Shown piece after piece: positions 1-64,000 of a DNA stretch of 64,000 bases. Below the pieces are notes generated by a model, which saw only the letters and a program-made list of their open reading frames with translations, was not told the DNA's origin and made no database searches. Positions within the stretch are counted from its first letter, which is position 1. Each line of letters starts with the position of its first letter. Origin of the DNA: Intestinibacillus sp. Marseille-P6563 (GTDB taxonomy: Bacteria > Bacillota > Clostridia > Oscillospirales > Butyricicoccaceae); contig NZ_UWOD01000001.1 of the NCBI RefSeq assembly GCF_900604335.1, positions 833,501 to 897,500 of the forward strand, in the 5' to 3' direction. The translations under genes and the position numbers were made by a program.

Positions 1-90
1 TTGAAAGAAGCAACCGATAAGCGGGAAACGCATCTGAAAACACAAGAAAAAGAGCAGATGGGTAATTCACATAAACAGAATATATCCTAA
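1..90 (+). CDS. C-terminal tail of an unidentified protein (partial)
   Basis: The first forward frame is open from the window edge and stops with TAA at 88-90, giving a 29-residue hydrophilic tail rich in Lys, Glu and Gln. Nothing in it identifies a family. It precedes a hairpin with a T run, as the end of a gene would. It could equally be a chance open frame, because only 90 bases are visible. Confidence 0.3.
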   Translation: MKEATDKRETHLKTQEKEQMGNSHKQNIS

Positions 91-119
91 AAAAATTATC
101 TCAAGATAAAAACTCATAG

Positions 120-180
120 TAGGGTGTAAGGACTCATGATATAAAAATATCAAGGGTCTTTGCGCCCTATTCGTTTTTTA
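120..180 (+). terminator. Structured hairpin with T run upstream of the XRE gene
   Basis: TAGGGTG (120-126) can pair with CGCCCTA (163-169) through one G-U pair, and a smaller hairpin GATAT-AAAA-ATATC lies inside. A T6 run follows at 174-179. This suits a rho-independent terminator of the gene ending at 90, or a leader attenuator. Confidence 0.4.
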
Positions 181-277
181 TATTACAAAATCGGCATTAT
201 CATACCTTTTAGCGGGCATAATAAGGTTATTCCTCAAAACAAATCGGCACGATACAATGTTATTGAGGTGAATGATT

Positions 278-634
278 ATGCCGATTGACGATTTAACCGC
301 TTTGGGTCAAATAATGCGGGAGGCCCGAAAGAAAAAAGACCTGACACAGCAGGAGCTTTCAGATCTGAGCCATGTTTCTGTAAAACAAATTGCCAACATT
401 GAAAAAGGGCAGATGAACCCTTCCTATTTGATTTTAAGAGCATTGGCCAAGGTTTTGAACATCTCTCTGGACTCTCTAATAAATCCGGATGTTTCTCCAG
501 AAGATGAGGGAGCCAACCAGATGAAAATGCTTTATTCCAGTTGCCCGTCAGAAATGCGTGAAACCCTGCTGCACCATACACAGGAGACCATGCAGGAATT
601 AACAGAACTATCTAAGAAAATTGAAGCGAATTGA
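278..634 (+). CDS. XRE-family helix-turn-helix transcriptional regulator
   Basis: This 118-residue protein has an N-terminal Cro/C1-type HTH (about residues 8-62: GQIMREARKKKDLTQQELSD, then VSVKQIANIEKG) and a short helical C-terminus. GAGGTG at 265-270 sits 7 bases before ATG 278, so that start is preferred over the in-frame ATG at 272. Regulators of this type commonly control excision or transfer of integrative elements, and it lies at the end of the conjugative region. Its target cannot be seen. The octamer AATCGGCA occurs twice upstream (near 189 and 242) and could be an operator. Confidence 0.8.
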   Translation: MPIDDLTALGQIMREARKKKDLTQQELSDLSHVSVKQIANIEKGQMNPSYLILRALAKVLNISLDSLINPDVSPEDEGANQMKMLYSSCPSEMRETLLHHTQETMQELTELSKKIEAN

Positions 635-676
635 GCCAGTGAGTGAAATTTGACGGTTTCCTCTCTGGCTCTTTTC
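633..676 (+). terminator. Terminator of the XRE gene
   Basis: GAGCCAGTGAG pairs with CTCTCTGGCTC (one mismatch) and is followed by TTTTC. The stem begins at the gene's stop codon. Confidence 0.75.
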
Positions 677-766
677 ATTTCTGCAAAGAAAGCGGCAAGC
701 AATGCTTGTGGCTATCCATTTAGCCACAAACGCTTGTTGAGGGCAATGCCCCCAAGCCCCCATGAA

Positions 767-840
767 CGCAGAATTTCATTCTGCGGCTGCGCGTTCTGCG
801 AACGCTTTCGACCATGGCCAGCTCACCGCTGGCCGTGGTC
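767..840. repeat. Clustered inverted repeats 3' of the relaxase gene
   Basis: CGCAGAAT-TTC-ATTCTGCG is a perfect hairpin at 767-785. A second, ACCATGGCCAGC-TCACC-GCTGGCCGTGGT, lies at 811-840 and overlaps the relaxase stop codon. A T-rich tract follows the second one on the plus strand, so it could stop forward transcripts. An oriT-related role is possible but not shown. Confidence 0.4.
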
Positions 841-2235
841 TTTTTCTTTTTCTTTTTTCTGTTCCTCGTCCATTTTCAGTAGCCGATCTACATTGGCCTT
901 TGCAGCCAGCAGCTCCCGCATTTCCTCACGGGAGCGTCGGTACTCGGCATAGGTCTTTTTCTTTTCCTCCAGAAGCCGACCGTACTCGGCTTGCAGTTCC
1001 TTGACTTTTGGGAGCTTCTTGACCCCCATATCATCAAAGGCATTTTTGGCCGCCTGATGGAGCAGAATTTCTTCCTCGTGTTCCTGACGAAAGTTCTTTG
1101 AGTAACCAGCTTTTCGGTAGGCCACATAGGTGTCGCGGGTCTTAGCGTAATTGATGATGTGGGTCCGCAGCACGGCGATCTCCGTCATGCGTTTTTCCGC
1201 TGCCTTGATTTTTGCGGACAGCTCGTTGTGGTATGCGGTGGCTGCCGCCGCTTTTTCTGCCAGCTCCGTATAGTCCAGCAGCTGATGTTCAGTGAGATAA
1301 TTCACAGTCTGTGCCATCTGTTTCAGATTAAAGACCTTGGCCCATCTCGCATATCCGGCACCTTTTCCGGCCTGGAGTTTTGCCTGGATGTCAACCAGCA
1401 GATTGACCTTCGGCGGATCAGCTTGCTTAACCGGCTTCTGGCGGGGCGTATGCTCCTTTTGACCGGCGAGAACGGCCAGCAGATCCTCCAGGGTGTAGCC
1501 TTCGCCCAAGCTGTCTAGGCGGGACACTTTGCCCCAGCCAGGGAGCTTCAAACGGTAGGATTTGCCGCGCTTGGATACTTCACAGCCGGATTCCCGGAGC
1601 AGCTTCAGCAGCGCATCCAGGTCAGTGGGCTTTAGTGCCAAAGCGTTGTCAATGGCAGTACGGAGTAATTCCCGATGGGAGGGTTTTGCTTGATCGCCCA
1701 GCCATTTGTTATAGCTTTTTCCGTGAGGCTTTGGGGTCTCGACAATAGACAATCCGTTCTCAATGCAGATGGTGTCGCTCAATCGACGGACGGCTTTTGT
1801 GCTGCCCCAAAAGTTTCGGAACTTCCGGTTACACTCTGTATTGACCGCCGACCAGATAATGTGATTATGGACATGGGCCTTGTCAATGTGGGTACAGACG
1901 ATAAAGGCGTGTTTGCCCTTGGTGAATCGCTTTGCAAATTCCACGCCCAGCCTGTTGGCTTCCTCCGGGGAGATCTCCCCGGGACAGAATGACTGGCGGA
2001 CATGGTAAGCGATCACATCGTCTGCGCCCCGAACCCGTCCGGTGGCAGCGATATACTGGCGCTTTGCCAGCATGAACTCGGCGTCGGCCACACGGCTGTC
2101 GCACTCGTATCCGGTGATGAGCCTGCCGTGATCTGTCTTTTGTGGATTGGCTACATAGTCAATAATCGCGCTGATGGCACGGCTTTCGGTTCGCCCCTTG
2201 CCGATATGCAGTGGCATAATGCGTGTGGTTGCCAT
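823..2235 (-). CDS. MOBP-type relaxase of the conjugative element
   Basis: This 470-residue protein has a relaxase/mobilisation nuclease domain over about residues 1-250. The metal-binding histidine triad reads HIDKAHVHNH at 116-125. Tyr27, in an IIDYVANPQKT context, is a candidate nicking tyrosine (inference). The C-terminal half is Lys/Glu-rich and probably coiled. The family nicks oriT and pilots the strand through the type IV channel. A GAAGGGAGGG ribosome site precedes ATG 2235. The gene appears intact, unlike topB and the coupling protein of the same element. A terminator hairpin lies just upstream, so it may be transcribed separately from the transfer genes. Confidence 0.88.
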   Translation of the reverse strand: MATTRIMPLHIGKGRTESRAISAIIDYVANPQKTDHGRLITGYECDSRVADAEFMLAKRQYIAATGRVRGADDVIAYHVRQSFCPGEISPEEANRLGVEFAKRFTKGKHAFIVCTHIDKAHVHNHIIWSAVNTECNRKFRNFWGSTKAVRRLSDTICIENGLSIVETPKPHGKSYNKWLGDQAKPSHRELLRTAIDNALALKPTDLDALLKLLRESGCEVSKRGKSYRLKLPGWGKVSRLDSLGEGYTLEDLLAVLAGQKEHTPRQKPVKQADPPKVNLLVDIQAKLQAGKGAGYARWAKVFNLKQMAQTVNYLTEHQLLDYTELAEKAAAATAYHNELSAKIKAAEKRMTEIAVLRTHIINYAKTRDTYVAYRKAGYSKNFRQEHEEEILLHQAAKNAFDDMGVKKLPKVKELQAEYGRLLEEKKKTYAEYRRSREEMRELLAAKANVDRLLKMDEEQKKEKEKDHGQR

Positions 2236-2253
2236 GAAGATTCCCTCCCTTCA

Positions 2254-2281
2254 AAAAATGGGCAGCCTCAGCTGCCCATTT
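2254..2281 (-). terminator. Terminator between the SLOG remnant and the relaxase
   Basis: AATGGGCAGC-CTCA-GCTGCCCATT (2258-2280) is a perfect 10-bp stem. On the minus strand it is followed by TTTTTT. Its loop contains the stop codon of the SLOG remnant. Confidence 0.75.
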
Positions 2282-2390
2282 CGTCACGATATGAAATAAT
2301 CTTTTTCTTTTTCTGCTTGGCGCACCGAAGCGTCGTGGCAGCTCCGCCCCAATCATGGAGAACATACGCTACTACCACATCGCTGACCTC
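2268..2390 (-). pseudogene. C-terminal remnant of a SLOG/DUF1273-like protein
   Basis: Translating the minus strand from about 2390 to TGA 2268 gives roughly 40 residues, including SDVVVAYVLHDWGGAATTL followed by a lysine-rich end. This resembles the last strand-helix of SLOG-fold (YpsA/DUF1273-like) proteins seen in Tn1549-type elements. No start codon or N-terminal part is present. The sequence upstream belongs to topB in another frame. I read it as the right-hand side of a deletion; the family call is from memory of the motif. Confidence 0.55.
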
Positions 2391-2454
2391 TAGCCCCGAT
2401 CACGGCGGCCAGACTTTGGGCAACGGACGGTTTTTCAGCGATTACCAGCTTCAT
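2353..2454 (-). pseudogene. topB: Truncated DNA topoisomerase III (topB) N-terminus
   Basis: Starting at ATG 2454 with a good AAAGGAGGA ribosome site, the frame reads MKLVIAEKPSVAQSLAAVIG. This is the highly conserved opening of type IA topoisomerase III (TOPRIM strand and AEKP motif). Homology ends at codon 21 (near 2392); unrelated residues and a TGA at 2353 follow. Full-length family members are about 700 residues, so everything catalytic is missing. The start overlaps the end of the upstream Cys-rich gene by 20 bases. The 33-residue product is unlikely to function. Confidence 0.8.
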
Positions 2455-2653
2455 GGTTTTTCGTCCTCCTTTCATGCAGCCACGCAGTCAGCTGTCGATG
2501 GCAGAATCCCACACAGGGCTGGGTGGGGTTATAATTCCCGCAGCCATAACAGGGGTGGCCGGGAGATAAAGAGGGAGGACGGGAAGTTTCCTTCCCGCCC
2601 TCCGGCCTGTGTGTCATCATGCGTTCATAGGGGCTGTTGGTGAAGCGGGTCAA
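2435..2653 (-). CDS. Small Cys-rich protein of the conjugative element
   Basis: This 72-residue protein has CYGCGNYNPTQPCVGFC, four cysteines plus a following His, suggesting a small zinc-binding knuckle. The TTG start at 2653 overlaps the TGA of the DUF4366 gene (TTGA), consistent with translational coupling. It lies in the same place as small proteins between DUF4366 and topB in CTn4/Tn1549-like elements. No function is known to me. An internal ATG (MMTHR) is an alternative start. Confidence 0.6.
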   Translation of the reverse strand: MTRFTNSPYERMMTHRPEGGKETSRPPSLSPGHPCYGCGNYNPTQPCVGFCHRQLTAWLHERRTKNHEAGNR

Positions 2654-3417
2654 ACCGTCTTGTCCTCACTTTCCTCATCGCCGCCCCCGTCAGCGTCCGG
2701 CTCATCGGATTCCTCGGTCTCCCAGGGATCGTCCTCATCCTCCAGGTCCGCTTCATCCTCGCCGTAGTCGTAATCGTCCAGATTGTCGTTGCCTTTGGTC
2801 TTGGGCTTATTCTTGATGAATTTGAAGTAAGCAAAGGCACCGCCGCCCATCAGGGCCAGCACTACCAAAATCATCGCCGGGTTCACTCCGGCAGGCTCTT
2901 TTTTCTCCGGTTCTGTGGGTTCCTCCGGCTTTTCCGGCTCCGGCTCCTTGCCGGTACAGCCGCTCATATTGACGGAGCATACCGGGCAGGCGGTATTGAT
3001 CGCACCTGTTTCACATTTCTTGGTGCAGTTGCAGACCGCAGGCGGCTCTTTCTCCGTCTGTCCATCCTCCATCAGCGCCATCAGGTCGGCCTCGTCCACC
3101 TGATTCAAGAAGTGGACAGCGGTTTCCTTGTCCTCGTTGGCCCGGTCAATGAGGATGTAGAAGTAGTTGCCCGCCTTGGTGGTGACGGTGATGAGCTGCT
3201 TGTTGCCGCCGAAATCATCCACCAGGGCAGCGTTGCCCTCCGGGGTCAGAGCCGGACTGTCCTCGGTTTCCTCCACCACCACATTGCTGTCGTTGGTGGC
3301 GTCCTTCGCCGGGGGCTGGTCTGTCCCCTGGGCAAAGGCCGTCACGGAAAAGCTGGCCATCAGCACCAGGGCGGCGCACAGGGCCGAAAAGGTTTTGAAA
3401 ATCCTCTTATTCTTCAT
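2650..3417 (-). CDS. DUF4366 membrane-anchored conjugation-associated protein
   Basis: This 255-residue protein has a clear signal peptide (about residues 1-30: LCAALVLMASFSVTAFA). An exported domain with a Cys cluster (CNCTKKC...CPVC...C, about 128-155) follows, then a Pro/Glu-rich spacer, one transmembrane helix (about 183-203) and a highly acidic cytoplasmic tail. This architecture matches DUF4366 proteins of Clostridial conjugative elements, probably envelope accessory parts of the transfer machine (inference). It overlaps the DUF4315 gene by 11 bases. Confidence 0.8.
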   Translation of the reverse strand: MKNKRIFKTFSALCAALVLMASFSVTAFAQGTDQPPAKDATNDSNVVVEETEDSPALTPEGNAALVDDFGGNKQLITVTTKAGNYFYILIDRANEDKETAVHFLNQVDEADLMALMEDGQTEKEPPAVCNCTKKCETGAINTACPVCSVNMSGCTGKEPEPEKPEEPTEPEKKEPAGVNPAMILVVLALMGGGAFAYFKFIKNKPKTKGNDNLDDYDYGEDEADLEDEDDPWETEESDEPDADGGGDEESEDKTV

Positions 3418-3664
3418 GGTCGGTGTCCTCCTGTTCGTCGTAGTCGGCAGAAGCAGCGGCCATACCGGGAACTGCGCTGCCGGAAAGCATGGCGTTCAGC
3501 TGTTCCGGGGTCATACGCAGGGCGCGCACCATCTGAATGATCTCCAGGTTCTCTGCCTCGGTTTTCTGCGCTTCCAGGGTTTTCAGCTTGTCCTGATACT
3601 CCGCAATCTTCTCGCGGACCTTGGCAATCTCCTGGTCAATGCGCTGGATTTTGTTCTTTGCCAT
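3407..3664 (-). CDS. DUF4315 coiled-coil protein
   Basis: This 85-residue protein is helical, with heptad-like KIQRIDQEIAKVREKIAEYQ and KLKTLEAQKTEAENLE. A short MTPEQLNAML helix and an acidic end follow. It matches DUF4315, a small protein always found beside the CD1107-type hydrolase and DUF4366 in this class of element. The role is unknown. It is cotranscribed with both neighbours. Confidence 0.8.
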   Translation of the reverse strand: MAKNKIQRIDQEIAKVREKIAEYQDKLKTLEAQKTEAENLEIIQMVRALRMTPEQLNAMLSGSAVPGMAAASADYDEQEDTDHEE

Positions 3665-3693
3665 TGTGAATCACTCCTTCTAAAAAATCGGCC

Positions 3694-5427
3694 TTACCAG
3701 TTCATCAGGCCATAGCCCTTGATGCACTGGTAATTCAGGTCATAACTTTTAATTTTGCAGGCGTCGCCGCTGTTGCCCTCAACCGTATAAACTCGGCTGC
3801 CGTCCGTACCAATGGCAAGGCCCACATGGTCCGCAGACCCATCAAGGTCCCAATCAAAGAAGATGGCGTCACCGGGAGCAAGGTTTTCATATCCCCGTGC
3901 GCCCCATTGTCCGTGAGACTGGAACCAGGGAACCCCCTGGGACTGACAGGCGGCAAAGCGCGGCTCGGATAAACCGGCCTGCCCATAGCACCAAGACACG
4001 AAGCAGGCACACCATTCCACGCGGGAATTGAATCCATACCAACTCCAGAACGGATAGCCGCCCACATTGCCAACCTGCCGTTTGGCCAGTTCCACCAGTT
4101 CGGGATTTCCGGGACGGGTGCCATTCACAAACTGCACACCAGTCAAATCCTCGGAATTGCTCATATCCGGGGAGCCGCCGCCAAAAATCAGAGGTTTGTT
4201 GCCCAAGGTCTGCCGGTACACCTGATACATCTCCAGCTGTTCCGGGGTCAGCAGCTCCGAAGCCACAGAGGATATGGGCTTGCTGGTGAGCTTCACATTG
4301 AGGATGTAGTAATTGTAGGGAACCTCAACGGTATAGCTGTTGCCCTCGCTGTCGGTACGGGTTTCCGTCCGATAGCGCACTTCCACTTCCTCGGTGAGCG
4401 TCAATTTATACTGTGCGGAGAATACACGCTCCAGCTCGGCCTGGGCGCTCTGGCGGGTATATCCCTGCAATACGGCAGACAGGTAAGCCGCCAGCTCATG
4501 GGGGTCATGTCCGATCATATCCAGGTCATAACGGTACTCGTCATACCCCGGATGGCTGCTTTCAATGTTGTCGATCTCGGCCTGCAATTCCGCTTCTTTG
4601 GCGGCATAGTCAGCCTCCACCGCCACCAGCTCCGGGTCATCCGACGGATAGGTGGTGCCGGACACCACAGAGCCAATGCTCTGTGCCATCATGGAACAGG
4701 AGGACATGGTGTTGAGCAGCATACAGACCAGCAGGAAGATCGCACCCGCAATCAGAAAACCCTTTTTGTGCCGCATGACAAAAGCACCGGCTTCCTGTGC
4801 CTTTTCCTTAACGGTCTTGGCGGCCTTGCCGGTCTTTTTGGCGGTACTGGCGGTATTCCCGGCAGTCTGACCGGCGCGCTTGGCAGCGGCATATTCCTTT
4901 TTGATGGCCTGCTTCTGCTGCCAGCGGGAAACAGGATTGCTGGAAAGCTGGGGATTTTCCTGCAAAGACTTCTGATACAGGGCGTTCACATTGGCCTTTT
5001 CCAGTTTCTGCTCGGCCTCGGCTGCCTTGCGATAGGGTTTCAGCTTGTGGCTGTGGTATCCCTCCCGCGCAAGCCTAACGCCGGTTTCCACCGTTTCCTC
5101 GGACTTGTGGGCGCTCTCCACGCCCACATTGTCCTGTTCGCTCTCATGGATTTCCTTGTGGAGTTTCCCCAGGGCGGCATTGGCAGGAGTGTCCCGTACT
5201 GCATGGGACAGCTTGGAGGGCGGCTTTTTCTTGTCCTCCAGCACCAGCTTGGTGGTCACTTTGCCAGTCTCCGGGTCCACCGTCTTTTGCCGGACCTGCT
5301 TTTTGGGGATTTTGGCCTGCGCCTTATCCGCTCTGGCGGCGGCCTTGTCCGCCTTATGGATGGGCTTCTCCAACGCCGGATCAGCCCGTTCTTCCTCCGT
5401 AAAGCGCAGGCGCGGTTCCTTATTCAT
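3694..5427 (-). CDS. CD1107-type conjugation peptidoglycan hydrolase (CHAP/NlpC-P60 domain)
   Basis: This 577-residue protein starts with a long basic, helical N-terminal region. A single transmembrane helix lies at about 223-241. The C-terminal cysteine peptidase domain has the VEWCACFVSW motif (candidate nucleophile Cys473) and ADHVGLAIG with His534. Such enzymes open the cell wall so the type IV channel can pass. The topology puts the hydrolase domain outside. It overlaps the next upstream gene by 8 bases within the transfer operon. Confidence 0.85.
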   Translation of the reverse strand: MNKEPRLRFTEEERADPALEKPIHKADKAAARADKAQAKIPKKQVRQKTVDPETGKVTTKLVLEDKKKPPSKLSHAVRDTPANAALGKLHKEIHESEQDNVGVESAHKSEETVETGVRLAREGYHSHKLKPYRKAAEAEQKLEKANVNALYQKSLQENPQLSSNPVSRWQQKQAIKKEYAAAKRAGQTAGNTASTAKKTGKAAKTVKEKAQEAGAFVMRHKKGFLIAGAIFLLVCMLLNTMSSCSMMAQSIGSVVSGTTYPSDDPELVAVEADYAAKEAELQAEIDNIESSHPGYDEYRYDLDMIGHDPHELAAYLSAVLQGYTRQSAQAELERVFSAQYKLTLTEEVEVRYRTETRTDSEGNSYTVEVPYNYYILNVKLTSKPISSVASELLTPEQLEMYQVYRQTLGNKPLIFGGGSPDMSNSEDLTGVQFVNGTRPGNPELVELAKRQVGNVGGYPFWSWYGFNSRVEWCACFVSWCYGQAGLSEPRFAACQSQGVPWFQSHGQWGARGYENLAPGDAIFFDWDLDGSADHVGLAIGTDGSRVYTVEGNSGDACKIKSYDLNYQCIKGYGLMNW

Positions 5428-5788
5428 ACCATTCTCCCAGCATGAGGGAATCCGTCATGTAGCGCAGCTCCACATAGAGGGCCAGCCCCATGGGACAGTG
5501 GATGGGGTGCTGGAGCAGATAGGCGTAGATCTGCGCCACCACATTGGCCAGCAGCTCGGCCTGACTGCCCTCAAAGACAACAACAGCAGGAGTGCCGTTC
5601 ATGGCGCACCAGATTTCCATAAGGCGCAGCAGACCCGATTCGCCATCCTCGTTCAGCTCCGCAGCCTGATCCGCCGCCGTGCGGGTTTCACTGACGGCAT
5701 CAGCCAGCTCGGTGAGCAGACAGGTGCGCTCGCCCTCCAGAGCATCCTCGAAAAACATCATGGTATCCAGTTCAGTATTGGGTTTCAT
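5420..5788 (-). CDS. Conserved small protein between VirB4 and the hydrolase
   Basis: This 122-residue acidic, soluble protein has no recognisable motif. It sits tightly between virB4 (2-base gap) and the hydrolase gene (8-base overlap), so it is translated with the transfer operon. Similar small proteins fill this position in related elements. I cannot assign a function. Confidence 0.7.
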   Translation of the reverse strand: MKPNTELDTMMFFEDALEGERTCLLTELADAVSETRTAADQAAELNEDGESGLLRLMEIWCAMNGTPAVVVFEGSQAELLANVVAQIYAYLLQHPIHCPMGLALYVELRYMTDSLMLGEWYE

Positions 5789-5790
5789 GG

Positions 5791-8250
5791 TTATTCATCC
5801 TCCTTTTTCAGTTCCTGGGGTTTGGTGGTCATAATGCGGTACAACTCGGTGTTCTTGGGAAAATGGTCTACGAAAGGCAGGATGGTGGAGCCATAGAACA
5901 GCAGGCCCTCACCCTCGCCGGAATGGGTCACATAGCTGAGCTGGTGCGGGGAAATGCCCAGCTGCTTGGCCAAAATCTGCCGGTCTCCGCCCGCCTGGTT
6001 GAGCATATACACGAAGTCGGAGTTTTCAAAGATGTTCTCCACCTCACGGCTGGAAAGCAGGTCTTTGACATTCTGGGTAAGCCCGGTGGGAATGCCGCCC
6101 CATTTGCGGAATCGCTTCCAAATCTCCACCGTGTAGGCGGCGGTCTGTTCCTCTTTCAGAAGCAGGTGCATCTCGTCAATGTAGTAGCGGGTGGACTTGT
6201 GGGCGGCGCGGTTGATGGTCACACGGTTCCACACCTGGTCCTGGACCACCAGCATACCGATCTTTTTGAGCTGCTTGCCCAGCTCCTTGATGTCATAGCA
6301 GACGATACGGTTGTTGATGTCCACATTGCTGCGATGGTTGAACACATTGAGAGAGCCGGTTACATAGATTTCCAACGCCGTGGCGATGTACTGCGCTTCC
6401 TTTTCGTCCTGCGCCCGCAGCAGGTTGTAAAGGTCCTCCAGGATGGGCATATTCTCCGGGCGCGGGTCGTTCAGATAGTCCTGATACACCAGCCGCACAC
6501 AACGGTCGATGATGGTTTTCTGCACCGGCTGTAAGCCCTCCTTGCCGCCCACGATCAGCTCGCACAAGCTGAGAATGAAGTCGGACTTGAGGGACAGCGG
6601 ATTATCCTCGTCCGAGTAGTCCAGGTTCAGGTCCATGGGATTGATATAGTTGGTGGAAGTGGGCGAAATCTTGATGACCTGCCCATGCAGACGCTCCACC
6701 AGGGGGGCGTACTCGGCCTCCGGGTCGCAGATGATAACATCATCGGTTGTAAGCAGGAAGCTGTTGGCGATCTCGCGTTTGGCGCTGAAGGACTTACCGG
6801 AACCCGGCGTACCGAGGATCAGGCCGTTGGGGTTTTTCAGCAGCTTGCGGTCCACCATGATAAGGTTGTTGGACAGAGCATTGATGCCGTAGTACAGTGC
6901 CTCTTTGCCGTTCTGGAACAACTCCTGGGTAGTGAACGGCACGAAAATGGCCGTGGAGCTGGTGGTCAGCCCCCGCTGAATCTCGATCTGGTTGATACCC
7001 AGGGGCAGGCAGCTCATCAGCCCTTCCTCCTGCTGGAAGTCAAGCCTTGTCAGCTGGCAGTTGTACTTCTGCGCGATGGAACCGGCCTGGAACACATTGT
7101 TGTCCAGCTGGCGCTGGGTGTCCGCTGTGTTCAGCACCAGGAAGGTCACAAGGAACATTCGCTCGTTGCGGCTCTGCAAATCCTGCAAGAGCTTTTTGGC
7201 CTCGGCACCGTAGGTGGCAAGGTCGGAGGGAATGATGTCCATGTCATATCCGGCGCGGACGGCCTTTTTCTGTTCCTCGATTTTGGACTTATCCAAATCG
7301 GTGATCTTTCTCTTGACCGTCTTGATGGCCTTGATCTGGTCCACCGACTGGATATGCAGGCTGACAATCAGGCTGGATTCCATGTCCAGAAAATCAGCCA
7401 GCATCCGGTCATTCAGCTCCGGTGCGAGAATCTGCAAAAAAGAAACAGTCCCGTATTTCTTGCCCATACGGAACTGCTTGCCGGTGCGGAACTCAAAGGA
7501 GCTGGGCGCGATAAAGTCCTTGGTGGACAGGCCGCTGGACGGGAGCCAGTCCCATGCAAAACGGAACGGCAGCTGTTCATCCATGTGGAAGATGGAATGC
7601 AGCTGTGCCAGCCGTGCCTTGCCGTCCAAAGTCTCGGCGGCCACGCCCAGGCGTTTGAAGTTGTTGAGAATATCGGTTTCGATACGCTCCAAACGGGGTT
7701 TGGCCGATTTAATATTTTCGGCGTTAATGCCGAAAGTCAGGTACTTGCTTTTAATGAGGCCGTTGTTACCCCTGGCCAGCTGGTTTTGCAGCATGGTGGT
7801 GTACTCCACCCGGATGCTGTCAAAATCATCCCTCTGAAGGGGGATGTTGATGGCGCGGGCAAAGGTTTCCTCGGACGCCGCGAGATTGAGGAAAGACAGC
7901 TCAAATCTGATCGAACTGTCGAAGTAGTTGAGAAAATCACACCAGCCCTCGAAGATCGCCGTTTTATCCTCGTTCTGCGAGAGCTGATAGTTGATGTCCT
8001 GGAATTGGATGGTCTTTGTGTAGTAGCCGTCTGCCACTCGACAGATACCGTCCGTCCACATTCGTTCATAGGGGATACTGTCCTGAGCCGATTTTTCCTT
8101 TTTGTCCGTGCGGTTGGCGCGGACAATGGCAGCCTCAATCTGCTTTCTGTCGGCGCGGGACAGTTTTTTCTTTGTTCTGACCGGCTGCACAGCTTTTTCC
8201 TCGGTTTTTCCGAACAGCCGGTGCAGCCAGCTTTTGATTGCCGCGAACAA
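5791..8250 (-). CDS. virB4: VirB4-like type IV secretion ATPase
   Basis: The likely start is TTG 8250, seven bases after GAGGAGGTG, giving 819 residues. The frame is open further upstream but there overlaps prgI. Walker A is GTPGSGKS at about residues 480-487, and Walker B lies in YYIDEMHLL at about 689-697. The N-terminal part matches the VirB4/TraC central domain. It powers assembly and substrate transfer of the conjugation channel at the inner face of the membrane. It is full length with no visible damage. Confidence 0.9.
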   Translation of the reverse strand: MFAAIKSWLHRLFGKTEEKAVQPVRTKKKLSRADRKQIEAAIVRANRTDKKEKSAQDSIPYERMWTDGICRVADGYYTKTIQFQDINYQLSQNEDKTAIFEGWCDFLNYFDSSIRFELSFLNLAASEETFARAINIPLQRDDFDSIRVEYTTMLQNQLARGNNGLIKSKYLTFGINAENIKSAKPRLERIETDILNNFKRLGVAAETLDGKARLAQLHSIFHMDEQLPFRFAWDWLPSSGLSTKDFIAPSSFEFRTGKQFRMGKKYGTVSFLQILAPELNDRMLADFLDMESSLIVSLHIQSVDQIKAIKTVKRKITDLDKSKIEEQKKAVRAGYDMDIIPSDLATYGAEAKKLLQDLQSRNERMFLVTFLVLNTADTQRQLDNNVFQAGSIAQKYNCQLTRLDFQQEEGLMSCLPLGINQIEIQRGLTTSSTAIFVPFTTQELFQNGKEALYYGINALSNNLIMVDRKLLKNPNGLILGTPGSGKSFSAKREIANSFLLTTDDVIICDPEAEYAPLVERLHGQVIKISPTSTNYINPMDLNLDYSDEDNPLSLKSDFILSLCELIVGGKEGLQPVQKTIIDRCVRLVYQDYLNDPRPENMPILEDLYNLLRAQDEKEAQYIATALEIYVTGSLNVFNHRSNVDINNRIVCYDIKELGKQLKKIGMLVVQDQVWNRVTINRAAHKSTRYYIDEMHLLLKEEQTAAYTVEIWKRFRKWGGIPTGLTQNVKDLLSSREVENIFENSDFVYMLNQAGGDRQILAKQLGISPHQLSYVTHSGEGEGLLFYGSTILPFVDHFPKNTELYRIMTTKPQELKKEDE

Positions 8251-8602
8251 TGTCGTACACCTCCTCGTCAAGATTTGCCTGCCGCTGTAACACGGCATAG
8301 AAATTATTGGTGCGGTAAGGGCGCTCTTTGGGACGGATCACCGTGACACGGATGATGTTGCCCACGATCTTTTCCAGGGGCTGGCCGTGCTTTTCATACA
8401 TCGCCAGCATGAAGAAGGGCAGCATGACCAGCATCATACACATGGCCGCCACGCTGTTTCCCGCAGGCCCCCGGAGCAGAAAGAAAAGCGGTACGCCGAT
8501 CAGCGCCCCGCCGGTGAAGCAGACCAGCTGCCTCTTGGTCAGGTTGAAAGCAACCTTTGTTTTGACTTTGGTTAAGTCTTTGGGTACGGGTACATAAGCC
8601 AA
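8135..8602 (-). CDS. PrgI-family membrane protein (VirB3-like)
   Basis: This 155-residue protein has an N-terminal soluble strand (VPVPKDLTKVKTKVAFNLT) and two adjacent transmembrane helices (about 25-70), as in the PrgI family that takes the VirB3 position. The start is TTG 8602, eight bases after AAGGAGG. Its basic C-terminal tail overlaps the beginning of virB4 by 116 bases, an unusually long overlap. The tail beyond about residue 118 may be non-conserved. Confidence 0.8.
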   Translation of the reverse strand: MAYVPVPKDLTKVKTKVAFNLTKRQLVCFTGGALIGVPLFFLLRGPAGNSVAAMCMMLVMLPFFMLAMYEKHGQPLEKIVGNIIRVTVIRPKERPYRTNNFYAVLQRQANLDEEVYDIVRGNQKLAAPAVRKNRGKSCAAGQNKEKTVPRRQKAD

Positions 8603-8622
8603 TGGGATTTCCTCCTTTCTGG

Positions 8623-9492
8623 TTAATGTGCGTTAAACACGGCTTTTGCAAGGCTTCCGGTCTTAAAGAGTGTAAAGCACAACAGGACCGTATAGCCCAC
8701 ACAGCTCCAGATAGCCATGATGATGTCATCTTCCGTTGCGATGTTCTGCACCAGCACGGCGTAGATCGCCACACAGACGATGATGAGAAATGCCTGAAAG
8801 CCCAGGGCAAGCAGGGAGCGCAGATAGTTCTGGCCCATACCGCCTGATTCCTTGCTCATCATGGTGGCCATCGGAATGGGGGCCACCGAAGTCACAAGGT
8901 AAATCTCAATCATACGGCCATAGATCACGATAAAGATACAGATATACAGCGCCCACATGGTAATGCCAATAAACATACTTTGGAACCACAGTCCAAACAG
9001 CGGCCCCAGGTCCATTTCCATCAGCCGCGGTTCCATGTCGGTCATTACAGAGGAGATGTCGATAGATGCGTCAGAACCGATGATACCTGCTGCCTGCGCC
9101 ACCACACTTTGGGCCATATCGAACACGCCCATGACGATATTCCAGGTGTTTGTGACGATCAAAATAGCAGCGGCGCTTTTGAACACCCATTTGAAGATCA
9201 TCCAGGTGTCCACATCGTGCAGGTTGTTTCGGTCGGTAATCATCTGGATCAGCTCCAGCGTCATCACGATAGCCAGGATCACACCTGCAATCGGCACCAT
9301 GATGGAGTTGGAGAGATTCTGGATCATGCTGAAAATGCTCCCGTTCCAGCCCTGTGGGGTCTGGCCCACCTGTGTCGCAATGTCTGCGACCTGCCGGTTC
9401 ACGCTATCGAACAGCCCCGATAAGTTTCCCATGATGCCGCCCACCAGCATTTCTTTCAGCCATTGGGTCAGGGCATCCAGTAAGAAATCCAT
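8623..9492 (-). CDS. VirB6/TrbL-like conjugal transfer membrane protein (CD1112 family)
   Basis: This 289-residue polytopic protein has about six hydrophobic segments, including SIMVPIAGVILAIVMTL, an AAAILIVT segment and SMFIGITMWALYICIFIVIY. This fits the VirB6/TrbL-like inner-membrane pore subunit of CTn4-type elements. AAGGAGG precedes ATG 9492. It is followed by prgI, the usual order. Its normal upstream neighbour maff2 is disrupted, so its expression may now depend on read-through from the nested element. Confidence 0.85.
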   Translation of the reverse strand: MDFLLDALTQWLKEMLVGGIMGNLSGLFDSVNRQVADIATQVGQTPQGWNGSIFSMIQNLSNSIMVPIAGVILAIVMTLELIQMITDRNNLHDVDTWMIFKWVFKSAAAILIVTNTWNIVMGVFDMAQSVVAQAAGIIGSDASIDISSVMTDMEPRLMEMDLGPLFGLWFQSMFIGITMWALYICIFIVIYGRMIEIYLVTSVAPIPMATMMSKESGGMGQNYLRSLLALGFQAFLIIVCVAIYAVLVQNIATEDDIIMAIWSCVGYTVLLCFTLFKTGSLAKAVFNAH

Positions 9493-9512
9493 ACGGTGTC
9501 AGCCTCCTTTCC

Positions 9513-9539
9513 GCCCCTCCCGCTTGTCACGGGAGGGGC
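9513..9539. repeat. Perfect hairpin between maff2 3' end and VirB6 gene
   Basis: GCCCCTCCCG-CTTGTCA-CGGGAGGGGC is a 10-bp perfect stem just upstream of the VirB6 ribosome site. No T run follows on the minus strand. An mRNA stability or processing element is more likely than a terminator. Confidence 0.45.
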
Positions 9540-9562
9540 TGGGATTTCTTGCGGGCAAAGGG

Positions 9563-9658
9563 TTAGACGGTGAACAGGCTGGAGAGCAGAGGTACGAGAA
9601 CCATGCCGACCACGGCGACGCCAGCGCCAGCCATGAGCTGCTTCATGCCCTGGCTCTT
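9563..9658 (-). pseudogene. maff2 3' half (disrupted)
   Basis: From the junction at 9656 the minus strand reads SQGMKQLMAGAGVAVVGMV and ends LLSSLFTV at TAA 9563. This is the second half of the Maff2 family, a ~65-residue small membrane protein that normally sits directly before the VirB6 gene. The first half lies 8.8 kb away at 18490-18600. ATG 9646 could still start a 27-residue hydrophobic peptide. Confidence 0.8.
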
Positions 9659-9676
9659 TGATTGTGTGCGATAAAG
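9651..9676. other. Left attachment junction of the nested element
   Basis: maff2 sequence ends at 9656. The crossover dinucleotide is TT at 9657-9658. After a 6-base gap the element arm TGTGCGATAAAG (9665-9676) begins. The right junction has the same spacing with the arm inverted (TGTGCGGTAAAG), as expected for a serine-recombinase site symmetric about a 2-bp core. Confidence 0.8.
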
Positions 9677-9748
9677 AAGCAATAGAAGTGTAAAAAATTT
9701 TGCCGTTCCTATCCGGCACTTGGCCATTGTGTCGGATAGGTCGGGCGG

Positions 9749-11395
<1,647 letters not shown>

Positions 11396-11476
11396 CTATT
11401 CCGTATTTTTATCATACCACATGGGGCGGCTGTCTGTATAGCGGCAAAAGCGTCAAAAGTGCTTCTTTATGTCCTG

Positions 11477-11662
11477 TCATATTGCCGGTTTTTGTGTAGC
11501 AGCTTCGGTCTGCAATACCTTTGCCATTTTGTCGGCGGCGGTTTCGCTGCTGCCCTGCTTGAAAAAGCCGGACACCACAAGGACAGAGTTGCCCATGCGG
11601 ATTTCCGTCACGCAGTCGGGGCGGCGGGGATTGGTTCGGTTGATCTGCTTGTTATCTGCCAT
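11477..11662 (-). CDS. TnpW-family transposon-encoded protein
   Basis: This 61-residue protein contains RRPDCVTEIRMGNSVLVVSG and a short Ala/Lys-rich helix. It matches the TnpW family that accompanies TnpX-like recombinases in Tn4451-like elements. Its function is not established. It lies between the helicase-loader gene (12-base gap) and the recombinase, all in one direction. Confidence 0.8.
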   Translation of the reverse strand: MADNKQINRTNPRRPDCVTEIRMGNSVLVVSGFFKQGSSETAADKMAKVLQTEAATQKPAI

Positions 11663-11674
11663 AGGCTACTCCTT

Positions 11675-12508
11675 TCACTCGTTCATCAAATTTTTCAGCC
11701 GTTCCAGCTTGGCCTGTGCGGTTTCCCTGCGGAAATTACCGCCTGTAAAACGGACGGGGGCACACATTTCCAGCAGCCGGTCATAGATACGGGCGTGGGC
11801 GGTGTCCGGCGGGTTCTGGATTTGCTGCAAGGTCAGGTTAGTGGTGACGATCAGCGGCCTGCGGCTACGGTATCGGCTGTCAATGACGCTGTAAACCTGT
11901 TCCAGCCCGTATTCTGTTCCACGCTCCATGCCGAAATCGTCCAAAATCAGCAGCGGATAGCGGCAGAGCCGGGAGATGTACTCGTTCCTGCCCTCAAAGC
12001 TGGCGGCAAGGTCATTGAGGATTGCAGCAAAGTTTGTCATGCGGACGGGGATTTCTTTCTCCATCAGGGCGTTTGCGATACAGCCCGCAAGGTAGCTTTT
12101 GCCGGTTCCCACACCGCCCCAAAAGAGATAGCCAATGTTCTCGGCCTGCATGGTGTCCCAATGCTCCGCATAGAACCGGGCAACAGCGGTCTGGGGGTTC
12201 CTGCCGTTGTCGTTTTCAAAAGTCCAGTCCCGCATGGCGGTATCGGAAAATCCCCGGCGTTTCAAGTCCTCTACGGTGTCAAGGTGTCTGCGCTGCTGTT
12301 CGGCGGCTTCACGCTCAATCCGCTGCGCCCGCTGGCAGTCGCACTCTGCCGGGTGGCGGTCAAGCCCGAAAAGCGTCTTGCCCTCCGGGAAATAGGCTTC
12401 TTTGGGCTTGCGGCATTTTCCGCAGTACAGCAAACCGTCCTCGCCTGTGTAGTCGCCGCTGTCCGGCTCGGTATCCGGCAGCAGATTGATATTCTCGATT
12501 TTGTTCAT
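11675..12508 (-). CDS. DnaC/IstB-like ATP-binding protein (helicase loader)
   Basis: This 277-residue protein has an N-terminal Cys cluster (CGKC...CDC, about 29-58) that may bind zinc. The AAA+ core has Walker A GGVGTGKS (about 133-140) and Walker B LLILDDFG. This matches DnaC-like loaders carried by mobilizable elements, which bring the replicative helicase to the element's origin. Its start overlaps the end of the replication-initiator gene (ATGA-type coupling), indicating a replication operon. Confidence 0.85.
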   Translation of the reverse strand: MNKIENINLLPDTEPDSGDYTGEDGLLYCGKCRKPKEAYFPEGKTLFGLDRHPAECDCQRAQRIEREAAEQQRRHLDTVEDLKRRGFSDTAMRDWTFENDNGRNPQTAVARFYAEHWDTMQAENIGYLFWGGVGTGKSYLAGCIANALMEKEIPVRMTNFAAILNDLAASFEGRNEYISRLCRYPLLILDDFGMERGTEYGLEQVYSVIDSRYRSRRPLIVTTNLTLQQIQNPPDTAHARIYDRLLEMCAPVRFTGGNFRRETAQAKLERLKNLMNE

Positions 12509-13266
12509 AAACTTTCCCCCTCCTTGCAGGTGTAGTCCGGGACGCCCTGTTTCGGGGCGTCCTTTTTATCGTTCTCCGCCCAGATCCGCAGGGCGGCGGC
12601 ATAGTTCTGGTAGGTTCTCCCGTTGGCGGCAAGGTAGCGGCTCATTTCTTCAATGAGCCGTTCCAGTCTGTCCGGGAACTCGGTTTTCAGTTCTGCATAC
12701 TCGGCTTCGGTCAGAAAAACATTTTCATATCTGCCAAACGGTTTGTGCGGCTCTTCACTCACTCCCATTGTTTGGTTTTCTATCAGGTTGTTTATAGTAA
12801 GGTTGTTAGGGGTCGGTTTTCCGACCGTCATAAGGTCGCTTTTCCGACCATCAGTAGATCGGTTTTCCGCACTTATGAGGGTCGCTTTTCCGACTGTCAT
12901 AGGGTCGGAAATCCGTACGAATGGCGGCAGCTTCACATACAGGCGGTTGGCTGCGGAAAATCCCGCCCGTTTCCGTTCCAGAAGTCCGGCTGCGTCCAGT
13001 TCGTTTAAGGCGGCTTTGATGGCGGTCTGCCCCTTATCCAGCATTTCGGCAATCTCCGCTATGGGATAGACAATGAATGTCCTGCCCTGATCGTCCTGCC
13101 AGCCGTTCCGCTGTGACAGGGTGGTGCGGTCTAACAGCAGCGCATAGAGCAGCTTGGCGGTCTGGGAAATGTCCATTTTCAGCAGGAACCGGGGATATGG
13201 CAGGTAGGGTGGCAAGCCTGTGTCCAGCCCTACATAAATGGTTTCCTGCGTGTTGTCCGGCTTCAT
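12505..13266 (-). CDS. Replication initiator protein (RepA/DUF6017-like)
   Basis: This 253-residue protein starts at ATG 13266, which overlaps the stop of the preceding small gene (ATGA). The N-terminal half (about 20-110) is a winged-helix replication-initiator A domain (PRFLLKMDISQTAKLLYALL, AEMLDKGQTAIKAALNELD). A C-terminal helical segment probably contacts the loader. The linker between them is encoded by five repeats spaced exactly 23 bp (see the repeat entry). It is followed immediately by the DnaC-like gene. I infer a theta-type replicon that maintains the excised circle. Confidence 0.82.
   Translation of the reverse strand: MKPDNTQETIYVGLDTGLPPYLPYPRFLLKMDISQTAKLLYALLLDRTTLSQRNGWQDDQGRTFIVYPIAEIAEMLDKGQTAIKAALNELDAAGLLERKRAGFSAANRLYVKLPPFVRISDPMTVGKATLISAENRSTDGRKSDLMTVGKPTPNNLTINNLIENQTMGVSEEPHKPFGRYENVFLTEAEYAELKTEFPDRLERLIEEMSRYLAANGRTYQNYAAALRIWAENDKKDAPKQGVPDYTCKEGESL
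12811..12916. repeat. Five 23-bp-spaced palindromic repeats inside rep (iteron-like)
   Basis: Copies of GGTCGsTTTTCCGACC begin at 12811, 12834, 12857, 12880 and 12903, an exact period of 23 bp, with copies 3 and 5 degenerate. Because 23 is not a multiple of 3, successive copies are translated in different frames, so conservation is at the DNA level. This is what iterons of a replication origin look like. Confidence 0.7.
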
Positions 13267-13433
13267 GGCTTCGCCCGCTTGGAGCGAAACGGCGGGCACT
13301 CGATGATAACAGCCCGGAAACTCTGCTTGCAGGTGCGGCGGCACCTGCGGCAAAGGGGATTGTAGGTGATACGGTTGCGCTCGTTGAGGAAGAACGCCCA
13401 TTCTTCTTTGCGCTTCTTGCTCATCCTCGGCAT
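13263..13433 (-). CDS. Small Cys-rich protein upstream of rep
   Basis: This 56-residue basic protein (MPRMSKKRKEEWAFFLNERN...) has a CRRCRRTC cysteine pair cluster and a later Cys, suggesting a zinc-binding or nucleic-acid-binding peptide. CAAGGAG precedes ATG 13433, and its TGA overlaps the rep start by four bases. Similar short proteins precede rep in related mobilizable elements. Function unknown. Confidence 0.65.
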   Translation of the reverse strand: MPRMSKKRKEEWAFFLNERNRITYNPLCRRCRRTCKQSFRAVIIECPPFRSKRAKP

Positions 13434-13495
13434 GGCGGCTCCTTGTATTATAGAGTAGTAGTTATTAGAGCCCCTCTCCAAGGGCTGTGCTACAC

Positions 13496-13681
13496 TGTAA
13501 GGGATGCTGTGGATTGGTTGGCGGCTCCTACCACAAGATGGTTCACGAAAGGTTCCAACCACAGCCCCTTACAATTTTGTTAATCAGTTAAATACCGCCA
13601 GACGGTTTATGTGGAACAAGGCTACAAAAGTAAGGTGTACTGTGGATACAGCATCACATATTTTCTCTGGAGGTATTTGTT
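13496..13681 (+). ncRNA. Possible IS110 left-end non-coding (bridge-RNA-type) segment
   Basis: IS110-family elements encode a bridge RNA in the non-coding end next to the transposase start. Here the roughly 185 bases before the IS110 transposase contain a long interrupted stem: GTAAGGG..GCTGTGG..GGTTGG from 13498 pairs with CCAACC-ACAGC-CCCTTAC ending at 13574, with internal loops. TACACT near 13490 could be its -10 box. The exact IS boundary is not visible. Confidence 0.3.
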
Positions 13682-14035
13682 ATGGTAGTTTCTGTTGGCA
13701 TTGATGTCTCAAAAAACAAGCATGATTGCTTCATTGTAAGCTCAGAGGGTGAAGTCCTGGCGGATGTTTTTACTATCCCTAACAACATGGACGGTTTTGA
13801 TGCTCTACTGGAAAAAATTCGAGCTTGTACTACACCGCAGGACAAAATAAAAGTAGGGCTTGAGGCAACCGGGCATTACAGCTACAACATTCTTGGGTTT
13901 CTTCTGGACAACGGTCTGGCCACCTATGTCTTGAATCCCCTACGCACGAACCTCTACCGGAAAAGTCTCAGCCTGCGAAAGACCAAGACCGACCGTGTAG
14001 ATGCTCGAACCATTGCTGCTAGTGGTGGCTCTTGA
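13682..14035 (+). pseudogene. IS110-family transposase, N-terminal fragment
   Basis: ATG 13682 follows CTGGAGGT. The 117-residue frame covers the RuvC-like DEDD domain with Asp8 (GIDVSKNKHD), Glu61 (GLEATGHY) and Asp104/Asp107 (KTDRVDARTIA). Family members are about 400 residues; here homology stops near 14020 and the frame runs into the antisense of a relaxase gene. The C-terminal Tnp domain with its catalytic serine is missing, so the element is dead. Confidence 0.85.
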
Positions 14036-14267
14036 TGTCCTCCCGTTTGCTGTTCTTGCCGTACCGCAGATTTGCCCGGATACAGGACAGGGCAAAATCC
14101 TCGTCCCCGCAGTTCAGCGTGTCCAGCCGGTAGTCCTGCCGGGGAATGAGCCGCCCGGCTTCGTCAAGGGTGGGCTTCATGGTAAACTCGTCATGCTCAA
14201 AGGTCAGATAGGCTTCGGCGGCTCCGTAGTCGGCATTTTTAGAGCTGATATGCTTGATCGTTGCCAT
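14019..14267 (-). pseudogene. Truncated MobA/MobL-type relaxase of the nested element
   Basis: ATG 14267 (MATIKHISSKNADYGAAEAYL) opens a conserved relaxase N-terminus. The frame ends at TAG 14019 after KREDIKSHH, exactly where the IS110 fragment begins. About 80 of the usual 400-plus residues remain, so the histidine motif and most of the nuclease are lost. The start overlaps the end of mobC, the normal arrangement. The IS110 insertion and a later deletion are the likely cause. Confidence 0.85.
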
Positions 14268-14640
14268 AGGCTTCACCTATCACTTTCAGCACCTCGAATT
14301 TGAGGGCGGCAAGGTCGGAAACGGCGGCTCTCACTTCGCTGGACAGGGCGTTGTAGGGTGCGCCGTATTCGTTCAGATACCGGGCGATCTGGTTTAAGTT
14401 GCTGCCGATTTTCCCGTACTGCGCCACAAGGGAAGATACGGCGGTGAGCATTTCCTCGCTGTGGGCAGTTACCCGGATAACAGGGGAAATCCGGCTGTAA
14501 AAAACGGCTTGCCGGATATACTCCGACTGGCTCATGGAGAGGGCGGCGCATTTGTCCTCAAAGGCTCTGCGCTCGTCCTCGGTCAGACGGGTCTTGACAA
14601 CACATTTCCGCTTGGGGGTGTTGTAGGTCTTGCGTGTCAT
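14239..14640 (-). CDS. mobC: MobC-like relaxosome accessory protein
   Basis: This 133-residue protein has an N-terminal ribbon-helix-helix-like region (VKTRLTEDERRAFEDKCAAL, SMSQSEYIRQAVF). The MobC helix segment SLVAQYGKIGSNLNQIARYLN lies at about 88-108. It binds oriT and helps the relaxase. It is intact, but its partner relaxase immediately downstream is truncated. The probable oriT lies upstream of its start. Confidence 0.85.
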   Translation of the reverse strand: MTRKTYNTPKRKCVVKTRLTEDERRAFEDKCAALSMSQSEYIRQAVFYSRISPVIRVTAHSEEMLTAVSSLVAQYGKIGSNLNQIARYLNEYGAPYNALSSEVRAAVSDLAALKFEVLKVIGEAYGNDQAYQL

Positions 14641-14739
14641 GGTGGCTCAACTCCTTTCGTTTGCTGCGGTTTGTCCTCTCACTGATAGGAGAAAAACAGG
14701 GTGTAAATCGGAACTGTTTTTGAAAAATCCGAAAAAATA

Positions 14740-14865
14740 TTTGCGGGGATTTTTCGGCGGCGCAAGCCGCAAAAGGCGGGTTTGGGGTGGCAACCCCAAC
14801 AAGTATCTGACCGGGGGGCAAATGAGCGAAAAGCGAAATTTGGTACACTGGTCGATACTTGCTCT
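14740..14865. other. Probable oriT of the nested element
   Basis: Upstream of mobC lie nested inverted repeats: GCGGC-GCAA-GCCGC near 14757, GGGGT-GGCA-ACCCC near 14784, and CAAGTATCTGACC (14800-14812) against GGTCGATACTTG (14850-14861). Inverted repeats directly before mobC-relaxase are typical of oriT. The nick site is not determined. Confidence 0.5.
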
Positions 14866-14921
14866 CCATGACTGCACACTTCCCCTCGCTTCTGTCCGCC
14901 ACTTTTTCCCGGTTTGTATAA

Positions 14922-15110
14922 ATGCTTTTTGCAAATTCTCCTTTGCCTACTACTCGTCCATCGGGTGCCGATTTTGGCAAGCTACTTCTTTTTCTGTTAC
15001 CAATAATTTGTGGAATAGTTTTTCTGCTCGCTGGTCGGGTAAAAATTTTTCTCTTGCTTACTACCGCACTTGGCAAAGGAAGAATGGCTGGAAAGTTAAA
15101 CGGACAATAA
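14922..15110 (+). CDS. Possible small hydrophobic membrane protein
   Basis: A 62-residue frame with a long hydrophobic stretch (KLLLFLLPIICGIVFLLAGR) and a basic tail ends five bases before a good terminator. No Shine-Dalgarno site is visible before ATG 14922, so the call is weak. The rest of 14641-15358 contains oriT, this frame and the terminator, and no other gene I can support. Confidence 0.25.
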   Translation: MLFANSPLPTTRPSGADFGKLLLFLLPIICGIVFLLAGRVKIFLLLTTALGKGRMAGKLNGQ

Positions 15111-15114
15111 AAAA

Positions 15115-15150
15115 TGCAGCAACCCATTTTCGGAGTTTGCTGCTTTATTC
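15115..15150 (+). terminator. Hairpin terminator
   Basis: GCAGCAA and TTGCTGC form a 7-bp stem followed by TTTATT. Confidence 0.55.
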
Positions 15151-15358
15151 TGGGAATCTTAAATTTTAAGAAAATAGGTCGATATAATTGTTAGAAAACC
15201 ACTATAGAAGAATTTTTCAACAATGAATTAGATTGGAGGAATTTAGCATGAACGCAATGAATATGTAACATCCAGTCTGACGATCAATAAAGTCAAAAGC
15301 ATGTAAATGTTGGAAATTATAATTGTTTACTAAATTTTAATTGATGGGAGGACGAATT

Positions 15359-16078
15359 ATGGCTATGCAGATCAATGGATATTCCCGTGCCTCTATGTTG
15401 GCACAGCAATTTTCCGGTATACAACAAAAAGCAAACACCGTAAAAACGCAAGATTTTACACAGCTGATGCAGAACACAAATGCAACCGCACAGGCAGCAG
15501 GCCAGACAGATGCGGCGGCGGCAACACAAGAAGTATCAGAAGTTGACGAGATGGAGGCTTTCAAGCAGGAAATTTATGAGGAACTGGCTGAAATTGATTC
15601 AATGACCGCTGCCTCTGTTTTGACTAATTCTATACATATTACAGAAGATGGATTCCAAAGAATGAAGGACGATCCAGAGTACCGCAAGGAGATTATGGAT
15701 TGGCTTCGAGCAGATGCGAGAGATTCACATAAGGTTCCTTTTGACTGCCATGTTACAACAACGATTACAAGTGCTGGAGCGACCAGCTATGGAATTAGTG
15801 ATACTGCAACAACGCCACAATGGGTTAATTCTAAAGCGGAGGGGGCGTTTTATCGTTCTGACCGCAGAGCTGAGCAGCGCAAGAGGAACAACGAGTATGT
15901 GACCGAGGAACGCCTAAAGCGGGAACTTATGCAAAAAATGATACTGGAAAAGAGCATTGACCGAAAGGAACAGCTGCAAGCACTTGACCAGAGAATGTTT
16001 GCACAGGATGTTGTTAACCAGAAGTATGTTCAAGATTATTTGCTGGGAACGCAGGAACCCAGAATGTGGTACATTTAA
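15359..16078 (+). CDS. Unknown protein, DUF6033-like
   Basis: This 239-residue soluble protein starts at ATG 15359 seven bases after GGGAGGA. It begins MAMQINGYSRASMLAQQFSG, has a Gln/Ala-rich N-terminal third, a central TAASVLTNSIHITEDGFQRM segment followed by DPEYRKEIMDWLRAD, and a charged C-terminal helix. I recall similar proteins under a DUF6033-type label but cannot verify that. It is the first of two forward genes that form the only non-mobilisation cargo of the nested element. No signal peptide or membrane segment is seen. Confidence 0.6.
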   Translation: MAMQINGYSRASMLAQQFSGIQQKANTVKTQDFTQLMQNTNATAQAAGQTDAAAATQEVSEVDEMEAFKQEIYEELAEIDSMTAASVLTNSIHITEDGFQRMKDDPEYRKEIMDWLRADARDSHKVPFDCHVTTTITSAGATSYGISDTATTPQWVNSKAEGAFYRSDRRAEQRKRNNEYVTEERLKRELMQKMILEKSIDRKEQLQALDQRMFAQDVVNQKYVQDYLLGTQEPRMWYI

Positions 16079-16141
16079 TATAAATATCGCTATCAAATAG
16101 CCACTTACAAGGGCAGTTGAACAATTGGCTATTCTTTTTCT

Positions 16142-16234
16142 ATTATAAAGAAGCCCGTGTGGAGATGAAAGCTGTCGCCCAAGGACAGGCACAGGCACTT
16201 ACTAGCGCAGTCACCGTGGATATTCGGGCATGAC
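16142..16234 (+). pseudogene. Possible gene-end remnant between the two cargo genes
   Basis: A forward frame reading YYKEARVEMKAVAQGQAQAL and ending TSAVTVDIRA at TGA has amphipathic, protein-like composition but no start or ribosome site. It may be the tail of a lost gene. Composition is the only evidence. Confidence 0.2.
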
Positions 16235-16263
16235 AGCGAACTTTCAGGAAGGGGTGTAACAAT

Positions 16264-16728
16264 ATGACGATCACAGATATTGCCCGTATGATGATGAACG
16301 CAGATCAGTATCAGCGTGGAGTCACACAGCCGAAATATCCAAACGGCGCTGCGGTATCAGATCCGAATGCGCCCGATGACGGACTGGATATTACAGGCAT
16401 GACCGCAGCGGACTTTCACATCATCCCTGTATCCAAAGAAGCAGAACAGGCGGTGCGGGATATCGCTTTGGAGCACATGAAAAAGTATTATGGAATGTCC
16501 GGGCCTGACGGCAATGATCTGGGAAATTTCATCAAGTCCTATTATAAGCAAGTCCCCGTCTCAGACCGCGCTAATGCTGGCTGGACATTGAATCAAATGC
16601 ACAGGGATGAGGCCTATCGTCTCTATGATTTCGTCCGTTCCCGTGTTCCCGGCTGGGAGACTGGTCAATGGTTTGATACCAGTATTTTGGAGGAATACAA
16701 GCAGGGAACTCTGGATATGAAAGCATAA
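16264..16728 (+). CDS. Unknown protein of the nested element
   Basis: This 154-residue soluble protein starts at ATG 16264 after GGAAGGGGTGT. It has a conserved-looking middle: MTAADFHIIPVSKEAEQAVR, then MKKYYGMSGPDGND and a helical C-terminus ending DTSILEEYKQGTLDMKA. No motif that I recognise. It lies 185 bases after the DUF6033-like gene and directly before the IS1182-type insertion, so the two may form one cargo operon whose downstream part was separated by the IS. Confidence 0.6.
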   Translation: MTITDIARMMMNADQYQRGVTQPKYPNGAAVSDPNAPDDGLDITGMTAADFHIIPVSKEAEQAVRDIALEHMKKYYGMSGPDGNDLGNFIKSYYKQVPVSDRANAGWTLNQMHRDEAYRLYDFVRSRVPGWETGQWFDTSILEEYKQGTLDMKA

Positions 16729-16757
16729 GCACATTTGGAGGAAAAATAATCACAAAT

Positions 16758-16787
16758 AGCGGCAGAAAGGAACACCTTTCTGCCGCT
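16758..16787. repeat. 30-bp palindrome, left copy flanking the IS
   Basis: A 13-bp arm beginning AGCGGCAGAAAGG, an AACA loop and the complementary arm form a perfect hairpin. The same 30 bases recur at 18359-18388 on the other side of the IS. Confidence 0.9.
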
Positions 16788-16851
16788 CAGTCTGTCGAAA
16801 AAGTCCGGCGAAAGCTGGGCTTTTTCGTTTGCAAGAGGTAAAATAGCATAG

Positions 16852-18330
16852 GTGGTGAGAAAGATGCTGGAACGCGGGAAGATGGATCGCAATGTGATAG
16901 AGATGGTGGAAATAGATAGCCTGGTACCAGAGGGGCATTTACTTCGGAAAATAGACAAGGCAGTAGATTTCAACCGTTTATATGAAATGGTAGAACCGTT
17001 ATACTGTGAAGACAACGGCAGGCCGAGTGTAGACCCGGTGGTGCTGTTCAAAATGGTACTGATCCAGCATCTATATGGATTGCCATCCCTTCGGCGGACG
17101 GCGGAGGAGGTAAGCGGCAATATTTATTACCGCTGGTTTCTGGGGTATACCTTACAGGAGGAAACGCCCCACTTTTCCACGGTGAGCTATAACTTCCGGC
17201 ACCGCTTTACGGAGGAGACAGTAGACCAGGTATTCCGTTGGATTTTGGAGGAGGTAGCGGAGGCAGGTTATCTTTCCCCCAAGGCGGTATTTATAGACGG
17301 AACGCACATCAAAGCCAATGCCAATACCAAAAAGCAGGTGAAGGTGCGGATTCCGGCGGCATCCAGGCACTATGCCAAGGAACTGATGGAAGAGGTAAAC
17401 ACAGACCGGGAACTCCACGGAAAGAAACCCTTTGACGATGATGATGAGCCACCGGCTCCGACAAAGAAGCCCAGAGACAACACCTCCAAGAAGAAGCTGG
17501 CCCGGCGGAAGAAGGAAAAGCAGCGTACAGTGCCCCAGAGCGTAACAGACCCTGACAGCGGCCTGTTTGTGAAGGGAGAGCACAAGCGGCAGTTTGCCTA
17601 TGAGGCCCACACCGCCTGTGATAAGCATGGGTTTGTTCTGGAGACGGTCATTACCCCTGGAAATGTACATGACAGCGTGGCCTTTGATGAAGTGTATGAC
17701 CGTGTGACGGCAGATTTCCCGGAAGTAGAGACGATTGTTGCCGATTCCGCCTACAAGACCCCGCATATCTGTAAAAAGGTATTTGAAGATGGACGTGCGC
17801 TCTCCACCGCCTACAAGCGTCCGCAGACCATGAAGGGTGGACACGAGTGGTGGAAGTATGTGTATGACGAGTACTACAACTGTGTGCTCTGTCCGGAATA
17901 CCAAGTGTTGTCCTACCGTACCACCAACCGGGATGGATACCGGGAGTACAGAAGTGATCCTCGCGTCTGTGTAAACTGTCCTACCCGCCACCTGTGCACC
18001 CACTCCAAAGACTGTGTCAAAACGGTACAGCGGCATATCTGGAAAGACTATGAGGACTTAGCCGACGACGTCCGCTATACGCCAAAATACCAGAGACTTT
18101 ACAAGCGCCGGAAGGAAACCATTGAACGGGTCTTTGCCGACGCCAAGGAAAAACACGCCATGCGTTATACCCAGTACAGAGGCTTGGCCCAGGTGTCCAA
18201 CTGGGTGAAGCTTAAATTTGCTGCCATGAATCTCAAAAAACTGGCCTGTTGGTTGTGGAAGGAGAAGCTTGCTCCATTTACCCTTATCCTTCTTTGGCAG
18301 CTATACACAAGAAACCCGGCTTATGCTTGA
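16852..18330 (+). CDS. IS1182-family DDE transposase
   Basis: This 492-residue protein has the N-terminal DUF772-type domain (VPEGHLLRKIDKAVDFNRLY). A basic insert follows at about 190-225 (KKKLARRKKEKQR). The DDE core has VFIDGTHIKANANTKK, ADSAYKTPHICKK and a final glutamate in ERVFADAKEKHAMRYTQYRG. A CPEY...CVNCPTRHLC cysteine cluster lies before the last block. GTG 16852 and ATG 16864 are both possible starts; AGGTGG favours the ATG. Full length and apparently active. Confidence 0.9.
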   Translation: MVRKMLERGKMDRNVIEMVEIDSLVPEGHLLRKIDKAVDFNRLYEMVEPLYCEDNGRPSVDPVVLFKMVLIQHLYGLPSLRRTAEEVSGNIYYRWFLGYTLQEETPHFSTVSYNFRHRFTEETVDQVFRWILEEVAEAGYLSPKAVFIDGTHIKANANTKKQVKVRIPAASRHYAKELMEEVNTDRELHGKKPFDDDDEPPAPTKKPRDNTSKKKLARRKKEKQRTVPQSVTDPDSGLFVKGEHKRQFAYEAHTACDKHGFVLETVITPGNVHDSVAFDEVYDRVTADFPEVETIVADSAYKTPHICKKVFEDGRALSTAYKRPQTMKGGHEWWKYVYDEYYNCVLCPEYQVLSYRTTNRDGYREYRSDPRVCVNCPTRHLCTHSKDCVKTVQRHIWKDYEDLADDVRYTPKYQRLYKRRKETIERVFADAKEKHAMRYTQYRGLAQVSNWVKLKFAAMNLKKLACWLWKEKLAPFTLILLWQLYTRNPAYA

Positions 18331-18348
18331 CGCATATGCCGGGTTTCT
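18311..18348 (+). terminator. IS right-end hairpin
   Basis: GAAACCCGGC pairs with GCCGGGTTTC around an inner ATGC/GCAT helix, just after the transposase stop. Confidence 0.6.
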
Positions 18349-18358
18349 CGACAGGCTG

Positions 18359-18388
18359 AGCGGCAGAAAGGAACACCTTTCTGCCGCT
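18359..18388. repeat. 30-bp palindrome, right copy flanking the IS
   Basis: Identical to 16758-16787. It is read as the target duplication made when the IS entered the palindrome. Confidence 0.9.
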
Positions 18389-18469
18389 ATTTTTCTCAAT
18401 ATCATTTTCTGCAATTTTGCATTTTTGCAGTTGCGGAAAAGTGGGTGACTGTCAAATTCTTATGTGATA

Positions 18470-18495
18470 CTTTACCGCACATGAGCATTCGCGCC
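18470..18495. other. Right attachment junction of the nested element
   Basis: CTTTACCGCACA (18470-18481), the inverse of the left arm with one mismatch, is followed by 6 bases, the TT crossover pair (18488-18489) and then maff2 5' sequence (GGCGCG on the minus strand). Confidence 0.8.
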
Positions 18496-19470
18496 GGGGT
18501 TGTCGTTACCGTAACCTTCCAGCAGGTTGATGACGCCCCAGATGCCGAGACCGGCTCCCAGAGCAATAACGAGGGTCTGCAAAACGGTGATAGTTTCCTG
18601 CATCCGCTGGGGCGTATAGCTTTTGGGGAAATACTTCCGCAGGGTGTCGGAGGTGAAAGTCACTTTGTCGAGATCACTTTTCTTTTCCTCGCCCATGATG
18701 ACGCGCATCATATCAAGGGTCAGATGTCCTTCCTGGCTGTATTTCTTGAGCCGCTGGGCCTGGGAGAGAGAGGGGGTAGCCTGTTCGCTGTCCATCGCGT
18801 CCAGCAAGTCCCGCTGTTCCTCTTTTTTGAGGAAAGACAGCTCATAAGCCGGGTTGAGGGCGATTTTCTTTTCATCTACCATATCCAGCAGTTCGGGGAT
18901 AAGCTCCGTCAGGCGAATATAGCGGAAAATCTGATTTTTACTCTGGCCGACCTGTTCAGCCAAAAGCTCGCTGGACTTCTTTCCAGCAGACTTGTTCCCA
19001 ACTTGGGAACAAGTTAAATCCACGCGCTCACCTTGGTGCTTCATAGCATCCAGCTTCATCTTGTAGGCAAAGGCCCTCTCGCTGGGGAACAGGCTTTCCC
19101 GCTGTAAGTTGCTGTCCACCATGATGATGGTGGCGGCATCATCGTCCAAATCCCGGACGATGACCGGCATAGTCTCTTTCTCAGCCAGCTCACTGGCTCG
19201 GTGCCGCCTGTGTCCGGCTACCAGCTCATAGCCGCCCTCCGGGTCCGGCCGGGCAATCGCCGGAACCAGAACACCATACTGCCGAACACTGTCGGCGGTC
19301 TCCAGCATGGCCTCGTCATCCTTGACTTTGAAGGGATGGTTCTTGAAAGGATGCAGCTCAGACAGCGGGATTTCCTGTATCTTCTCCAGCTTGGCATCCT
19401 GGCGGCCTTCTTCGGTGGAGAATAAATCATCTACCGAGGCCAGCTCTACTTTTTTCGCGCTGCTTTTCAA
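18472..19470 (-). CDS. parB: ParB-like partition protein fused in frame to the Maff2 N-terminus
   Basis: This 332-residue product has a ParB/Spo0J nuclease-like domain (about 30-125, with LVAGHRRHRASELA and DLDDDAATIIMVDSNLQRES) and a HTH centre (SKNQIFRYIRLTELIPELLD). From about residue 293 the ParB C-terminus is replaced by the Maff2 sequence TVLQTLVIALGAGLGIWGVI and NLLEGYGNDNPGA. Six element-derived codons and a stop at 18472 follow. The ATG at 19470 overlaps parA by 44 bases. DNA binding may survive; the hydrophobic tail would tether it to the membrane. Confidence 0.82.
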   Translation of the reverse strand: MKSSAKKVELASVDDLFSTEEGRQDAKLEKIQEIPLSELHPFKNHPFKVKDDEAMLETADSVRQYGVLVPAIARPDPEGGYELVAGHRRHRASELAEKETMPVIVRDLDDDAATIIMVDSNLQRESLFPSERAFAYKMKLDAMKHQGERVDLTCSQVGNKSAGKKSSELLAEQVGQSKNQIFRYIRLTELIPELLDMVDEKKIALNPAYELSFLKKEEQRDLLDAMDSEQATPSLSQAQRLKKYSQEGHLTLDMMRVIMGEEKKSDLDKVTFTSDTLRKYFPKSYTPQRMQETITVLQTLVIALGAGLGIWGVINLLEGYGNDNPGANAHVR

Positions 19471-20248
19471 GTTTCATCACCTCCTGGGTCAGATTTTTGT
19501 ACCCCTCGGCCACCTTGCCATTGGGGTCATGGGCAAAAATACTCTTGCCCTCGGCACTGATTTCTTTTGCCCGGACAGAATGGGGAATCTCGGTGCCGAA
19601 CACCTTGATTTTGCTGCCATAGGTCTCCCGCAGCAGGGCAGCAATCTCCTTGGCGAAGTTGGTGCGGTTGTCCACCATCGTCAGCAGGATACCGTCGATC
19701 TGGAGCTTGGGGTTGATCTGCCGCTTCACCTTGCTTATGGTCTGGAGCAGCTGTTCCAGGCCCTTGGCGGGCAGATACTCCGCCTGGACGGGGATTATGA
19801 CCCTGTTGGCGGCTGCCAGTGCATTGACCGTGAGCATACCCAAGGAGGGCTGGCAGTCAATCAGGATATGAGAATACTGTCCCTTGAGCGTGTCCAGGTA
19901 TTGCCGCAGGATGGTCTCTCGGCTCATGGCATTCACCAGAGAGACCTCCATACCGGAGAGCTGGATGTCAGCGGGTATCAGGTCAACACCTTCCGGGTGG
20001 TGCAGGATACCCTCGCCGGGGCGCAGCGGCTCGTCCATCAGGATACGGCCCATAGCGTCGGACAGGGTAAAGGGCAGCTTGTCCGGCTGGGGATGACCCA
20101 GGCTGATGGTCAAGCTGCCCTGTGGGTCTCCGTCAATCAGCAGCACTTTCTTCCCGGACTGCGCCAATCCAACACCCAGGTTTTCACAGGTCGTTGTCTT
20201 GCCGACGCCTCCTTTTTGGTTGGCGATGGCGATAATTTGCGTGTTCAT
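19427..20248 (-). CDS. parA: ParA/Soj-family partition ATPase
   Basis: This 273-residue protein starts at ATG 20248 after GAGGTGATTGTT. The deviant Walker A is KGGVGKTTT (about residues 11-19), with LLIDGDPQGSLT and ILIDCQPSLGML for Walker A' and B. With ParB it stabilises the excised element or controls transfer. In Tn1549-type elements it is the first gene of the conjugation side, which fits its position at the right end of the element here. Confidence 0.9.
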   Translation of the reverse strand: MNTQIIAIANQKGGVGKTTTCENLGVGLAQSGKKVLLIDGDPQGSLTISLGHPQPDKLPFTLSDAMGRILMDEPLRPGEGILHHPEGVDLIPADIQLSGMEVSLVNAMSRETILRQYLDTLKGQYSHILIDCQPSLGMLTVNALAAANRVIIPVQAEYLPAKGLEQLLQTISKVKRQINPKLQIDGILLTMVDNRTNFAKEIAALLRETYGSKIKVFGTEIPHSVRAKEISAEGKSIFAHDPNGKVAEGYKNLTQEVMKLEKQREKSRAGLGR

Positions 20249-20311
20249 AACAATCACCTCGTTTCTGTTTGGTGTTGTCATGTGCCTGCACAGCAGTCCT
20301 GGAAATGACAA

Positions 20312-20345
20312 AAGCCGCCACTTGAACAAGTGACGGCTTCGCCTA
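20312..20345 (-). promoter_or_regulatory. Hairpin in the parA leader
   Basis: AAGCCGCCACTTG-AA-CAAGTGACGGCTT forms a 13-bp stem with one A-C mismatch; on the minus strand TTTTGTC follows. It may act as an attenuator or upstream terminator before parA. In the rest of 20249-20552 I see no gene; an element end probably lies in it. Confidence 0.45.
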
Positions 20346-20552
20346 AATCCAATATTCTACTGTGCTTGAAATCAAAAGGCTTTGAGTTCCTTTCTGCTAT
20401 TCATTTGTCGTTAATGAAACACCCCCTATAATTCGACTTATTTCAGTATGATTTTTCGGTTTGGAAAAGGATGAAAAAACCAGACTGAAAACCTCAAAAC
20501 CCTTGATTCTACGGGGCTTTTCCGGTTTGTCGTAATTATACCGTAAGGGCAC

Positions 20553-20795
20553 ACTTTCGCCACGATGGCCCTCTCCAGCGGCGTGGATGTGAAGACATTG
20601 TCCAGTATGCTGGGCCACTTCAGCGCCGGGTTCACCCTCGACACCTATACGCACATCACTAACGAGATGCAGAGAGGTGCGGCGGAGAAGATCGGCGGCT
20701 TCATGGAAACAGCCACAGCCAAGCCGGAACCCGAGCCGCCCGACCCACCGGAGGAGAGCCGGTGCAAGGTGATCCCGTTTGAGAGGGTCGGGTGA
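20553..20795 (+). pseudogene. Tyrosine integrase C-terminal remnant
   Basis: The forward frame reads HTFATMALSSGVDVKTLSSM, LGHFSAGFTLDTYTH and then an acidic Pro-rich end, which is the box II and catalytic Tyr region of a Tn1549-type phage integrase. Homology starts exactly at the conserved (R)HTFAT motif; the next codons upstream include a stop, so roughly 300 N-terminal residues are missing. It is either a leftover of another element into which this ICE inserted, or a deletion product. Confidence 0.8.
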
Positions 20796-20802
20796 AAAAC
20801 AT

Positions 20803-20840
20803 ATCGGGGCATACAGTTCAATCTATATGCCCCGATATGG
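20803..20840. terminator. Bidirectional terminator between integrase remnant and ATPase gene
   Basis: A 14-bp perfect stem CATATCGGGGCATA / TATGCCCCGATATG lies between two convergent reading frames. Confidence 0.75.
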
Positions 20841-20841
20841 C

Positions 20842-22539
20842 TTACTTATTATTCAACTCTTGTAACAAAGAAACATTAGCAGTATAGTCTTCCGGACAAA
20901 GTAATTCGTACTTGTTGTTGGTAAGAGTGATAACGGAATCAAAAGAATCCAAAATCTCGTCTCCTGAAAAACCAAGACCCGAAACGATAAGCTGGTTTTC
21001 AGTTATACGCTCACAAATATAACTATATATTTGGCGTTTTTTCGTTTCGTCAGTCTCTGCGTTGTTTGGACTATCGAAAACAACCGGAAAATCTATCGCA
21101 GAAGGATTGAACTCATGTTTGAGCTGAATCAGATTAACATACCAAATAATTGTTGAAAGAGGATTATTGCTACCTCCAGCAGTAAAAGTTCGCTTAATGT
21201 TTTCAAAGCTTTTTGCATTGATTCCTTCAAGGCCAAAACGATTTTTATCAGCCAGCATCAAGGTGTAGTATCGCTCGTTAATTTTTTTCTTGATCTGATC
21301 ATATTTGCGAAGTGATTTTCTTACTTCCTTAAGCTTCTGTTCGTTTTCTGATATGCTGATACGAATAGAATCCAAGTCTTCAGAGACAGATTCTTTGATA
21401 TCAATAAAGCCTTTGTGCCTTAAGATATCATTAATTTCTGTTGATGCAATATCCATTGACTCTTCGTATTTTTTCAATTTAGAAAGCCATTGTGAGTACT
21501 CTTCCTCATATTCCGCAATTTTTCGGTCGATTTCCATAATGCTGTATTGCATATCACTGCTAAGCAAAATAATGTCATCACCGGTACTGTATTTCTTAAT
21601 CCTCAAATCTATTACATCACTTATTTCTGACTTGCAAAATGGACAGATGTGATTATTGAGCGAGGCAATTTGAAGATCATTTTCTTTGCCGAACAGTGTT
21701 AGAGCATGGAGACGATGATCCATGTCTGCCTTTTCATTGCGTAGTTGAATCAGTTTTCGACGGAGGCGATTCAAAGCATTGGATAGCTTATTATACTCAT
21801 CTTTTGTGCGGTTGACATCTGCTCTCAAATGTTCGATATCTTTAGAGTAGGACACTGAATGGATGTTCTCAAAAATTTTGTCTAACATCATACAGGTCAT
21901 TTTCTGTTCATTCTCTAACCGTCTGCTTTCCGCTAAAAAGGTATCCTGCTCCTGAACTAACATATAATAATCATCATCAAATGCACCAAAATGGTAGTAT
22001 AAAACATTTTCTTTGAAGTCGGGATATTCACCAAGATGCTGGAAGGATGCGAACTGTGAGCCATTTTGATAATCTTGATCTACAAAATAAAGAAGGTAGT
22101 TGTAGACTGCGGAAGCAATTTCTAACTCTTGTACATAGCCATCATCTGCATCTCGTTCTCTGGGAGGTAATTTAACCGCAAAGCCAGTAATATTTGACAG
22201 CCGCTCCGATAATTCATGCCTTGAAATTACTGAAAATAGGAGCTTTTTTTCACTATTAAACATCTTAAACAGCTTATTGTGCCGATACATATAGTATTCG
22301 TTATTATCCACACTAAAATGAAGAATATATGTTTTGGTTGAATCTTCCCATTTCCCCTCAAAATAGCAGTCAGCTCCCATTGTATGATATAGAGCCTTCA
22401 TAATAACTGATTTACCGCGATCAGTTCCATCGTGTGCATCAGAAGTAATTATTGTACGGCCGGGAGCAAATGAAATCTTCTTTGCTAATTTTTCGGAAGG
22501 CGAAAACAAATATAAATCTTTGAAAATCAGTTTACCCAT
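20842..22539 (-). CDS. DUF2326-like SMC/ABC-type ATPase with zinc hook (defence module)
   Basis: This 565-residue protein has a variant Walker A DGTDRGKS (about 37-44), in which Asp replaces the first glycine. Long coiled-coil arms flank a Rad50-like hook CPFC (about 290). A C-terminal ATPase half has FPVVFDSPNNAETDE as Walker B with the DSP signature. These features match DUF2326-type ATPases of ABC-3C systems and Lamassu LmuB-type SMC proteins, which sense DNA and license an effector. Its ATG overlaps the nuclease stop by eight bases. AT-rich compared with its neighbours, so probably acquired. Confidence 0.75.
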   Translation of the reverse strand: MGKLIFKDLYLFSPSEKLAKKISFAPGRTIITSDAHDGTDRGKSVIMKALYHTMGADCYFEGKWEDSTKTYILHFSVDNNEYYMYRHNKLFKMFNSEKKLLFSVISRHELSERLSNITGFAVKLPPRERDADDGYVQELEIASAVYNYLLYFVDQDYQNGSQFASFQHLGEYPDFKENVLYYHFGAFDDDYYMLVQEQDTFLAESRRLENEQKMTCMMLDKIFENIHSVSYSKDIEHLRADVNRTKDEYNKLSNALNRLRRKLIQLRNEKADMDHRLHALTLFGKENDLQIASLNNHICPFCKSEISDVIDLRIKKYSTGDDIILLSSDMQYSIMEIDRKIAEYEEEYSQWLSKLKKYEESMDIASTEINDILRHKGFIDIKESVSEDLDSIRISISENEQKLKEVRKSLRKYDQIKKKINERYYTLMLADKNRFGLEGINAKSFENIKRTFTAGGSNNPLSTIIWYVNLIQLKHEFNPSAIDFPVVFDSPNNAETDETKKRQIYSYICERITENQLIVSGLGFSGDEILDSFDSVITLTNNKYELLCPEDYTANVSLLQELNNK

Positions 22540-23521
22540 TTAGACCACACTCCCACCTCTTAATAACCAATAATATAAAAACATATATGTCCGTTTGACT
22601 GTACTCTATCGGGAATGTAGTAGAGTAACGAGACAAAATTATTTCAGTCATCTCCTCAAAGGATACATCCGTCGAAATAGTATCTATATACTCAAATAAA
22701 GTTTGCTGTTTTGCTTGTAATTCAAGTGATTTGCACTCTGCTTCAACGATTTTTGCTAAAGATTGTTTCAGTTTTCGTTTTTCACCAATAGTAACCTGTT
22801 TCTGTTCAATGTAATCTTGAATAAGGGAAACTGAATTATCAGTTTTGTCCATATGATGATTGAGCATATTGTTTAACTCGGCTTTTGTAATACCCTTGCA
22901 TTTGATTAGTTCAGAATAATCCTGAGAGCTTAGTTCATAACACGCCTTTTCAGTAACAGTATCAAGAATTAGCCGGTATAGTGCATTAGGCTTCACTGGT
23001 TCACAGCCCTTGATTCTCTCAAAACTCCCGGTTATTTTTCCGATAATATCATTTTGTGGTGCCAAAAGATTCATTGGAGTGTAAATATAGTACAAGTTCG
23101 TTAAATCTACATTTTCTCGAGACAGCTCCTCAGATAGTGCAGCTCGTACAGTCGTTTGGCTTATTTCATCCAGTTCATCAAACGAAAAAAACTCTTTGTC
23201 GGATATTGCTACCTTACCTATTTGAAGAAAAGCATTTGAAACAAGAGCACATCGAATTGGAGTTTCGGGTGCTGAAGCGTCTTTTAGAACGAAGAGTTTA
23301 GCTATTATGCTCGGTCCTTCTTTATGCCGCTTTAGGTCTGAAAACTTATAGGGGGACTGGATTTTATGTGTTTTAATTTGATAAAATTCGACGGAGTCAT
23401 TGAAATGGATTTCAATATCGCACTTGTAATCAAACACAACGCAAAAATCCTCTTTATCAAAGAGGTCAAACATTTTACTTATACCCCAACAAAGCTCTTG
23501 ACGAAATCTATTCTTACTCAT
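22532..23521 (-). CDS. DUF4297/Cap4-like dsDNA nuclease (effector of the defence module)
   Basis: This protein has about 329 residues from ATG 23521 (MSKNRFRQELCWGISKMFD). Asp/Glu residues in DYKCDIEIHF and the EFYQIKTHK motif fit a PD-(D/E)xK-type Cap4/DUF4297 nuclease fold. A helical C-terminal half probably docks on the ATPase. The frame stays open upstream, and FDLSGS before the ATG looks conserved, but I find no in-frame ATG, GTG or TTG close to the purine-rich AGAGGGGGG site. The start is therefore uncertain. It is translationally coupled to the ATPase. Confidence 0.7.
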   Translation of the reverse strand: MSKNRFRQELCWGISKMFDLFDKEDFCVVFDYKCDIEIHFNDSVEFYQIKTHKIQSPYKFSDLKRHKEGPSIIAKLFVLKDASAPETPIRCALVSNAFLQIGKVAISDKEFFSFDELDEISQTTVRAALSEELSRENVDLTNLYYIYTPMNLLAPQNDIIGKITGSFERIKGCEPVKPNALYRLILDTVTEKACYELSSQDYSELIKCKGITKAELNNMLNHHMDKTDNSVSLIQDYIEQKQVTIGEKRKLKQSLAKIVEAECKSLELQAKQQTLFEYIDTISTDVSFEEMTEIILSRYSTTFPIEYSQTDIYVFILLVIKRWECGLNG

Positions 23522-23562
23522 TGAGCCTGAAAGGTCAAATGGAATTTTGGAATAAACATCAA

Positions 23563-23652
23563 CTACCCCAAGATGCTTTCCCCCCTCTTGTAAATAGAAA
23601 AGGCCGCATGGGAATACACCCACACGGCTACCTTGGTGGCACAAAGGCTCAC
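23563..23652 (-). promoter_or_regulatory. Leader with terminator-like hairpin and possible leader peptide
   Basis: On the minus strand AGCCGTGTGGG and CCCATGCGGCCT pair (11 bp, one bulge; about 23596-23625), followed by TTTTCTATTT, between the promoter and the nuclease gene. A 29-codon frame (GTG 23652 to TAG 23563; contains CATKVAVWVYSHAAF) spans the hairpin. This arrangement suits transcription attenuation. Confidence 0.5.
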
Positions 23653-23661
23653 CGTAAAATT

Positions 23662-23690
23662 ATTATAAAGGATAAGACTGGAAAACTCAA
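23662..23690 (-). promoter_or_regulatory. Promoter of the nuclease-ATPase operon
   Basis: TTGAGT (23690-23685) and TATAAT (23667-23662) are separated by exactly 17 bases on the minus strand. Confidence 0.7.
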
Positions 23691-23861
23691 GAATTTGTCG
23701 TATCCACAACGAAAAAACAGCAATCATACCAGTTAGGGATGGGTTAGGGATTTGGCGGTTTCAGTCGCTATTCTTACTCATGTGCCTACCGCCTCTCTGT
23801 GTCTTGAATCACATCTGAACGGCACTCGCCGAAATTACAAAAACCGAACTAAAAATGCAGA

Positions 23862-23885
23862 AAAACCGCCAATTTAGGCGGTTTT
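23862..23885. terminator. Terminator downstream of tRNA-Pro
   Basis: AAAACCGCC-AATTTA-GGCGGTTTT is flanked by A and T runs, so it works in either direction; it lies 3' of the tRNA. Confidence 0.8.
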
Positions 23886-23896
23886 TCTAAGAAAGG

Positions 23897-23972
23897 TGGT
23901 CCGAGTGACAGGATTCGAACCTGCGGCATCCTGCTCCCAAAGCAGGCGCGCTACCAACTGCGCTACACCCGG
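23897..23972 (-). tRNA. tRNA-Pro (anticodon UGG), CCA encoded
   Basis: The minus strand folds as a cloverleaf: acceptor CCGGGTG/CACTCGG, anticodon stem CCTGC/GCAGG with loop TTTGGGA (anticodon TGG), TPsiC loop GGTTCGAATCC, discriminator A and encoded CCA (23899-23897). The 3' end faces the defence module. I found no repeat of this 3' end in the window that would mark it as an attachment site. Confidence 0.95.
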
Positions 23973-24057
23973 ATAAAGAAAGAGCTGCTTCTTAACAGCC
24001 CTTTCAGTTTACCACAATCTATGAAATGATGTCAAGCGGCGTGCCTGTTTTTTCTCT

Positions 24058-25401
24058 TTAACCCACGGCGATCTTTTCCAGCGGCATTCGAGACAGCGAA
24101 TGGGACTGCCCTTCGACAATCGCATAAAGCATCGTCAGACAGCCGACACGGCCAAAGAACATCAAAACAATCAGAATCATATGAGAAGCTCCGCTCAGAT
24201 TCGGGGTAATTCCCAGCGTCAACCCTACGGTTGCAATGGCCGAAGCGGTTTCAAACAGCGAAGACATGAGCGGCACATGATCAAAATGGCACAATGCCAT
24301 GGTTCCAATCAGCGTCAGACCAACATAGCTGGTTGCAATGGTCACCGCATTTTTCAGCACACTTTGATCGATTCGGCGCCCAAAGCATTGCAGTTCGTCC
24401 TCTCGCCGGAGGGTCGACCGCAGACAAAGCATGAGCACCACCGCGGTGGTGGTTTTCATACCGCCAGCCGTGGAACCGGGAGAGCCGCCAATGAGCATCA
24501 GCATAACCATCAACAGTTGGCTTGTGGATACCAGATCGCTCAGCCCCACGGTATTAAAACCTGCCGTTCGCGTCGTGACCGATTGGAATAAAGCCGCCAA
24601 CCCTTGCACCGGACGGCTCAGCCCTTCCTGCATCTGGCCATTTTGGAAAAACAGCAGGAACGCTGCCGGCACAAAAATCAGCACCGCCGTCGTGAGCAGG
24701 ACGATTTTGGTCTGCAAAGAAAAATGCCGTTTGTCGCGGCGATTCATCCACAGATTTTCCCACACAAAAAAGCCCAGACCGCCAAACACGATCAGTGCCA
24801 TGATTGTGAGGTTGACAACCGCATCGTCTGTAAACGCGGTCAAGGAGGTAAACGGGCCGCTATACGTGCCCATCAGGTCAAATCCAGCATTGCAGAACGC
24901 CGAAATTGCATGGAATATGCCATACCAAATCCCCTTGGCAAAGCCAAACAACGGTACAAACCGAATGGACAGCAGCACAGCGCCGCAAAGCTCAACACAG
25001 ACCGTAATGGTAAAAACAAACCGTGCCAAACGAATGATACCGCCCATCTGCGGAGCTGCGATCGATTCCTGCATGACAAAACGGGATTTTAGACCGATAC
25101 GGCGCTTGGATAAGGTGGCCAGCGCCATGGCCATGGTGATAAATCCCAGTCCGCCAATCTGGATCAGCATCAAAATGATCACTTGTCCAAACAGAGACCA
25201 GTATGTCGCCGTATCATAAACGATCAGTCCGGTGACGCAGGTTGCCGAGGTCGCGGTGAACAACGCATCCAAAAACGGTGTATAAATGCGCTGCTGGCAT
25301 GCAATCGGCAGTGACAGCAATATGGCGCCCACCAAGATAATGGACAGGTAACCCAATACAATGATCTTGGTTGGGGTCATCCGGTCCTGCAGAGATTTCA
25401 T
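24058..25401 (-). CDS. ktrB: KtrB/TrkH-type potassium uptake channel subunit
   Basis: This 447-residue polytopic protein has four M1-P-M2 repeats. The selectivity-filter segments are TATSATCVTGL, AISAFCNAGFD, SVTTRTAGFNTVG and ETASAIATVGLTLG, each with the key glycine. ATG 25401 is preferred over TTG 25407. It moves K+ (probably Na+-coupled) across the cytoplasmic membrane together with a KtrA/TrkA RCK subunit, which is not next to it here. Monocistronic. Confidence 0.9.
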   Translation of the reverse strand: MKSLQDRMTPTKIIVLGYLSIILVGAILLSLPIACQQRIYTPFLDALFTATSATCVTGLIVYDTATYWSLFGQVIILMLIQIGGLGFITMAMALATLSKRRIGLKSRFVMQESIAAPQMGGIIRLARFVFTITVCVELCGAVLLSIRFVPLFGFAKGIWYGIFHAISAFCNAGFDLMGTYSGPFTSLTAFTDDAVVNLTIMALIVFGGLGFFVWENLWMNRRDKRHFSLQTKIVLLTTAVLIFVPAAFLLFFQNGQMQEGLSRPVQGLAALFQSVTTRTAGFNTVGLSDLVSTSQLLMVMLMLIGGSPGSTAGGMKTTTAVVLMLCLRSTLRREDELQCFGRRIDQSVLKNAVTIATSYVGLTLIGTMALCHFDHVPLMSSLFETASAIATVGLTLGITPNLSGASHMILIVLMFFGRVGCLTMLYAIVEGQSHSLSRMPLEKIAVG

Positions 25402-25522
25402 AACCAATCACTTCTCAATTTTATCCGTCCTTTTTTTTGTTCTCTATATGGAAAGCATTATAGCAGATTTGTGCTCAAAAGAAAAGCTTCACCCCATGGT
25501 TTGTCAAAAGGTTGACGAAAGC

Positions 25523-25552
25523 TTTACAGGGATTGTTCGGCTGTGTTAGAAT
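25523..25552 (+). promoter_or_regulatory. Promoter of the tRNA-editing gene
   Basis: TTTACA and TAGAAT with 18-base spacing lie about 43 bases before ATG 25595. Confidence 0.45.
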
Positions 25553-25594
25553 CGGGTTATATGATCATCCTACGTAGAAAGGAAGTTATCCGTC

Positions 25595-26134
25595 ATGCAC
25601 ATCGACCCCCAACGCTATCATGGCCGTCCGGCCGAAACACGTCAGCCCCGGGAAGAGGCTGCCTATGCTCTTTTGGAGCGCGCAGGCGTCCCCTTTGACC
25701 GGATGGACCACAGCGAAACCGCAACCATTGAAGATTGCCATGCCGTCGAACAATACTTAGATACGACGGTGTGTAAAAATTTATTCCTGTGCAACCGGCA
25801 AAAAACCAAATTCTATCTGCTGATTCTGCCCGGTGACAAAGTTTTTCACACCAAAGACCTTTCGGCACAGATTGGCTCTGCCCGGCTTTCCTTTGCGCCC
25901 GGCGATAAGATGGAAGAGCTCATCGGTACTACGCCTGGTTCGGCCAGTGTCCTGAGTCTGGTGTTTGACCACGACCATCAGGTGCAGCTGCTCATCGACC
26001 GCGAGGTACTGGACGCCGAATATTTCGCCTGCCATCCCTGCATTAACACTTCGTCGCTGCAATTTCTGACCCGCGATCTGGTGGACAAGGTCCTCCCTGC
26101 CCTGGGTGTCACACCGACGTATGTCACCCTCTGA
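25595..26134 (+). CDS. YbaK/ProX-like prolyl-tRNA editing protein
   Basis: This 179-residue single-domain protein has a YbaK/EbsC fold: the substrate-strand CKNLFLCNRQKTKFYLLILPGD, DLSAQIGSARLSFA, and the GTTPGSASVLSL loop conserved in PrdX/ProXp-ala enzymes. These free-standing hydrolases remove alanine (or cysteine) mischarged on tRNA-Pro. AGAAAGGAAG precedes ATG 25595. It lies 1.6 kb from a tRNA-Pro gene, which may be coincidence. Specificity cannot be told from sequence alone. Confidence 0.82.
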   Translation: MHIDPQRYHGRPAETRQPREEAAYALLERAGVPFDRMDHSETATIEDCHAVEQYLDTTVCKNLFLCNRQKTKFYLLILPGDKVFHTKDLSAQIGSARLSFAPGDKMEELIGTTPGSASVLSLVFDHDHQVQLLIDREVLDAEYFACHPCINTSSLQFLTRDLVDKVLPALGVTPTYVTL

Positions 26135-26136
26135 TC

Positions 26137-27318
26137 TTACCGATAGGTCCCATTGTCGGCAAACTGATTATACGACATATTATCCCGCACAGCGATCACA
26201 ATATCCGGCTGATACATGTCAATGTATTCATACAGCGTCATCGCGTCATAATGCCGGAAGTCGAGCGAACGGAACTCCCCGCAGGATGCATAAATCAAGC
26301 CTTCCAGCGGATTGGTGAACGAATCGCCAAACATCAACACGCGCGGCAAATCGTCCCGCCCGGTGCGGATGATAGTCTCGCCCATATCGCCGCCCATATA
26401 CCCGGCATAGGTCGAGACCTTGGAATCGGGCTGCCGGAAGGTGAAAGAACCCACCGGATTGCCATAATCCTCCCGGGTGAACGGCACCGGTTCGGTCGGC
26501 TCTGCCCAGGTCAGGTGTTCTTTGCGTTCCTGCAAATTGCAGATCTGACGGCTATAAGAGCCAAAGAACTCCTGTTCTTCGGTATGGAAGGTCAGTTCGT
26601 CATCCTGATAGACCTTAAGGGGCGTATCCAGCCGTTCGTTGATGGCCGCCAACATGGTGCGGTACGTGAGCAGCACTCCGTCATAATTGTAGTGGTTGTC
26701 CATCGCCGAATAATAGCTTTTGGCGTCCCCGGTCTGGTCAAAGACCGTGCGCATATTGACCGCTACCGCATCGGTTTCCGCCAGGGCGTCAAAGACCCGC
26801 TCTTCGCAGTAATCGACCAGACTGCGCCCAATGGACAGGTATTCCGGGTATTCATCATAATAGACATACCGCTGTCCGGGTACGCCCACATAACAGAAGA
26901 TTCCCCCGTTTTTTTCCACATGACCGACGAGCGCTTTGAGTTCGTCGGTCTTTTTGTCCATAATCGCCGCCTGCTCTTCCAAGTCATACTGCTCGGGCGA
27001 AGCCATGATGAGCAGCGCCCCGCTGTCGGTTTCGATGATGTTGTTGACCTCCACCTTGGGCAGCGCCCGCTGAATGGCCGCATAGGTCTTTAAAATCGTG
27101 TTACGCCCTACAATGTGGTCGCTCAGATAGGTATCCCAATCGGAAAAATACTGGCCGCTTGTGACTGCCTCGGCCGTGGCTTCGGGTTTGTCGGCCAGTG
27201 CACGGTTTTCGTAATACGACACCGTCTTTTCGGGCAACGCGAACGACAGCACCGGTACTGCCACCAAAATACCGCCAAACACGACCAACAATGCACGGTT
27301 TGCAAATTTTTGCAGCAT
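26137..27318 (-). CDS. DHHW/AlgJ-like SGNH-fold exported protein
   Basis: This 393-residue protein has an N-terminal signal anchor (LLVVFGGILVAVPVLSFAL). An AlgJ/AlgX-like domain has MDNHYNYDG (the D-H pair) and VLMFGDSFTNPLEGL with the candidate catalytic Ser, typical of DHHW proteins. It follows an MBOAT acyltransferase gene by 11 bases. The pair probably O-acetylates or otherwise acylates a cell-surface polymer: the MBOAT protein passes the acyl group across the membrane and this one transfers it. The polymer is unknown. Confidence 0.78.
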   Translation of the reverse strand: MLQKFANRALLVVFGGILVAVPVLSFALPEKTVSYYENRALADKPEATAEAVTSGQYFSDWDTYLSDHIVGRNTILKTYAAIQRALPKVEVNNIIETDSGALLIMASPEQYDLEEQAAIMDKKTDELKALVGHVEKNGGIFCYVGVPGQRYVYYDEYPEYLSIGRSLVDYCEERVFDALAETDAVAVNMRTVFDQTGDAKSYYSAMDNHYNYDGVLLTYRTMLAAINERLDTPLKVYQDDELTFHTEEQEFFGSYSRQICNLQERKEHLTWAEPTEPVPFTREDYGNPVGSFTFRQPDSKVSTYAGYMGGDMGETIIRTGRDDLPRVLMFGDSFTNPLEGLIYASCGEFRSLDFRHYDAMTLYEYIDMYQPDIVIAVRDNMSYNQFADNGTYR

Positions 27319-27329
27319 AGGCCTCCCCC

Positions 27330-28718
27330 TTAAAAGCGGAAATAGATAAACGGGTTAAAGGACGAACTGATGAGCCACACGACCGACAGGCCAAACACGG
27401 CCAGCGCCCAGACATTGGCCCCCAAGGTCAGTATACCGCCCTTTTGCTGCTCTTTCTGGCGCAGCCAAGTGGCAAACGGGATGCAACCAATGCAAGCGGC
27501 GAGCAGCTCCACACTATATTCATGCAGACAGTACAGTGTCAGCCGATTCAGGCCCTGGACGGGGGTAAACATGGCCTGCACATACCAGACCACCTGCCCA
27601 AGCGATTCGGCGCGGAAGAGCACCCATCCCAGCACGACCAGCACAAAGGCATATACCCAGCGCACCACCTGCGGCAAGTGCTCGAGCAGTCGCCCCAGCA
27701 CCAGCTTTTCCAGCAGCAGCAAAACACCGAAGTACAGGCCCCACAGCATAAAGTTCCAGGCAGCGCCATGCCAGATGCCGGTCAGCACCCAGACGGCGAG
27801 CAGATTAAACATCCACCGCCCCTTGCTGCACCGGTTGCCGCCCAGCGGAATGTACACATAGTCGCGGAACCAGGTCGACAGCGAGATATGCCACCGCCGC
27901 CAAAACTCGGTGATCGACCGCGAAATATAGGGATAATTAAAGTTCTCCAGAAAATGAAAGCCCAGCACCCGGCCCAGACCAATGGCCATATCCGAATAGC
28001 CGGAAAAGTCGAAATAGATCTGGAATGTGTAGGCCAGGGCGCCCAGCCAGGCAATATCCCAGGTCAGTTCCCCGGCGGACAGGCCAAAAGCCCGATCGGC
28101 AATCTGGCCCATGGTGTTGGCCAGCAGCATCTTTTTCCCCAGGCCGATCATAAACCGGCGCACGCCTTCGGCGGCTTCGTCGAGCGATTCATGCCGCTGG
28201 ACGATCTCAGCCGCGACCGTCTGATACCGGACGATGGGGCCTGCAATCAGCTGTGGAAACAGCGATACATACAGCGCCACATGCAGCGGGTTTTTCTGCA
28301 CCGGGGCATCCCCACGCGCTACATCGATAACATAACTGAGGCCCTGGAAGGTAAAGAACGAAATACCGATGGGCAACACGATCTCCGGTACAGGCAGCGA
28401 TAGGCCAAACACACTGTTTGCACTCGACAGCAGCAAGCCGGTATATTTATAGTAGACGAGCAGTCCCAGTCCAATCACACTGGCGAGGGTCACCCCGAGC
28501 CTTGGCCGTTTGACCGCAATCCGTCCACAAACGTAATTGACGGCAATCGAGAGCAGCATGACGAACACGAACACCGGCTCGCCCCAAGCATAAAACATCA
28601 GGCTGAACAACAGCAGAATATTATTGCGGGCTTCCCGAAACCGTTCGGGAATGGCAAAATACAGCGCAAACAGCGCCGGTAAAAACAGGAAAATGAAGAT
28701 GCAACTGCTAAAAGACAT
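27330..28718 (-). CDS. MBOAT-family O-acyltransferase (AlgI/DltB-like)
   Basis: This 462-residue polytopic membrane protein has the MBOAT signature FRDYVYIPLGGNRCSKGRW and the essential His in LTGIWHGAAWNF. It has many hydrophobic helices, with normal AlgI length. It transfers acyl groups, usually acetyl, through the membrane for modification of an extracellular polysaccharide or peptidoglycan. It is the first gene of a two-gene unit with the DHHW protein. No polysaccharide synthesis genes are adjacent. Confidence 0.88.
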   Translation of the reverse strand: MSFSSCIFIFLFLPALFALYFAIPERFREARNNILLLFSLMFYAWGEPVFVFVMLLSIAVNYVCGRIAVKRPRLGVTLASVIGLGLLVYYKYTGLLLSSANSVFGLSLPVPEIVLPIGISFFTFQGLSYVIDVARGDAPVQKNPLHVALYVSLFPQLIAGPIVRYQTVAAEIVQRHESLDEAAEGVRRFMIGLGKKMLLANTMGQIADRAFGLSAGELTWDIAWLGALAYTFQIYFDFSGYSDMAIGLGRVLGFHFLENFNYPYISRSITEFWRRWHISLSTWFRDYVYIPLGGNRCSKGRWMFNLLAVWVLTGIWHGAAWNFMLWGLYFGVLLLLEKLVLGRLLEHLPQVVRWVYAFVLVVLGWVLFRAESLGQVVWYVQAMFTPVQGLNRLTLYCLHEYSVELLAACIGCIPFATWLRQKEQQKGGILTLGANVWALAVFGLSVVWLISSSFNPFIYFRF

Positions 28719-28785
28719 GGTCTCACCGTTTTTTCTCTATGAAATCGTTTCTTATTTTAGCAGATTCCAAGGGAAAAAGCAAAGA

Positions 28786-28816
28786 AAAAAACGGACAGGC
28801 TTTCGCCTGTCCGTTA
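28786..28816 (-). terminator. Terminator of rplJ-rplL
   Basis: AACGGACAGG-CTTTCG-CCTGTCCGTT with a T run on the minus strand, 20 bases after rplL. Confidence 0.85.
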
Positions 28817-28835
28817 TGGGTTGCAAAAGTAAAAA

Positions 28836-29204
28836 TTACTTCAGGGTTACCTTTGCGCCAGCCTCTTCCAGCTGAGCCTTGATGGACTCTGCATCTTCCT
28901 TGGAAGCAGCTTCCTTGATGATGGACGGAGCGCCGTCAACCTTCTCCTTAGCTTCCTTCAGGCCCAGGCCAGTGATAGCACGAACAACCTTGATTACGTT
29001 GATCTTCGAAGCGCCAGCGTCGGTCAGCTCAACGTCAAACTCGGTCTTCTCTTCAGCAGCCGGAGCAGCAGCGCCGCCAGCAGCACCTGCAACAGCAACC
29101 GGCATAGCCGATACGCCAAATTCTTCTTCCAGAGCCTTAACCAGCTCAGCCAGTTCCAGAACCTTCAGGCCCTTTACGGCTTCCATAATCTCAGCAACAG
29201 TCAT
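28836..29204 (-). CDS. rplL: Ribosomal protein L7/L12
   Basis: This 122-residue protein has the usual N-terminal dimerisation helix ([19 protein letters not shown]), an Ala/Gly hinge and the C-terminal domain ([30 protein letters not shown]). It forms the mobile ribosomal stalk that recruits translation GTPases. Length and sequence are standard. It follows rplJ by 53 bases in the L10-leader-controlled operon. Confidence 0.98.
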
Positions 29205-29257
29205 GGTAATAAACCTCCAATTTTTTTAAATTTAATGAAAATACGTCAAACGCTGCA

Positions 29258-29824
29258 TTATTCAGCAGCAGCTTCCTCCGCAGCGGCTTCCTTCGGAGCC
29301 ACCAGGGTGGATACCAGAGCTTCGCCGTCTTCAGTCTTCTTTGCGATGTTGTCAAGCGTAATAACGAGCTGAGTAATCGGGAAGTTGAAGCCGTACAGAA
29401 CCTGCGCGATGAGGCCCTCGCGGCTCGGCATCTCGGCAAGCTTCAGAACCTCGGAAGCGGGGATAGCCTCGCCTTCCAGGTAGCCAGCCTTGATCTTGAA
29501 GTTGTCATGCTTCTTGGCGTAATCGTTGAGGATCTTCGCAGCAGAAACAACGTCGTCGTTCATGCTGATCGCCAGAGCAGTGGTGCCGTTCAGGTGCTCG
29601 TCGAACAGGTCGAAACCGAGTTCCTTTGCAGCAAAACGGATCATGGTGTTCTTGATAACTGCGTATTCAACGCCAGCTTCACGCAGCTCACGACGGAGCT
29701 TGGTGTCATCTTCAACGTTGATGCCCTTATAATCGACCAGAACGCCCGCCGGGGAATTCTTGATCTTCTCTACCAAAGAAGCGACCAGAGCCTTCTTTTC
29801 TTCCAGAACCTTTGCATTCGGCAT
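29258..29824 (-). CDS. rplJ: Ribosomal protein L10
   Basis: This 188-residue protein has the L10 N-terminal RNA-binding region (VLVDYKGINVEDDTKLRREL, EYAVIKNTMIRFA) and a C-terminal helix for L12 dimers ending in an Ala/Glu-rich tail. It is the stalk base on 23S rRNA and, with L12, represses its own operon by binding the leader upstream. Confidence 0.97.
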   Translation of the reverse strand: MPNAKVLEEKKALVASLVEKIKNSPAGVLVDYKGINVEDDTKLRRELREAGVEYAVIKNTMIRFAAKELGFDLFDEHLNGTTALAISMNDDVVSAAKILNDYAKKHDNFKIKAGYLEGEAIPASEVLKLAEMPSREGLIAQVLYGFNFPITQLVITLDNIAKKTEDGEALVSTLVAPKEAAAEEAAAE

Positions 29825-29837
29825 CTTGTTTCACCTC

Positions 29838-29969
29838 CATAAAATAAAATGTCCTCTTGTGCAAAGACACAAGAGGACACACAATTAACCAATTCACGTG
29901 TGCTGACCTCGGCGGGCGGCGGACTTGCGCCTTTCAGACCTTGCGGTCGCCTGCTGTCTTTGACCAAGC
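29838..29969 (-). promoter_or_regulatory. Ribosomal protein L10 leader
   Basis: The 130-base untranslated leader of rplJ contains several stems. A final hairpin GTCCTCTTGTG-TCTTTG-CACAAGAGGAC (about 29851-29878) is followed by ATTTTATTTT just before the ribosome site, as in Gram-positive L10 leaders bound by L10(L12)4. Confidence 0.85.
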
Positions 29970-29975
29970 TCTTAT

Positions 29976-30004
29976 ATTATATAGAATCCACACTTGTTTG
30001 TCAA
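29976..30004 (-). promoter_or_regulatory. Promoter of rplJ-rplL
   Basis: TTGACA (30004-29999) and TATAAT (29981-29976) with 17-base spacing, immediately before the L10 leader. Confidence 0.9.
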
Positions 30005-30038
30005 GCATTTTTTCTACTTTTTTTGCCGAGGTTCAGAA

Positions 30039-30070
30039 AAAATACCGTCCGAAGCATCGGACGGTATTTT
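30039..30070 (-). terminator. Terminator after rplA
   Basis: ATACCGTCCGA-AGCA-TCGGACGGTAT with T runs, separating rplKA from the rplJL promoter. Confidence 0.85.
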
Positions 30071-30074
30071 ACTT

Positions 30075-30770
30075 TTAACCAAGCATTCTTGCGGTGCTAA
30101 CCTTGATGCCAGGGCCCATGGTGGAAGCTACCACACAGGACTTAACATACTGGCCCTTTGCAGCCGCCGGCTTTGCCTTGATGATCGCACCCATCAGCGC
30201 GTCGAAGTTGTCCTTCAGCTTTTCCGGGCCAAAGGAAGCCTTACCGATCGGGCAGTGGATGATGTTGGTCTTATCCAGACGGTATTCGATCTTACCAGCC
30301 TTGGACTCCTTGACAGCCTTTGCAACGTCCATCGAAACCGTGCCTGCCTTCGGGTTCGGCATCAGGCCCTTCGGGCCCAGAACCTTACCCAGACGGCCAA
30401 CAACGCCCATCATGTCCGGGGTTGCGATGACAACGTCATAGTCAAAGAAGTTCTCGTTCTGGATCTTGGCAACCATATCTTCTGCGCCAACGTATTCTGC
30501 ACCAGCAGCAACCGCTTCGTCAGCCTTCGGGCCCTTGGCGAATACCAGAACACGAACCTGCTTACCGGTACCGTGCGGCAGAACGATCGCGCCGCGAACC
30601 TGCTGGTCAGCGTGACGGGAGTCAACGCCCAGCTTTACGTGCAGTTCAATGGTTTCATCAAATTTTGCCTTTGCCGTAGAAACAACGGTGGACAGCGCCT
30701 CAGACGGATCGTACAGCTTGGTACGGTCGATCTGCTTTGCGCTCTCTACATACTTTTTACCTTTGCGCAC
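30075..30770 (-). CDS. rplA: Ribosomal protein L1
   Basis: GTG 30770 follows AAGGAGG by eight bases and gives 231 residues, the family length; the frame is open upstream without a better start. L1 motifs include [33 protein letters not shown] and the C-terminal [12 protein letters not shown]. It forms the L1 stalk that helps E-site tRNA leave. Confidence 0.97.
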
Positions 30771-30875
30771 AATAATTATCCTCCTTGAGTGGTACTGCGG
30801 GAATAACCCTCCCACTAGATGGCCGCGGGGGCCATCCTTTCAAAAAAACTTATAAACTTCAGCGGTTTTCGAGGA

Positions 30876-31301
30876 TTACTCCTCTACGGTGATACCCATC
30901 GAACGGCAGGTGCCGGCGATCATGCTCATTGCAGCTTCGACCGAAGCAGCGTTGAGGTCGGGCATCTTCATCTCTGCGATCTTCTGAACGTCGGCCTTGG
31001 AGATCTTTGCGACCTTGGTCTTGTTCGGAACCGCAGAACCAGACTCGATCTTGCAAGCCTTCTTGATCAGAACAGCTGCCGGAGGGGTCTTGGTAACGAA
31101 GCTGAAGGAACGGTCCGCGTAAACCGTGATGACAACCGGGATGATCAGGCCGGCGTCGTTCTTGGTGCGCTCGTTGAATTCCTTGGTGAAGGCCATGATG
31201 TTTACGCCATGCTGGCCCAGCGCAGGACCAACCGGGGGTGCCGGAGTTGCCTTGCCCGCAGGAATCTGGAGCTTAATGTAGCCTACTACTTTCTGTGCCA
31301 T
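30876..31301 (-). CDS. rplK: Ribosomal protein L11
   Basis: This 141-residue protein has the proline-rich linker [20 protein letters not shown] and C-terminal rRNA-binding domain ([13 protein letters not shown]). It is part of the GTPase-associated centre and needed for RelA-type activation on the ribosome. It is preceded by a 170-base GC-rich intergenic stretch with inverted repeats (GGGCGAATCGCCC at about 31432) that may be an mRNA leader. Confidence 0.97.
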
Positions 31302-31471
31302 GGTTGAGGTTTCCTCCTTAAATCAATGTGGTGTCTGGCGAGCGTTGCCAAAGCGGCAAGCTCTCCCACGTTGCGCCCGCTTACCTCGTCGGGGCGCAGC
31401 TTATCACAGGGCCGCACAGTGGCGGCCGCCGGGCGAATCGCCCGTTTTGTTTGAGAACGCGGCTTGCGTTC

Positions 31472-31999
31472 TTATTCGTCCAGGGTCTCGACCTGGTCGA
31501 GTTCGAGTTCGACCGGGGTCTCGCGTCCGAACATGGATACGACTACGCGCACCTTGTTCTTGTCCGGTTCGAGTTCGTCGACAACACCGATAAAGCCGGA
31601 AAGCGGCCCGTCGATGACGCGCACGCTGTCGCCGAGCGCATAGTTGATCTCAATTTCGCGTTTCTCCACACCCATCTTGGCCACTTCCTCATCGGAAAGC
31701 GGCAGCGGTTTGTTGGAGTTCGGACCCACAAAGCCGGTGCAGCCGCGTGTATTGCGTACCAGATACCAGCTCTCGTCGGTCATCACCATCTTGACCAGCA
31801 CATAACCCGGGAAAAGCTTGCGCTCGACTTCACGGGTCTTGCCGTCCTTGACTTCGGTGACACGTTCCACCGGGATATTCACGGCGGTGATGAGGTCGTG
31901 GAGTTTGCGGTTTTCCACCGCTTTTTCAATCGAAGAAGCTACTTTGTTTTCGTAGCCGGAGTATGTGTGGACCACATACCATTTTGCGGCGTCTGACAT
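31472..31999 (-). CDS. nusG: Transcription termination/antitermination factor NusG
   Basis: This 175-residue protein has the NGN domain (WYVVHTYSGYENKVASSIEK, FPGYVLVKMVMTDESWYLVR) and a C-terminal KOW domain (GDSVRVIDGPLSGFIGVVDEL). It binds RNA polymerase and couples to S10 or Rho. It lies directly after secE in the conserved secE-nusG-rplK-rplA order. Confidence 0.97.
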   Translation of the reverse strand: MSDAAKWYVVHTYSGYENKVASSIEKAVENRKLHDLITAVNIPVERVTEVKDGKTREVERKLFPGYVLVKMVMTDESWYLVRNTRGCTGFVGPNSNKPLPLSDEEVAKMGVEKREIEINYALGDSVRVIDGPLSGFIGVVDELEPDKNKVRVVVSMFGRETPVELELDQVETLDE

Positions 32000-32018
32000 C
32001 GTTCAGGCCCCTCTCAAA

Positions 32019-32279
32019 TCAGCCGACCAGGGCGGAAATGCCCAACTGGAAGACGGCATCCAGCACCCAGATAAACACGCCAATGATCACACAGGTTGCC
32101 AGAACGACTACCGTGTTGTTGACGGTCTGCTTGCGGGTCGGCCACACGATCTTCTTGCATTCGCCCTTGAGCTCATGGAACCACTTGCCCATTCTTGCGA
32201 AGATCGAAGGCTTTTTCACCTTTGCAGGCTTGTCAGCTTGCTTCTTCTCAGCCGGAGTGTTTTTTTCCTGCTCTGCCAT
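32019..32279 (-). CDS. secE: Preprotein translocase subunit SecE
   Basis: This 86-residue protein has a charged N-terminus, the amphipathic segment FARMGKWFHELKGECKKIVWP and one transmembrane helix (VVVLATCVIIGVFIWVLDAVF). It clamps SecY in the membrane. Its place between rpmG and nusG is universal in Firmicutes. Confidence 0.95.
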   Translation of the reverse strand: MAEQEKNTPAEKKQADKPAKVKKPSIFARMGKWFHELKGECKKIVWPTRKQTVNNTVVVLATCVIIGVFIWVLDAVFQLGISALVG

Positions 32280-32303
32280 GAAGCGACTTCCTTTCTCCGC
32301 AGA

Positions 32304-32453
32304 TCACTTGGTCTCGCGATGCAATGTATGCTTCTTACAGAAACGGCAATACTTGTTCATCTCGAGACGATCGGGATCATTCTTCTTGTTTTTCATCGTG
32401 TTGTAGTTTCTTTGCTTGCACTCTGTGCAGGCGAGCGTTACTCTAACGCGCAT
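32304..32453 (-). CDS. rpmG: Ribosomal protein L33
   Basis: This 49-residue protein reads [20 protein letters not shown] and ends with a CRFCKKH motif. The two CxxC pairs mark the zinc-binding (Zn+) L33 form. AAGGAGGTG precedes ATG 32453. It is the first gene of the secE-nusG-rplKA unit. Confidence 0.95.
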
Positions 32454-32608
32454 AGTAGCGGCACCTCCTTATTTTTTTGACCGCGCAGCGAACTGCCGGC
32501 CATTGTCTTCCCCGCGCTGAACGCGGGCGTTTGCCTCCCTTTGCCGGTTCGGCCCGAAGGGTATGTTCCCAATTCGGCGCAAAAAAAAGAACCTACATAG
32601 GTGCTATT

Positions 32609-32637
32609 ATTATAGCATGGGGCAAGTAGGTGGTCAA
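32609..32637 (-). promoter_or_regulatory. Promoter of the rpmG-secE-nusG-rplK-rplA operon
   Basis: TTGACC (32637-32632), 17-base spacer and TATAAT (32614-32609) on the minus strand. Confidence 0.88.
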
Positions 32638-32730
32638 GAGAAAAATCAAAAAAAACGCTACATTTTTCATCCTTTTCATGGTATACTATTGTCAAAAACC
32701 ACCGATATGCGACAAAGGAGAACAAAATTT

Positions 32731-33150
32731 ATGAAGATTCTGGGCCTGGACTACGGCGACGCGCGCACCGGTCTTTCGGTCTCCGACCCCACCGGCATGC
32801 TGGCCGGCTCGCCTTCGGTCATCCACGAATGGAACCGGGACAAACTGCTCGACAAACTCTGCGATTACATCGCCCAGAACCAGATCGACGAGATCGTGCT
32901 GGGCCACCCGAAGAACATGGACGGTTCGGCGGGCGAACGCGCCCAAAAATGCGAAGCCCTAGCCGAAGACCTACGGGCGCGCACCGGTCTGCCGGTCGTC
33001 CTGTGGGACGAGCGCCGCACGACGGTCGCCGCCCATCAGATCCTGCACGCCAGCGGCAAAAAGGCCAAAAAACACCGCCAGACCGTGGATGCGGTGGCGG
33101 CGTCGCTCATCTTGCAGGGGTATTTGGATTTCAAGCGCATGCGCGGATAA
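32731..33150 (+). CDS. ruvX: Putative pre-16S rRNA nuclease (Holliday junction resolvase-like)
   Basis: This 139-residue YqgF-family protein starts at ATG 32731 after AAAGGAG. The RNase H-like fold shows ILGLDYGDARTGLSVSDP (catalytic Asp), EIVLGHPKNMDGSAG and VLWDERRTT...VDAVAA with the C-terminal Asp. It processes the 5' end of 16S rRNA. The TATACT box at 32682-32687 may belong to its promoter. Confidence 0.93.
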   Translation: MKILGLDYGDARTGLSVSDPTGMLAGSPSVIHEWNRDKLLDKLCDYIAQNQIDEIVLGHPKNMDGSAGERAQKCEALAEDLRARTGLPVVLWDERRTTVAAHQILHASGKKAKKHRQTVDAVAASLILQGYLDFKRMRG

Positions 33151-33155
33151 AAAAT

Positions 33156-33183
33156 AGGCTGGCAAAGTGCCAGCCTGTTTTTT
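33156..33183. terminator. Bidirectional terminator between ruvX and hpf
   Basis: AGGCTGGCA-AAG-TGCCAGCCT flanked by A and T runs between convergent genes. Confidence 0.85.
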
Positions 33184-33707
33184 TATTCACTTTCGATCAG
33201 GCCATAGCCGCCGGATGCTCTCTTGTAGATGACCGCCGGGGTATCGCCGTTGTCTGCATTCTTAAAGAAGAAGAACTGGTGGCCCAGCAGATTCATTTGC
33301 AGGATAGCTTCATCCACGGTCATGTCCTGTACAGCAAAGCGCTTGTGGCGGATGACTTCGAAGGTCTCCTCTTCCACGTCGGCATTCTGTGCTGCCATCT
33401 TTTCAAACGCACCGCTGCGCAGGCGCTTTTCCAGGCGGGTCTTGTTCTTGCGGATCTGACGTTCAATATGGTTAATCGCGCCGTCCACCGACGCAAACAT
33501 GTCCGTAGTCGTTTCCTCCGCGCGCACGATCATGCCCTTATTGTTTACCGTGATTTCGACCGTCTGCCGTCCTCTCAGTTCACTGAACGTGATCGTAGAG
33601 GTCGCATCGGTCTGGAAATAGCGATCGAGCTTTTCCACTTTTTTCGTGGCGTAAGCGCGCAGATCATCGGCAATTTTAACCTTTCTTTCGACGATGGTGA
33701 TCTTCAT
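33183..33707 (-). CDS. hpf: Long-form ribosome hibernation promoting factor
   Basis: This 174-residue protein has an N-terminal HPF/RaiA domain (VERKVKIADDLRAYATKKVE, GMIVRAEETTTDMFASVDGA) and a C-terminal dimerisation domain (KRFAVQDMTVDEAILQMNLL, GHQFFFFKN). It pairs idle 70S ribosomes into 100S dimers. TATACT near 33780 upstream may be its -10 box; the remaining 33790-33928 holds no gene. Confidence 0.95.
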   Translation of the reverse strand: MKITIVERKVKIADDLRAYATKKVEKLDRYFQTDATSTITFSELRGRQTVEITVNNKGMIVRAEETTTDMFASVDGAINHIERQIRKNKTRLEKRLRSGAFEKMAAQNADVEEETFEVIRHKRFAVQDMTVDEAILQMNLLGHQFFFFKNADNGDTPAVIYKRASGGYGLIESE

Positions 33708-33928
33708 AACATCATCTCCTTGCGGATCATTTCTCCACCCAAAAACAGTGTCAATGTTATCGGGTTTCGATATACTAAGTATAGCACAATCCCCGCGTTC
33801 CCGCGCTCCTACGCGTGGTCCAAATTGGACGATTAGCCGAATTTATCCTGCGCATGCTCGCTTTTTCTCACGAATACTCACAAATCCCTGATATTTTACA
33901 TTTTCTTTTCCGGGCGCACCCGAACGCT

Positions 33929-34771
33929 TTATAAAATCCCCTCGGCGTGGCGGGTCACATGGCAACCGATGGACAGTGCGCACGGCAGGCTGGCGATGTG
34001 GGTCGGATACGGCTCAATGGCGCACGAAAGCGCCGTGACCGTGCCGCCCAGGCCCTGCGGTCCCACGCCCGAAGCGTTGACCTTGTCGACGATGGCCTGC
34101 TCCATTTCGGCATAGAACGGGTCGGGATTGACCTGATCGACCGGACGCAGCAGCGCTGCCTTGGCCAGATAGGCCGCCTTGTCGGCCGTACCGCCCAGGC
34201 CCACGCCCAGGATGACTGGCGGACAAGGGTTGGACCCTGCCTTTACGACCGTTTCCGCAATCCAGTCGATGATGGTTTCGCGGCTGGCCGCGGGGGTGAA
34301 CATCTTCATAGCGCTCATGTTTTCGCTGCCGCCGCCCTTGGGTGCGACGATGATTTTGACCTTGTCGCCGGGCACGATGCGGGTGTTCAGCATGGCCGGG
34401 GTGTTGTCGTCGGTATTGACGCGGCGCAGCGGGTCACTCACGATCGATTTGCGCAAGTACCCGTTTTCATAGCCGCGGCGCACACCTTCGTTGACCGCGT
34501 CTTCAAACGCGCCGCCAGCCAGATGTACGTCCTGACCGATCTCGGCAAAAATCACGGCAAACCCGGTATCCTGACAGATGGGCACCTCGTTTTGTGCCGC
34601 CAGATCGCAGTTGCGCAGCATCTCGTCAAAGATTTCCCGGCCGAGGGGCGACTGCTCCTGTTCCCGGCCGCGCACAAAGGATGCGCGCACATCGCACGGC
34701 AAATGATAATTGGCCTGCATGCACAGCCGCTCAACTAGAGCGGTGATTTCCTTTACATCAATGGTTCTCAT
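33929..34771 (-). CDS. Class I (Fe-S) fumarate hydratase alpha subunit
   Basis: This 280-residue protein has three cluster cysteines in ICQDTG, GSNPCPP and SIGCHV, plus GLGGTADKAAYLAKAALLRP. It dehydrates malate or tartrate as an alpha-beta enzyme with TtdB/FumB. No beta-subunit gene is in the window, which is unusual because they are normally adjacent. ATG 34771 is six bases after AGGAGGA and the gene overlaps the amidohydrolase end by 14 bases, so the two are coupled. Confidence 0.87.
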   Translation of the reverse strand: MRTIDVKEITALVERLCMQANYHLPCDVRASFVRGREQEQSPLGREIFDEMLRNCDLAAQNEVPICQDTGFAVIFAEIGQDVHLAGGAFEDAVNEGVRRGYENGYLRKSIVSDPLRRVNTDDNTPAMLNTRIVPGDKVKIIVAPKGGGSENMSAMKMFTPAASRETIIDWIAETVVKAGSNPCPPVILGVGLGGTADKAAYLAKAALLRPVDQVNPDPFYAEMEQAIVDKVNASGVGPQGLGGTVTALSCAIEPYPTHIASLPCALSIGCHVTRHAEGIL

Positions 34772-35948
34772 CATTCTTCCTCCTATATGCGATCTGTCCG
34801 GCGCTGACGACCGTCTGCACGTGGCTGCGGAAATCCAGCGGATGCCCGCTCCACACGACCAAGTCGGCGTCCTTGCCGGGGGCGATCGAGCCGATGCGGT
34901 CGTCCAAGCCCACGATTTTGGCGCCATTTATCGTGATGGCGCGCAGCGCCTCGTTTTCGTCCATGCCAGCCTGCACAGCCACTGCGGCCGCCAGCCGCAG
35001 GAACTTGACCGGGATTTCCGGGTGGTCGGTCGTAATGGCCACCGGCACCCCGCCCTTCGCCAGCAGGCCGGGAGACGCTTCGGTCAGGTTGTGCAGTTCA
35101 GGTTTGGAGCGGTCGGTCATAAACGGCCCGCTGATGACCGGTACCCCTTCCCCGGCCAGCAGATCGGCCACCAAATGCCCCTCGGTGCCGTGCACCAAAA
35201 TGGGTGTAACGCCAAATTCCTTGCAGATGCGCAGAGCGGTAAACATATCGTCCGCGCGGTGCGCATGGATGTGAGCCGGCAGTTCGCCGGTGATGACCGC
35301 TTCCAGTGCTTCCATCTTGGCATCGAAATCGGGCAGGTCGTCCTCTTCATGTTCGAGTGCCTTTTGCTTGCGGTCGTGATATTCCTGCGCCTTGCGCAGG
35401 TTTTCCCGGATGAGCGCTGCGGTCGCCATGCGAGTGACCGGGGTTTCTTCCTTGTCGTGGTAAACGCTCTTGGGGTTTTCGCCAAAGGCGAACTTCATCC
35501 CAATGGGGGCCTTTAAAATCATATCGTCGATGCGGCGGCCCCAGGTGCGTACCGCTGCCAGCTGGCCGCCAATCGGGTTGGCACTGCCCGGACTGACGAC
35601 GACCGTGGTCACCCCAGCGGCGAGCGATTCGCCGAAGGCGCGCTCCATGGGATTGATGCCATCGATGACGCGCAGGTGCGGGGTCACCGGGTCGGTGTCC
35701 TCGTTGCCGTCCGCGCCTTCAAAGCCCAGCGAATCCTCATAAAGCCCCAGGTGGGAGTGCACATCGATGAGGCCGGGCGTTATGACACCTCCGGCGGCGT
35801 CCAACTGGATGGCGTCCGATACATCCGGCATTTCGTCCATAGGTCCAAAGGCCGCGATTTTGCCCTGCTGCACGAGTACAAAACCACACGCGACCTCCCC
35901 GCCCTCCATGGGCAGGATGCGGGCGTGGTGGATACAAAGAGACTGCAT
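34758..35948 (-). CDS. Amidohydrolase-family metalloenzyme (imidazolonepropionase-like)
   Basis: This 396-residue protein has a composite domain start, then GLIDVHSHLGL with the HxH metal pair. PAHIHAHRADD and VHGTEGHL carry the later histidines, AITTDHPE carries the catalytic Asp, and GSIAPGKDADLVVW closes the barrel. ATG 35948 follows AAAGG. This subgroup resembles imidazolonepropionase-like hydrolases of unknown substrate. It is first in a two-gene unit with the fumarase subunit; no metabolic link is evident. Confidence 0.83.
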   Translation of the reverse strand: MQSLCIHHARILPMEGGEVACGFVLVQQGKIAAFGPMDEMPDVSDAIQLDAAGGVITPGLIDVHSHLGLYEDSLGFEGADGNEDTDPVTPHLRVIDGINPMERAFGESLAAGVTTVVVSPGSANPIGGQLAAVRTWGRRIDDMILKAPIGMKFAFGENPKSVYHDKEETPVTRMATAALIRENLRKAQEYHDRKQKALEHEEDDLPDFDAKMEALEAVITGELPAHIHAHRADDMFTALRICKEFGVTPILVHGTEGHLVADLLAGEGVPVISGPFMTDRSKPELHNLTEASPGLLAKGGVPVAITTDHPEIPVKFLRLAAAVAVQAGMDENEALRAITINGAKIVGLDDRIGSIAPGKDADLVVWSGHPLDFRSHVQTVVSAGQIAYRRKNDENH

Positions 35949-35981
35949 GAAAATTTTACCTTTCATTTTCCAATTTTAGGA

Positions 35982-36010
35982 TTGACATTTTCTGGATTGC
36001 GTGCTATGAT
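35982..36010 (+). promoter_or_regulatory. Strong orphan promoter on the plus strand
   Basis: TTGACA, 17-base spacer, TATGAT. No forward gene follows; a terminator lies about 85 bases downstream. Confidence 0.75.
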
Positions 36011-36016
36011 AACCAT

Positions 36017-36107
36017 GGTGATCGGAAAGGTCACCATGCACCGTTCATATCTTTATCCCCACAATCCTATCTTAGCGCCCACTGGCGAGCCAGCGGGCGT
36101 ATTTTTT
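36017..36107 (+). ncRNA. Candidate small non-coding RNA
   Basis: Between the orphan promoter and the terminator (stem CGCCCACTGG/CCAGCGGGCG at 36076-36099, then TATTTTTTT) lie about 60 bases starting with hairpin GGTGA/TCACC. No start codon plus ribosome site gives a credible peptide. Size and signals fit a small RNA of about 90 nt. I do not recognise a known family. Confidence 0.55.
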
Positions 36108-36116
36108 TACGCATAG

Positions 36117-36145
36117 GAAAACCGGGACTGTGGCCCCGGTTTTTG
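36117..36145. terminator. Terminator downstream of yabR
   Basis: AAAACCGGG-ACTGTGG-CCCCGGTTTTT; on the minus strand it ends the sporulation cluster. Confidence 0.75.
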
Positions 36146-36151
36146 TCTGCT

Positions 36152-36586
36152 TTACCGGCGGCGGCGGGAGCCGCTTTTCCGGTCGTTGTTGTGCTTGATG
36201 TCGGCCATGCGGCTTTCGCTGTCCGCCATAAACATCTTCAGCTTATCTTCAAAAGTCATGGTCGAGGGGTCGCGCGGCTGCGCCGGACGCTGCGGTCCGC
36301 GCGGACGGCTGGGCCGACGCTGCGGCTGAGCCGGTGCGCTGCCCTCCCCTGGCTGTTGTGCCTTCTTGATCGACAGATTGATGCGTCCGGCCTGGTCGAT
36401 GCCGATCACTTTGACCTTGACGCTCTGCCCCTCTGTGAGAAAGTCCTTGATGTCGCTCACAAAGGAACTGGCGACCTCTGAAATATGTACCATGCCCGAT
36501 TTGCCCTCCGGCAGAGCGACAAATGCGCCGAACTTGGTGATGCCGGTCACCTTACCTTCAAAAATTGCTCCAACAGCGAGATCCAT
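36152..36586 (-). CDS. yabR: S1 RNA-binding domain protein (YabR-like)
   Basis: This 144-residue protein has one S1 domain at about 1-72 (GAIFEGKVTGITKFGAFVAL, SGMVHISEVASSFVSDI) and a basic, Pro/Arg-rich tail. In B. subtilis the orthologue sits beside divIC. It probably binds RNA or ribosomes; its exact role is unknown. Position at the end of the cluster supports the yabR name. Confidence 0.85.
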   Translation of the reverse strand: MDLAVGAIFEGKVTGITKFGAFVALPEGKSGMVHISEVASSFVSDIKDFLTEGQSVKVKVIGIDQAGRINLSIKKAQQPGEGSAPAQPQRRPSRPRGPQRPAQPRDPSTMTFEDKLKMFMADSESRMADIKHNNDRKSGSRRRR

Positions 36587-36629
36587 ACCCCTTGATTATT
36601 CCTCCGTCTAGATTTGTGGCCAAAGCCGA

Positions 36630-36938
36630 TTATTTGCTCGATGCGTCCTTGAATACCCGTTCATTCGGCATCACATAGCCATGCTCGCGCGCGATGGACG
36701 CGATGTATTCGTCCGAAACACCGTTCTCTACCTGATCCCGGAGCGCGTCATTGACCGCCTGCTGCTCATCGACCTGCGTTTGCAGTTCGTCCAGCTTGCC
36801 CTCCCGGTCGCGGATTTCGACCTGTAAGTGGAGGAACGAAATTGCGAAGAAAACCGCGAGGCAAAGAATCCCAATGCGAATGACACGTGGGGTCTGCAAC
36901 TTTCTTTTCAATGCCGCTGCCTCCTTTCCGTTTGGCAT
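36630..36938 (-). CDS. divIC: Septum formation initiator DivIC/FtsB-like
   Basis: This 102-residue protein has a short cytoplasmic N-terminus, one transmembrane helix (IGILCLAVFFAISFLHLQV) and an extracellular leucine-zipper-like coiled coil (EGKLDELQTQVDEQQAVNDA) ending with the YVMPNERVF motif of DivIC/FtsB. It helps activate septal wall synthesis with FtsL/DivIB. Confidence 0.85.
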   Translation of the reverse strand: MPNGKEAAALKRKLQTPRVIRIGILCLAVFFAISFLHLQVEIRDREGKLDELQTQVDEQQAVNDALRDQVENGVSDEYIASIAREHGYVMPNERVFKDASSK

Positions 36939-36961
36939 TCCAAGATCAATACGGTTTTATT

Positions 36962-37414
36962 TTAACCCGAATGCCGCAAAAATGGAAGCTTTTTTTTTAT
37001 TTTTTTCAGAATTTGTACAGCCCGCCCCCGGCTGTCAAAGATTCTGTCGGCGATTTGGGCCAGCGCAGCGCCCAGCCGCCAGGGGATCACGGCCACCCAG
37101 CACACCCCGCGCAGCACGGCCCGCAGGACGGGCAGCACGAGCGGCGACAGGCACAGCCAATACAGCGCCATACCCAGCCCTTCCCCGAGCAGCACATAGG
37201 AGCGTGCCTGCGCGGCCGCATCGGTCACGGCAAAATAAAACAGGGTGCCCAGCACAAGCAGCCAGAACACACCGTCGAGCAGGGCGGTGCCCAGCCGGCC
37301 GGTGCGGAAGGTCCACCGCAGCGCCCGGCACACATCATAGCACACACCACCCACAGCGCCGAGCAGGATGGCTTCCAAAAACACCAGCGTCTGCTCCTGC
37401 AACGTAAAGGTCAT
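36962..37414 (-). CDS. yabQ: Spore cortex biosynthesis protein YabQ
   Basis: This 150-residue membrane protein has about four helices, beginning TLQEQTLVFLEAILLGAVGG, with GTALLDGVFWLLVLGTLFYF in the middle. It matches YabQ, needed in the mother cell for spore cortex formation. It follows yabP by 13 bases. Strong evidence that the host is a spore former. Confidence 0.85.
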   Translation of the reverse strand: MTFTLQEQTLVFLEAILLGAVGGVCYDVCRALRWTFRTGRLGTALLDGVFWLLVLGTLFYFAVTDAAAQARSYVLLGEGLGMALYWLCLSPLVLPVLRAVLRGVCWVAVIPWRLGAALAQIADRIFDSRGRAVQILKKIKKKLPFLRHSG

Positions 37415-37427
37415 GGCCGCTCACCGC

Positions 37428-37712
37428 CTAGCCGAAAAAGCGCGCCAGGATGCCGCCGCGCGTCATCATATTGTCGTCGTATTCCATCGCGCGCACCTCA
37501 CCGGTCAGAGTCAGTTCGCCATTTTCCAGGCTCAGCCGCTCGACATGCAGGCCTTCGCCTTTGACGGCCAGCATGCCCCGGGTGGTTTCGAGCGCCACCA
37601 GGGTCTCATCAAAGCTGGTCACATCGACCACGCCGGTCAGCCGCAATTTTCCCTGCCCATCGAGCGATAGGGTATGCGTGCCCGCAGCGCGCATTTTTTC
37701 TTCGTTTACCAT
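37428..37712 (-). CDS. yabP: Sporulation protein YabP
   Basis: This 94-residue protein has HTLSLDGQGKLRLTGVVDVT and EALETTRGMLAVKGEGLHVE-like YabP/YqfC strands. It is conserved in spore formers and needed for spore coat or cortex development. A terminator separates it from rqcP upstream, so yabPQ may have their own sporulation (sigma-E) promoter, not visible as a standard sigma-A box. Confidence 0.87.
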   Translation of the reverse strand: MVNEEKMRAAGTHTLSLDGQGKLRLTGVVDVTSFDETLVALETTRGMLAVKGEGLHVERLSLENGELTLTGEVRAMEYDDNMMTRGGILARFFG

Positions 37713-37740
37713 ACGCTTCCTCCATCCTTGTCCTTGGGGC

Positions 37741-37782
37741 AGAAAAATACCCCGCCTGCTCTATCCCTATGCGCAGGCGGGG
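37741..37782 (-). terminator. Terminator between rqcP and yabP
   Basis: CCCCGCCTGC and GCAGGCGGGG form a perfect 10-bp stem; on the minus strand TATTTTTC follows. Confidence 0.75.
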
Positions 37783-37786
37783 CAGA

Positions 37787-38029
37787 TTATTCGATTTCCC
37801 GGTACAGGCCGGCCGCATCATTTTTGAGCACATGCTCGGCAACGTCCAGCACTTCGACCTTCATCGTGCGCTGACCGAATGCGATCTCGATCACATCGCC
37901 CACTTTGACCTGATACGAAGCCTTGGCCGCCCGGCCATTGACCGTGATGCGCGCGGCATCGCACGCATCGTTTGCAATCGTGCGCCGTTTGATCAGGCGC
38001 GATACTTTCAAATATTTATCCAGCCGCAT
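37787..38029 (-). CDS. rqcP: S4-domain ribosome quality-control factor RqcP
   Basis: This 80-residue protein is essentially one S4 RNA-binding domain (MRLDKYLKVSRLIKRRTIAN, ITVNGRAAKASYQVKVGD). YabO/RqcP works with RqcH to add C-terminal alanine tails on stalled 50S subunits. It overlaps the HU gene by 14 bases. Confidence 0.9.
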   Translation of the reverse strand: MRLDKYLKVSRLIKRRTIANDACDAARITVNGRAAKASYQVKVGDVIEIAFGQRTMKVEVLDVAEHVLKNDAAGLYREIE

Positions 38030-38306
38030 GGCTTTCTTTCACCTTCTCTTTCAGTTGCCGGCTCGGCTCAAACACGGGCACCAAAGTTTCCCCGATTTCG
38101 AGCGGCTGGCCAGTCTTGGGGTGCCGTCCGACAAAGGGCGGACGCACCCGGGTCTTGAATGTCCCAAAGCCCGGAAATTGCAGCCGGTCGCCCTGGGCCA
38201 TAATCTGGGTGAGCACGTCGAACACCGCCCCGGCCGCCAGTTCGGCGTCCTTTTTGGTCAGGCCCGACCGCTCTGCGACCGCGAACACAAAATCGCTTTT
38301 GGTCAT
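38016..38306 (-). CDS. HU-family DNA-binding protein
   Basis: This 96-residue protein has the HU/IHF fold: MTKSDFVFAVAERSGLTKKD, FDVLTQIMAQGDRLQFPGFG, and the DNA-arm GRHPKTGQPLEI. A dimeric nucleoid protein. It overlaps mazG by four bases and rqcP by 14, so three genes are translationally linked. Confidence 0.93.
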   Translation of the reverse strand: MTKSDFVFAVAERSGLTKKDAELAAGAVFDVLTQIMAQGDRLQFPGFGTFKTRVRPPFVGRHPKTGQPLEIGETLVPVFEPSRQLKEKVKESHAAG

Positions 38307-39100
38307 GCGTGTCCCTCCGTGTCCGCCTTGGCGCGCTGCCAGAGCGCTTCCAGTTCGTCCAGGGACTTGTCCTGCAAGCCGTCCGCACCGGCCAGCTCCT
38401 CGACCCGTGCAAAGCGGCGGATGAATTTATCGCACGCGCGTTCCATGGCCTGTTCGGGCTCAACCTTCAAAAACCGCGCCACATTCACGGCCGCAAACAG
38501 CAGGTCGCCAATCTCGTCCGCCGGGTCACCCTGGCCGTTCCGGGCCGCCTCGACCTCGTCCAGTTCTTCGCGCACCTTGGCAATGGCCCCGGAAACATCG
38601 TCCCAGTCAAACCCAGCCTTGGCCGCTTTTTTCTGGATCTTATCCGCCCGGATAAGGCCCGGCAGGCTGCGCGCGACGCTGTCCAGCCCATCGGTGACGG
38701 TCTTTTGGCTCTTTTCCTTTTTCTTCAGTTCGTCCCAGTTGTTGAGGATCTCCTCGGTAGAGCCAACCTCAGTGGTGCTGAAGATATGCGGGTGGCGGTA
38801 GATCAGCTTTTTGCAGATGCCGTCCGCCACATCACCCATATCGAACACGCCTTTTTCCTTTTCCATCTGCGCGTGAAAGACGACTTGTAGCAGCACATCG
38901 CCAAGCTCCTCGCGCAGCAGAACCGGGTCATCGTTGTCAATGGCCTCCACCGCCTCATAGGTCTCCTCAATGAAGTTGCGGCGAATGGAGTGATGGTCCT
39001 GCTCCCGGTCCCACATGCAGCCGTCCGGCGCGCGCAAAATCTCCATAATGCGCAGCAGGTCGTCAAATCCATATTTCTCTTTGAACGTAAAATCGATCAT
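38303..39100 (-). CDS. mazG: Nucleoside triphosphate pyrophosphohydrolase MazG
   Basis: This 265-residue protein has two MazG repeats with metal-binding glutamates: EETYEAVEAIDNDDPVLLRE with LGDVLLQVVFHAQM in the first, and REELDEVEAARNGQGDPADE with IGDLLFAAVN in the second. It hydrolyses NTPs, including aberrant ones, to NMP. Unlike B. subtilis YabN it lacks an N-terminal methyltransferase domain. Confidence 0.93.
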   Translation of the reverse strand: MIDFTFKEKYGFDDLLRIMEILRAPDGCMWDREQDHHSIRRNFIEETYEAVEAIDNDDPVLLREELGDVLLQVVFHAQMEKEKGVFDMGDVADGICKKLIYRHPHIFSTTEVGSTEEILNNWDELKKKEKSQKTVTDGLDSVARSLPGLIRADKIQKKAAKAGFDWDDVSGAIAKVREELDEVEAARNGQGDPADEIGDLLFAAVNVARFLKVEPEQAMERACDKFIRRFARVEELAGADGLQDKSLDELEALWQRAKADTEGHA

Positions 39101-39112
39101 ATCTGTATTCCC

Positions 39113-40723
39113 TTATTCCATTCGCAATAATTTCACCAGTTTGCGTCCGCCGGGCAGCAGCAGGATGTCCTCCCGCTCGAGTGCCTGGAGTGCCACGAGC
39201 AGCACGGCATATACCGCGGCCGCCACACAGATGGCCACCAGCACGGCCACATTGCCCAGCATGCCGGACAGTACCCGATAGACGATCGCCGCCGCGGCGC
39301 CCATGCCGATGCAGGCCGCAAACGGCCGCACGAAGAGCTTCCCAATCGCAGGCAGACGAATAAACCGCCGCACCCAAAGCAGGTTGAGCACCGCAATGAG
39401 CGTATAGCAGGCAAACGTGCCCACCGGCGCGCCGTAAATATTGATTTCCGGGTTACCGACCAGGAAATAGTTCAGCCCAATCTTGCACAGGCCACCCAGC
39501 AGCATAGTCACGACCGGCACCCGCATTTGGCCGATGGCCTGCAAAATGGCATTGGTCAGGCCGACCAGCGCCACGCTCGGGATGGCCAGCGCCAGAATGC
39601 GCAGCAGGCTGCCGCCGAGGTTGGGGTCAATAGCCGCATTGGTCTCGTCGGCAAACAGCAGATCAATGATCGGATGAGACAGCACAATATACCCCACGCA
39701 GGCCGGCAGCGCAATTAGCATAGCAATGCGCATGGCAGAACCCATGTTTTTGGCCGCAAGCGTGTGGTTTTGCTGCACATACGCGCCCGCGAGTGCAGGC
39801 AGCACGGCGGTCGCCAACGCGGTGATGAGCGTCTGCGGGAAGTTGAACATGGTAAACGCCTGCCCGGTGTACACGCCATACAGCGCATTCGCTTCGGTCA
39901 GCGTATATCCGACCTCTTGCAGGCGGCCGACCAGCATGGCCGTATCCACCAATGTCGTCAGGCTGGTGACCGAACTGGTCAGCGTGATGGGGATGACGGT
40001 CAGCAGCAGTACGCGGAACAGCTCGCCATACGACCGGCAATGTTCATTGAGCAGCGCATGCGATGCCTTCCGGCGGCTGTTTGCCGCATAGCCCAGCATG
40101 GTCAGTGCGGCCAGTGCCTCGCCGATGGTCACGCCCAAAATCGCACAAGCGGCGGTGGCCGGCTGGTCAAACCCAGCCGAAGAAGCATAGGCCGCAAAAA
40201 CAAGCCCAAGCACAACTTTGCCCGCCGCCTCGACGATCTGCGACAAAGCGGTGGGCGTCATGTTGGACATGCCCTGGAAATAGCCGCGCACCACGGCAAT
40301 GATGGACACAAAAAATACCGCCGGTGCAACCGCCCGGATGGCCAGCAATGCCATCGGGTTGTTACTGGCTTGGGAAATCCATCCCGCCGCCAGGAACAGG
40401 CCCACCGAACACAGGGTGCCGAAGGCGATAAAGACGAACGCCGCCAGGCGCGCGATGCGGCGCACTTCACGCCCACGCCCCAGGGCGTTCGCTTCCGAGA
40501 TCAGCTTGCTCAGCGCCACCGGGACACCGGCTGTCGCCACCACGAACATGACCGTGTAATACTGATAGGCACTGTTGAAGATGCCCATGCAGGTATTGCC
40601 GATCAGGTGCTGAAGGGGGATCTTAAAGAACGCCGAAATGATCTTGGCCATCAATGTACCGGCCACAAGGATCATTGCGCCCTGCATAAAGGTCTGTTTT
40701 TTATTTTTTTGCAAAAATAGCAC
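39113..40723 (-). CDS. spoVB: SpoVB/MurJ-family polysaccharide flippase
   Basis: This 536-residue protein has about 14 transmembrane segments in the MOP-flippase order. The start is MQGAMILVAGTLMAKIISAF, with GNTCMGIFNSAYQYYTVMFV and VPVALSKLISEANALGRGRE diagnostic of SpoVB. It likely flips lipid II for spore cortex or vegetative wall. The gene order spoVB-mazG-HU-rqcP matches Bacillus. Confidence 0.9.
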   Translation of the reverse strand: MLFLQKNKKQTFMQGAMILVAGTLMAKIISAFFKIPLQHLIGNTCMGIFNSAYQYYTVMFVVATAGVPVALSKLISEANALGRGREVRRIARLAAFVFIAFGTLCSVGLFLAAGWISQASNNPMALLAIRAVAPAVFFVSIIAVVRGYFQGMSNMTPTALSQIVEAAGKVVLGLVFAAYASSAGFDQPATAACAILGVTIGEALAALTMLGYAANSRRKASHALLNEHCRSYGELFRVLLLTVIPITLTSSVTSLTTLVDTAMLVGRLQEVGYTLTEANALYGVYTGQAFTMFNFPQTLITALATAVLPALAGAYVQQNHTLAAKNMGSAMRIAMLIALPACVGYIVLSHPIIDLLFADETNAAIDPNLGGSLLRILALAIPSVALVGLTNAILQAIGQMRVPVVTMLLGGLCKIGLNYFLVGNPEINIYGAPVGTFACYTLIAVLNLLWVRRFIRLPAIGKLFVRPFAACIGMGAAAAIVYRVLSGMLGNVAVLVAICVAAAVYAVLLVALQALEREDILLLPGGRKLVKLLRME

Positions 40724-40764
40724 GCCTTTCTGTTTGGGTTGTCAAAGCCCCGGTGCAGCTGCCG

Positions 40765-41157
40765 TCAGAGCGCAGCGCCGCAGGCCGCGCAGAACGCATC
40801 CTCCCGGCTGCACGATTTGCCGCAGGACGGACAAGTCACGGTCTGCTTCATCTCCGCCAGCTGCGCGCGCAGGTCATCGACGCGGGCCCGCAGGTCGTCG
40901 AGCTGCTCGAGATAACCGTCCATCGCATCGGACGTCACTTCCACGCCCTGATGGATATCGTATACCAATTTTCCGATCTCCTTGTACAGCACCTCGCATT
41001 CGGTGTTCAGGTCAAAGATCTGCAAATTGAGTTTGGTCGCCTGGGCCATATCGCCCGCCGCTTTACCCGCCGATTCTACCGCGCGGGTGGCCGCCTGGCT
41101 GGTCTTTCCGGCCACGACCTTTGCCTTTTCCAGCATCATTGCCACTCGATTATCCAT
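40765..41157 (-). CDS. Zinc-ribbon coiled-coil protein
   Basis: This 130-residue protein starts at ATG 41157 after AGAGGAG. A helical body (AGKTSQAATRAVESAGKAAG, LEQLDDLRARVDDLRAQLAE) ends in a zinc ribbon CPSCGKSCSREDAFCAAC. Similar to DUF-type zinc-ribbon proteins of Firmicutes; function unknown. It is the first gene after a strong promoter, ahead of spoVB. Confidence 0.75.
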   Translation of the reverse strand: MDNRVAMMLEKAKVVAGKTSQAATRAVESAGKAAGDMAQATKLNLQIFDLNTECEVLYKEIGKLVYDIHQGVEVTSDAMDGYLEQLDDLRARVDDLRAQLAEMKQTVTCPSCGKSCSREDAFCAACGAAL

Positions 41158-41235
41158 GGTGTGCGCTCCTCTCTTTCGCCGCGTCCCGCGCAGCCTTTGT
41201 TCAAAAATTCCGCGGCTTCCCCCGCTTTTGTGGCT

Positions 41236-41264
41236 ATTATACTCCGGGGTCTTGTAAAAATCAA
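41236..41264 (-). promoter_or_regulatory. Promoter of the zinc-ribbon-spoVB-mazG operon
   Basis: TTGATT (41264-41259), 17 bases, TATAAT (41241-41236). Confidence 0.8.
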
Positions 41265-41295
41265 GCAGATTCAAGGGGATGCCGCCGCCCTGGGC

Positions 41296-42216
41296 TTATC
41301 CGATGAATTCGTGCAGCACCGAAGCTTCGGGCATGTACGGCGCATATTCGATGGACGCAAATTCCTGCGCGGCCCGGCAAACTTCTTCCAGCCCGATGCT
41401 CTTTAGCTTTGCTTCCATCTGATGAATCTGCTCACGCAGCACATCGAGCAGGATGCACGTTTCATACGGCAAATAGGAATCAATGGTGTGGGTCGCAAAC
41501 GGACGATACGGGTCAATATACAGCCGCTCGCCCCGCCATACCGAGCGCCATTGCTGGACGGTGACATCGACCGGCGCGCCGCGGAAATTGGCATCCCGCA
41601 CCGCGCGGCGGCAGAAGCGCAGCTGCTCAGCCGCCAGTCCCCAGCCGTCGGCCTGCACGCTGCTGGCTACCGAGATATAAATGCCCGTGGCATGCCGTTC
41701 CAGACCGCCCATGAGCACATCGTTAAACGCATGGATGCCTTCGATCACGACAATTTCATCCGGGTCGAGCGTCAGGCTTTTGGTCTCCCCGGTGCGCATT
41801 TTGCTCGCAAAGTCAAAGGTGGGGATATTGATCTCCTGCCCGCGGGCCAGCTTGGCCAGATGGTCATGCAGCAGCGGCAGATCCATGCACAGGGGGGATT
41901 CAAAATCATAGACCCCATTTTCCTCATCCCAGGGCATGTCATAGGTATCGCGGCTGAGATAGTAGTCATCCATGGAGATGGTTTCCACATGGATACCCCG
42001 CTTACCCAGCGCCCGGCGCAGCCGGTCGGCTGTGGTGGTCTTGCCGCTGGAGGACGGCCCACACAAAAGGGCAATGGGTTTTTCATCCTTGGCCGCGGCC
42101 AGCGATTCGGCTACGGCATCGATCTGGTCCAGATATTGCTGTTCACAGGCGGCAATGAAGCCTGCCGGGTCCTGTTTGGCTTGTGTGTTGATCCAATCCA
42201 GTTGATAATTCGCCAT
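41296..42216 (-). CDS. Uridine kinase-like nucleoside kinase
   Basis: This 306-residue protein has a P-loop LLCGPSSSGKTTTADRLRRA (about 50-69), then TISMDDYYLSRDTYDMPWDE and DEIVVIEGIHAFNDVL as in phosphoribulokinase/uridine kinase. The N-terminal extension differs from plain Udk. It is last in the recJ-relA-dtd-MBL-hemZ unit, 43 bases after hemZ. Its nucleoside substrate is not certain. Confidence 0.8.
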   Translation of the reverse strand: MANYQLDWINTQAKQDPAGFIAACEQQYLDQIDAVAESLAAAKDEKPIALLCGPSSSGKTTTADRLRRALGKRGIHVETISMDDYYLSRDTYDMPWDEENGVYDFESPLCMDLPLLHDHLAKLARGQEINIPTFDFASKMRTGETKSLTLDPDEIVVIEGIHAFNDVLMGGLERHATGIYISVASSVQADGWGLAAEQLRFCRRAVRDANFRGAPVDVTVQQWRSVWRGERLYIDPYRPFATHTIDSYLPYETCILLDVLREQIHQMEAKLKSIGLEEVCRAAQEFASIEYAPYMPEASVLHEFIG

Positions 42217-42259
42217 AATCTTCCTCTATCCTCGCGGTTCCGGCACAGGCCGGAGGGAT

Positions 42260-43714
42260 TTACAACAGCAGGTGGCGCTTGCCGAGCAGGCAGCGTTCAC
42301 CGGCTTCGATATATTCTTTGGGGTATTTGGGGTTGGTAAATCGGGTGATCTTGCCGCTCACGCGGTCCACCCGCTTGCTGACGCCGCCCGCTCCGGCCGA
42401 TACGATGGTCTGCAATTCTTCCATCATGGCGATGTTATACAGACTTTCGGTATCTGGTTTGCACCAGCCGACGTTTTCAAATCCACCGGCGGTGAACTTC
42501 TGCCGGTATAAATAATACGGGCCATACCCGGCCGCACTCAGCGCCGCATTGGCTGCCGTCAGCATGGCCTGCACCCGATCGTGCTGGGCGGCATTCGCGC
42601 CCTTGTCGGTCAGATCGGCACCGCGCTTGATGGCCAGGGTATGCACGGTGATGTTTTCCGGCTCTAAGCCTATCAGGGTATCGATCGTGTGGGCAAAGCT
42701 TTCGGGCGTATCGCCTTCCAGCCCGGCGATGGTATCCATATTGATGACGTCAAACCCGATTTCCTGGGCAAGGGCATAGGCTTCCAGCACCTCGTGTGCC
42801 GTGTGCCGGCGGCCGATGTTTTGCAGCACCTGATCGTTCATCGATTGCGGATTGATGGACACCCGCCCCGCGCCGCCTTTGCGGATGGCGGCCAGCTTTT
42901 CCCGGGTAATGGTATCCGGGCGGCCGGCTTCGACCGTGTATTCCTGCAAATGGGACAGATCAAAATGCCGACTGACGCTGTCCATCAGACGGGCCAGCTC
43001 GTCGGGCGACAGGGTCGTCGGCGTACCGCCGCCGATGTAAATGCTGGACACCCGCAGCCCGCCCTCGCGCAGCAGCGCGCCGGTGTCCGCCAGTTCGGCG
43101 CACAGAGCATCGACATACGGCGGGATAAGCGCCGCCGATTTCTCGATGGAATGCGACACAAACGAACAATAAGCGCACCGCGACGGACAAAACGGGATAC
43201 CGATATAGAGCGATACTTCGTTTTCGGGCAATCGTTCGAGTGCCGCCTGGGCAAAGGCCGCCGCGCGCATGGTCAGCGCCGTGCGCTCGGCGGTCACGCC
43301 GTAGCGCTCCCGGAACCGCTGGGCGGTCTGCCCACGGGTCAAACCGCGCGCCATCAGGCCGCGGGCCAGTTTGGCAGGGCGCACCCCGGTCAGGCTGCCC
43401 CAGGCAGGCTTCACAGCCAAACGCGACACCATAGCGTCATAGAGCGCCAGCTTGACGATCTCGGTCACGACCCGCTTTTGGGCCAGACCGGTCAGCCCTT
43501 CGACCGAAGCCGAACGCTCAGCCGTTTGGGTGCTGCCGTCCAGCCGGACTTCGGCTTGCGCACGGGCGATGCCGCCGTCCAGTTCCAGACGGCTAATGCA
43601 GCAGTCCCCTTCGGGCGGCTCGGACGCATAGACCGGCCGCTCGGTCGGCAGCAAATGCAGCAGCATTTCCTCGACCGCGTGCTTCAGGTCATGCCCTTGC
43701 AGCACATAGATCAT
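42260..43714 (-). CDS. hemZ: Coproporphyrinogen III oxidase-like radical SAM protein HemZ
   Basis: This 484-residue protein has an N-terminal 140-residue extension typical of HemZ, then the cluster motif FCPSRCAYCSF (CxxxCxxC at about 172-179) and the SAM-binding IYIGGGTPTTLSPDELARLM. It acts in oxygen-independent haem synthesis, or is a HemN-like enzyme with another role; no other haem genes are here. Overlaps the MBL gene by four bases. Confidence 0.85.
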   Translation of the reverse strand: MIYVLQGHDLKHAVEEMLLHLLPTERPVYASEPPEGDCCISRLELDGGIARAQAEVRLDGSTQTAERSASVEGLTGLAQKRVVTEIVKLALYDAMVSRLAVKPAWGSLTGVRPAKLARGLMARGLTRGQTAQRFRERYGVTAERTALTMRAAAFAQAALERLPENEVSLYIGIPFCPSRCAYCSFVSHSIEKSAALIPPYVDALCAELADTGALLREGGLRVSSIYIGGGTPTTLSPDELARLMDSVSRHFDLSHLQEYTVEAGRPDTITREKLAAIRKGGAGRVSINPQSMNDQVLQNIGRRHTAHEVLEAYALAQEIGFDVINMDTIAGLEGDTPESFAHTIDTLIGLEPENITVHTLAIKRGADLTDKGANAAQHDRVQAMLTAANAALSAAGYGPYYLYRQKFTAGGFENVGWCKPDTESLYNIAMMEELQTIVSAGAGGVSKRVDRVSGKITRFTNPKYPKEYIEAGERCLLGKRHLLL

Positions 43715-44343
43715 CGGCCGGTCGCCTGCCGCATGTAGGGATTATTCCGGCGTTCTTCCTCCAAAGTGGACAGACCTTCGTGGCCGGGCAGGACCTTATA
43801 ATCGCCTTCCAGATCGTGCAGGCGCTTCAGCGACGCCAGCATCTGGTTAAAGTCGCCGCCTTCAAAATCGCAGCGTCCGCACTCGTGGCGGAACAGCGTA
43901 TCGCCGGTGAACAGGACATCGCCGACCTTGATGATCGACGAACCGGGCGTATGGCCGGGCGTATTCATATAATATGCAGTCAGTCCGCCGATGGTGAGCT
44001 CGGTGCCCTCCTCGGCCTGAATATCCACGGTGGGCTCGACAAAATTCTTGACCCACTGGCGATATTCGCCGATGGCCTCCTCCTTGAGCAGCCACAAATC
44101 GTTCTTGTGGCATACCAGTTTGGCGCCCGTGGCGGCTACCACCTCGTTTGCTGCCAGAATGTGATCGAAATGTCCATGGGTCAGCAGCACATATTTGATC
44201 TGGATCTTCTCATCCTCGATCGCCTTCAAAATGCTTTTTGCGTTGTCGCCCGGGTCGACGACTGCGCCTTCCATGGTGTTTTCATCGTAAAAAATATAGC
44301 AGTTGGTCTGCACCATGCCGACCACCAAACGTAAAATCTTCAT
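43711..44343 (-). CDS. Metallo-beta-lactamase-fold hydrolase (glyoxalase II-like)
   Basis: This 210-residue protein has the metal motif THGHFDHIL (HxHxDH), [21 protein letters not shown] and a C-terminal [11 protein letters not shown]. YcbL/glyoxalase II-like. It overlaps dtd by four bases and hemZ by four. Substrate unknown. Confidence 0.88.
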
Positions 44344-44804
44344 ACCTTTGCACCTTTCTTCATTTCGTCCGTGTCCATCCAGATGGTGACCGGACCGTCG
44401 TTGATGAGTTCCACTTGCATATCTGCGCCAAATTCGCCGGTTTCGACCGGCAGACCGGTCGCGCGGCAGTGCTGCACAAAGGATTCATACAGCGGAATGG
44501 CGGTTTCCGGCCGGGCGGCGCGGGTAAAGCTGGGGCGTTTGCCGCGGCGGCAATCGCCATACAGGGTAAACTGGGATACCACCAGCAGGCCGCCGCCGAT
44601 GTCGGCGACCGACCGGTTCATTTTATCGTCCTCATCGGTAAAAATGCGCAGTCCGGCGCATTTTTCGGCCAGATACCGGGCCTGTTCCTCGCTGTCCTCT
44701 TCCTGCACACCGAGCAGGATGAGCAGACCGGGACCGATTTGTCCCTTGACCTGGCCGTCAATGGTGACCGAAGCGCGTTTGACGCGCTGAATGAGTGCTC
44801 GCAT
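44340..44804 (-). CDS. dtd: D-aminoacyl-tRNA deacylase
   Basis: This 154-residue protein has the DTD signatures [40 protein letters not shown] and the Gly-cisPro-like PVTIWMD end. It hydrolyses D-aminoacyl-tRNAs to recycle tRNA. It directly follows relA, a common Firmicutes order. Confidence 0.95.
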
Positions 44805-44818
44805 GGGGTTCCCTCCGA

Positions 44819-47014
44819 TTATGTTCCGTCGGCGGTGCGCGTTACATCGAGCACACCCTTGGTATTTTTCAGACGGTTGACGATATTGTCCAGCTGGGCC
44901 ACGCCCGACACGTCGACCATGGCATTGATGACGCCAAAGCCGTCGTTTAAGTCGCGGGCCGACAGCTCATGCACATTGACATGCGACTGCGCCAGCAGCA
45001 CGGCCACATCGCTGAGCACACCGATGCGGTTGCGGGTCGAAATCTGCAAGCCGGTCGAAAAACGGTTGGTCTTGCGGTCGAGGATATCCTCGTCCCACCA
45101 AACATTGATCCAGCGGCTTTCCTCGTCCTTGGCCCCACTGTTGCGCACATTGACACAGTCCTTGCGGTGGATGGAAACACCATAACCGCGCGTGATAAAG
45201 CCGATAATATCGTCGCCCGGAATCGGGGTACAGCAGCGGGCAAACTTGACCAAACAGTTGTCGATGCCTTCGACGATGACACCCGATTGACTCTTGGGCT
45301 TCTTCTTGGTATCGGGCTGCGGCTGAAGCACCTTTTCGGCCTTCTCCTGTGCCCGGCGCAGCTTCATCACATCGTCCTTGATCTTGTTGATGACCTTGGT
45401 GATGGTGATGCCGCCATAACCGATGGCCGCATACAGTTCGTCGAGGGTATTGAACGAGAATTTGTTGAGGGCGTTGCTGCGCACCTCTTCGTTGTCGTAA
45501 AAACCATTGTACAGCAGGTTGGCGCGCAGTTCGCGATCGAGTTCGGCCTTGCCCTGCTCGATGTTTTCTTCGCGGCATTCCTTCTTAAACCACTGCTTGA
45601 TCTTGTTGCGCGCTTCGGTGGTCTTGACGATCTTGACCCAGTCGCGCGACGGACCATGGGTTTCCTTGGAGGTCAAAATTTCGACGATATCGCCGTTTTT
45701 CAGCTGCGAATCAATGGGCGCAATGCGACCATTGATCTTGGCGCCCACCATGCGGTTGCCGACCGCCGAATGGATGGCATACGCCAAGTCGATCGGGGTG
45801 GCACCAGCGGGCATATTGACCACATCGCCCTTGGGCGTAAAGACAAAGACCTCGTCGGCAAACAGGTCGACCTTGATGGCCTTGATGAAGTCCTCGGCCT
45901 CGGTATCCTGCTGGGCTTCCAGCAGCTGCCGAATCCAGGCAAAGGCCTGTTCGTTGCCGACTTTGTCCAGGCCCTGCTTGTATTTCCAGTGGGCCGCTAC
46001 GCCGTATTCGGCCATCTTGTGCATTTCTTCGGTGCGGATTTGGATCTCGAAGGGGATGCCTTCGCGGCCGATGACCGTGGTATGCAGCGACTGATAGCCG
46101 TTGGGCTTGGGGGTGGAAATATAGTCCTTAAACCGCCCCGGAATGGGTTTATACAGGTCATGCACATAACCGAGCACATTGTAACAGTTGGTCACCGTAT
46201 CGACAATTACGCGCATCGCGCAGATGTCGTAGATCTCGTTGATGGTCTTGTGCTGGGCATACATCTTGCGATAAATCGAATAGATGTGCTTGATGCGTCC
46301 GGAAATGGTATGTTTGATATGTGCTTCGTTGAGTTTTTCGCTGATATTTTCCTGAATGTGGCTCAAAAACTCCTCGTGCTGGCTGGACTGCTTTTCCAGT
46401 CCATCGACGATTTCCTGATACCCGATGGGGTCCAGGCACTTGAGCGACAGGTCTTCCAGCTCCCACTTGATGCGGCTCATGCCCAGACGATGGGCAATGG
46501 GCGCATAGATCTCCATGGTTTCCAGCGCCTTGTCGCGCTGCTTGCGCTCGGGCAGGTACTGGAAGGTGCGGGCATTGTGCAGCCGGTCGGCCAGCTTGAT
46601 GAGAATGACACGAATATCCTTGGCCATGGCCAAAAACATCTTGCGCAGGTCTTCAAACTGCTCCTGCTCCTTGGAATACCGCAGCATGCCCAGACGGGTG
46701 ACGCCGTCGACCAGTTCGGCGACCGAGGTGCCGAATTTGTTTTCAATGGCCTTGTAGTCAAACTCGGTGTCCTCGATGCAGTCGTGCAGCAGGCCGGCAC
46801 AGATCGAGTCGGTATCCAGCCCCATTTCGACGATGATCTCGGCCACTGCCACCGGGTGGATGATATAGGGTTCGCCATTGCGGCGTTTTTGTCCTTCGTG
46901 GGCGCCGGCCGCGCATTCATAGGCGGCGCGGATCTTTTTTTCATTGATGGCCGGATTTTGCTTTTTGGCGCGCTCGACCAGAAAATCGATTCTATTTTGG
47001 ATCGGGGAAGACAT
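44819..47014 (-). CDS. relA: Bifunctional (p)ppGpp synthetase/hydrolase RelA/SpoT
   Basis: This 731-residue protein has an HD hydrolase domain ([13 protein letters not shown] at about 74-86), a synthetase domain ([20 protein letters not shown] and the [11 protein letters not shown] loop), TGS ([20 protein letters not shown]), a helical/zinc-finger part ([20 protein letters not shown]) and a C-terminal ACT domain. It is the long Rsh type controlling the stringent response. Confidence 0.96.
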
Positions 47015-47084
47015 AAAATTCCCTCCTTCTCATGGAATTGCAGCCACTTTTGCAGCCGCTGGGAGTCGATGGCTGACCCCTTCG

Positions 47085-49163
47085 TTATTGGCTCATACTT
47101 TTCAGGGTGCCCAAGACGACCGATTGGGAAATATCCGCCTTGCCCTTATAGGGCTTTAAAATAATATTCAGCAAGCCATCTCGGAAATTATAACTTAGCA
47201 GCTGGCTCTCACTGAACACATCCAAACAGACGAACAATTTGCCAATGTTCACCTCGCGTTTGCTCTCCCATTGCACGCGCCGGGACAGCGCGTTGGAATG
47301 TACGCTCAGCCGCCCTTCCTCGGCGCGGCTGATGATATGCCGCCACACAGCGACCAATTCTGGCCGCTGCGGCAGCAGCACACGGGCCTCGGCGGCGGTC
47401 AGCGCGCCGTCGGACATATAACGGTTATACAGATTTAAAATCTTCTGGTCGGCCAGCAGTTCGCATTCGCTCAGGCGCACATCTTTGAGCACCATCTGCA
47501 CGGTGCGTCGGCCGCGGTATTCATTGATCTCCAAGTGGAACGCCGCATCGACGAAATTGCCCTGTGCAAAGCCGCAGCCGCCCGCGCCAGTGCCAAAGAG
47601 CATGGCGGTATAGGAAACGCCATCCTTGGTCAGCGTCAGCCGGACATGGCGGTCGCTGGAAATGGGGGTAATATCCTCGACATATAGGTTTTCCATGGAA
47701 AAGACCGGCTGCTGATTGCGCATGCCGAACGGCTCCAAATCGGCCAGGCCCTCGACCGCGCTTTCGGTGATATACGGGGGCGTGATGGCGCAGTCGATGT
47801 GGACAATCGGCATCAGGTCGCCGGGTTTGATATGCGCCTCGGCATACGCCTTGATGCGCTCGGTAAATTCTTCGATTTTATCGGCTTGGATGGTCAACCC
47901 GGCTGCCAGTTCATGGCCGCCAAACTTATCCAGCAGCGGCGCGCTGTCGGACAGGGCTTCAAACAGGTTAAATCCCGCCATCGAACGGCCCGAGCCTTTG
48001 CCGATGCCGTCATCGACGGCAATGAGGATGGTCGGACAGGCATACCGGTCGCAGATGCGGGAGGACACGATACCAATGACGCCATGGTGCCAGCCTTCGC
48101 CAGCCAGGACGATGATCTTATCTTCCAGCGGATTGTAGCTTTTGCGCAGCACGGCCAGCGCCTGCTGCAAAATTTCATTTTCGGCCGCCTGCCGCTCTTT
48201 GTTCTGCTCGCACAGCAGCGCAGCCAGTTCCTGCGCACGAGCGGCATCGTCGGTCAAAAACAGTTCGACCGCCTGCTCGGTGTTGCCCATGCGGCCGGCC
48301 GCATTGATGCGGGGCGCCAAGATAAAACTAATGACCGACGAGGTCATCCGGCGAGATTTCTGCCCGGATTCGCGCAGCAGCATCTCCAGCCCCAGATTAT
48401 CGGTTTCCGCCAGGCGTTCCAGTCCATGCGCCACCAAAATGCGGTTTTCGCCTACAATGGGCATCACATCGGCCACTGTACCCAGGGCGACCAGGTCGGC
48501 ATAATCATCCAGCACCTGGGTCAGCCCAGCCGGCCCGGCCAGCGCACAAATCAGCTTAAACGCCACCCCGACGCCAGCCAGTTCGTCAAAAGGATAGTCA
48601 CAATCGGCCCGGCGGGGATTGACCACAGCCACCGCAGCCGGCAGTTCTTCGCGGCATTCGTGGTGGTCGGTGATGACCATGCGGATGCCGAGTTTGGCGG
48701 CATATTCGGTTTCTTCAAAGGCGGTCACACCCGAATCGACGGTGACGATCAGGCGCACGCCCTGCTCATACAGCGCATCCATGGCCGCGCACGACAGGCC
48801 ATATCCTTCGCTCAAACGGTTGGGGATATAATAGTCGGCGTTTGCGCCCTGGCTGCGCAGGTAGCGCAGCAGCACACAGGTGGCGGTGATCCCGTCCACA
48901 TCATAGTCGCCGAACACGATGATCTTTTCTTGTTCTTCGATGGCCTCGCGGATGGCTGCCACGGCTTTATCCATATCGCGCAGCCGCATGGGGTCATACA
49001 GGCCCTCGGCGCCGGTGGCCAGAAAATGGCGGGCTTTTTCCGGGGTATCCACGCCGCGCGCGCACAAAACAGCCGCGGCCAGCGGGGAAAATCCGCAGGC
49101 CTCGGAAAGTGACCGCGCTTTGTCAAGGTCGGGTGTGGCGGTCACCCATTTTTTCATTTTCAT
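47085..49163 (-). CDS. recJ: Single-strand exonuclease RecJ
   Basis: This 692-residue protein has DHH motifs DYDVDGITATC, VITDHHECREELP and VNPRRADCDYPFDELAGVG, a DHHA1 domain with GRMGNTEQAVE-type loops, and an OB fold. The C-terminal extension of about 130 residues is common in Firmicutes RecJ. A 5'-3' ssDNA exonuclease in repair. First gene of the recJ-relA-dtd-MBL-hemZ-kinase unit. Confidence 0.94.
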   Translation of the reverse strand: MKMKKWVTATPDLDKARSLSEACGFSPLAAAVLCARGVDTPEKARHFLATGAEGLYDPMRLRDMDKAVAAIREAIEEQEKIIVFGDYDVDGITATCVLLRYLRSQGANADYYIPNRLSEGYGLSCAAMDALYEQGVRLIVTVDSGVTAFEETEYAAKLGIRMVITDHHECREELPAAVAVVNPRRADCDYPFDELAGVGVAFKLICALAGPAGLTQVLDDYADLVALGTVADVMPIVGENRILVAHGLERLAETDNLGLEMLLRESGQKSRRMTSSVISFILAPRINAAGRMGNTEQAVELFLTDDAARAQELAALLCEQNKERQAAENEILQQALAVLRKSYNPLEDKIIVLAGEGWHHGVIGIVSSRICDRYACPTILIAVDDGIGKGSGRSMAGFNLFEALSDSAPLLDKFGGHELAAGLTIQADKIEEFTERIKAYAEAHIKPGDLMPIVHIDCAITPPYITESAVEGLADLEPFGMRNQQPVFSMENLYVEDITPISSDRHVRLTLTKDGVSYTAMLFGTGAGGCGFAQGNFVDAAFHLEINEYRGRRTVQMVLKDVRLSECELLADQKILNLYNRYMSDGALTAAEARVLLPQRPELVAVWRHIISRAEEGRLSVHSNALSRRVQWESKREVNIGKLFVCLDVFSESQLLSYNFRDGLLNIILKPYKGKADISQSVVLGTLKSMSQ

Positions 49164-49195
49164 GTTTCTCCCTCGTTGTATTTTTTATTGCTGTT

Positions 49196-49224
49196 ATTAT
49201 ATCAAACCCCTGCGAAAATAACAA
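49196..49224 (-). promoter_or_regulatory. Promoter of the recJ-relA operon
   Basis: TTGTTA (49224-49219), 17 bases, TATAAT (49201-49196). Confidence 0.8.
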
Positions 49225-49268
49225 CTGTTTTGCCGCGGTGCACGGCAACGCCCGTCCACCTGTGCAAA

Positions 49269-49300
49269 AGCCCAGGCAGATCACCGCCCGGGCATGCTGT
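49269..49300 (-). terminator. Terminator of the exporter gene
   Basis: On the minus strand GCCCGGGC and GCCTGGGC form a stem followed by TTTTG; it overlaps the gene's 3' end. Confidence 0.5.
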
Positions 49301-50222
49301 TTGTGTCCTCCATAATATCGGCGTTGGACGCCTCGTTCATCTCGCACAGAAAATCGTACGCATCGAGTAGATTCTTTAAATGATACGCGAGCACGATGTC
49401 CTCCTCCCGGCGTTCCCCCGGCGGCGCCTGTATGGTGTCCGGGTCGGAAATGCCCAACTTTTCCAGCCGGCGTACGGCTTCCTCATCGGGTGCGCCCGTG
49501 GTATCCATCCGGCACAGGGCATGGAGTTCATCGAACATGCGCTCAGCCAGCTGCTGACAGCCGCGCAGATAGATGCCGATCTCATGGCGCATGTGCTTGT
49601 GCGGGAAGGTCTGGCGTTCGTAAAGCTGAATTTCATCCTCCAGCCGCTTCAAGCTGCGTTGCAGCGGCTGCAAATCGGGATAATGGCCGAGCAGCACCCG
49701 CTCGTGCAGGTAATCGGGAAAAGTTTGCACAAAATGGGTAATCATTTTGACGATCTGCGCCCGGTTGTTGTACGGCTTGATGAGCATATTGACCGCCAGT
49801 GCGATCACCAGCCCCAGCGAAGTATCCAAAAACCGGCTGGCCGCATAAAACAAAGGGCCGCCCGTGGTGTTCAGGCAGATGCAGACAAATACGATACACG
49901 ACAGAGGGATGGCAAAATGGATCTTGAGCCGAATGCCCAGCAAAATCACCAGCACGATGCCCAGTCCAATGAGCGCGGGCTCCATATTGGGGAACACCAG
50001 CAAAAACAGCAAACCGATCAAGCAGCCGCACACACAGCCGGCCAGCTGGGTCAGGCAGGCGGTGAGCGCATCGCCCAGCGTGCGGCTCATGGCGCTGATG
50101 GCGCCAATGGCCGAAAAGATGGGCATGGTCGAATGCACCAGTTCAGCCGCGGTCAGCGCCAAGGTAACGGCCAGCGCGGTTTTGACCGTGCGCAGCCCTA
50201 AATGGATTTTGGTCCGATACAA
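49281..50222 (-). CDS. Aromatic acid exporter/FUSC-like membrane protein
   Basis: This 313-residue protein has about five to six N-terminal transmembrane helices (AIGAISAMSRTLGDALTACL, LIGLGIVLVILLGIRLKIHF). A long cytoplasmic helical C-terminus ends with DAYDFLCEMNEASN. Matches the ArAE_1/YgaF-like aromatic acid exporter family. No substrate evidence. It is transcribed away from proC. Confidence 0.8.
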   Translation of the reverse strand: MYRTKIHLGLRTVKTALAVTLALTAAELVHSTMPIFSAIGAISAMSRTLGDALTACLTQLAGCVCGCLIGLLFLLVFPNMEPALIGLGIVLVILLGIRLKIHFAIPLSCIVFVCICLNTTGGPLFYAASRFLDTSLGLVIALAVNMLIKPYNNRAQIVKMITHFVQTFPDYLHERVLLGHYPDLQPLQRSLKRLEDEIQLYERQTFPHKHMRHEIGIYLRGCQQLAERMFDELHALCRMDTTGAPDEEAVRRLEKLGISDPDTIQAPPGERREEDIVLAYHLKNLLDAYDFLCEMNEASNADIMEDTNSMPGR

Positions 50223-50308
50223 GCCATCACCTCCCCAACAAAAACGAATATGAACATTTTACCACACCTTTGTCGATAGTCAATCCAAATCACATAAATT
50301 TCACATGG

Positions 50309-50337
50309 TTGCCAAACCTGTGCCCGACCGGTATAAT
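50309..50337 (+). promoter_or_regulatory. Promoter of proC
   Basis: TTGCCA, 17-base spacer, TATAAT, 56 bases before the start codon. Confidence 0.85.
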
Positions 50338-50392
50338 GAAAGGCAGAAATATCCGGCCGCCGCAAGGGCGGCAGAAAGCGAGGTCTTTCTTC

Positions 50393-51202
50393 ATGAAGCA
50401 ATATCAGCTGGGCGTCATTGGCGCAGGCAATATGGGCATGGCCATCGCACGCGGCATGGTTGCCGCCGGCACTCCGGCTTCGTCCATCCTTCTCTTTAAC
50501 CGTTCCCCGGAAAAGCGCGCCGCGCGCGCGGCCGAAGGATTTGCAGTCACCGAAGATTATATTTCCCTCTATACGGCGTGCGATACCGTTCTTTTGGCGG
50601 TAAAGCCCCAGAACTTTGACGAAGTGCTCGGCCAGCTGGCACCAGTGGCGGCCAACTGCCGCCCGCTCGTGCTGTCGGTCGCTGCGGGCGTGACCTTTGC
50701 CAAGATGCAGGCCGCGCTGGGCGCCGACTGTCCGGTCATCCGCATCATGCCCAACACCCCGCTCATGCTGGGCGAAGGCGCGACCGAATTGGTCAAAAAC
50801 GCCGCTGCTACCGACGAACAACTGGCGCGTGTACGCGCCCTGTTCGATACTCTGGGCGTCACGGTAGTGTTTGACGCCGAAGAAAAGCTCAACGATGTGA
50901 TTCCCTTTGCCGGGTCGGCGCCGGCGTATATCTATGCCTTTGCCGATGCCATGGTGCGCTCGGCCGAGCAAGTCGGCATCGACCGCGAGGACGCGCTCAA
51001 GCTGTTCTGCCAAACGCTCATCGGTTCGGCCAAAATGATGCTGCGCGGCGACCAGACGCCCGCCGAACTGGTGCAGGCGGTCTGCTCTCCCGGCGGCACC
51101 ACGCTGGAAGCCATGAAGGTGCTGCGTGAGCGCGGCCTGGACGACATGCTGGACGAAGCCAATCGCCAGTGTATCCGCCGGGCGTATGAACTGGGCCAGT
51201 AA
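50393..51202 (+). CDS. proC: Pyrroline-5-carboxylate reductase
   Basis: This 269-residue protein starts at ATG 50393. Rossmann motif LGVIGAGNMGMAIARGM, then VILAVKPQ-like LLAVKPQNFDEVL, and the family signature region GDQTPAELVQAVCSPGGTTL. It reduces P5C to proline with NAD(P)H. Monocistronic with its own promoter. Confidence 0.95.
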   Translation: MKQYQLGVIGAGNMGMAIARGMVAAGTPASSILLFNRSPEKRAARAAEGFAVTEDYISLYTACDTVLLAVKPQNFDEVLGQLAPVAANCRPLVLSVAAGVTFAKMQAALGADCPVIRIMPNTPLMLGEGATELVKNAAATDEQLARVRALFDTLGVTVVFDAEEKLNDVIPFAGSAPAYIYAFADAMVRSAEQVGIDREDALKLFCQTLIGSAKMMLRGDQTPAELVQAVCSPGGTTLEAMKVLRERGLDDMLDEANRQCIRRAYELGQ

Positions 51203-51218
51203 TGCATATCCTAATGGA

Positions 51219-51264
51219 GACGATTTCCAGTTTCATTGACAAATCGTCTGGACTATGCTAAAGT
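51219..51264 (+). promoter_or_regulatory. Promoter with overlapping inverted repeat
   Basis: TTGACA (51236-51241), 17 bases, TAAAGT (51259-51264). GACGATTT (51219-51226) and AAATCGTC (51241-51248) flank the -35 box and could be an operator, or a weak proC terminator stem. Confidence 0.65.
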
Positions 51265-51307
51265 TAAATTATCCTATGAAAGCATCCCTATAACGAGGTG
51301 ATATCGG

Positions 51308-51667
51308 ATGAAAAAAGACGGAAAAAAAAGTAAACTCGGCCTGGGCATCGTGCTGGCCGGTCTGGCTGCTGGCGTAGGCGCTACCACCGTCGCGCTGCTG
51401 AAAAAGAAGAAACGCGAAGAAGTCTACCACGAAGCCGAACTCAAGGCCATGAACGAACTGGATGACCTGATGGCTGAGTGCGACAGCGAAAACTGCGCCG
51501 ACTGCTCGTGCGCCGAAGAATGTGCTACCGCGGTCCAGCCGGAAGCGGTGCAGACCACCTTCGACGACGAGATGGACGAAGAGGACGACGAACCCATCGA
51601 GGACGTTACCGATGACGGCGCGGACGAAGAAGTCGAAGCCGAGCCGGAAGAAAAGCCCGAAGCTTAA
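51308..51667 (+). CDS. Small acidic membrane-associated protein
   Basis: This 119-residue protein has a basic N-terminus and one hydrophobic helix with LGIVLAGLAAGVGATTVALL. A Cys group SENCADCSCAEEC and a very acidic tail (EMDEEDDEPIEDVTDDGADE) follow. GAGGTG precedes ATG 51308. I do not recognise a family. The Cys cluster could bind metal. Confidence 0.7.
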   Translation: MKKDGKKSKLGLGIVLAGLAAGVGATTVALLKKKKREEVYHEAELKAMNELDDLMAECDSENCADCSCAEECATAVQPEAVQTTFDDEMDEEDDEPIEDVTDDGADEEVEAEPEEKPEA

Positions 51668-51703
51668 AACCAAATGTCCGCGCCCTGCGCGGGCCATATT
51701 CCC

Positions 51704-51757
51704 GGAAAAAGTGCTTTTGTGACAGACCGGTTGCGGCTGCCCGGGCGCTTTTTCTTA
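51704..51757 (+). terminator. Terminator after the acidic protein gene
   Basis: GAAAAAGTGC and GCGCTTTTTC pair around an inner GC-rich loop, followed by TTATTT. Confidence 0.5.
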
Positions 51758-51785
51758 TTTCTCACAAAAGGAAGGATTCTATACT

Positions 51786-52658
51786 ATGATTCATTACGAA
51801 GGCCGCGTTTTCCGGCCGCCGTCCGAAGCATACAGCCTGATCGTGCAGGTCACCATCGGATGCAGCCACAACAAATGCACATTCTGCGACATGTATAAGG
51901 AAAAGCAGTTCCGCGTGCGCAAGCTGGATGAGATCAAAGCCGACTTTGATGCAGCCCGCGCCGCTTACCGCCGGGTCGACCGCATCTTCCTGGCCGACGG
52001 CGATGCGCTGATGTGCCGCACCGAGCACATGGCCGAGGTGCTACGCTACATCCGCAAGCTGTTCCCCGAGTGCGAACGGGTAACGTCCTACGGTTCCCCG
52101 GCATCGGTGCTGGTCAAGAAGCAGGAAGAACTCAATCTGCTGCATGAGCTGGGACTGGAAATGATCTATCTGGGCCTGGAATCGGGCTCGGACGAGGTCC
52201 TCCGCCGTGTCAACAAGGGCGAAACCGCGGACGAGATCGTACGCGCGGGTCTGATGATCAAGGAAGCGGGCATGAAGCTGTCGGTCACCTGCATCGCAGG
52301 CCTTGGCTCGACCGAACTGTCCGAGGAGCATGCCGTACAGACCGCAAAAGCGCTCTCGCGCATGAAGCCCGAATACATCGGCCTGCTGACGCTGCTCTTT
52401 GAGCTGCCCACCCCCCTGATGCGTGATTGGGAGGAAGGCCGGTTCTATCTGATGAATCCCATCGAAATTGCGCATGAAACTCTCATTCTGCTTGAGAACA
52501 TCGATTCGGAAGGCAGTATTTTCCGCGCAAACCATGCTTCCAACTATGTTAACTTGGCTGGTACGCTCAACCGCGACCGCGACGCTATGTGTGACCGCCT
52601 GCGTCAGGCGTTGGAAGGCAAGGTCAAATTCCGCAGCGAAGCTTTTCGTGCCCGTTAA
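51786..52658 (+). CDS. Radical SAM protein
   Basis: This 290-residue protein has a cluster motif CSHNKCTFCDMY (CxxxCxxC at about 26-33), then YLGLESGSDEVLRRVNKGET and CIAGLGSTELSEEHA as in Elp3/MiaB-like (YgiQ/HemN-related) SAM enzymes. No auxiliary domain is visible. AAAAGGAAGG lies before ATG 51786. Substrate unknown. Confidence 0.85.
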   Translation: MIHYEGRVFRPPSEAYSLIVQVTIGCSHNKCTFCDMYKEKQFRVRKLDEIKADFDAARAAYRRVDRIFLADGDALMCRTEHMAEVLRYIRKLFPECERVTSYGSPASVLVKKQEELNLLHELGLEMIYLGLESGSDEVLRRVNKGETADEIVRAGLMIKEAGMKLSVTCIAGLGSTELSEEHAVQTAKALSRMKPEYIGLLTLLFELPTPLMRDWEEGRFYLMNPIEIAHETLILLENIDSEGSIFRANHASNYVNLAGTLNRDRDAMCDRLRQALEGKVKFRSEAFRAR

Positions 52659-52672
52659 AAGAAGTTTTTTCC

Positions 52673-52740
52673 AGACCGCCGTTTGTTTTCCCCAGCGTTT
52701 TTTCCGTTTGGGGATGCTTTCGGCGGTCTTTGTTTGTGGA
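52673..52740 (+). terminator. Terminator after the radical SAM gene
   Basis: AGACCGCCG/CGGCGGTCT outer stem with an inner CCCCA/TGGGG stem, then TTTGTTTG. Confidence 0.7.
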
Positions 52741-52876
52741 CAATCACAGTTTTCCCGGCCAATCGTATATTTTCTGTAAAGTCACTGGCAAATGCCTGGC
52801 GGGTGTGTTACAATGATTGCAGTTCGTTTCCGTTAAGGTTTCTTAACCCGTTTGTCCAGATGGAGGAGTTTCGTTC

Positions 52877-53470
52877 ATGGATTCTGTATCCCATACCCGC
52901 GTTGCTAACCTGCTTCTTGCTTATGTAAAAGATACCTGCGGCGTTACTTTTGATGAAAACGCCTTTCGTTATGGCAATCTTAAACCCGACCTGACCGGCA
53001 CTTACCTGACCAAGCGTCACTATCCTTCGATCATGTTTGACGAGGTCATGGAAAAGATCCGCCGCTTTTTGGATACTTACACGATTGAACAGCACAATGG
53101 CCGCGATTTGTCCATCGACTTGGGCGAAATCTGTCATTACCTGACCGATTTCTTCTGCTACCCGCACAACGACGACATCTACGACCGCAATTTGCTGGCG
53201 CACTACATTTACGAAAAGCGCATCGCGCTGGGCATCCGCCGCCGCCTGACCCAAAAGGACTTTGTCCGCTGGGCTGCCCCGGCCATGCCGCCCTTTACGC
53301 TGGACGCGCTTTTAAACCGCATCGAACATCTGCACGAGCGCTACAAGACCCAGACCGTGCGTCACGGCATCGACAACGACTTGGCCTACATCTGCCAGAT
53401 TTGCGCCATGCTGGTGCTTTCGGTCATCAACATCAGCTATGTGCCGGAAGCCGAACTGGTGGCCATTTAA
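52877..53470 (+). CDS. Zinc-dependent phospholipase C-like protein
   Basis: This 197-residue helical protein has histidine/aspartate pairs in SHTRVANLL, LGEICHYLTDFFCYPHNDD and LLAHYIYEKR, as in the zinc-dependent phospholipase C/S1-P1-like family. No signal peptide is seen, so it may act inside the cell, unlike secreted phospholipases. GGAGG precedes ATG 52877. Its biological role in gut Clostridia is unknown to me. Confidence 0.7.
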   Translation: MDSVSHTRVANLLLAYVKDTCGVTFDENAFRYGNLKPDLTGTYLTKRHYPSIMFDEVMEKIRRFLDTYTIEQHNGRDLSIDLGEICHYLTDFFCYPHNDDIYDRNLLAHYIYEKRIALGIRRRLTQKDFVRWAAPAMPPFTLDALLNRIEHLHERYKTQTVRHGIDNDLAYICQICAMLVLSVINISYVPEAELVAI

Positions 53471-53483
53471 AACCTTGCTACAA

Positions 53484-53513
53484 GCCATCCGCCCTGCGGA
53501 TGGTTTTTTTGTT
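53484..53513 (+). terminator. Terminator
   Basis: CCATCCGC-CCT-GCGGATGG followed by T7. Confidence 0.85.
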
Positions 53514-53541
53514 TGCGTGCCGTCCGGGTCCGTATTATAAT
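53513..53541 (+). promoter_or_regulatory. Promoter of the apbE operon
   Basis: TTGCGT, 17 bases, TATAAT, 51 bases before apbE. Confidence 0.7.
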
Positions 53542-53591
53542 AGGGAAAGATAACGGCTGCGGCCGTTTCAAATATCCCAGGGAGTTGTTGT

Positions 53592-54593
53592 ATGAAAAAG
53601 CTTTGCGGCGCGCTGTGTGCGCTTTTCCTTTTGCTGTCCGGCTGCGGCGGACCGGTTTCCGATTCGACCGATTTTTTCGCCATGGACACCTTTATGACCC
53701 TGACCGCCTGGGGCGACAACCAGGACGATGCCCATGCCGTCGTTTCCGAGGCCGAGCAGGAGATCAACCGGCTGAGCAATGCGCTTTCGCGGCAGGTGGA
53801 GGCCAGCTCGCTGGCTGAGCTCAACGCGGCAAACGGCGAAATCGTCACCTTGGACCCGGATACTTACGCGGCGCTGAGCCGCGCGGTCGAGTATGCCGAG
53901 CAGACGGGCGGCGCCTTTGACCCCACGACCGCTCCCCTGTCCGACCTGTGGGGCATCGGCACCGATGCTGCCGCGGTCCCGGACGAAGCGGCCATTGCCC
54001 AAGCGCTCACCCATGTAGGGTATCAAAACATCGAACTGCTGGATAACAACCAGGCGCGGCTTTTAAATGGCGCCCAGGTCGATTTGGGCGGCATCGGCAA
54101 GGGCTATGCCACCGATGTGGTTGCATCCCTGCGCGAGGACGAGCCACTGCTGGCGCAGCTTGGCGGCAACATCGGCGCCTATGGCGAGAACCCATCGAGC
54201 AAGGACGGCCTGTGGACGGTCGGCCTGGCCGACCCGGACGACAGCGCCAATTATATCGCCACCCTGCACATTCAGGATGCTTCCATCGTCACCTCGGGCG
54301 ATTATGAACGGTATTTCGAGCAGAACGGCGTGCGCTACCATCATATCTTTGACCCCTCCACCGGCTATCCGGCCCAGACCGGTCTGCGGGCAGTGACCGT
54401 CGTGGACAAGGAATCCACCCGTGCGGACGCCTATACGACCGCCCTGTTTGTCATGGGGCTGGACAAGGGCTTGGCCTTCTGCGAAGAACACGATGTCCAA
54501 GCGGTCTTTGTGACCCAGGACCACAAGATCTATGTCACAGGAGGGCTGCAAATCACACTGGCCGACGGGGTGGATTATGAGCTGGCTTCATAA
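53592..54593 (+). CDS. apbE: FAD:protein FMN transferase (lipoprotein)
   Basis: This 333-residue protein has a signal peptide with lipobox LLLSGC (Cys18). ApbE motifs: MDTFMTLTAWG, VDLGGIGKGYATD (flavin/metal loop), TSGDYERYF and HHIFDPSTGYPA. It attaches FMN to Thr/Ser of extracytoplasmic flavoproteins. It overlaps the next gene by 17 bases, so the operon is tightly coupled. Confidence 0.92.
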   Translation: MKKLCGALCALFLLLSGCGGPVSDSTDFFAMDTFMTLTAWGDNQDDAHAVVSEAEQEINRLSNALSRQVEASSLAELNAANGEIVTLDPDTYAALSRAVEYAEQTGGAFDPTTAPLSDLWGIGTDAAAVPDEAAIAQALTHVGYQNIELLDNNQARLLNGAQVDLGGIGKGYATDVVASLREDEPLLAQLGGNIGAYGENPSSKDGLWTVGLADPDDSANYIATLHIQDASIVTSGDYERYFEQNGVRYHHIFDPSTGYPAQTGLRAVTVVDKESTRADAYTTALFVMGLDKGLAFCEEHDVQAVFVTQDHKIYVTGGLQITLADGVDYELAS

Positions 54594-54960
54594 CATCAAA
54601 AAAGGCGACCTGGTCATCGTCGCCGTCGTGCTGGTATTGGCCGTGCTGGTGTTTGTGCCCTTTGCCTTGGCGCCCTCGCAAAGCCTGACCTGCGAGATCA
54701 CCCAGGATGACGAAGTCATCCGCCGGGTGCGTCTGGGCGCGGGGTATCAGGAAACCATCACCATCGAGGGGGATTCGGTGACCAATGTCATCCAGATCGA
54801 TAGCGATTGCGTTTATTTTGCGTCCTCCGACTGTCCGGATCAGGTCTGCGTACGCACGGGCAAGCTGACCCGCGCCGGTCAAATCGCGGTATGCCTGCCC
54901 AATCGGGTAGTCGTGCGGCTGGTCGGTGCCCAGGAAGAAGTGGACGCCGTTGTCCGGTAA
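54577..54960 (+). CDS. NusG domain II-like membrane-anchored protein
   Basis: This 127-residue protein has an N-terminal transmembrane anchor (LVIVAVVLVLAVLVFVPFAL) and an extracellular NusG domain II-like beta domain with CVYFASSDCPDQVCVRTGKL and CLPNRVVVRLVG. Such proteins sit between ApbE and a Gx transporter in many Clostridia and are thought to help electron-transfer lipids or flavins; this is inference from gene order. The paired cysteines may form disulfides. Confidence 0.82.
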   Translation: MSWLHNIKKGDLVIVAVVLVLAVLVFVPFALAPSQSLTCEITQDDEVIRRVRLGAGYQETITIEGDSVTNVIQIDSDCVYFASSDCPDQVCVRTGKLTRAGQIAVCLPNRVVVRLVGAQEEVDAVVR

Positions 54961-54970
54961 GGGGGTTGCT

Positions 54971-55471
54971 ATGAAAAAAATCGCACAAGGCGGGCTGCTG
55001 GTCGCGGTTGCATTGGTGCTTTCTCTGGTAGAAAAGATGTTTCCCCTGCAAGCGGTCGTGCCCATCCCGGGCATCAAATTGGGCCTTGCCAATGTTGTGA
55101 CCCTGTTTGCCCTCACCCTGCTGGGCACCCAGGCCGCCCTGACTATTCTTCTATGCCGCGTGACGCTGGCATCCATCTTTATGGGCAGCATCACCGGCTT
55201 TCTGTTTTCGCTGTTTGGCGGCCTGCTGGCGCTGCTGGTCATGCGCCTGCTTCTTTTGCGGGAAGATCGCTGGTTTTCGCTGGTCGGGGTATCCATCGGC
55301 GGTGCCGCGACGCACAACATCGGCCAAATTGGCGCGGCCATCCTGACTTTAGGCACGCTCAATGTGGCAGCTTATCTGCCCTTGCTGCTGGTCAGTTCTA
55401 TTCCCATGGGATGGGTGACCGGCCTGACTGCTTCGGCTGTTTTGAATCACTGGAAAAAAATCCGCTTTTAA
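54971..55471 (+). CDS. Gx transporter family (heptaprenyl diphosphate synthase component I-like)
   Basis: This 166-residue protein has five to six transmembrane helices with PIPGIKLGLANVVTLFALTL and GGAATHNIGQIGAAILTLGT, diagnostic of the Gx transporter family often labelled heptaprenyl diphosphate synthase component I. It is more likely a membrane carrier than a prenyltransferase. In an operon with apbE and the NusG-II protein. Confidence 0.85.
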   Translation: MKKIAQGGLLVAVALVLSLVEKMFPLQAVVPIPGIKLGLANVVTLFALTLLGTQAALTILLCRVTLASIFMGSITGFLFSLFGGLLALLVMRLLLLREDRWFSLVGVSIGGAATHNIGQIGAAILTLGTLNVAAYLPLLLVSSIPMGWVTGLTASAVLNHWKKIRF

Positions 55472-55546
55472 AAATTCTGCAAATTTTGCATAAAGCGTTT
55501 GTTTGCGTTTCATACTATCCTCAAATCAAAGGAGGTATTTTCGGAT

Positions 55547-55852
55547 ATGAAACGTTTCTTATCGCTTTCGCTGGCCCTGCTGCTCTGCTTTGGACTGCTG
55601 GCTGGCTGCACAAATAGCAATAGTGCCGATCAGCCGGATGGTGCCAATGGCGGCATCATCGAAGATAGCTCGGCCAATATGACCGATCCAGCCGATGAAA
55701 ACCTGCTCGACCGCAGTAAAAACGCAGTCGATGACATGGTCGACGATATGGACCCCAACCGGGACACCAATAACACGACCACCGACAAGAACACCAGCGG
55801 CACCACGACAGACGGCACCAACGCCACCACAGACAACAACACGGCACGCTAA
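55547..55852 (+). CDS. Small Thr/Asn/Asp-rich lipoprotein
   Basis: This 101-residue protein starts at ATG 55547 after AAAGGAGG. Signal peptide with lipobox LLAGC, then a low-complexity linker rich in Asp, Asn and Thr (TNNTTTDKNTSGTTTDGTNA). No domain. Likely surface-anchored; function unknown. Confidence 0.75.
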   Translation: MKRFLSLSLALLLCFGLLAGCTNSNSADQPDGANGGIIEDSSANMTDPADENLLDRSKNAVDDMVDDMDPNRDTNNTTTDKNTSGTTTDGTNATTDNNTAR

Positions 55853-55854
55853 AA

Positions 55855-55895
55855 AACGCGCCCCTGCGACTACTTTCGCAGAGGGCGCGTTTTCT
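55855..55895. terminator. Bidirectional terminator between lipoprotein gene and murD
   Basis: ACGCGCCC-TGCGA and TCGCA-GGGCGCGT form a long stem flanked by A and T runs. Confidence 0.85.
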
Positions 55896-57271
55896 TATAG
55901 GGCATGCACCAGTTGTTTGAACCGGTCGCCTCGCTCCATAAAGTTTTTAAAGCAATCAAACGATGCGCTGGCCGGACTCATCATCACCACATCGCCCGGC
56001 TGTGCAGCCGCATGGGCCAACTGCACCGCTTCGGCCAGATCGGCGGCATCCTGCATTTCGGGTTTTTCGGCACAGTCAGCCTGCTCCACGCAAGCACGAA
56101 TCTTGGGCGCTGTCGCGCCGGTCAGGATGAGTTTGGACACATGGGTACAGATCGGCTCTCCGAGAACATCGTACGGGATGTGCTTGTCATATCCGCCTGC
56201 AATCAGAATAATCTTCTGCGGGAAGGAGCGCAGCCCGGCGATGGTACGCGTGGGGCTGGACGCGATCGAATCGTTGTAATACCGCACGCCATCCAGTTCG
56301 CGAACAAATTCAATGCGGTGTTCCACGCCGCCAAAGGTCTGCGCCACGTGTACGATATCCTCGTCCGCACAATAACCCTGTACAATGGCGGCAGCCATCA
56401 TCACATTAGAGACATTGTGTTCGCCCGGGATGCGAATATGATCGGCATGCATCAGCGGCCGCGACACACCGCCCTGCACAATATAAATGATGCCATCCTG
56501 CAAATAGACGCCATTTTCCGGCACCTGCGTTTTGGAGCAGCCCCAAATTTCGCTGTCGGGGTTGAGGGTCAGGGTCTGCGTCACCGGGTCATCCAGATTG
56601 ATGACCAGCCGTCCGCCCGGCTTCTGATGGGCATAAATCGCGGTCTTTGCCTGCACATACTCATCAAAATCCTTGTGATAGTCCAAGTGATTCGGGGTCA
56701 GGTTGGTGATTGCCGCCACCGCCGGACTAAACTGCATGCCCATGAGCTGGAAGCTGGACAGTTCGACCACCGCCAAATCATCCGGCTGCATGCTTTCGAC
56801 TTCGGGCAGCAGCGGCTTTCCGATGTTACCGCCCAAATGACAGGTATGACCGGCACGCTTTAAAAATTCATATACCAGCGTGGTGGTCGTCGTCTTGCCA
56901 TCCGATCCGGTCACACCCAAAATCGGACAGGGGCATACGGCAAAAAACAGTTCCATTTCGCTGGTCACGATGCCGCCGCGCGCGCGCACTTCGGCCAGTG
57001 CCGGATGCAGCGGATGCAGCCCCGGCGTGCGGAACACAATATCTTCGGACAGGATGTCCAAGTAGTCGTCCCCCAAAACGAAGGATACACCGAGCGCCGC
57101 CAGTTCGGTGTAACGGTCGCCGAGTGCCGCCGCATCCTTTTTGTCGTGCACCGTGACCGGCAGTCCAGCTTTCCGCAGCAGCGCGATGAGCGGCGTATTG
57201 CTCACGCCCGCTCCGATGACCGCGATCCGCTTGCCGCGGATGCTTTCCAAATATTTTTGTAATGCTGTCAT
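55895..57271 (-). CDS. murD: UDP-N-acetylmuramoyl-L-alanine--D-glutamate ligase
   Basis: This 458-residue protein has the Mur ligase order: N-terminal Rossmann (IAVIGAGVSNTPLIALLRKA), ATP loop GVTGSDGKTTTTTLVYEFLK, then ITNLTPNHLDYHKDFDEYVQ and YNDSIASSPTRTIAGLRSF. It adds D-Glu in cytoplasmic peptidoglycan synthesis. It is alone, not in a dcw cluster. Confidence 0.95.
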   Translation of the reverse strand: MTALQKYLESIRGKRIAVIGAGVSNTPLIALLRKAGLPVTVHDKKDAAALGDRYTELAALGVSFVLGDDYLDILSEDIVFRTPGLHPLHPALAEVRARGGIVTSEMELFFAVCPCPILGVTGSDGKTTTTTLVYEFLKRAGHTCHLGGNIGKPLLPEVESMQPDDLAVVELSSFQLMGMQFSPAVAAITNLTPNHLDYHKDFDEYVQAKTAIYAHQKPGGRLVINLDDPVTQTLTLNPDSEIWGCSKTQVPENGVYLQDGIIYIVQGGVSRPLMHADHIRIPGEHNVSNVMMAAAIVQGYCADEDIVHVAQTFGGVEHRIEFVRELDGVRYYNDSIASSPTRTIAGLRSFPQKIILIAGGYDKHIPYDVLGEPICTHVSKLILTGATAPKIRACVEQADCAEKPEMQDAADLAEAVQLAHAAAQPGDVVMMSPASASFDCFKNFMERGDRFKQLVHAL

Positions 57272-57305
57272 CCTAACAGCCTCCTGTCCATTTCATATCT
57301 CATAT

Positions 57306-57334
57306 ATTTTACACGTTTTGCGGCAAAATAGCAA
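57306..57334 (-). promoter_or_regulatory. Promoter of murD
   Basis: TTGCTA (57334-57329), 17 bases, TAAAAT (57311-57306). Confidence 0.65.
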
Positions 57335-57436
57335 GACGAGTCGTGTTGTTCGGCGAAAAAGTTCGACCTTTCCTGTTTTCCTGCCCTGAAACCGTCCTCA
57401 AATTTTCGATTCTCTGCAAAACCTTATGAAAACGGT

Positions 57437-57465
57437 TTGACGGAGCGCGCAAAAGTTGTTATAAT
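57437..57465 (+). promoter_or_regulatory. Promoter of the RNase P RNA gene
   Basis: TTGACG, 17 bases, TATAAT, 7 bases before the RNA start. Confidence 0.9.
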
Positions 57466-57472
57466 AGCATCC

Positions 57473-57807
57473 GTGAGTAATCCAGGCAATCGCGTGCCGG
57501 CTTGACCGGCATGAGGAAAGTCCGGGCTGCGCAGGGCAAGGATAGCAGATAACGTCTGCCGGGGGCGACCCTAGGAATAGTGCAACAGAGATATACCGCC
57601 GGGGATTTCCCGGTAAGGGTGGAAAGGCGAGGTAAGAGCTCACCACGCCCCATGGTAACATGGGGGGTCTGTAAACTCTATCCGCAGCAACGTCAACCGG
57701 GGCAATGGACGGCCCGTCCGTCCCGACCGACGGCTTGAGGCGTGCGGCGACGTGCGTCCCAGATAGATGATTGCCAAATACAGAACCCGGCTTATAGGAT
57801 TGCTCAC
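57473..57807 (+). ncRNA. rnpB: RNase P RNA, type A
   Basis: The ends pair (GTGAGTAATCC with GGATTGCTCAC). Universal segments GAGGAAAGTCCGGGCT (about 57512) and ACAGAACCCGGCTTATAGG (about 57780) mark the P4 region. Length about 335 nt. Catalyses 5' maturation of tRNAs with RnpA. Confidence 0.96.
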
Positions 57808-57822
57808 TCCTCTTGTGTGACA

Positions 57823-57851
57823 AACCGTCCCTTTGGGGACGGTTTTTTTTA
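57823..57851 (+). terminator. Terminator of rnpB
   Basis: AAACCGTCCC-TTTG-GGGACGGTTT followed by T8. Confidence 0.9.
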
Positions 57852-58547
57852 TTTCTCTAGCTTCTGCATCATCTCCGGCAGCTTTTCGATTTTCCCGCCG
57901 AGCAGCCGGTCCATATAGACAAGCGGCTGCAAGCTGCTCTCCTTCACCTCGATCTCGCCCTTTTCATCCTTGGCGATGTATCCGGCCTGCACCAGCCGGG
58001 TAAAGGTGTCCTGCGCCCAGGCGGGCATCTCGGGCACATACTTATAAACTTTCATTTCTTCCTCCTGTTCTGCGGCCAGCGCCGCCTTGAAATCGTCCCA
58101 TAAGCTGGGCTGCTCGACGAACGGCGCCGGACAGTCCTTGCCGGTTACGTCGTAATGCCGCACGACATTTTGAATCGGCACGTCATACCGCGCCATCAGC
58201 TCGCGCACCAGCTTCACCGCGCGCTCGATCGTGCCGCGGCGCAGCACATAGCCCTTGCCGGTCAGGCACATCTCCACGCCGATGCTGTTCGAGTTCCGGC
58301 AATACGGATGCACATAGCTTTTTGCGCCCACATGCCAGGCTTGCCGGTCGGGCGGCACGCTGTTCCAAACCTCGTTTTCATCCACGAAGTAATGGGCGCT
58401 GGCTTTCACCACTTCCCGCGCAAAATAGTCAGCGTTGTTCTTCGCCGTGTCGCCCTGGTTGCTGGTCCAGTGCACGACGATGTACTGAACATTTTTCAGC
58501 GTCCCACCGTAATTCCCAGAGTTGCAGGCTTTGCTGTTAACCTCCAA
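57849..58547 (-). CDS. Phage-type N-acetylmuramoyl-L-alanine amidase (endolysin)
   Basis: TTG 58547, six bases after AAGGAGG, gives 232 residues with the typical start EVNSKACNSGNYGG. Amidase_2 domain: YIVVHWTSNQGDTAKNNADY, KASAHYFVDENEVWNSVPPD and the zinc/catalytic end VRHYDVTGKDCPAP. A C-terminal helical region (AWAQDTFTRLVQAGYIAKDE) may bind the wall. It overlaps the holin gene by 11 bases. Confidence 0.87.
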   Translation of the reverse strand: MEVNSKACNSGNYGGTLKNVQYIVVHWTSNQGDTAKNNADYFAREVVKASAHYFVDENEVWNSVPPDRQAWHVGAKSYVHPYCRNSNSIGVEMCLTGKGYVLRRGTIERAVKLVRELMARYDVPIQNVVRHYDVTGKDCPAPFVEQPSLWDDFKAALAAEQEEEMKVYKYVPEMPAWAQDTFTRLVQAGYIAKDEKGEIEVKESSLQPLVYMDRLLGGKIEKLPEMMQKLEK

Positions 58548-58776
58548 ACTGCCCCTCCTTGCGCGCCTGATCGGCGGCGATGGCTGCCGAAGTAAAGCTA
58601 TTGTTCTTCCACCAGGCGGCGACTGCGGCCGCGACCGTCCAAGCCGTAGATACCAGTGTTTCGATCTGCCCGTCCTCGATTGGCAGCACAGCCACACCGC
58701 ACACGCTCAAAATCTGGTTGATGAGCGCCAGCGCCAGGATGATCGTCCGCGCCAGCGTTCCTTTGGTAATGTTCAT
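58537..58776 (-). CDS. Phage holin (phi LC3 type)
   Basis: This 79-residue protein has two hydrophobic segments (TIILALALINQILSVCGVAV and VSTAWTVAAAVAAWWKN) and the FTSAAIAADQARKEG tail of phi-LC3 holins. It would form membrane holes to release the endolysin. It lies directly upstream of the amidase. Confidence 0.85.
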   Translation of the reverse strand: MNITKGTLARTIILALALINQILSVCGVAVLPIEDGQIETLVSTAWTVAAAVAAWWKNNSFTSAAIAADQARKEGQFGG

Positions 58777-58780
58777 GCCC

Positions 58781-59032
58781 TCACTCCTCCTGTTCCAAAT
58801 CCTTGATTCGATGGTTGATGACTTTGATTTGTTCCTCGACTACCGGCATCCGCCGGGCGAAGTTGTTGTGTTCGCGCACCTCGCGGGTCAAAGCCTCCAG
58901 CTTCGCATCCGTGACCGCCTGCGCGGTACGAATCGCCTCATCGGTACGGTTTCCGGCCGCCCGGTTGGACAGAATCACGCCGATCAGCGCCAGCCCGCCG
59001 GTGATAAGGGATACAATAATTTCGGTTTGCAT
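58781..59032 (-). CDS. Small membrane protein of the lysis cassette
   Basis: This 83-residue protein has an N-terminal transmembrane helix (IIVSLITGGLALIGVILSN) and a long coiled-coil (AVTDAKLEALTREVREHNNF). It resembles small XhlA/spanin-like phage proteins in layout. Four bases separate it from the holin gene. Confidence 0.65.
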   Translation of the reverse strand: MQTEIIVSLITGGLALIGVILSNRAAGNRTDEAIRTAQAVTDAKLEALTREVREHNNFARRMPVVEEQIKVINHRIKDLEQEE

Positions 59033-59077
59033 GGATTCGATGGGGCGGGAAAGCCCGCCCCGTCACCCCCTTTCCCC

Positions 59078-59284
59078 TTACAGGCCCAGCAGGTCCTTGT
59101 CGCGAACGCTCAGCGGCAGTCCGCAGAACTGCTTGTACTCGGCACGCGCCTTACCGTCGTACTTGATGTTATGACGCTTGTCAAAGATGTCCAGCCCGAC
59201 ATTCACGTCATATTTGCGCTTTTCGTCGTTCTTTCCGGCACAGATGGCTTTGATTTCCTCGTGGTTCTGGATGTAGATATTCAT
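59078..59284 (-). CDS. Small hypothetical protein upstream of the lysis cassette
   Basis: This 68-residue basic, soluble protein begins MNIYIQNHEEIKAICAGKND. GGAAAGGAAG precedes ATG 59284. No family recognised. It is collinear with the holin and amidase genes, so probably phage-derived too. Confidence 0.5.
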   Translation of the reverse strand: MNIYIQNHEEIKAICAGKNDEKRKYDVNVGLDIFDKRHNIKYDGKARAEYKQFCGLPLSVRDKDLLGL

Positions 59285-59427
59285 ATCTTTTCTTCCTTTC
59301 CGGCCTTGCGGCCTATCTGATTTTCAGGCTGCGGCGGATAAACAGCCCGTCATACTTTGCCGCACACGCGCGAAAATTGCCCCCAAAAGATTCATCGCCA
59401 AAAAAATATTTAAAATCCGCAAAAAAG

Positions 59428-59458
59428 AAAGCAGACACTTTTGTGTCTGCCTTCTTAT
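59428..59458 (-). terminator. Terminator of glgP
   Basis: GGCAGACAC-AAAA-GTGTCTGC with a T-rich tail on the minus strand. Confidence 0.8.
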
Positions 59459-59469
59459 CAGTTTTCATC

Positions 59470-61836
59470 TTACTTTACTTTTTCGATGTGCCAAATATCC
59501 TTCGCATATTCCGCAATGGTACGGTCGGACGAGAATTTGCCCGAATTGCAAATATTCATCCAGCACTTACGCGCAAAGCCCAAACGGTCCTTATAATCCT
59601 GACTGGCGCGCTTGCGTGCTTCCAGATAGCGGTCCAGATCGAGCAGCAGGAAATACTGGTCGGGACGGTGCCAAGCCGAACCATACACAATCGAGTCATG
59701 CAGTTCGCGGAAGATGCCCGAACCACCGTCGTGCAGGGTGCCGTCGATGAGCGCATCCAGAATGCGCTTTACGCGGCGGTCGTGGTGATAGGTCCAGTTG
59801 GGGTTGTAACGCTCGGCCACGTCGCGAATTTCATCCACAGTTGCGCCAAAGCGATAGTTGTTCTCCTCGCCAGCTTCTTCGAAAATTTCGATGTTTGCGC
59901 CGTCGTAAGTGCCCATCGTGACGGCACCGTTGGCCATCAGCTTCATATTGCCGGTACCGGAAGCTTCCTTACCCGCAGTCGAGATCTGCTCGGAAATATC
60001 AGCAGCTGCTACCAGCTTTTCAGCGTACGATACATTGTAGTTGGAAACAAAGACAACCTTGAGCAGGTCACGCACGGCCGGATCGCTGTCGATCACGCGG
60101 GCCACTTCGTTGATGAGCTTGATGATGCCCTTCGCGCGCTTGTAGCCAGGCGCGGACTTTGCACCAAAGATGAAGGTCGTGGGCGTAAAGTCGGTCAGGC
60201 TGCCTTCCTTGATCTCGTAGTAGATCTCCAGAATGGCCAGAATGTTGAGGAACTGGCGCTTGTACTCATGCAGGCGCTTGATCTGGATGTCAAAGCAGGT
60301 GTTGGGGTCAATGTGGATGCGGTCCTTCTTCCAGATATAATCGGCCAACCGCTTGTGGTTATCCATCTTGATCTGGGCAACGCGCTCCATAATCGCGTCA
60401 TCGGAAACGAACTTCTCCAGCTTCTTGAGCTGGCTCAAATCGGTCTTCCACGATTCGTTGCCGAGCAGTTCGGTCAGCAGGTCGCTCAGTTCCGGGTTGC
60501 ACAGAGCCAGCCAGCGGCGCTGGGTGATGCCGTTGGTCTTGTTCTGGAAACGCTCGGGGTAAACGGCATACCAGTCCTTGAGTGCATCATTTTTGAGGAT
60601 TTCGGTATGCAGGCGTGCCACGCCATTGACATAGCTGGACGCAAAGATTGCCATATACGCCATATGCACGGTCTCGTGCTGAATAATGCGCATGGTCTGC
60701 GCCTTATCCCCCGGTACGCCCTTGCTGGCCAGTTCACGGCCCAGTGCCTCATCGACCTTGACGATGATGTCATATACACGCGGGATGGTCGCGATCATCA
60801 GGTGCTGGCTCCACTTTTCGAGAGCTTCGGCCAGAATGGTGTGGTTGGTGTAAGCGAATACCTTCTTACAGATATCGAGCGCCTGTTCAAACGGCAGGTT
60901 TTCGCCGTCGGTCAGCAGACGGATAAGCTCCGGAATTGAGATAACCGGATGGGTATCGTTCAGCTGGATGGCGTTCATCTCAGCAAAATGCGAGAAATCG
61001 TTGCCATAGGTCTTCTTATACTTGCGGATGATGTCCTGCAGCGATGCCGAGCAGAAGAAATACTGCTGCTTCAGACGCAGGATCTTGCCGGCGTCAGTCG
61101 AGTCGTTCGGATACAGTACACGCGAAATATCCTCCGCGCGGTTGGCGGCAGATACCGACTTGTCGTACTGCTGCTCATTGAAAAGGTTGAAATCAAACGG
61201 CTTTTCAGCTTCTGCCTGCCACAGGCGCAGGGTGCCGATGTTGTCGGTGTTGTAGCCGATGATGGGCATATCGTACGGAACTGCCACGATGGTCTGGTCG
61301 GCAAAATGCACGATGACCTTTTCATCTTCGCGGCGCAGGCCCCACGGGTCGCCAAAGCGGGTCCAGTCGTCGGCTTCTTCCAGCTGGAAACCGCCCTGAA
61401 TCTTCTGCTTGAACAGGCCATATTTGTAGCGGATGCCATAACCATCGAGCGGCAGGTCGAGTGTTGCCGCCGAATCGAGGAAGCAGGCAGCCAGACGGCC
61501 CAGGCCGCCGTTGCCGAGTGCGCAGTCTTCGACTTCTTCAAAAGCTTCCAGCGAAGTGCCGCTTTCTTCGAGCAGTTCGCCAACTTCCTTGGTCACACCC
61601 AAGCAAAGCAGGTTGTTGTAGATCATACGGCCCATCAGGAACTCGGCCGAAAAGTAATAAGCGTGGCGCTGATTCTGGTGCTTGGCGGCGCTTTCCTGCC
61701 AGCGGTCCGCAATCTCGGCCATAATGGCCTTGGACAGTGCCATGTGCAGCTGTTCCGGCTTGGCATGGTCGGGCGTGGTATGGTAATCACTCTTGAGTTG
61801 GAACTGGATGGCTTCCATAATCGCTTGTTTCTTCAT
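59470..61836 (-). CDS. glgP: Glycogen/starch phosphorylase
   Basis: This 788-residue protein starts at ATG 61836 after AGAGAAGG. Family motifs: CALGNGGLGRLAACFLDSAA, NGITQRRWLALCNPELSD and the PLP site EASGTGNMKLMANGAVTMGT. It releases glucose-1-phosphate from alpha-glucan. Monocistronic here; no other glycogen genes are adjacent. Confidence 0.95.
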   Translation of the reverse strand: MKKQAIMEAIQFQLKSDYHTTPDHAKPEQLHMALSKAIMAEIADRWQESAAKHQNQRHAYYFSAEFLMGRMIYNNLLCLGVTKEVGELLEESGTSLEAFEEVEDCALGNGGLGRLAACFLDSAATLDLPLDGYGIRYKYGLFKQKIQGGFQLEEADDWTRFGDPWGLRREDEKVIVHFADQTIVAVPYDMPIIGYNTDNIGTLRLWQAEAEKPFDFNLFNEQQYDKSVSAANRAEDISRVLYPNDSTDAGKILRLKQQYFFCSASLQDIIRKYKKTYGNDFSHFAEMNAIQLNDTHPVISIPELIRLLTDGENLPFEQALDICKKVFAYTNHTILAEALEKWSQHLMIATIPRVYDIIVKVDEALGRELASKGVPGDKAQTMRIIQHETVHMAYMAIFASSYVNGVARLHTEILKNDALKDWYAVYPERFQNKTNGITQRRWLALCNPELSDLLTELLGNESWKTDLSQLKKLEKFVSDDAIMERVAQIKMDNHKRLADYIWKKDRIHIDPNTCFDIQIKRLHEYKRQFLNILAILEIYYEIKEGSLTDFTPTTFIFGAKSAPGYKRAKGIIKLINEVARVIDSDPAVRDLLKVVFVSNYNVSYAEKLVAAADISEQISTAGKEASGTGNMKLMANGAVTMGTYDGANIEIFEEAGEENNYRFGATVDEIRDVAERYNPNWTYHHDRRVKRILDALIDGTLHDGGSGIFRELHDSIVYGSAWHRPDQYFLLLDLDRYLEARKRASQDYKDRLGFARKCWMNICNSGKFSSDRTIAEYAKDIWHIEKVK

Positions 61837-61950
61837 GCAAATCCTTCTCTCTTTACAAAAATAACCCCCATGGGTAGTCGCTCTTGCAGCCGTGTGCGGC
61901 ACGGCAGCGGCGGAGAGGGAAAACCCTGCCGCAAAGGTTGTTCTGTGTAT

Positions 61951-61980
61951 AGAATATCATATCCTTGCTCTTTTTTTCAA
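61951..61980 (-). promoter_or_regulatory. Possible promoter of glgP
   Basis: TTGAAA (61980-61975), 18 bases, TATTCT (61956-61951). The rest of 61837-62097 shows no gene. Confidence 0.5.
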
Positions 61981-62097
61981 GCTATCCCACTATTTTTATA
62001 TCACTTTGTCTAGTTTCTCGAATTTGCAATTGACATTTTCACAATTTTTTGTCTAATATTTAGGTCGTTTTACACAAAATACAAATTTCGGTTTTCT

Positions 62098-63012
62098 TCA
62101 ATTCTTGCTGACCGGGCCGCGCGGCAAAAACACCGATACCGCCGTGCCTTTGCCCGGCTGGCTCTGAATGCGCAGATAGCCGCCCTGCATGGACACGATC
62201 TGCCGCGCCAGATACAGCCCCAGTCCGACGCCCTGCCCCCCGGCCGCTGCCGGGGCGCGGTAAAACCGCTCAAACACCTGCGCCCGCTCGTTTTCACTCA
62301 GCCCCACGCCGGTATCGGTCACCGTGATGCGGCAAAACAGCGAAAACGGCTGGGCGGTGATCGAAATGCTCCCGCCCGACCCGGTGTATTTGACCGCGTT
62401 GTCGAGCAGATTGCCGATGGCCTCGGCCGTCCATTTGGGGTCAAAGCAGGCGTCAAAATCCGGCCCGGCCTGCAAGGTCAGCTCCAGCCCCTTGGCCTGC
62501 GCCGCCGGACGCCAAGCAGCCGCTAGTTCGTCCAGCATCGGGCGCACCGGGCCCATCTTGGGGATAACCTGTACGATGCCGCTTTCCAGCCGGGAGGTCT
62601 TGACCAGCGCGTCGACCAGAAAGCGCAGCTTTTCCCCCTGCCGCCCGATCTCCTGCGTCAGTTCCCGGCAGTCGTCGGTCAGCGGTTTTTCGCCCAATAA
62701 CTCGGTATACAGCAGGATGTTGGCCAGCGGGGTCTTGGTCTGGTGGGAGATGTCAGACACCAGCCGCTTGATCTTGTTCTGTTCCTCGTCCAGTCTGCGG
62801 CGGGACAGCGCGCCCGTCGTGAGCACCCGCGCCAGAGCGGCTTCCAGCTTGGACAGACGGCTCTCATCCCAGGTGCTTTCCCGCCAGGTTCCGTCGGCCG
62901 CGCGGCGCACCATGATTTCCAGCCGCCGCAACACATACAGACCACGTCCCCAGAGCGCCAGCCCAAGCAGCAGCACCAACCCGGCGGCGGCCAGATAGAT
63001 TTTAGCCTCCAT
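62098..63012 (-). CDS. Sensor histidine kinase
   Basis: This 304-residue protein has one N-terminal transmembrane helix (IYLAAAGLVLLLGLALWGRG), a HisKA domain with DISHQTKTPLANI (phosphorylated His) and HATPase_c with GNLLDNAVKYTGSGG and VTDTGVGLSENER. It has almost no extracellular loop, as in BceS-like intramembrane sensors. ATG 63012 overlaps the regulator's stop. Confidence 0.87.
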   Translation of the reverse strand: MEAKIYLAAAGLVLLLGLALWGRGLYVLRRLEIMVRRAADGTWRESTWDESRLSKLEAALARVLTTGALSRRRLDEEQNKIKRLVSDISHQTKTPLANILLYTELLGEKPLTDDCRELTQEIGRQGEKLRFLVDALVKTSRLESGIVQVIPKMGPVRPMLDELAAAWRPAAQAKGLELTLQAGPDFDACFDPKWTAEAIGNLLDNAVKYTGSGGSISITAQPFSLFCRITVTDTGVGLSENERAQVFERFYRAPAAAGGQGVGLGLYLARQIVSMQGGYLRIQSQPGKGTAVSVFLPRGPVSKN

Positions 63013-63664
63013 CGCGGTCACCCCACCGGTATCCTACGCCGTAGACCGTATGAATATACCCCTCGCCCAGCTTTTTGCGCAGGCGGCGCACGGTGACCGA
63101 CAGGGCATTTTCGTCCACATATTCCATGCCATCGGTCCAGACGCGGTCAATGAGCGTTTCCCGCCGGACCGTGCGTCCGCGCTCGCACACCAGCGCGCGC
63201 AGCAGCCGCTGCTCAGGAGCCGACAGGGTGATCGGCTGCCCGTCTTTGGAAAAAGCGGCGTGGGCAAAATCCAGCCGGAACCCATCGAGGACCAGCACCT
63301 CCTCCCCGCCCGCGCGGCGCAGCATGGCGTCCACCCGAGCGCGCAGCACTCCCACCCGGAAGGGCTTGACGATATAATCGTCCCCGCCGGCACGGAACCC
63401 GGCGACTTCGTCGGCCTCGGTGTCGTTGGCGGTCAAAAAAATGACTGGCGCACGGCTGAACAGCCGGATTTCCCGACACAGCTCCAGCCCATTCCCATCG
63501 GGCAGGCCGACGTCCAAAATCACCAGATCGACCGGCTTTTCCAGCGCCTTGCGGGCCTGCTGCGCCGAAGCGCACACGGTCACTTCCCGACCCTCGCCCG
63601 CCAGCGCGAGCGCCACGCCCCGCGCCAGCGGCAGATCGTCCTCGACAAGCAAGAAATGCGGCAT
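63002..63664 (-). CDS. OmpR/PhoB-type response regulator
   Basis: This 220-residue protein has a receiver domain with phospho-acceptor Asp in LVILDVGLPDG (about residue 51) and a C-terminal winged helix (RRETLIDRVWTDGMEYVDEN, VRRLRKKLGEGYIHTVYGVG). It is paired with the histidine kinase downstream and follows an FtsX-type permease gene, as in antimicrobial-peptide sensing modules. Confidence 0.9.
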   Translation of the reverse strand: MPHFLLVEDDLPLARGVALALAGEGREVTVCASAQQARKALEKPVDLVILDVGLPDGNGLELCREIRLFSRAPVIFLTANDTEADEVAGFRAGGDDYIVKPFRVGVLRARVDAMLRRAGGEEVLVLDGFRLDFAHAAFSKDGQPITLSAPEQRLLRALVCERGRTVRRETLIDRVWTDGMEYVDENALSVTVRRLRKKLGEGYIHTVYGVGYRWGDRDGG

Positions 63665-63683
63665 TCACTTTCCCTTCTTTCCA

Positions 63684-63720
63684 TCTGAAAAAAGGGCTGC
63701 CCGGTTTGGGGCAGCCCTCG
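63684..63720 (-). terminator. Terminator after the permease gene
   Basis: AGGGCTGCCC-AAACCG-GGGCAGCCCT followed by TTTTTTC on the minus strand, separating the permease from the two-component genes. Confidence 0.85.
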
Positions 63721-63758
63721 GGTCGTTAGGTTGAGGATACCATACTTTGTTCCGGCAA

Positions 63759-64000
63759 TCAATCGGTCGTGCGAATGCGCTCGACGATGCTCTCCCCGGC
63801 CATGGAGCGGTACAGCGCCAGCGGGATGAGCAAGCCCAGGGCCACAAAGAGGGGCAGCACCAGCACGATCGGCAAAATGGTGAACCGGTACGAGAAGAAC
63901 CAGAAAATCTGATTGCAGCCGTTCCCGATGGGCGGTCCAAACACCACGCTGAGCAGCAAACTCAGGCCGAGCGCGAGCAGCGCGTAATACAGCCCTTCGA
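63759..64000 (-). CDS. FtsX-like ABC transporter permease, C-terminal part (cut by window edge)
   Basis: The minus frame is open from the window end and codes for about 80 residues: two hydrophobic segments (YYALLALGLSLLLSVVFG and LPIVLVLPLFVALGLLIPLA) ending RSMAGESIVERIRTTD. This is the last helices and tail of an FtsX-family permease, as in BceB-like exporters next to a two-component system. The rest lies outside. Confidence 0.75.
   Translation of the reverse strand, partial: EGLYYALLALGLSLLLSVVFGPPIGNGCNQIFWFFSYRFTILPIVLVLPLFVALGLLIPLALYRSMAGESIVERIRTTD

Follow-up and report, generated by a model that had tools for sequence, protein, structure and literature searches.

A 23-bp iteron array lies inside the gene of a RepA_N replication initiator in the 64-kb stretch of the Intestinibacillus sp. 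Marseille-P6563 genome that we analysed (hereafter the window; Table 1). Very probably, this array serves an integrative mobilizable element (IME) as its origin of theta replication, placed within the element's own initiator gene and bound by the initiator. We base this on what was observed of the protein family, the position, period and dyad symmetry of the repeats, the constraint on their DNA and the co-variation between iterons and recognition helix. The layout itself is already known from RepA_N plasmids (PMC5703833, PMC9743546), and a full-length RepA_N gene that carries its array internally and sits on an IME is a useful extension of this known kind of origin.

The array and the rep gene

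The array is made up of five units of 16 bp, which begin at 12811, 12834, 12857, 12880 and 12903, with a spacing of 23 bp throughout, just as an earlier note on this DNA had described, and on the coding (minus) strand the unit reads GGTCGG-AAAA-CCGACC. The consensus given in that note overstated the uniformity of the array: unit 1 (GGTCGGTTTTCCGACC) is a perfect palindrome with an arm pairing of 6/6, and arm pairing is 5/6 in unit 2 and 4/6 in each of units 3, 4 and 5. Besides the perfect palindrome, there are two good units (2 and 4), both mismatched at the base adjoining the A-tract and unit 4 also at an outer base; a degenerate one (unit 3), with GATCGG in place of the GGTCGG kept by close relatives; and unit 5 (GGTCGGAAATCCGTAC), which has no T-tract (no intact A-tract on the coding strand) and is best seen as a half-site. 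The self-match at lag 23 (44/60) is the strongest short-period repeat within the window, and this score was reached by none of 1000 dinucleotide shuffles of the rep gene (maximum 35) and by none of 2000 protein-preserving recodings (lag-23 maximum 35). No further copy of the exact iterons was found elsewhere in the 3.28-Mb host genome. The array consists of direct repeats whose inverted arms converge on an A-tract, and this is the form described for RepA_N iterons, semi-palindromic direct repeats that run together at a poly-A tract (PMC7145576). Because 23 is not a multiple of three, successive copies rotate through the reading frames (phases 1, 0, 2, 1, 0), so that they are indeed translated in all three, as previously claimed, and a similar peptide is encoded only by every third copy (SDPMTVGK.T and SDLMTVGKPT).

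The rep protein matched Pfam PF06970 (RepA_N) with an E value of 5.4e-15 (55.5 bits, cut-off 30), and the domain was present in all 20 homologues checked. Sequence matches also included the solved RepA N-terminal domains 4pta, 4pt7 and 4pql and the Rep-DNA complex 5kbj; the same four structures (4pql, 4pt7, 5kbj and 4pta) were the top Foldseek matches of the predicted fold (E 8e-7 to 2e-5), a model of moderate confidence (pLDDT 65). The listed rep ORF has 298 aa and runs to 13401, which is too long; we chose the ATG at 13266 as the likely start because it and the stop codon of the small ORF upstream overlap (ATGA) and because two relatives at 96-97% identity, L010 and L011, have stop codons within the extension. 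The model consists of an N-terminal winged-helix domain (NTD), a low-confidence stretch (residues 118-171) and a small helical C-terminal domain, presumed to contact the host replisome. The array encodes residues 114-152, nearly all inside this low-confidence linker joining the two domains; RepA_N replicons typically have their iterons placed in this way, inside rep and in its interdomain linker. The A+T-rich stretch adjoining the array is a candidate unwinding element.

Table 1 Features of the rep region and of the inferred host element (window positions)
Feature	Position	Strand	Detail or basis
Iteron array, period 23 bp	12811..12918	.	Units 12811-12826, 12834-12849, 12857-12872, 12880-12895 and half-site 12903-12918
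rep, RepA_N replication initiator, 253 aa	12505..13266	-	PF06970; PDB RepA NTD 4pta/4pt7/5kbj; start from ATGA overlap and stops in relatives
RepA_N N-terminal DNA-binding domain (NTD), residues 19-114	12925..13212	-	Sequence matches, predicted fold
wHTH recognition helix segment DKGQTAIKAALNELD, residues 77-91	12994..13038	-	Predicted helix 80-92; sole NTD stretch predicting iteron arms
C-terminal domain, residues about 172-235	12562..12753	-	Folded in model; PHROG DnaD-like helicase loader matches
Most A+T-rich 50 bp of rep, adjoining array	12759..12808	.	66% AT vs 46% in whole gene
Small upstream ORF (MPRMSKKRKEEW...), stop overlaps rep start	13263..13433	-	ORF list, sequence
DnaC/IstB-like helicase loader, ATG overlaps rep stop	11675..12508	-	Domain and sequence matches
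Inferred IME between maff2 halves	9658..18490 (about)	.	Relatives' boundaries, split maff2
Large serine recombinase	9749..11365	-	PF00239, PF07508, PF13408, PF14287
MobC/NikA-like accessory protein	14239..14640	-	Domain match
Relaxase, N-terminal fragment, 85 aa	14019..14276	-	ORF list, comparison with L009 and L011
IS110 transposase fragment replacing rest of relaxase	13682..14035	+	PF01548

Divergence was compared by codon position among 13 relatives that share the GGTCGG-type array. At positions 1, 2 and 3 it was 0.107, 0.065 and 0.292 in the NTD, and a flat 0.108, 0.146 and 0.109 in the array. The ratio of position 3 to positions 1 and 2 together (0.43 in the array vs 1.69 in the NTD) and the synonymous changes per conserved residue (0.066 vs 0.268, about four-fold fewer in the array) are descriptive values without a p value, because the 13 sequences are related. 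As the array lacks codon-position structure and has about four-fold fewer synonymous changes than the NTD, the DNA itself is constrained; in these sequences the array evolves as DNA, and selection on the peptide that it encodes has left little sign. The earlier note had argued that selection must act on DNA since the copies encode different residues; the flat codon positions uphold the constraint, although it does not follow from the spacing alone.

Period, arms and recognition helix across the family

From about 1800 searched genomes, a GTDB scan and annotated records we collected 177 RepA_N ORFs, grouped into 72 clusters. A significant repeat after the N-terminal domain was detected in 56 clusters, and its best lag was 23 or 46 in 47 of them; in the others the best lags include 22, 24, 25 and 45-48, with 15 in two. 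The spacing check in homologues that the earlier note had suggested thus gave 23 bp and not 21, with a few clusters at 22 or 24. The same period is found inside rep of the Staphylococcus equorum RepA_N plasmid pKS1030-1. The arms vary by clade (GGTCGG/CCGACC, TAAAG/CTTTA, GGACAG/CTGTCC, TTTCG/CGAAA, TTGTC/GACAA, AGTG/CAC and others), yet clades with unrelated arm sequences still share the 23-bp period. Within a unit the arms are complementary around the A-tract, at 4.74 of 6 for a unit's own arms vs 1.66 when arms were swapped among the 31 distinct sets. The dyad centre was searched around the A-tract, a periodic palindrome otherwise having two centres, and with a search-matched control (same search, shuffled units, n = 200) the excess was smaller but clear (4.86 for the real units vs 3.68, control maximum 3.98).

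Relatives of rep were absent from the results of the IMG/VR scan, blastn of the gene against plasmids gave no match, and tblastn in plasmids and phages found relatives only at <60% identity. Many RepA_N relatives match by the N-terminal half only or by the C-terminal half only, suggesting that the DNA-binding/origin module may frequently be swapped against the replisome-contact module. We rejected the idea that the array has a DnaA box as its conserved partner, since such a box is present in only 12 of the 72 genes and has no recognisable copy in the window's rep gene. A perfect box (TTATCCACA) lies inside rep of L008, L121, L136 and L175, adjoining the array in L008 and L136, and is not general in the family.

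Other initiators of the same genome carry arrays of their own. The L008 initiator has a 23-bp array with GACAATT arms, and in members of its subfamily (L117, L120, L133, L138, L142) three in-frame repeats of 15 bp, rich in A+T (AATAATACTGATNTT), come after the 23-bp array and are a candidate unwinding element. A 263-aa initiator-like gene, L152 (C2:276000), has a 22-bp repeat array of GGTGAAATCCATTTCACC-like units. L150 (C2:1115800) and L151 (C1:474200), whose N-terminal domain is of a different kind, have palindromic repeats of 15 bp (CCAAC-TTGG) between their domains, which stay in frame and are translated as LENPT repeats; these are apparently another embedded array, in frame. Different arrays within one genome are as expected if initiators must not cross-react. 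It had been stated beforehand that in-frame spacing in homologues would speak against an origin; this does not hold, because initiators of the same genome bear in-frame palindromic repeats at the same place.

Comparison of GGTCGG-type with TAAAG-type genes revealed consistent differences at only four aligned NTD columns, all in a six-residue stretch where the recognition helix begins (G-x-T-x-x-K vs S-x-M-x-x-Q/H, respectively). Helix identity predicted arm identity once the remainder of the NTD was controlled for (partial r 0.37, p 0.0002; 30 sequences at <85% identity), and in the same 30 sequences the rest of the NTD added nothing given the helix (p 0.14). An unbiased scan of all 8-residue NTD windows peaked at residues 59-61, and each of two subfamilies taken alone, that of the window's initiator and that of L008, gave this peak again. 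The helix-start residues are T81 and K84 in the window, and the first position is E, Q, K, N, T or M elsewhere; tendencies between residues and bases were E-CGA, K-GAC, Q-CA(C/T), T-CCG and M-CT(T/G), with mutual-information values uncorrected for ancestry. The co-variation of helix and arms therefore links the repeats with the protein whose gene holds them, and together with the RepA_N homology it supports, at the level of sequence comparison, the earlier proposal that they are bound by the encoded initiator. In Vibrio cholerae PLE elements, the RepA_N domain and the origin are known to co-vary as modules (PMC8263062); a residue-level statement on helix and iteron was not found in the literature searched, which lacked key structural papers. 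The balance is about even, in our judgement, for the broader proposal that RepA_N initiators follow a readable amino-acid-to-base code, in which a few helix-start residues set the arms in the same gene, and that integrative mobilizable elements are RepA_N replicons.

Alternative explanations and known replicons

The encoded protein could bind the repeats for autoregulation or copy control, by a roadblock on rep transcription or by handcuffing, and not for origin firing. The array does lie within a transcribed gene, and its co-variation with the recognition helix is evidence of recognition and not of origin function; however, in pSK41, the best-studied relative, the corresponding array, at this same position in rep, is the ori (PMC5703833), and here an A+T-rich stretch adjoins it. 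We regard this explanation as unlikely, while noting that the autoregulatory and origin roles are compatible with each other.

The palindromes might also act as mRNA hairpins (GGUCGG-AAAA-CCGACC) controlling rep expression, and the minus strand of 12795-12940 folds unusually well (-47.9 kcal/mol, z -5.0 vs shuffles). Yet the predicted fold pairs different units together and not each unit with itself, G-U is not enriched among the non-Watson-Crick arm pairs (34/186, 18%, with about 17% by chance), and hairpins leave unexplained both the arms tracking the recognition helix and the family-wide 23-bp period. On the G-U counts and the fold, we rejected hairpins as the main cause of the repeats and hold this account to be very unlikely; the strong fold itself either simply follows from the palindromes or reflects a further role of the segment in the mRNA. 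A protein-level or neutral tandem repeat would suit a linker that is predicted to be disordered and the register of every third copy, but the period is not divisible by three, synonymous sites in the array are under tighter constraint than those of the NTD, and clades with unrelated arms have the 23-bp period in common. An in-frame protein repeat was rejected, as the recodings miss the lag-23 score and synonymous sites in the array are constrained, and such an origin of the repeats is extremely improbable.

An origin inside the initiator gene is in line with the pSK41/pTZ2162-type RepA_N replicons of Staphylococcus, which have the RepA_N N-terminal domain and Rep boxes placed centrally in rep, in the linker-coding stretch, and whose semi-palindromic direct repeats likewise converge on an A-tract, with the 23-bp spacing also present in S. 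equorum; the linker encoded by the pSK41 boxes is dispensable (PMC5703833). Unlike these plasmids, the window has an integrated mobilizable element, GC-rich arms, an adjacent DnaC-like loader gene and a different C-terminal domain. Class F theta replicons (pAD1, pCF10, pPD1, pLJ1) are marked by iterons in the initiator coding sequence (2022, PMC9743546), and the multiple iterons inside rep resemble them in this respect, although the pAD1 iteron is TAGTRRR (PMC9743546) and the units here are 23-bp palindromic ones. PLE satellites have semi-palindromic iterons bound by a RepA_N protein whose domain co-varies with the origin (PMC7145576, PMC8263062), as predicted for binding here, but PLE iterons are about 30 bp and lie in a non-coding region outside repA. 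The papers on Tn5252/Tn1549-superfamily ICEs and on maff2-inserted serine-integrase IMEs (PMC4701971, PMC5357655) describe elements similar to ours in having a RepA_N gene on an integrated element, a serine integrase and maff2 as the target; replication is there inferred from the gene, with no origin described in the passages concerned. According to the IME survey of 2017, streptococcal IMEs have RepA_N proteins only about 100 aa long, unlike the 253 aa with an internal array here, and replication of an excised IME had not been reported as of that year (PMC5357655).

Host element and proposed mechanism

Similarity to L011 and L012 stops at 9656-9665, and the C-terminal half of maff2 begins at 9657 while its N-terminal half ends near 18491, so a serine recombinase (9749-11365) adjoins a split maff2, as expected of an IME in maff2. 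This recombinase is presumed to be the integrase of the element. The IME survey names maff2 of Tn5252-superfamily ICEs as a target of IME serine integrases (PMC5357655). Genes for ParA, ParB, VirB6, VirB4-like and relaxase proteins flank the inferred IME on both sides, and the simplest reading is that they belong to a Tn1549-like conjugative element (ICE) into whose maff2 the IME has inserted. Beside the insertion site, the reading frame of ParB continues into that of the N-terminal Maff2 half (18472-19470), apparently a fusion made by deletion. The gene order mobC, relaxase, small ORF, rep, loader, serine recombinase is kept in L009 and L011, where the relaxase ORF is full-length (540 aa). 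The intact relaxase of an IME is missing from this copy, which has probably lost the ability to mobilize itself, because the IS110 fragment cut the relaxase to 85 aa; about 1.6 kb of relaxase sequence found in L009 is missing from the window at the IS110 junction (13682-14276).

In the mechanism that we propose by analogy, the N-terminal winged-helix domain of the initiator would bind the 23-bp iterons in the DNA coding for the flexible linker of the same protein. Its C-terminal domain, probably assisted by the DnaC-like loader from the overlapping gene, would recruit the helicase or primase of the host to the A+T-rich DNA beside the array, where melting would take place, and the excised circle would be copied and kept until reintegration. 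This particular copy may be decaying and its origin out of use, since unit 3 has lost arm bases kept by close relatives and the relaxase is broken.

With the array in rep, IMEs of gut bacteria gain a concrete candidate origin, and the replication of excised elements becomes testable. If the code between helix and iteron is true, replicon specificity, and presumably incompatibility, would be readable from one gene sequence. The paired change of helix and iteron thus offers a way to predict, from that sequence, which elements compete for the same initiator, and such prediction would include elements related to carriers of resistance genes.
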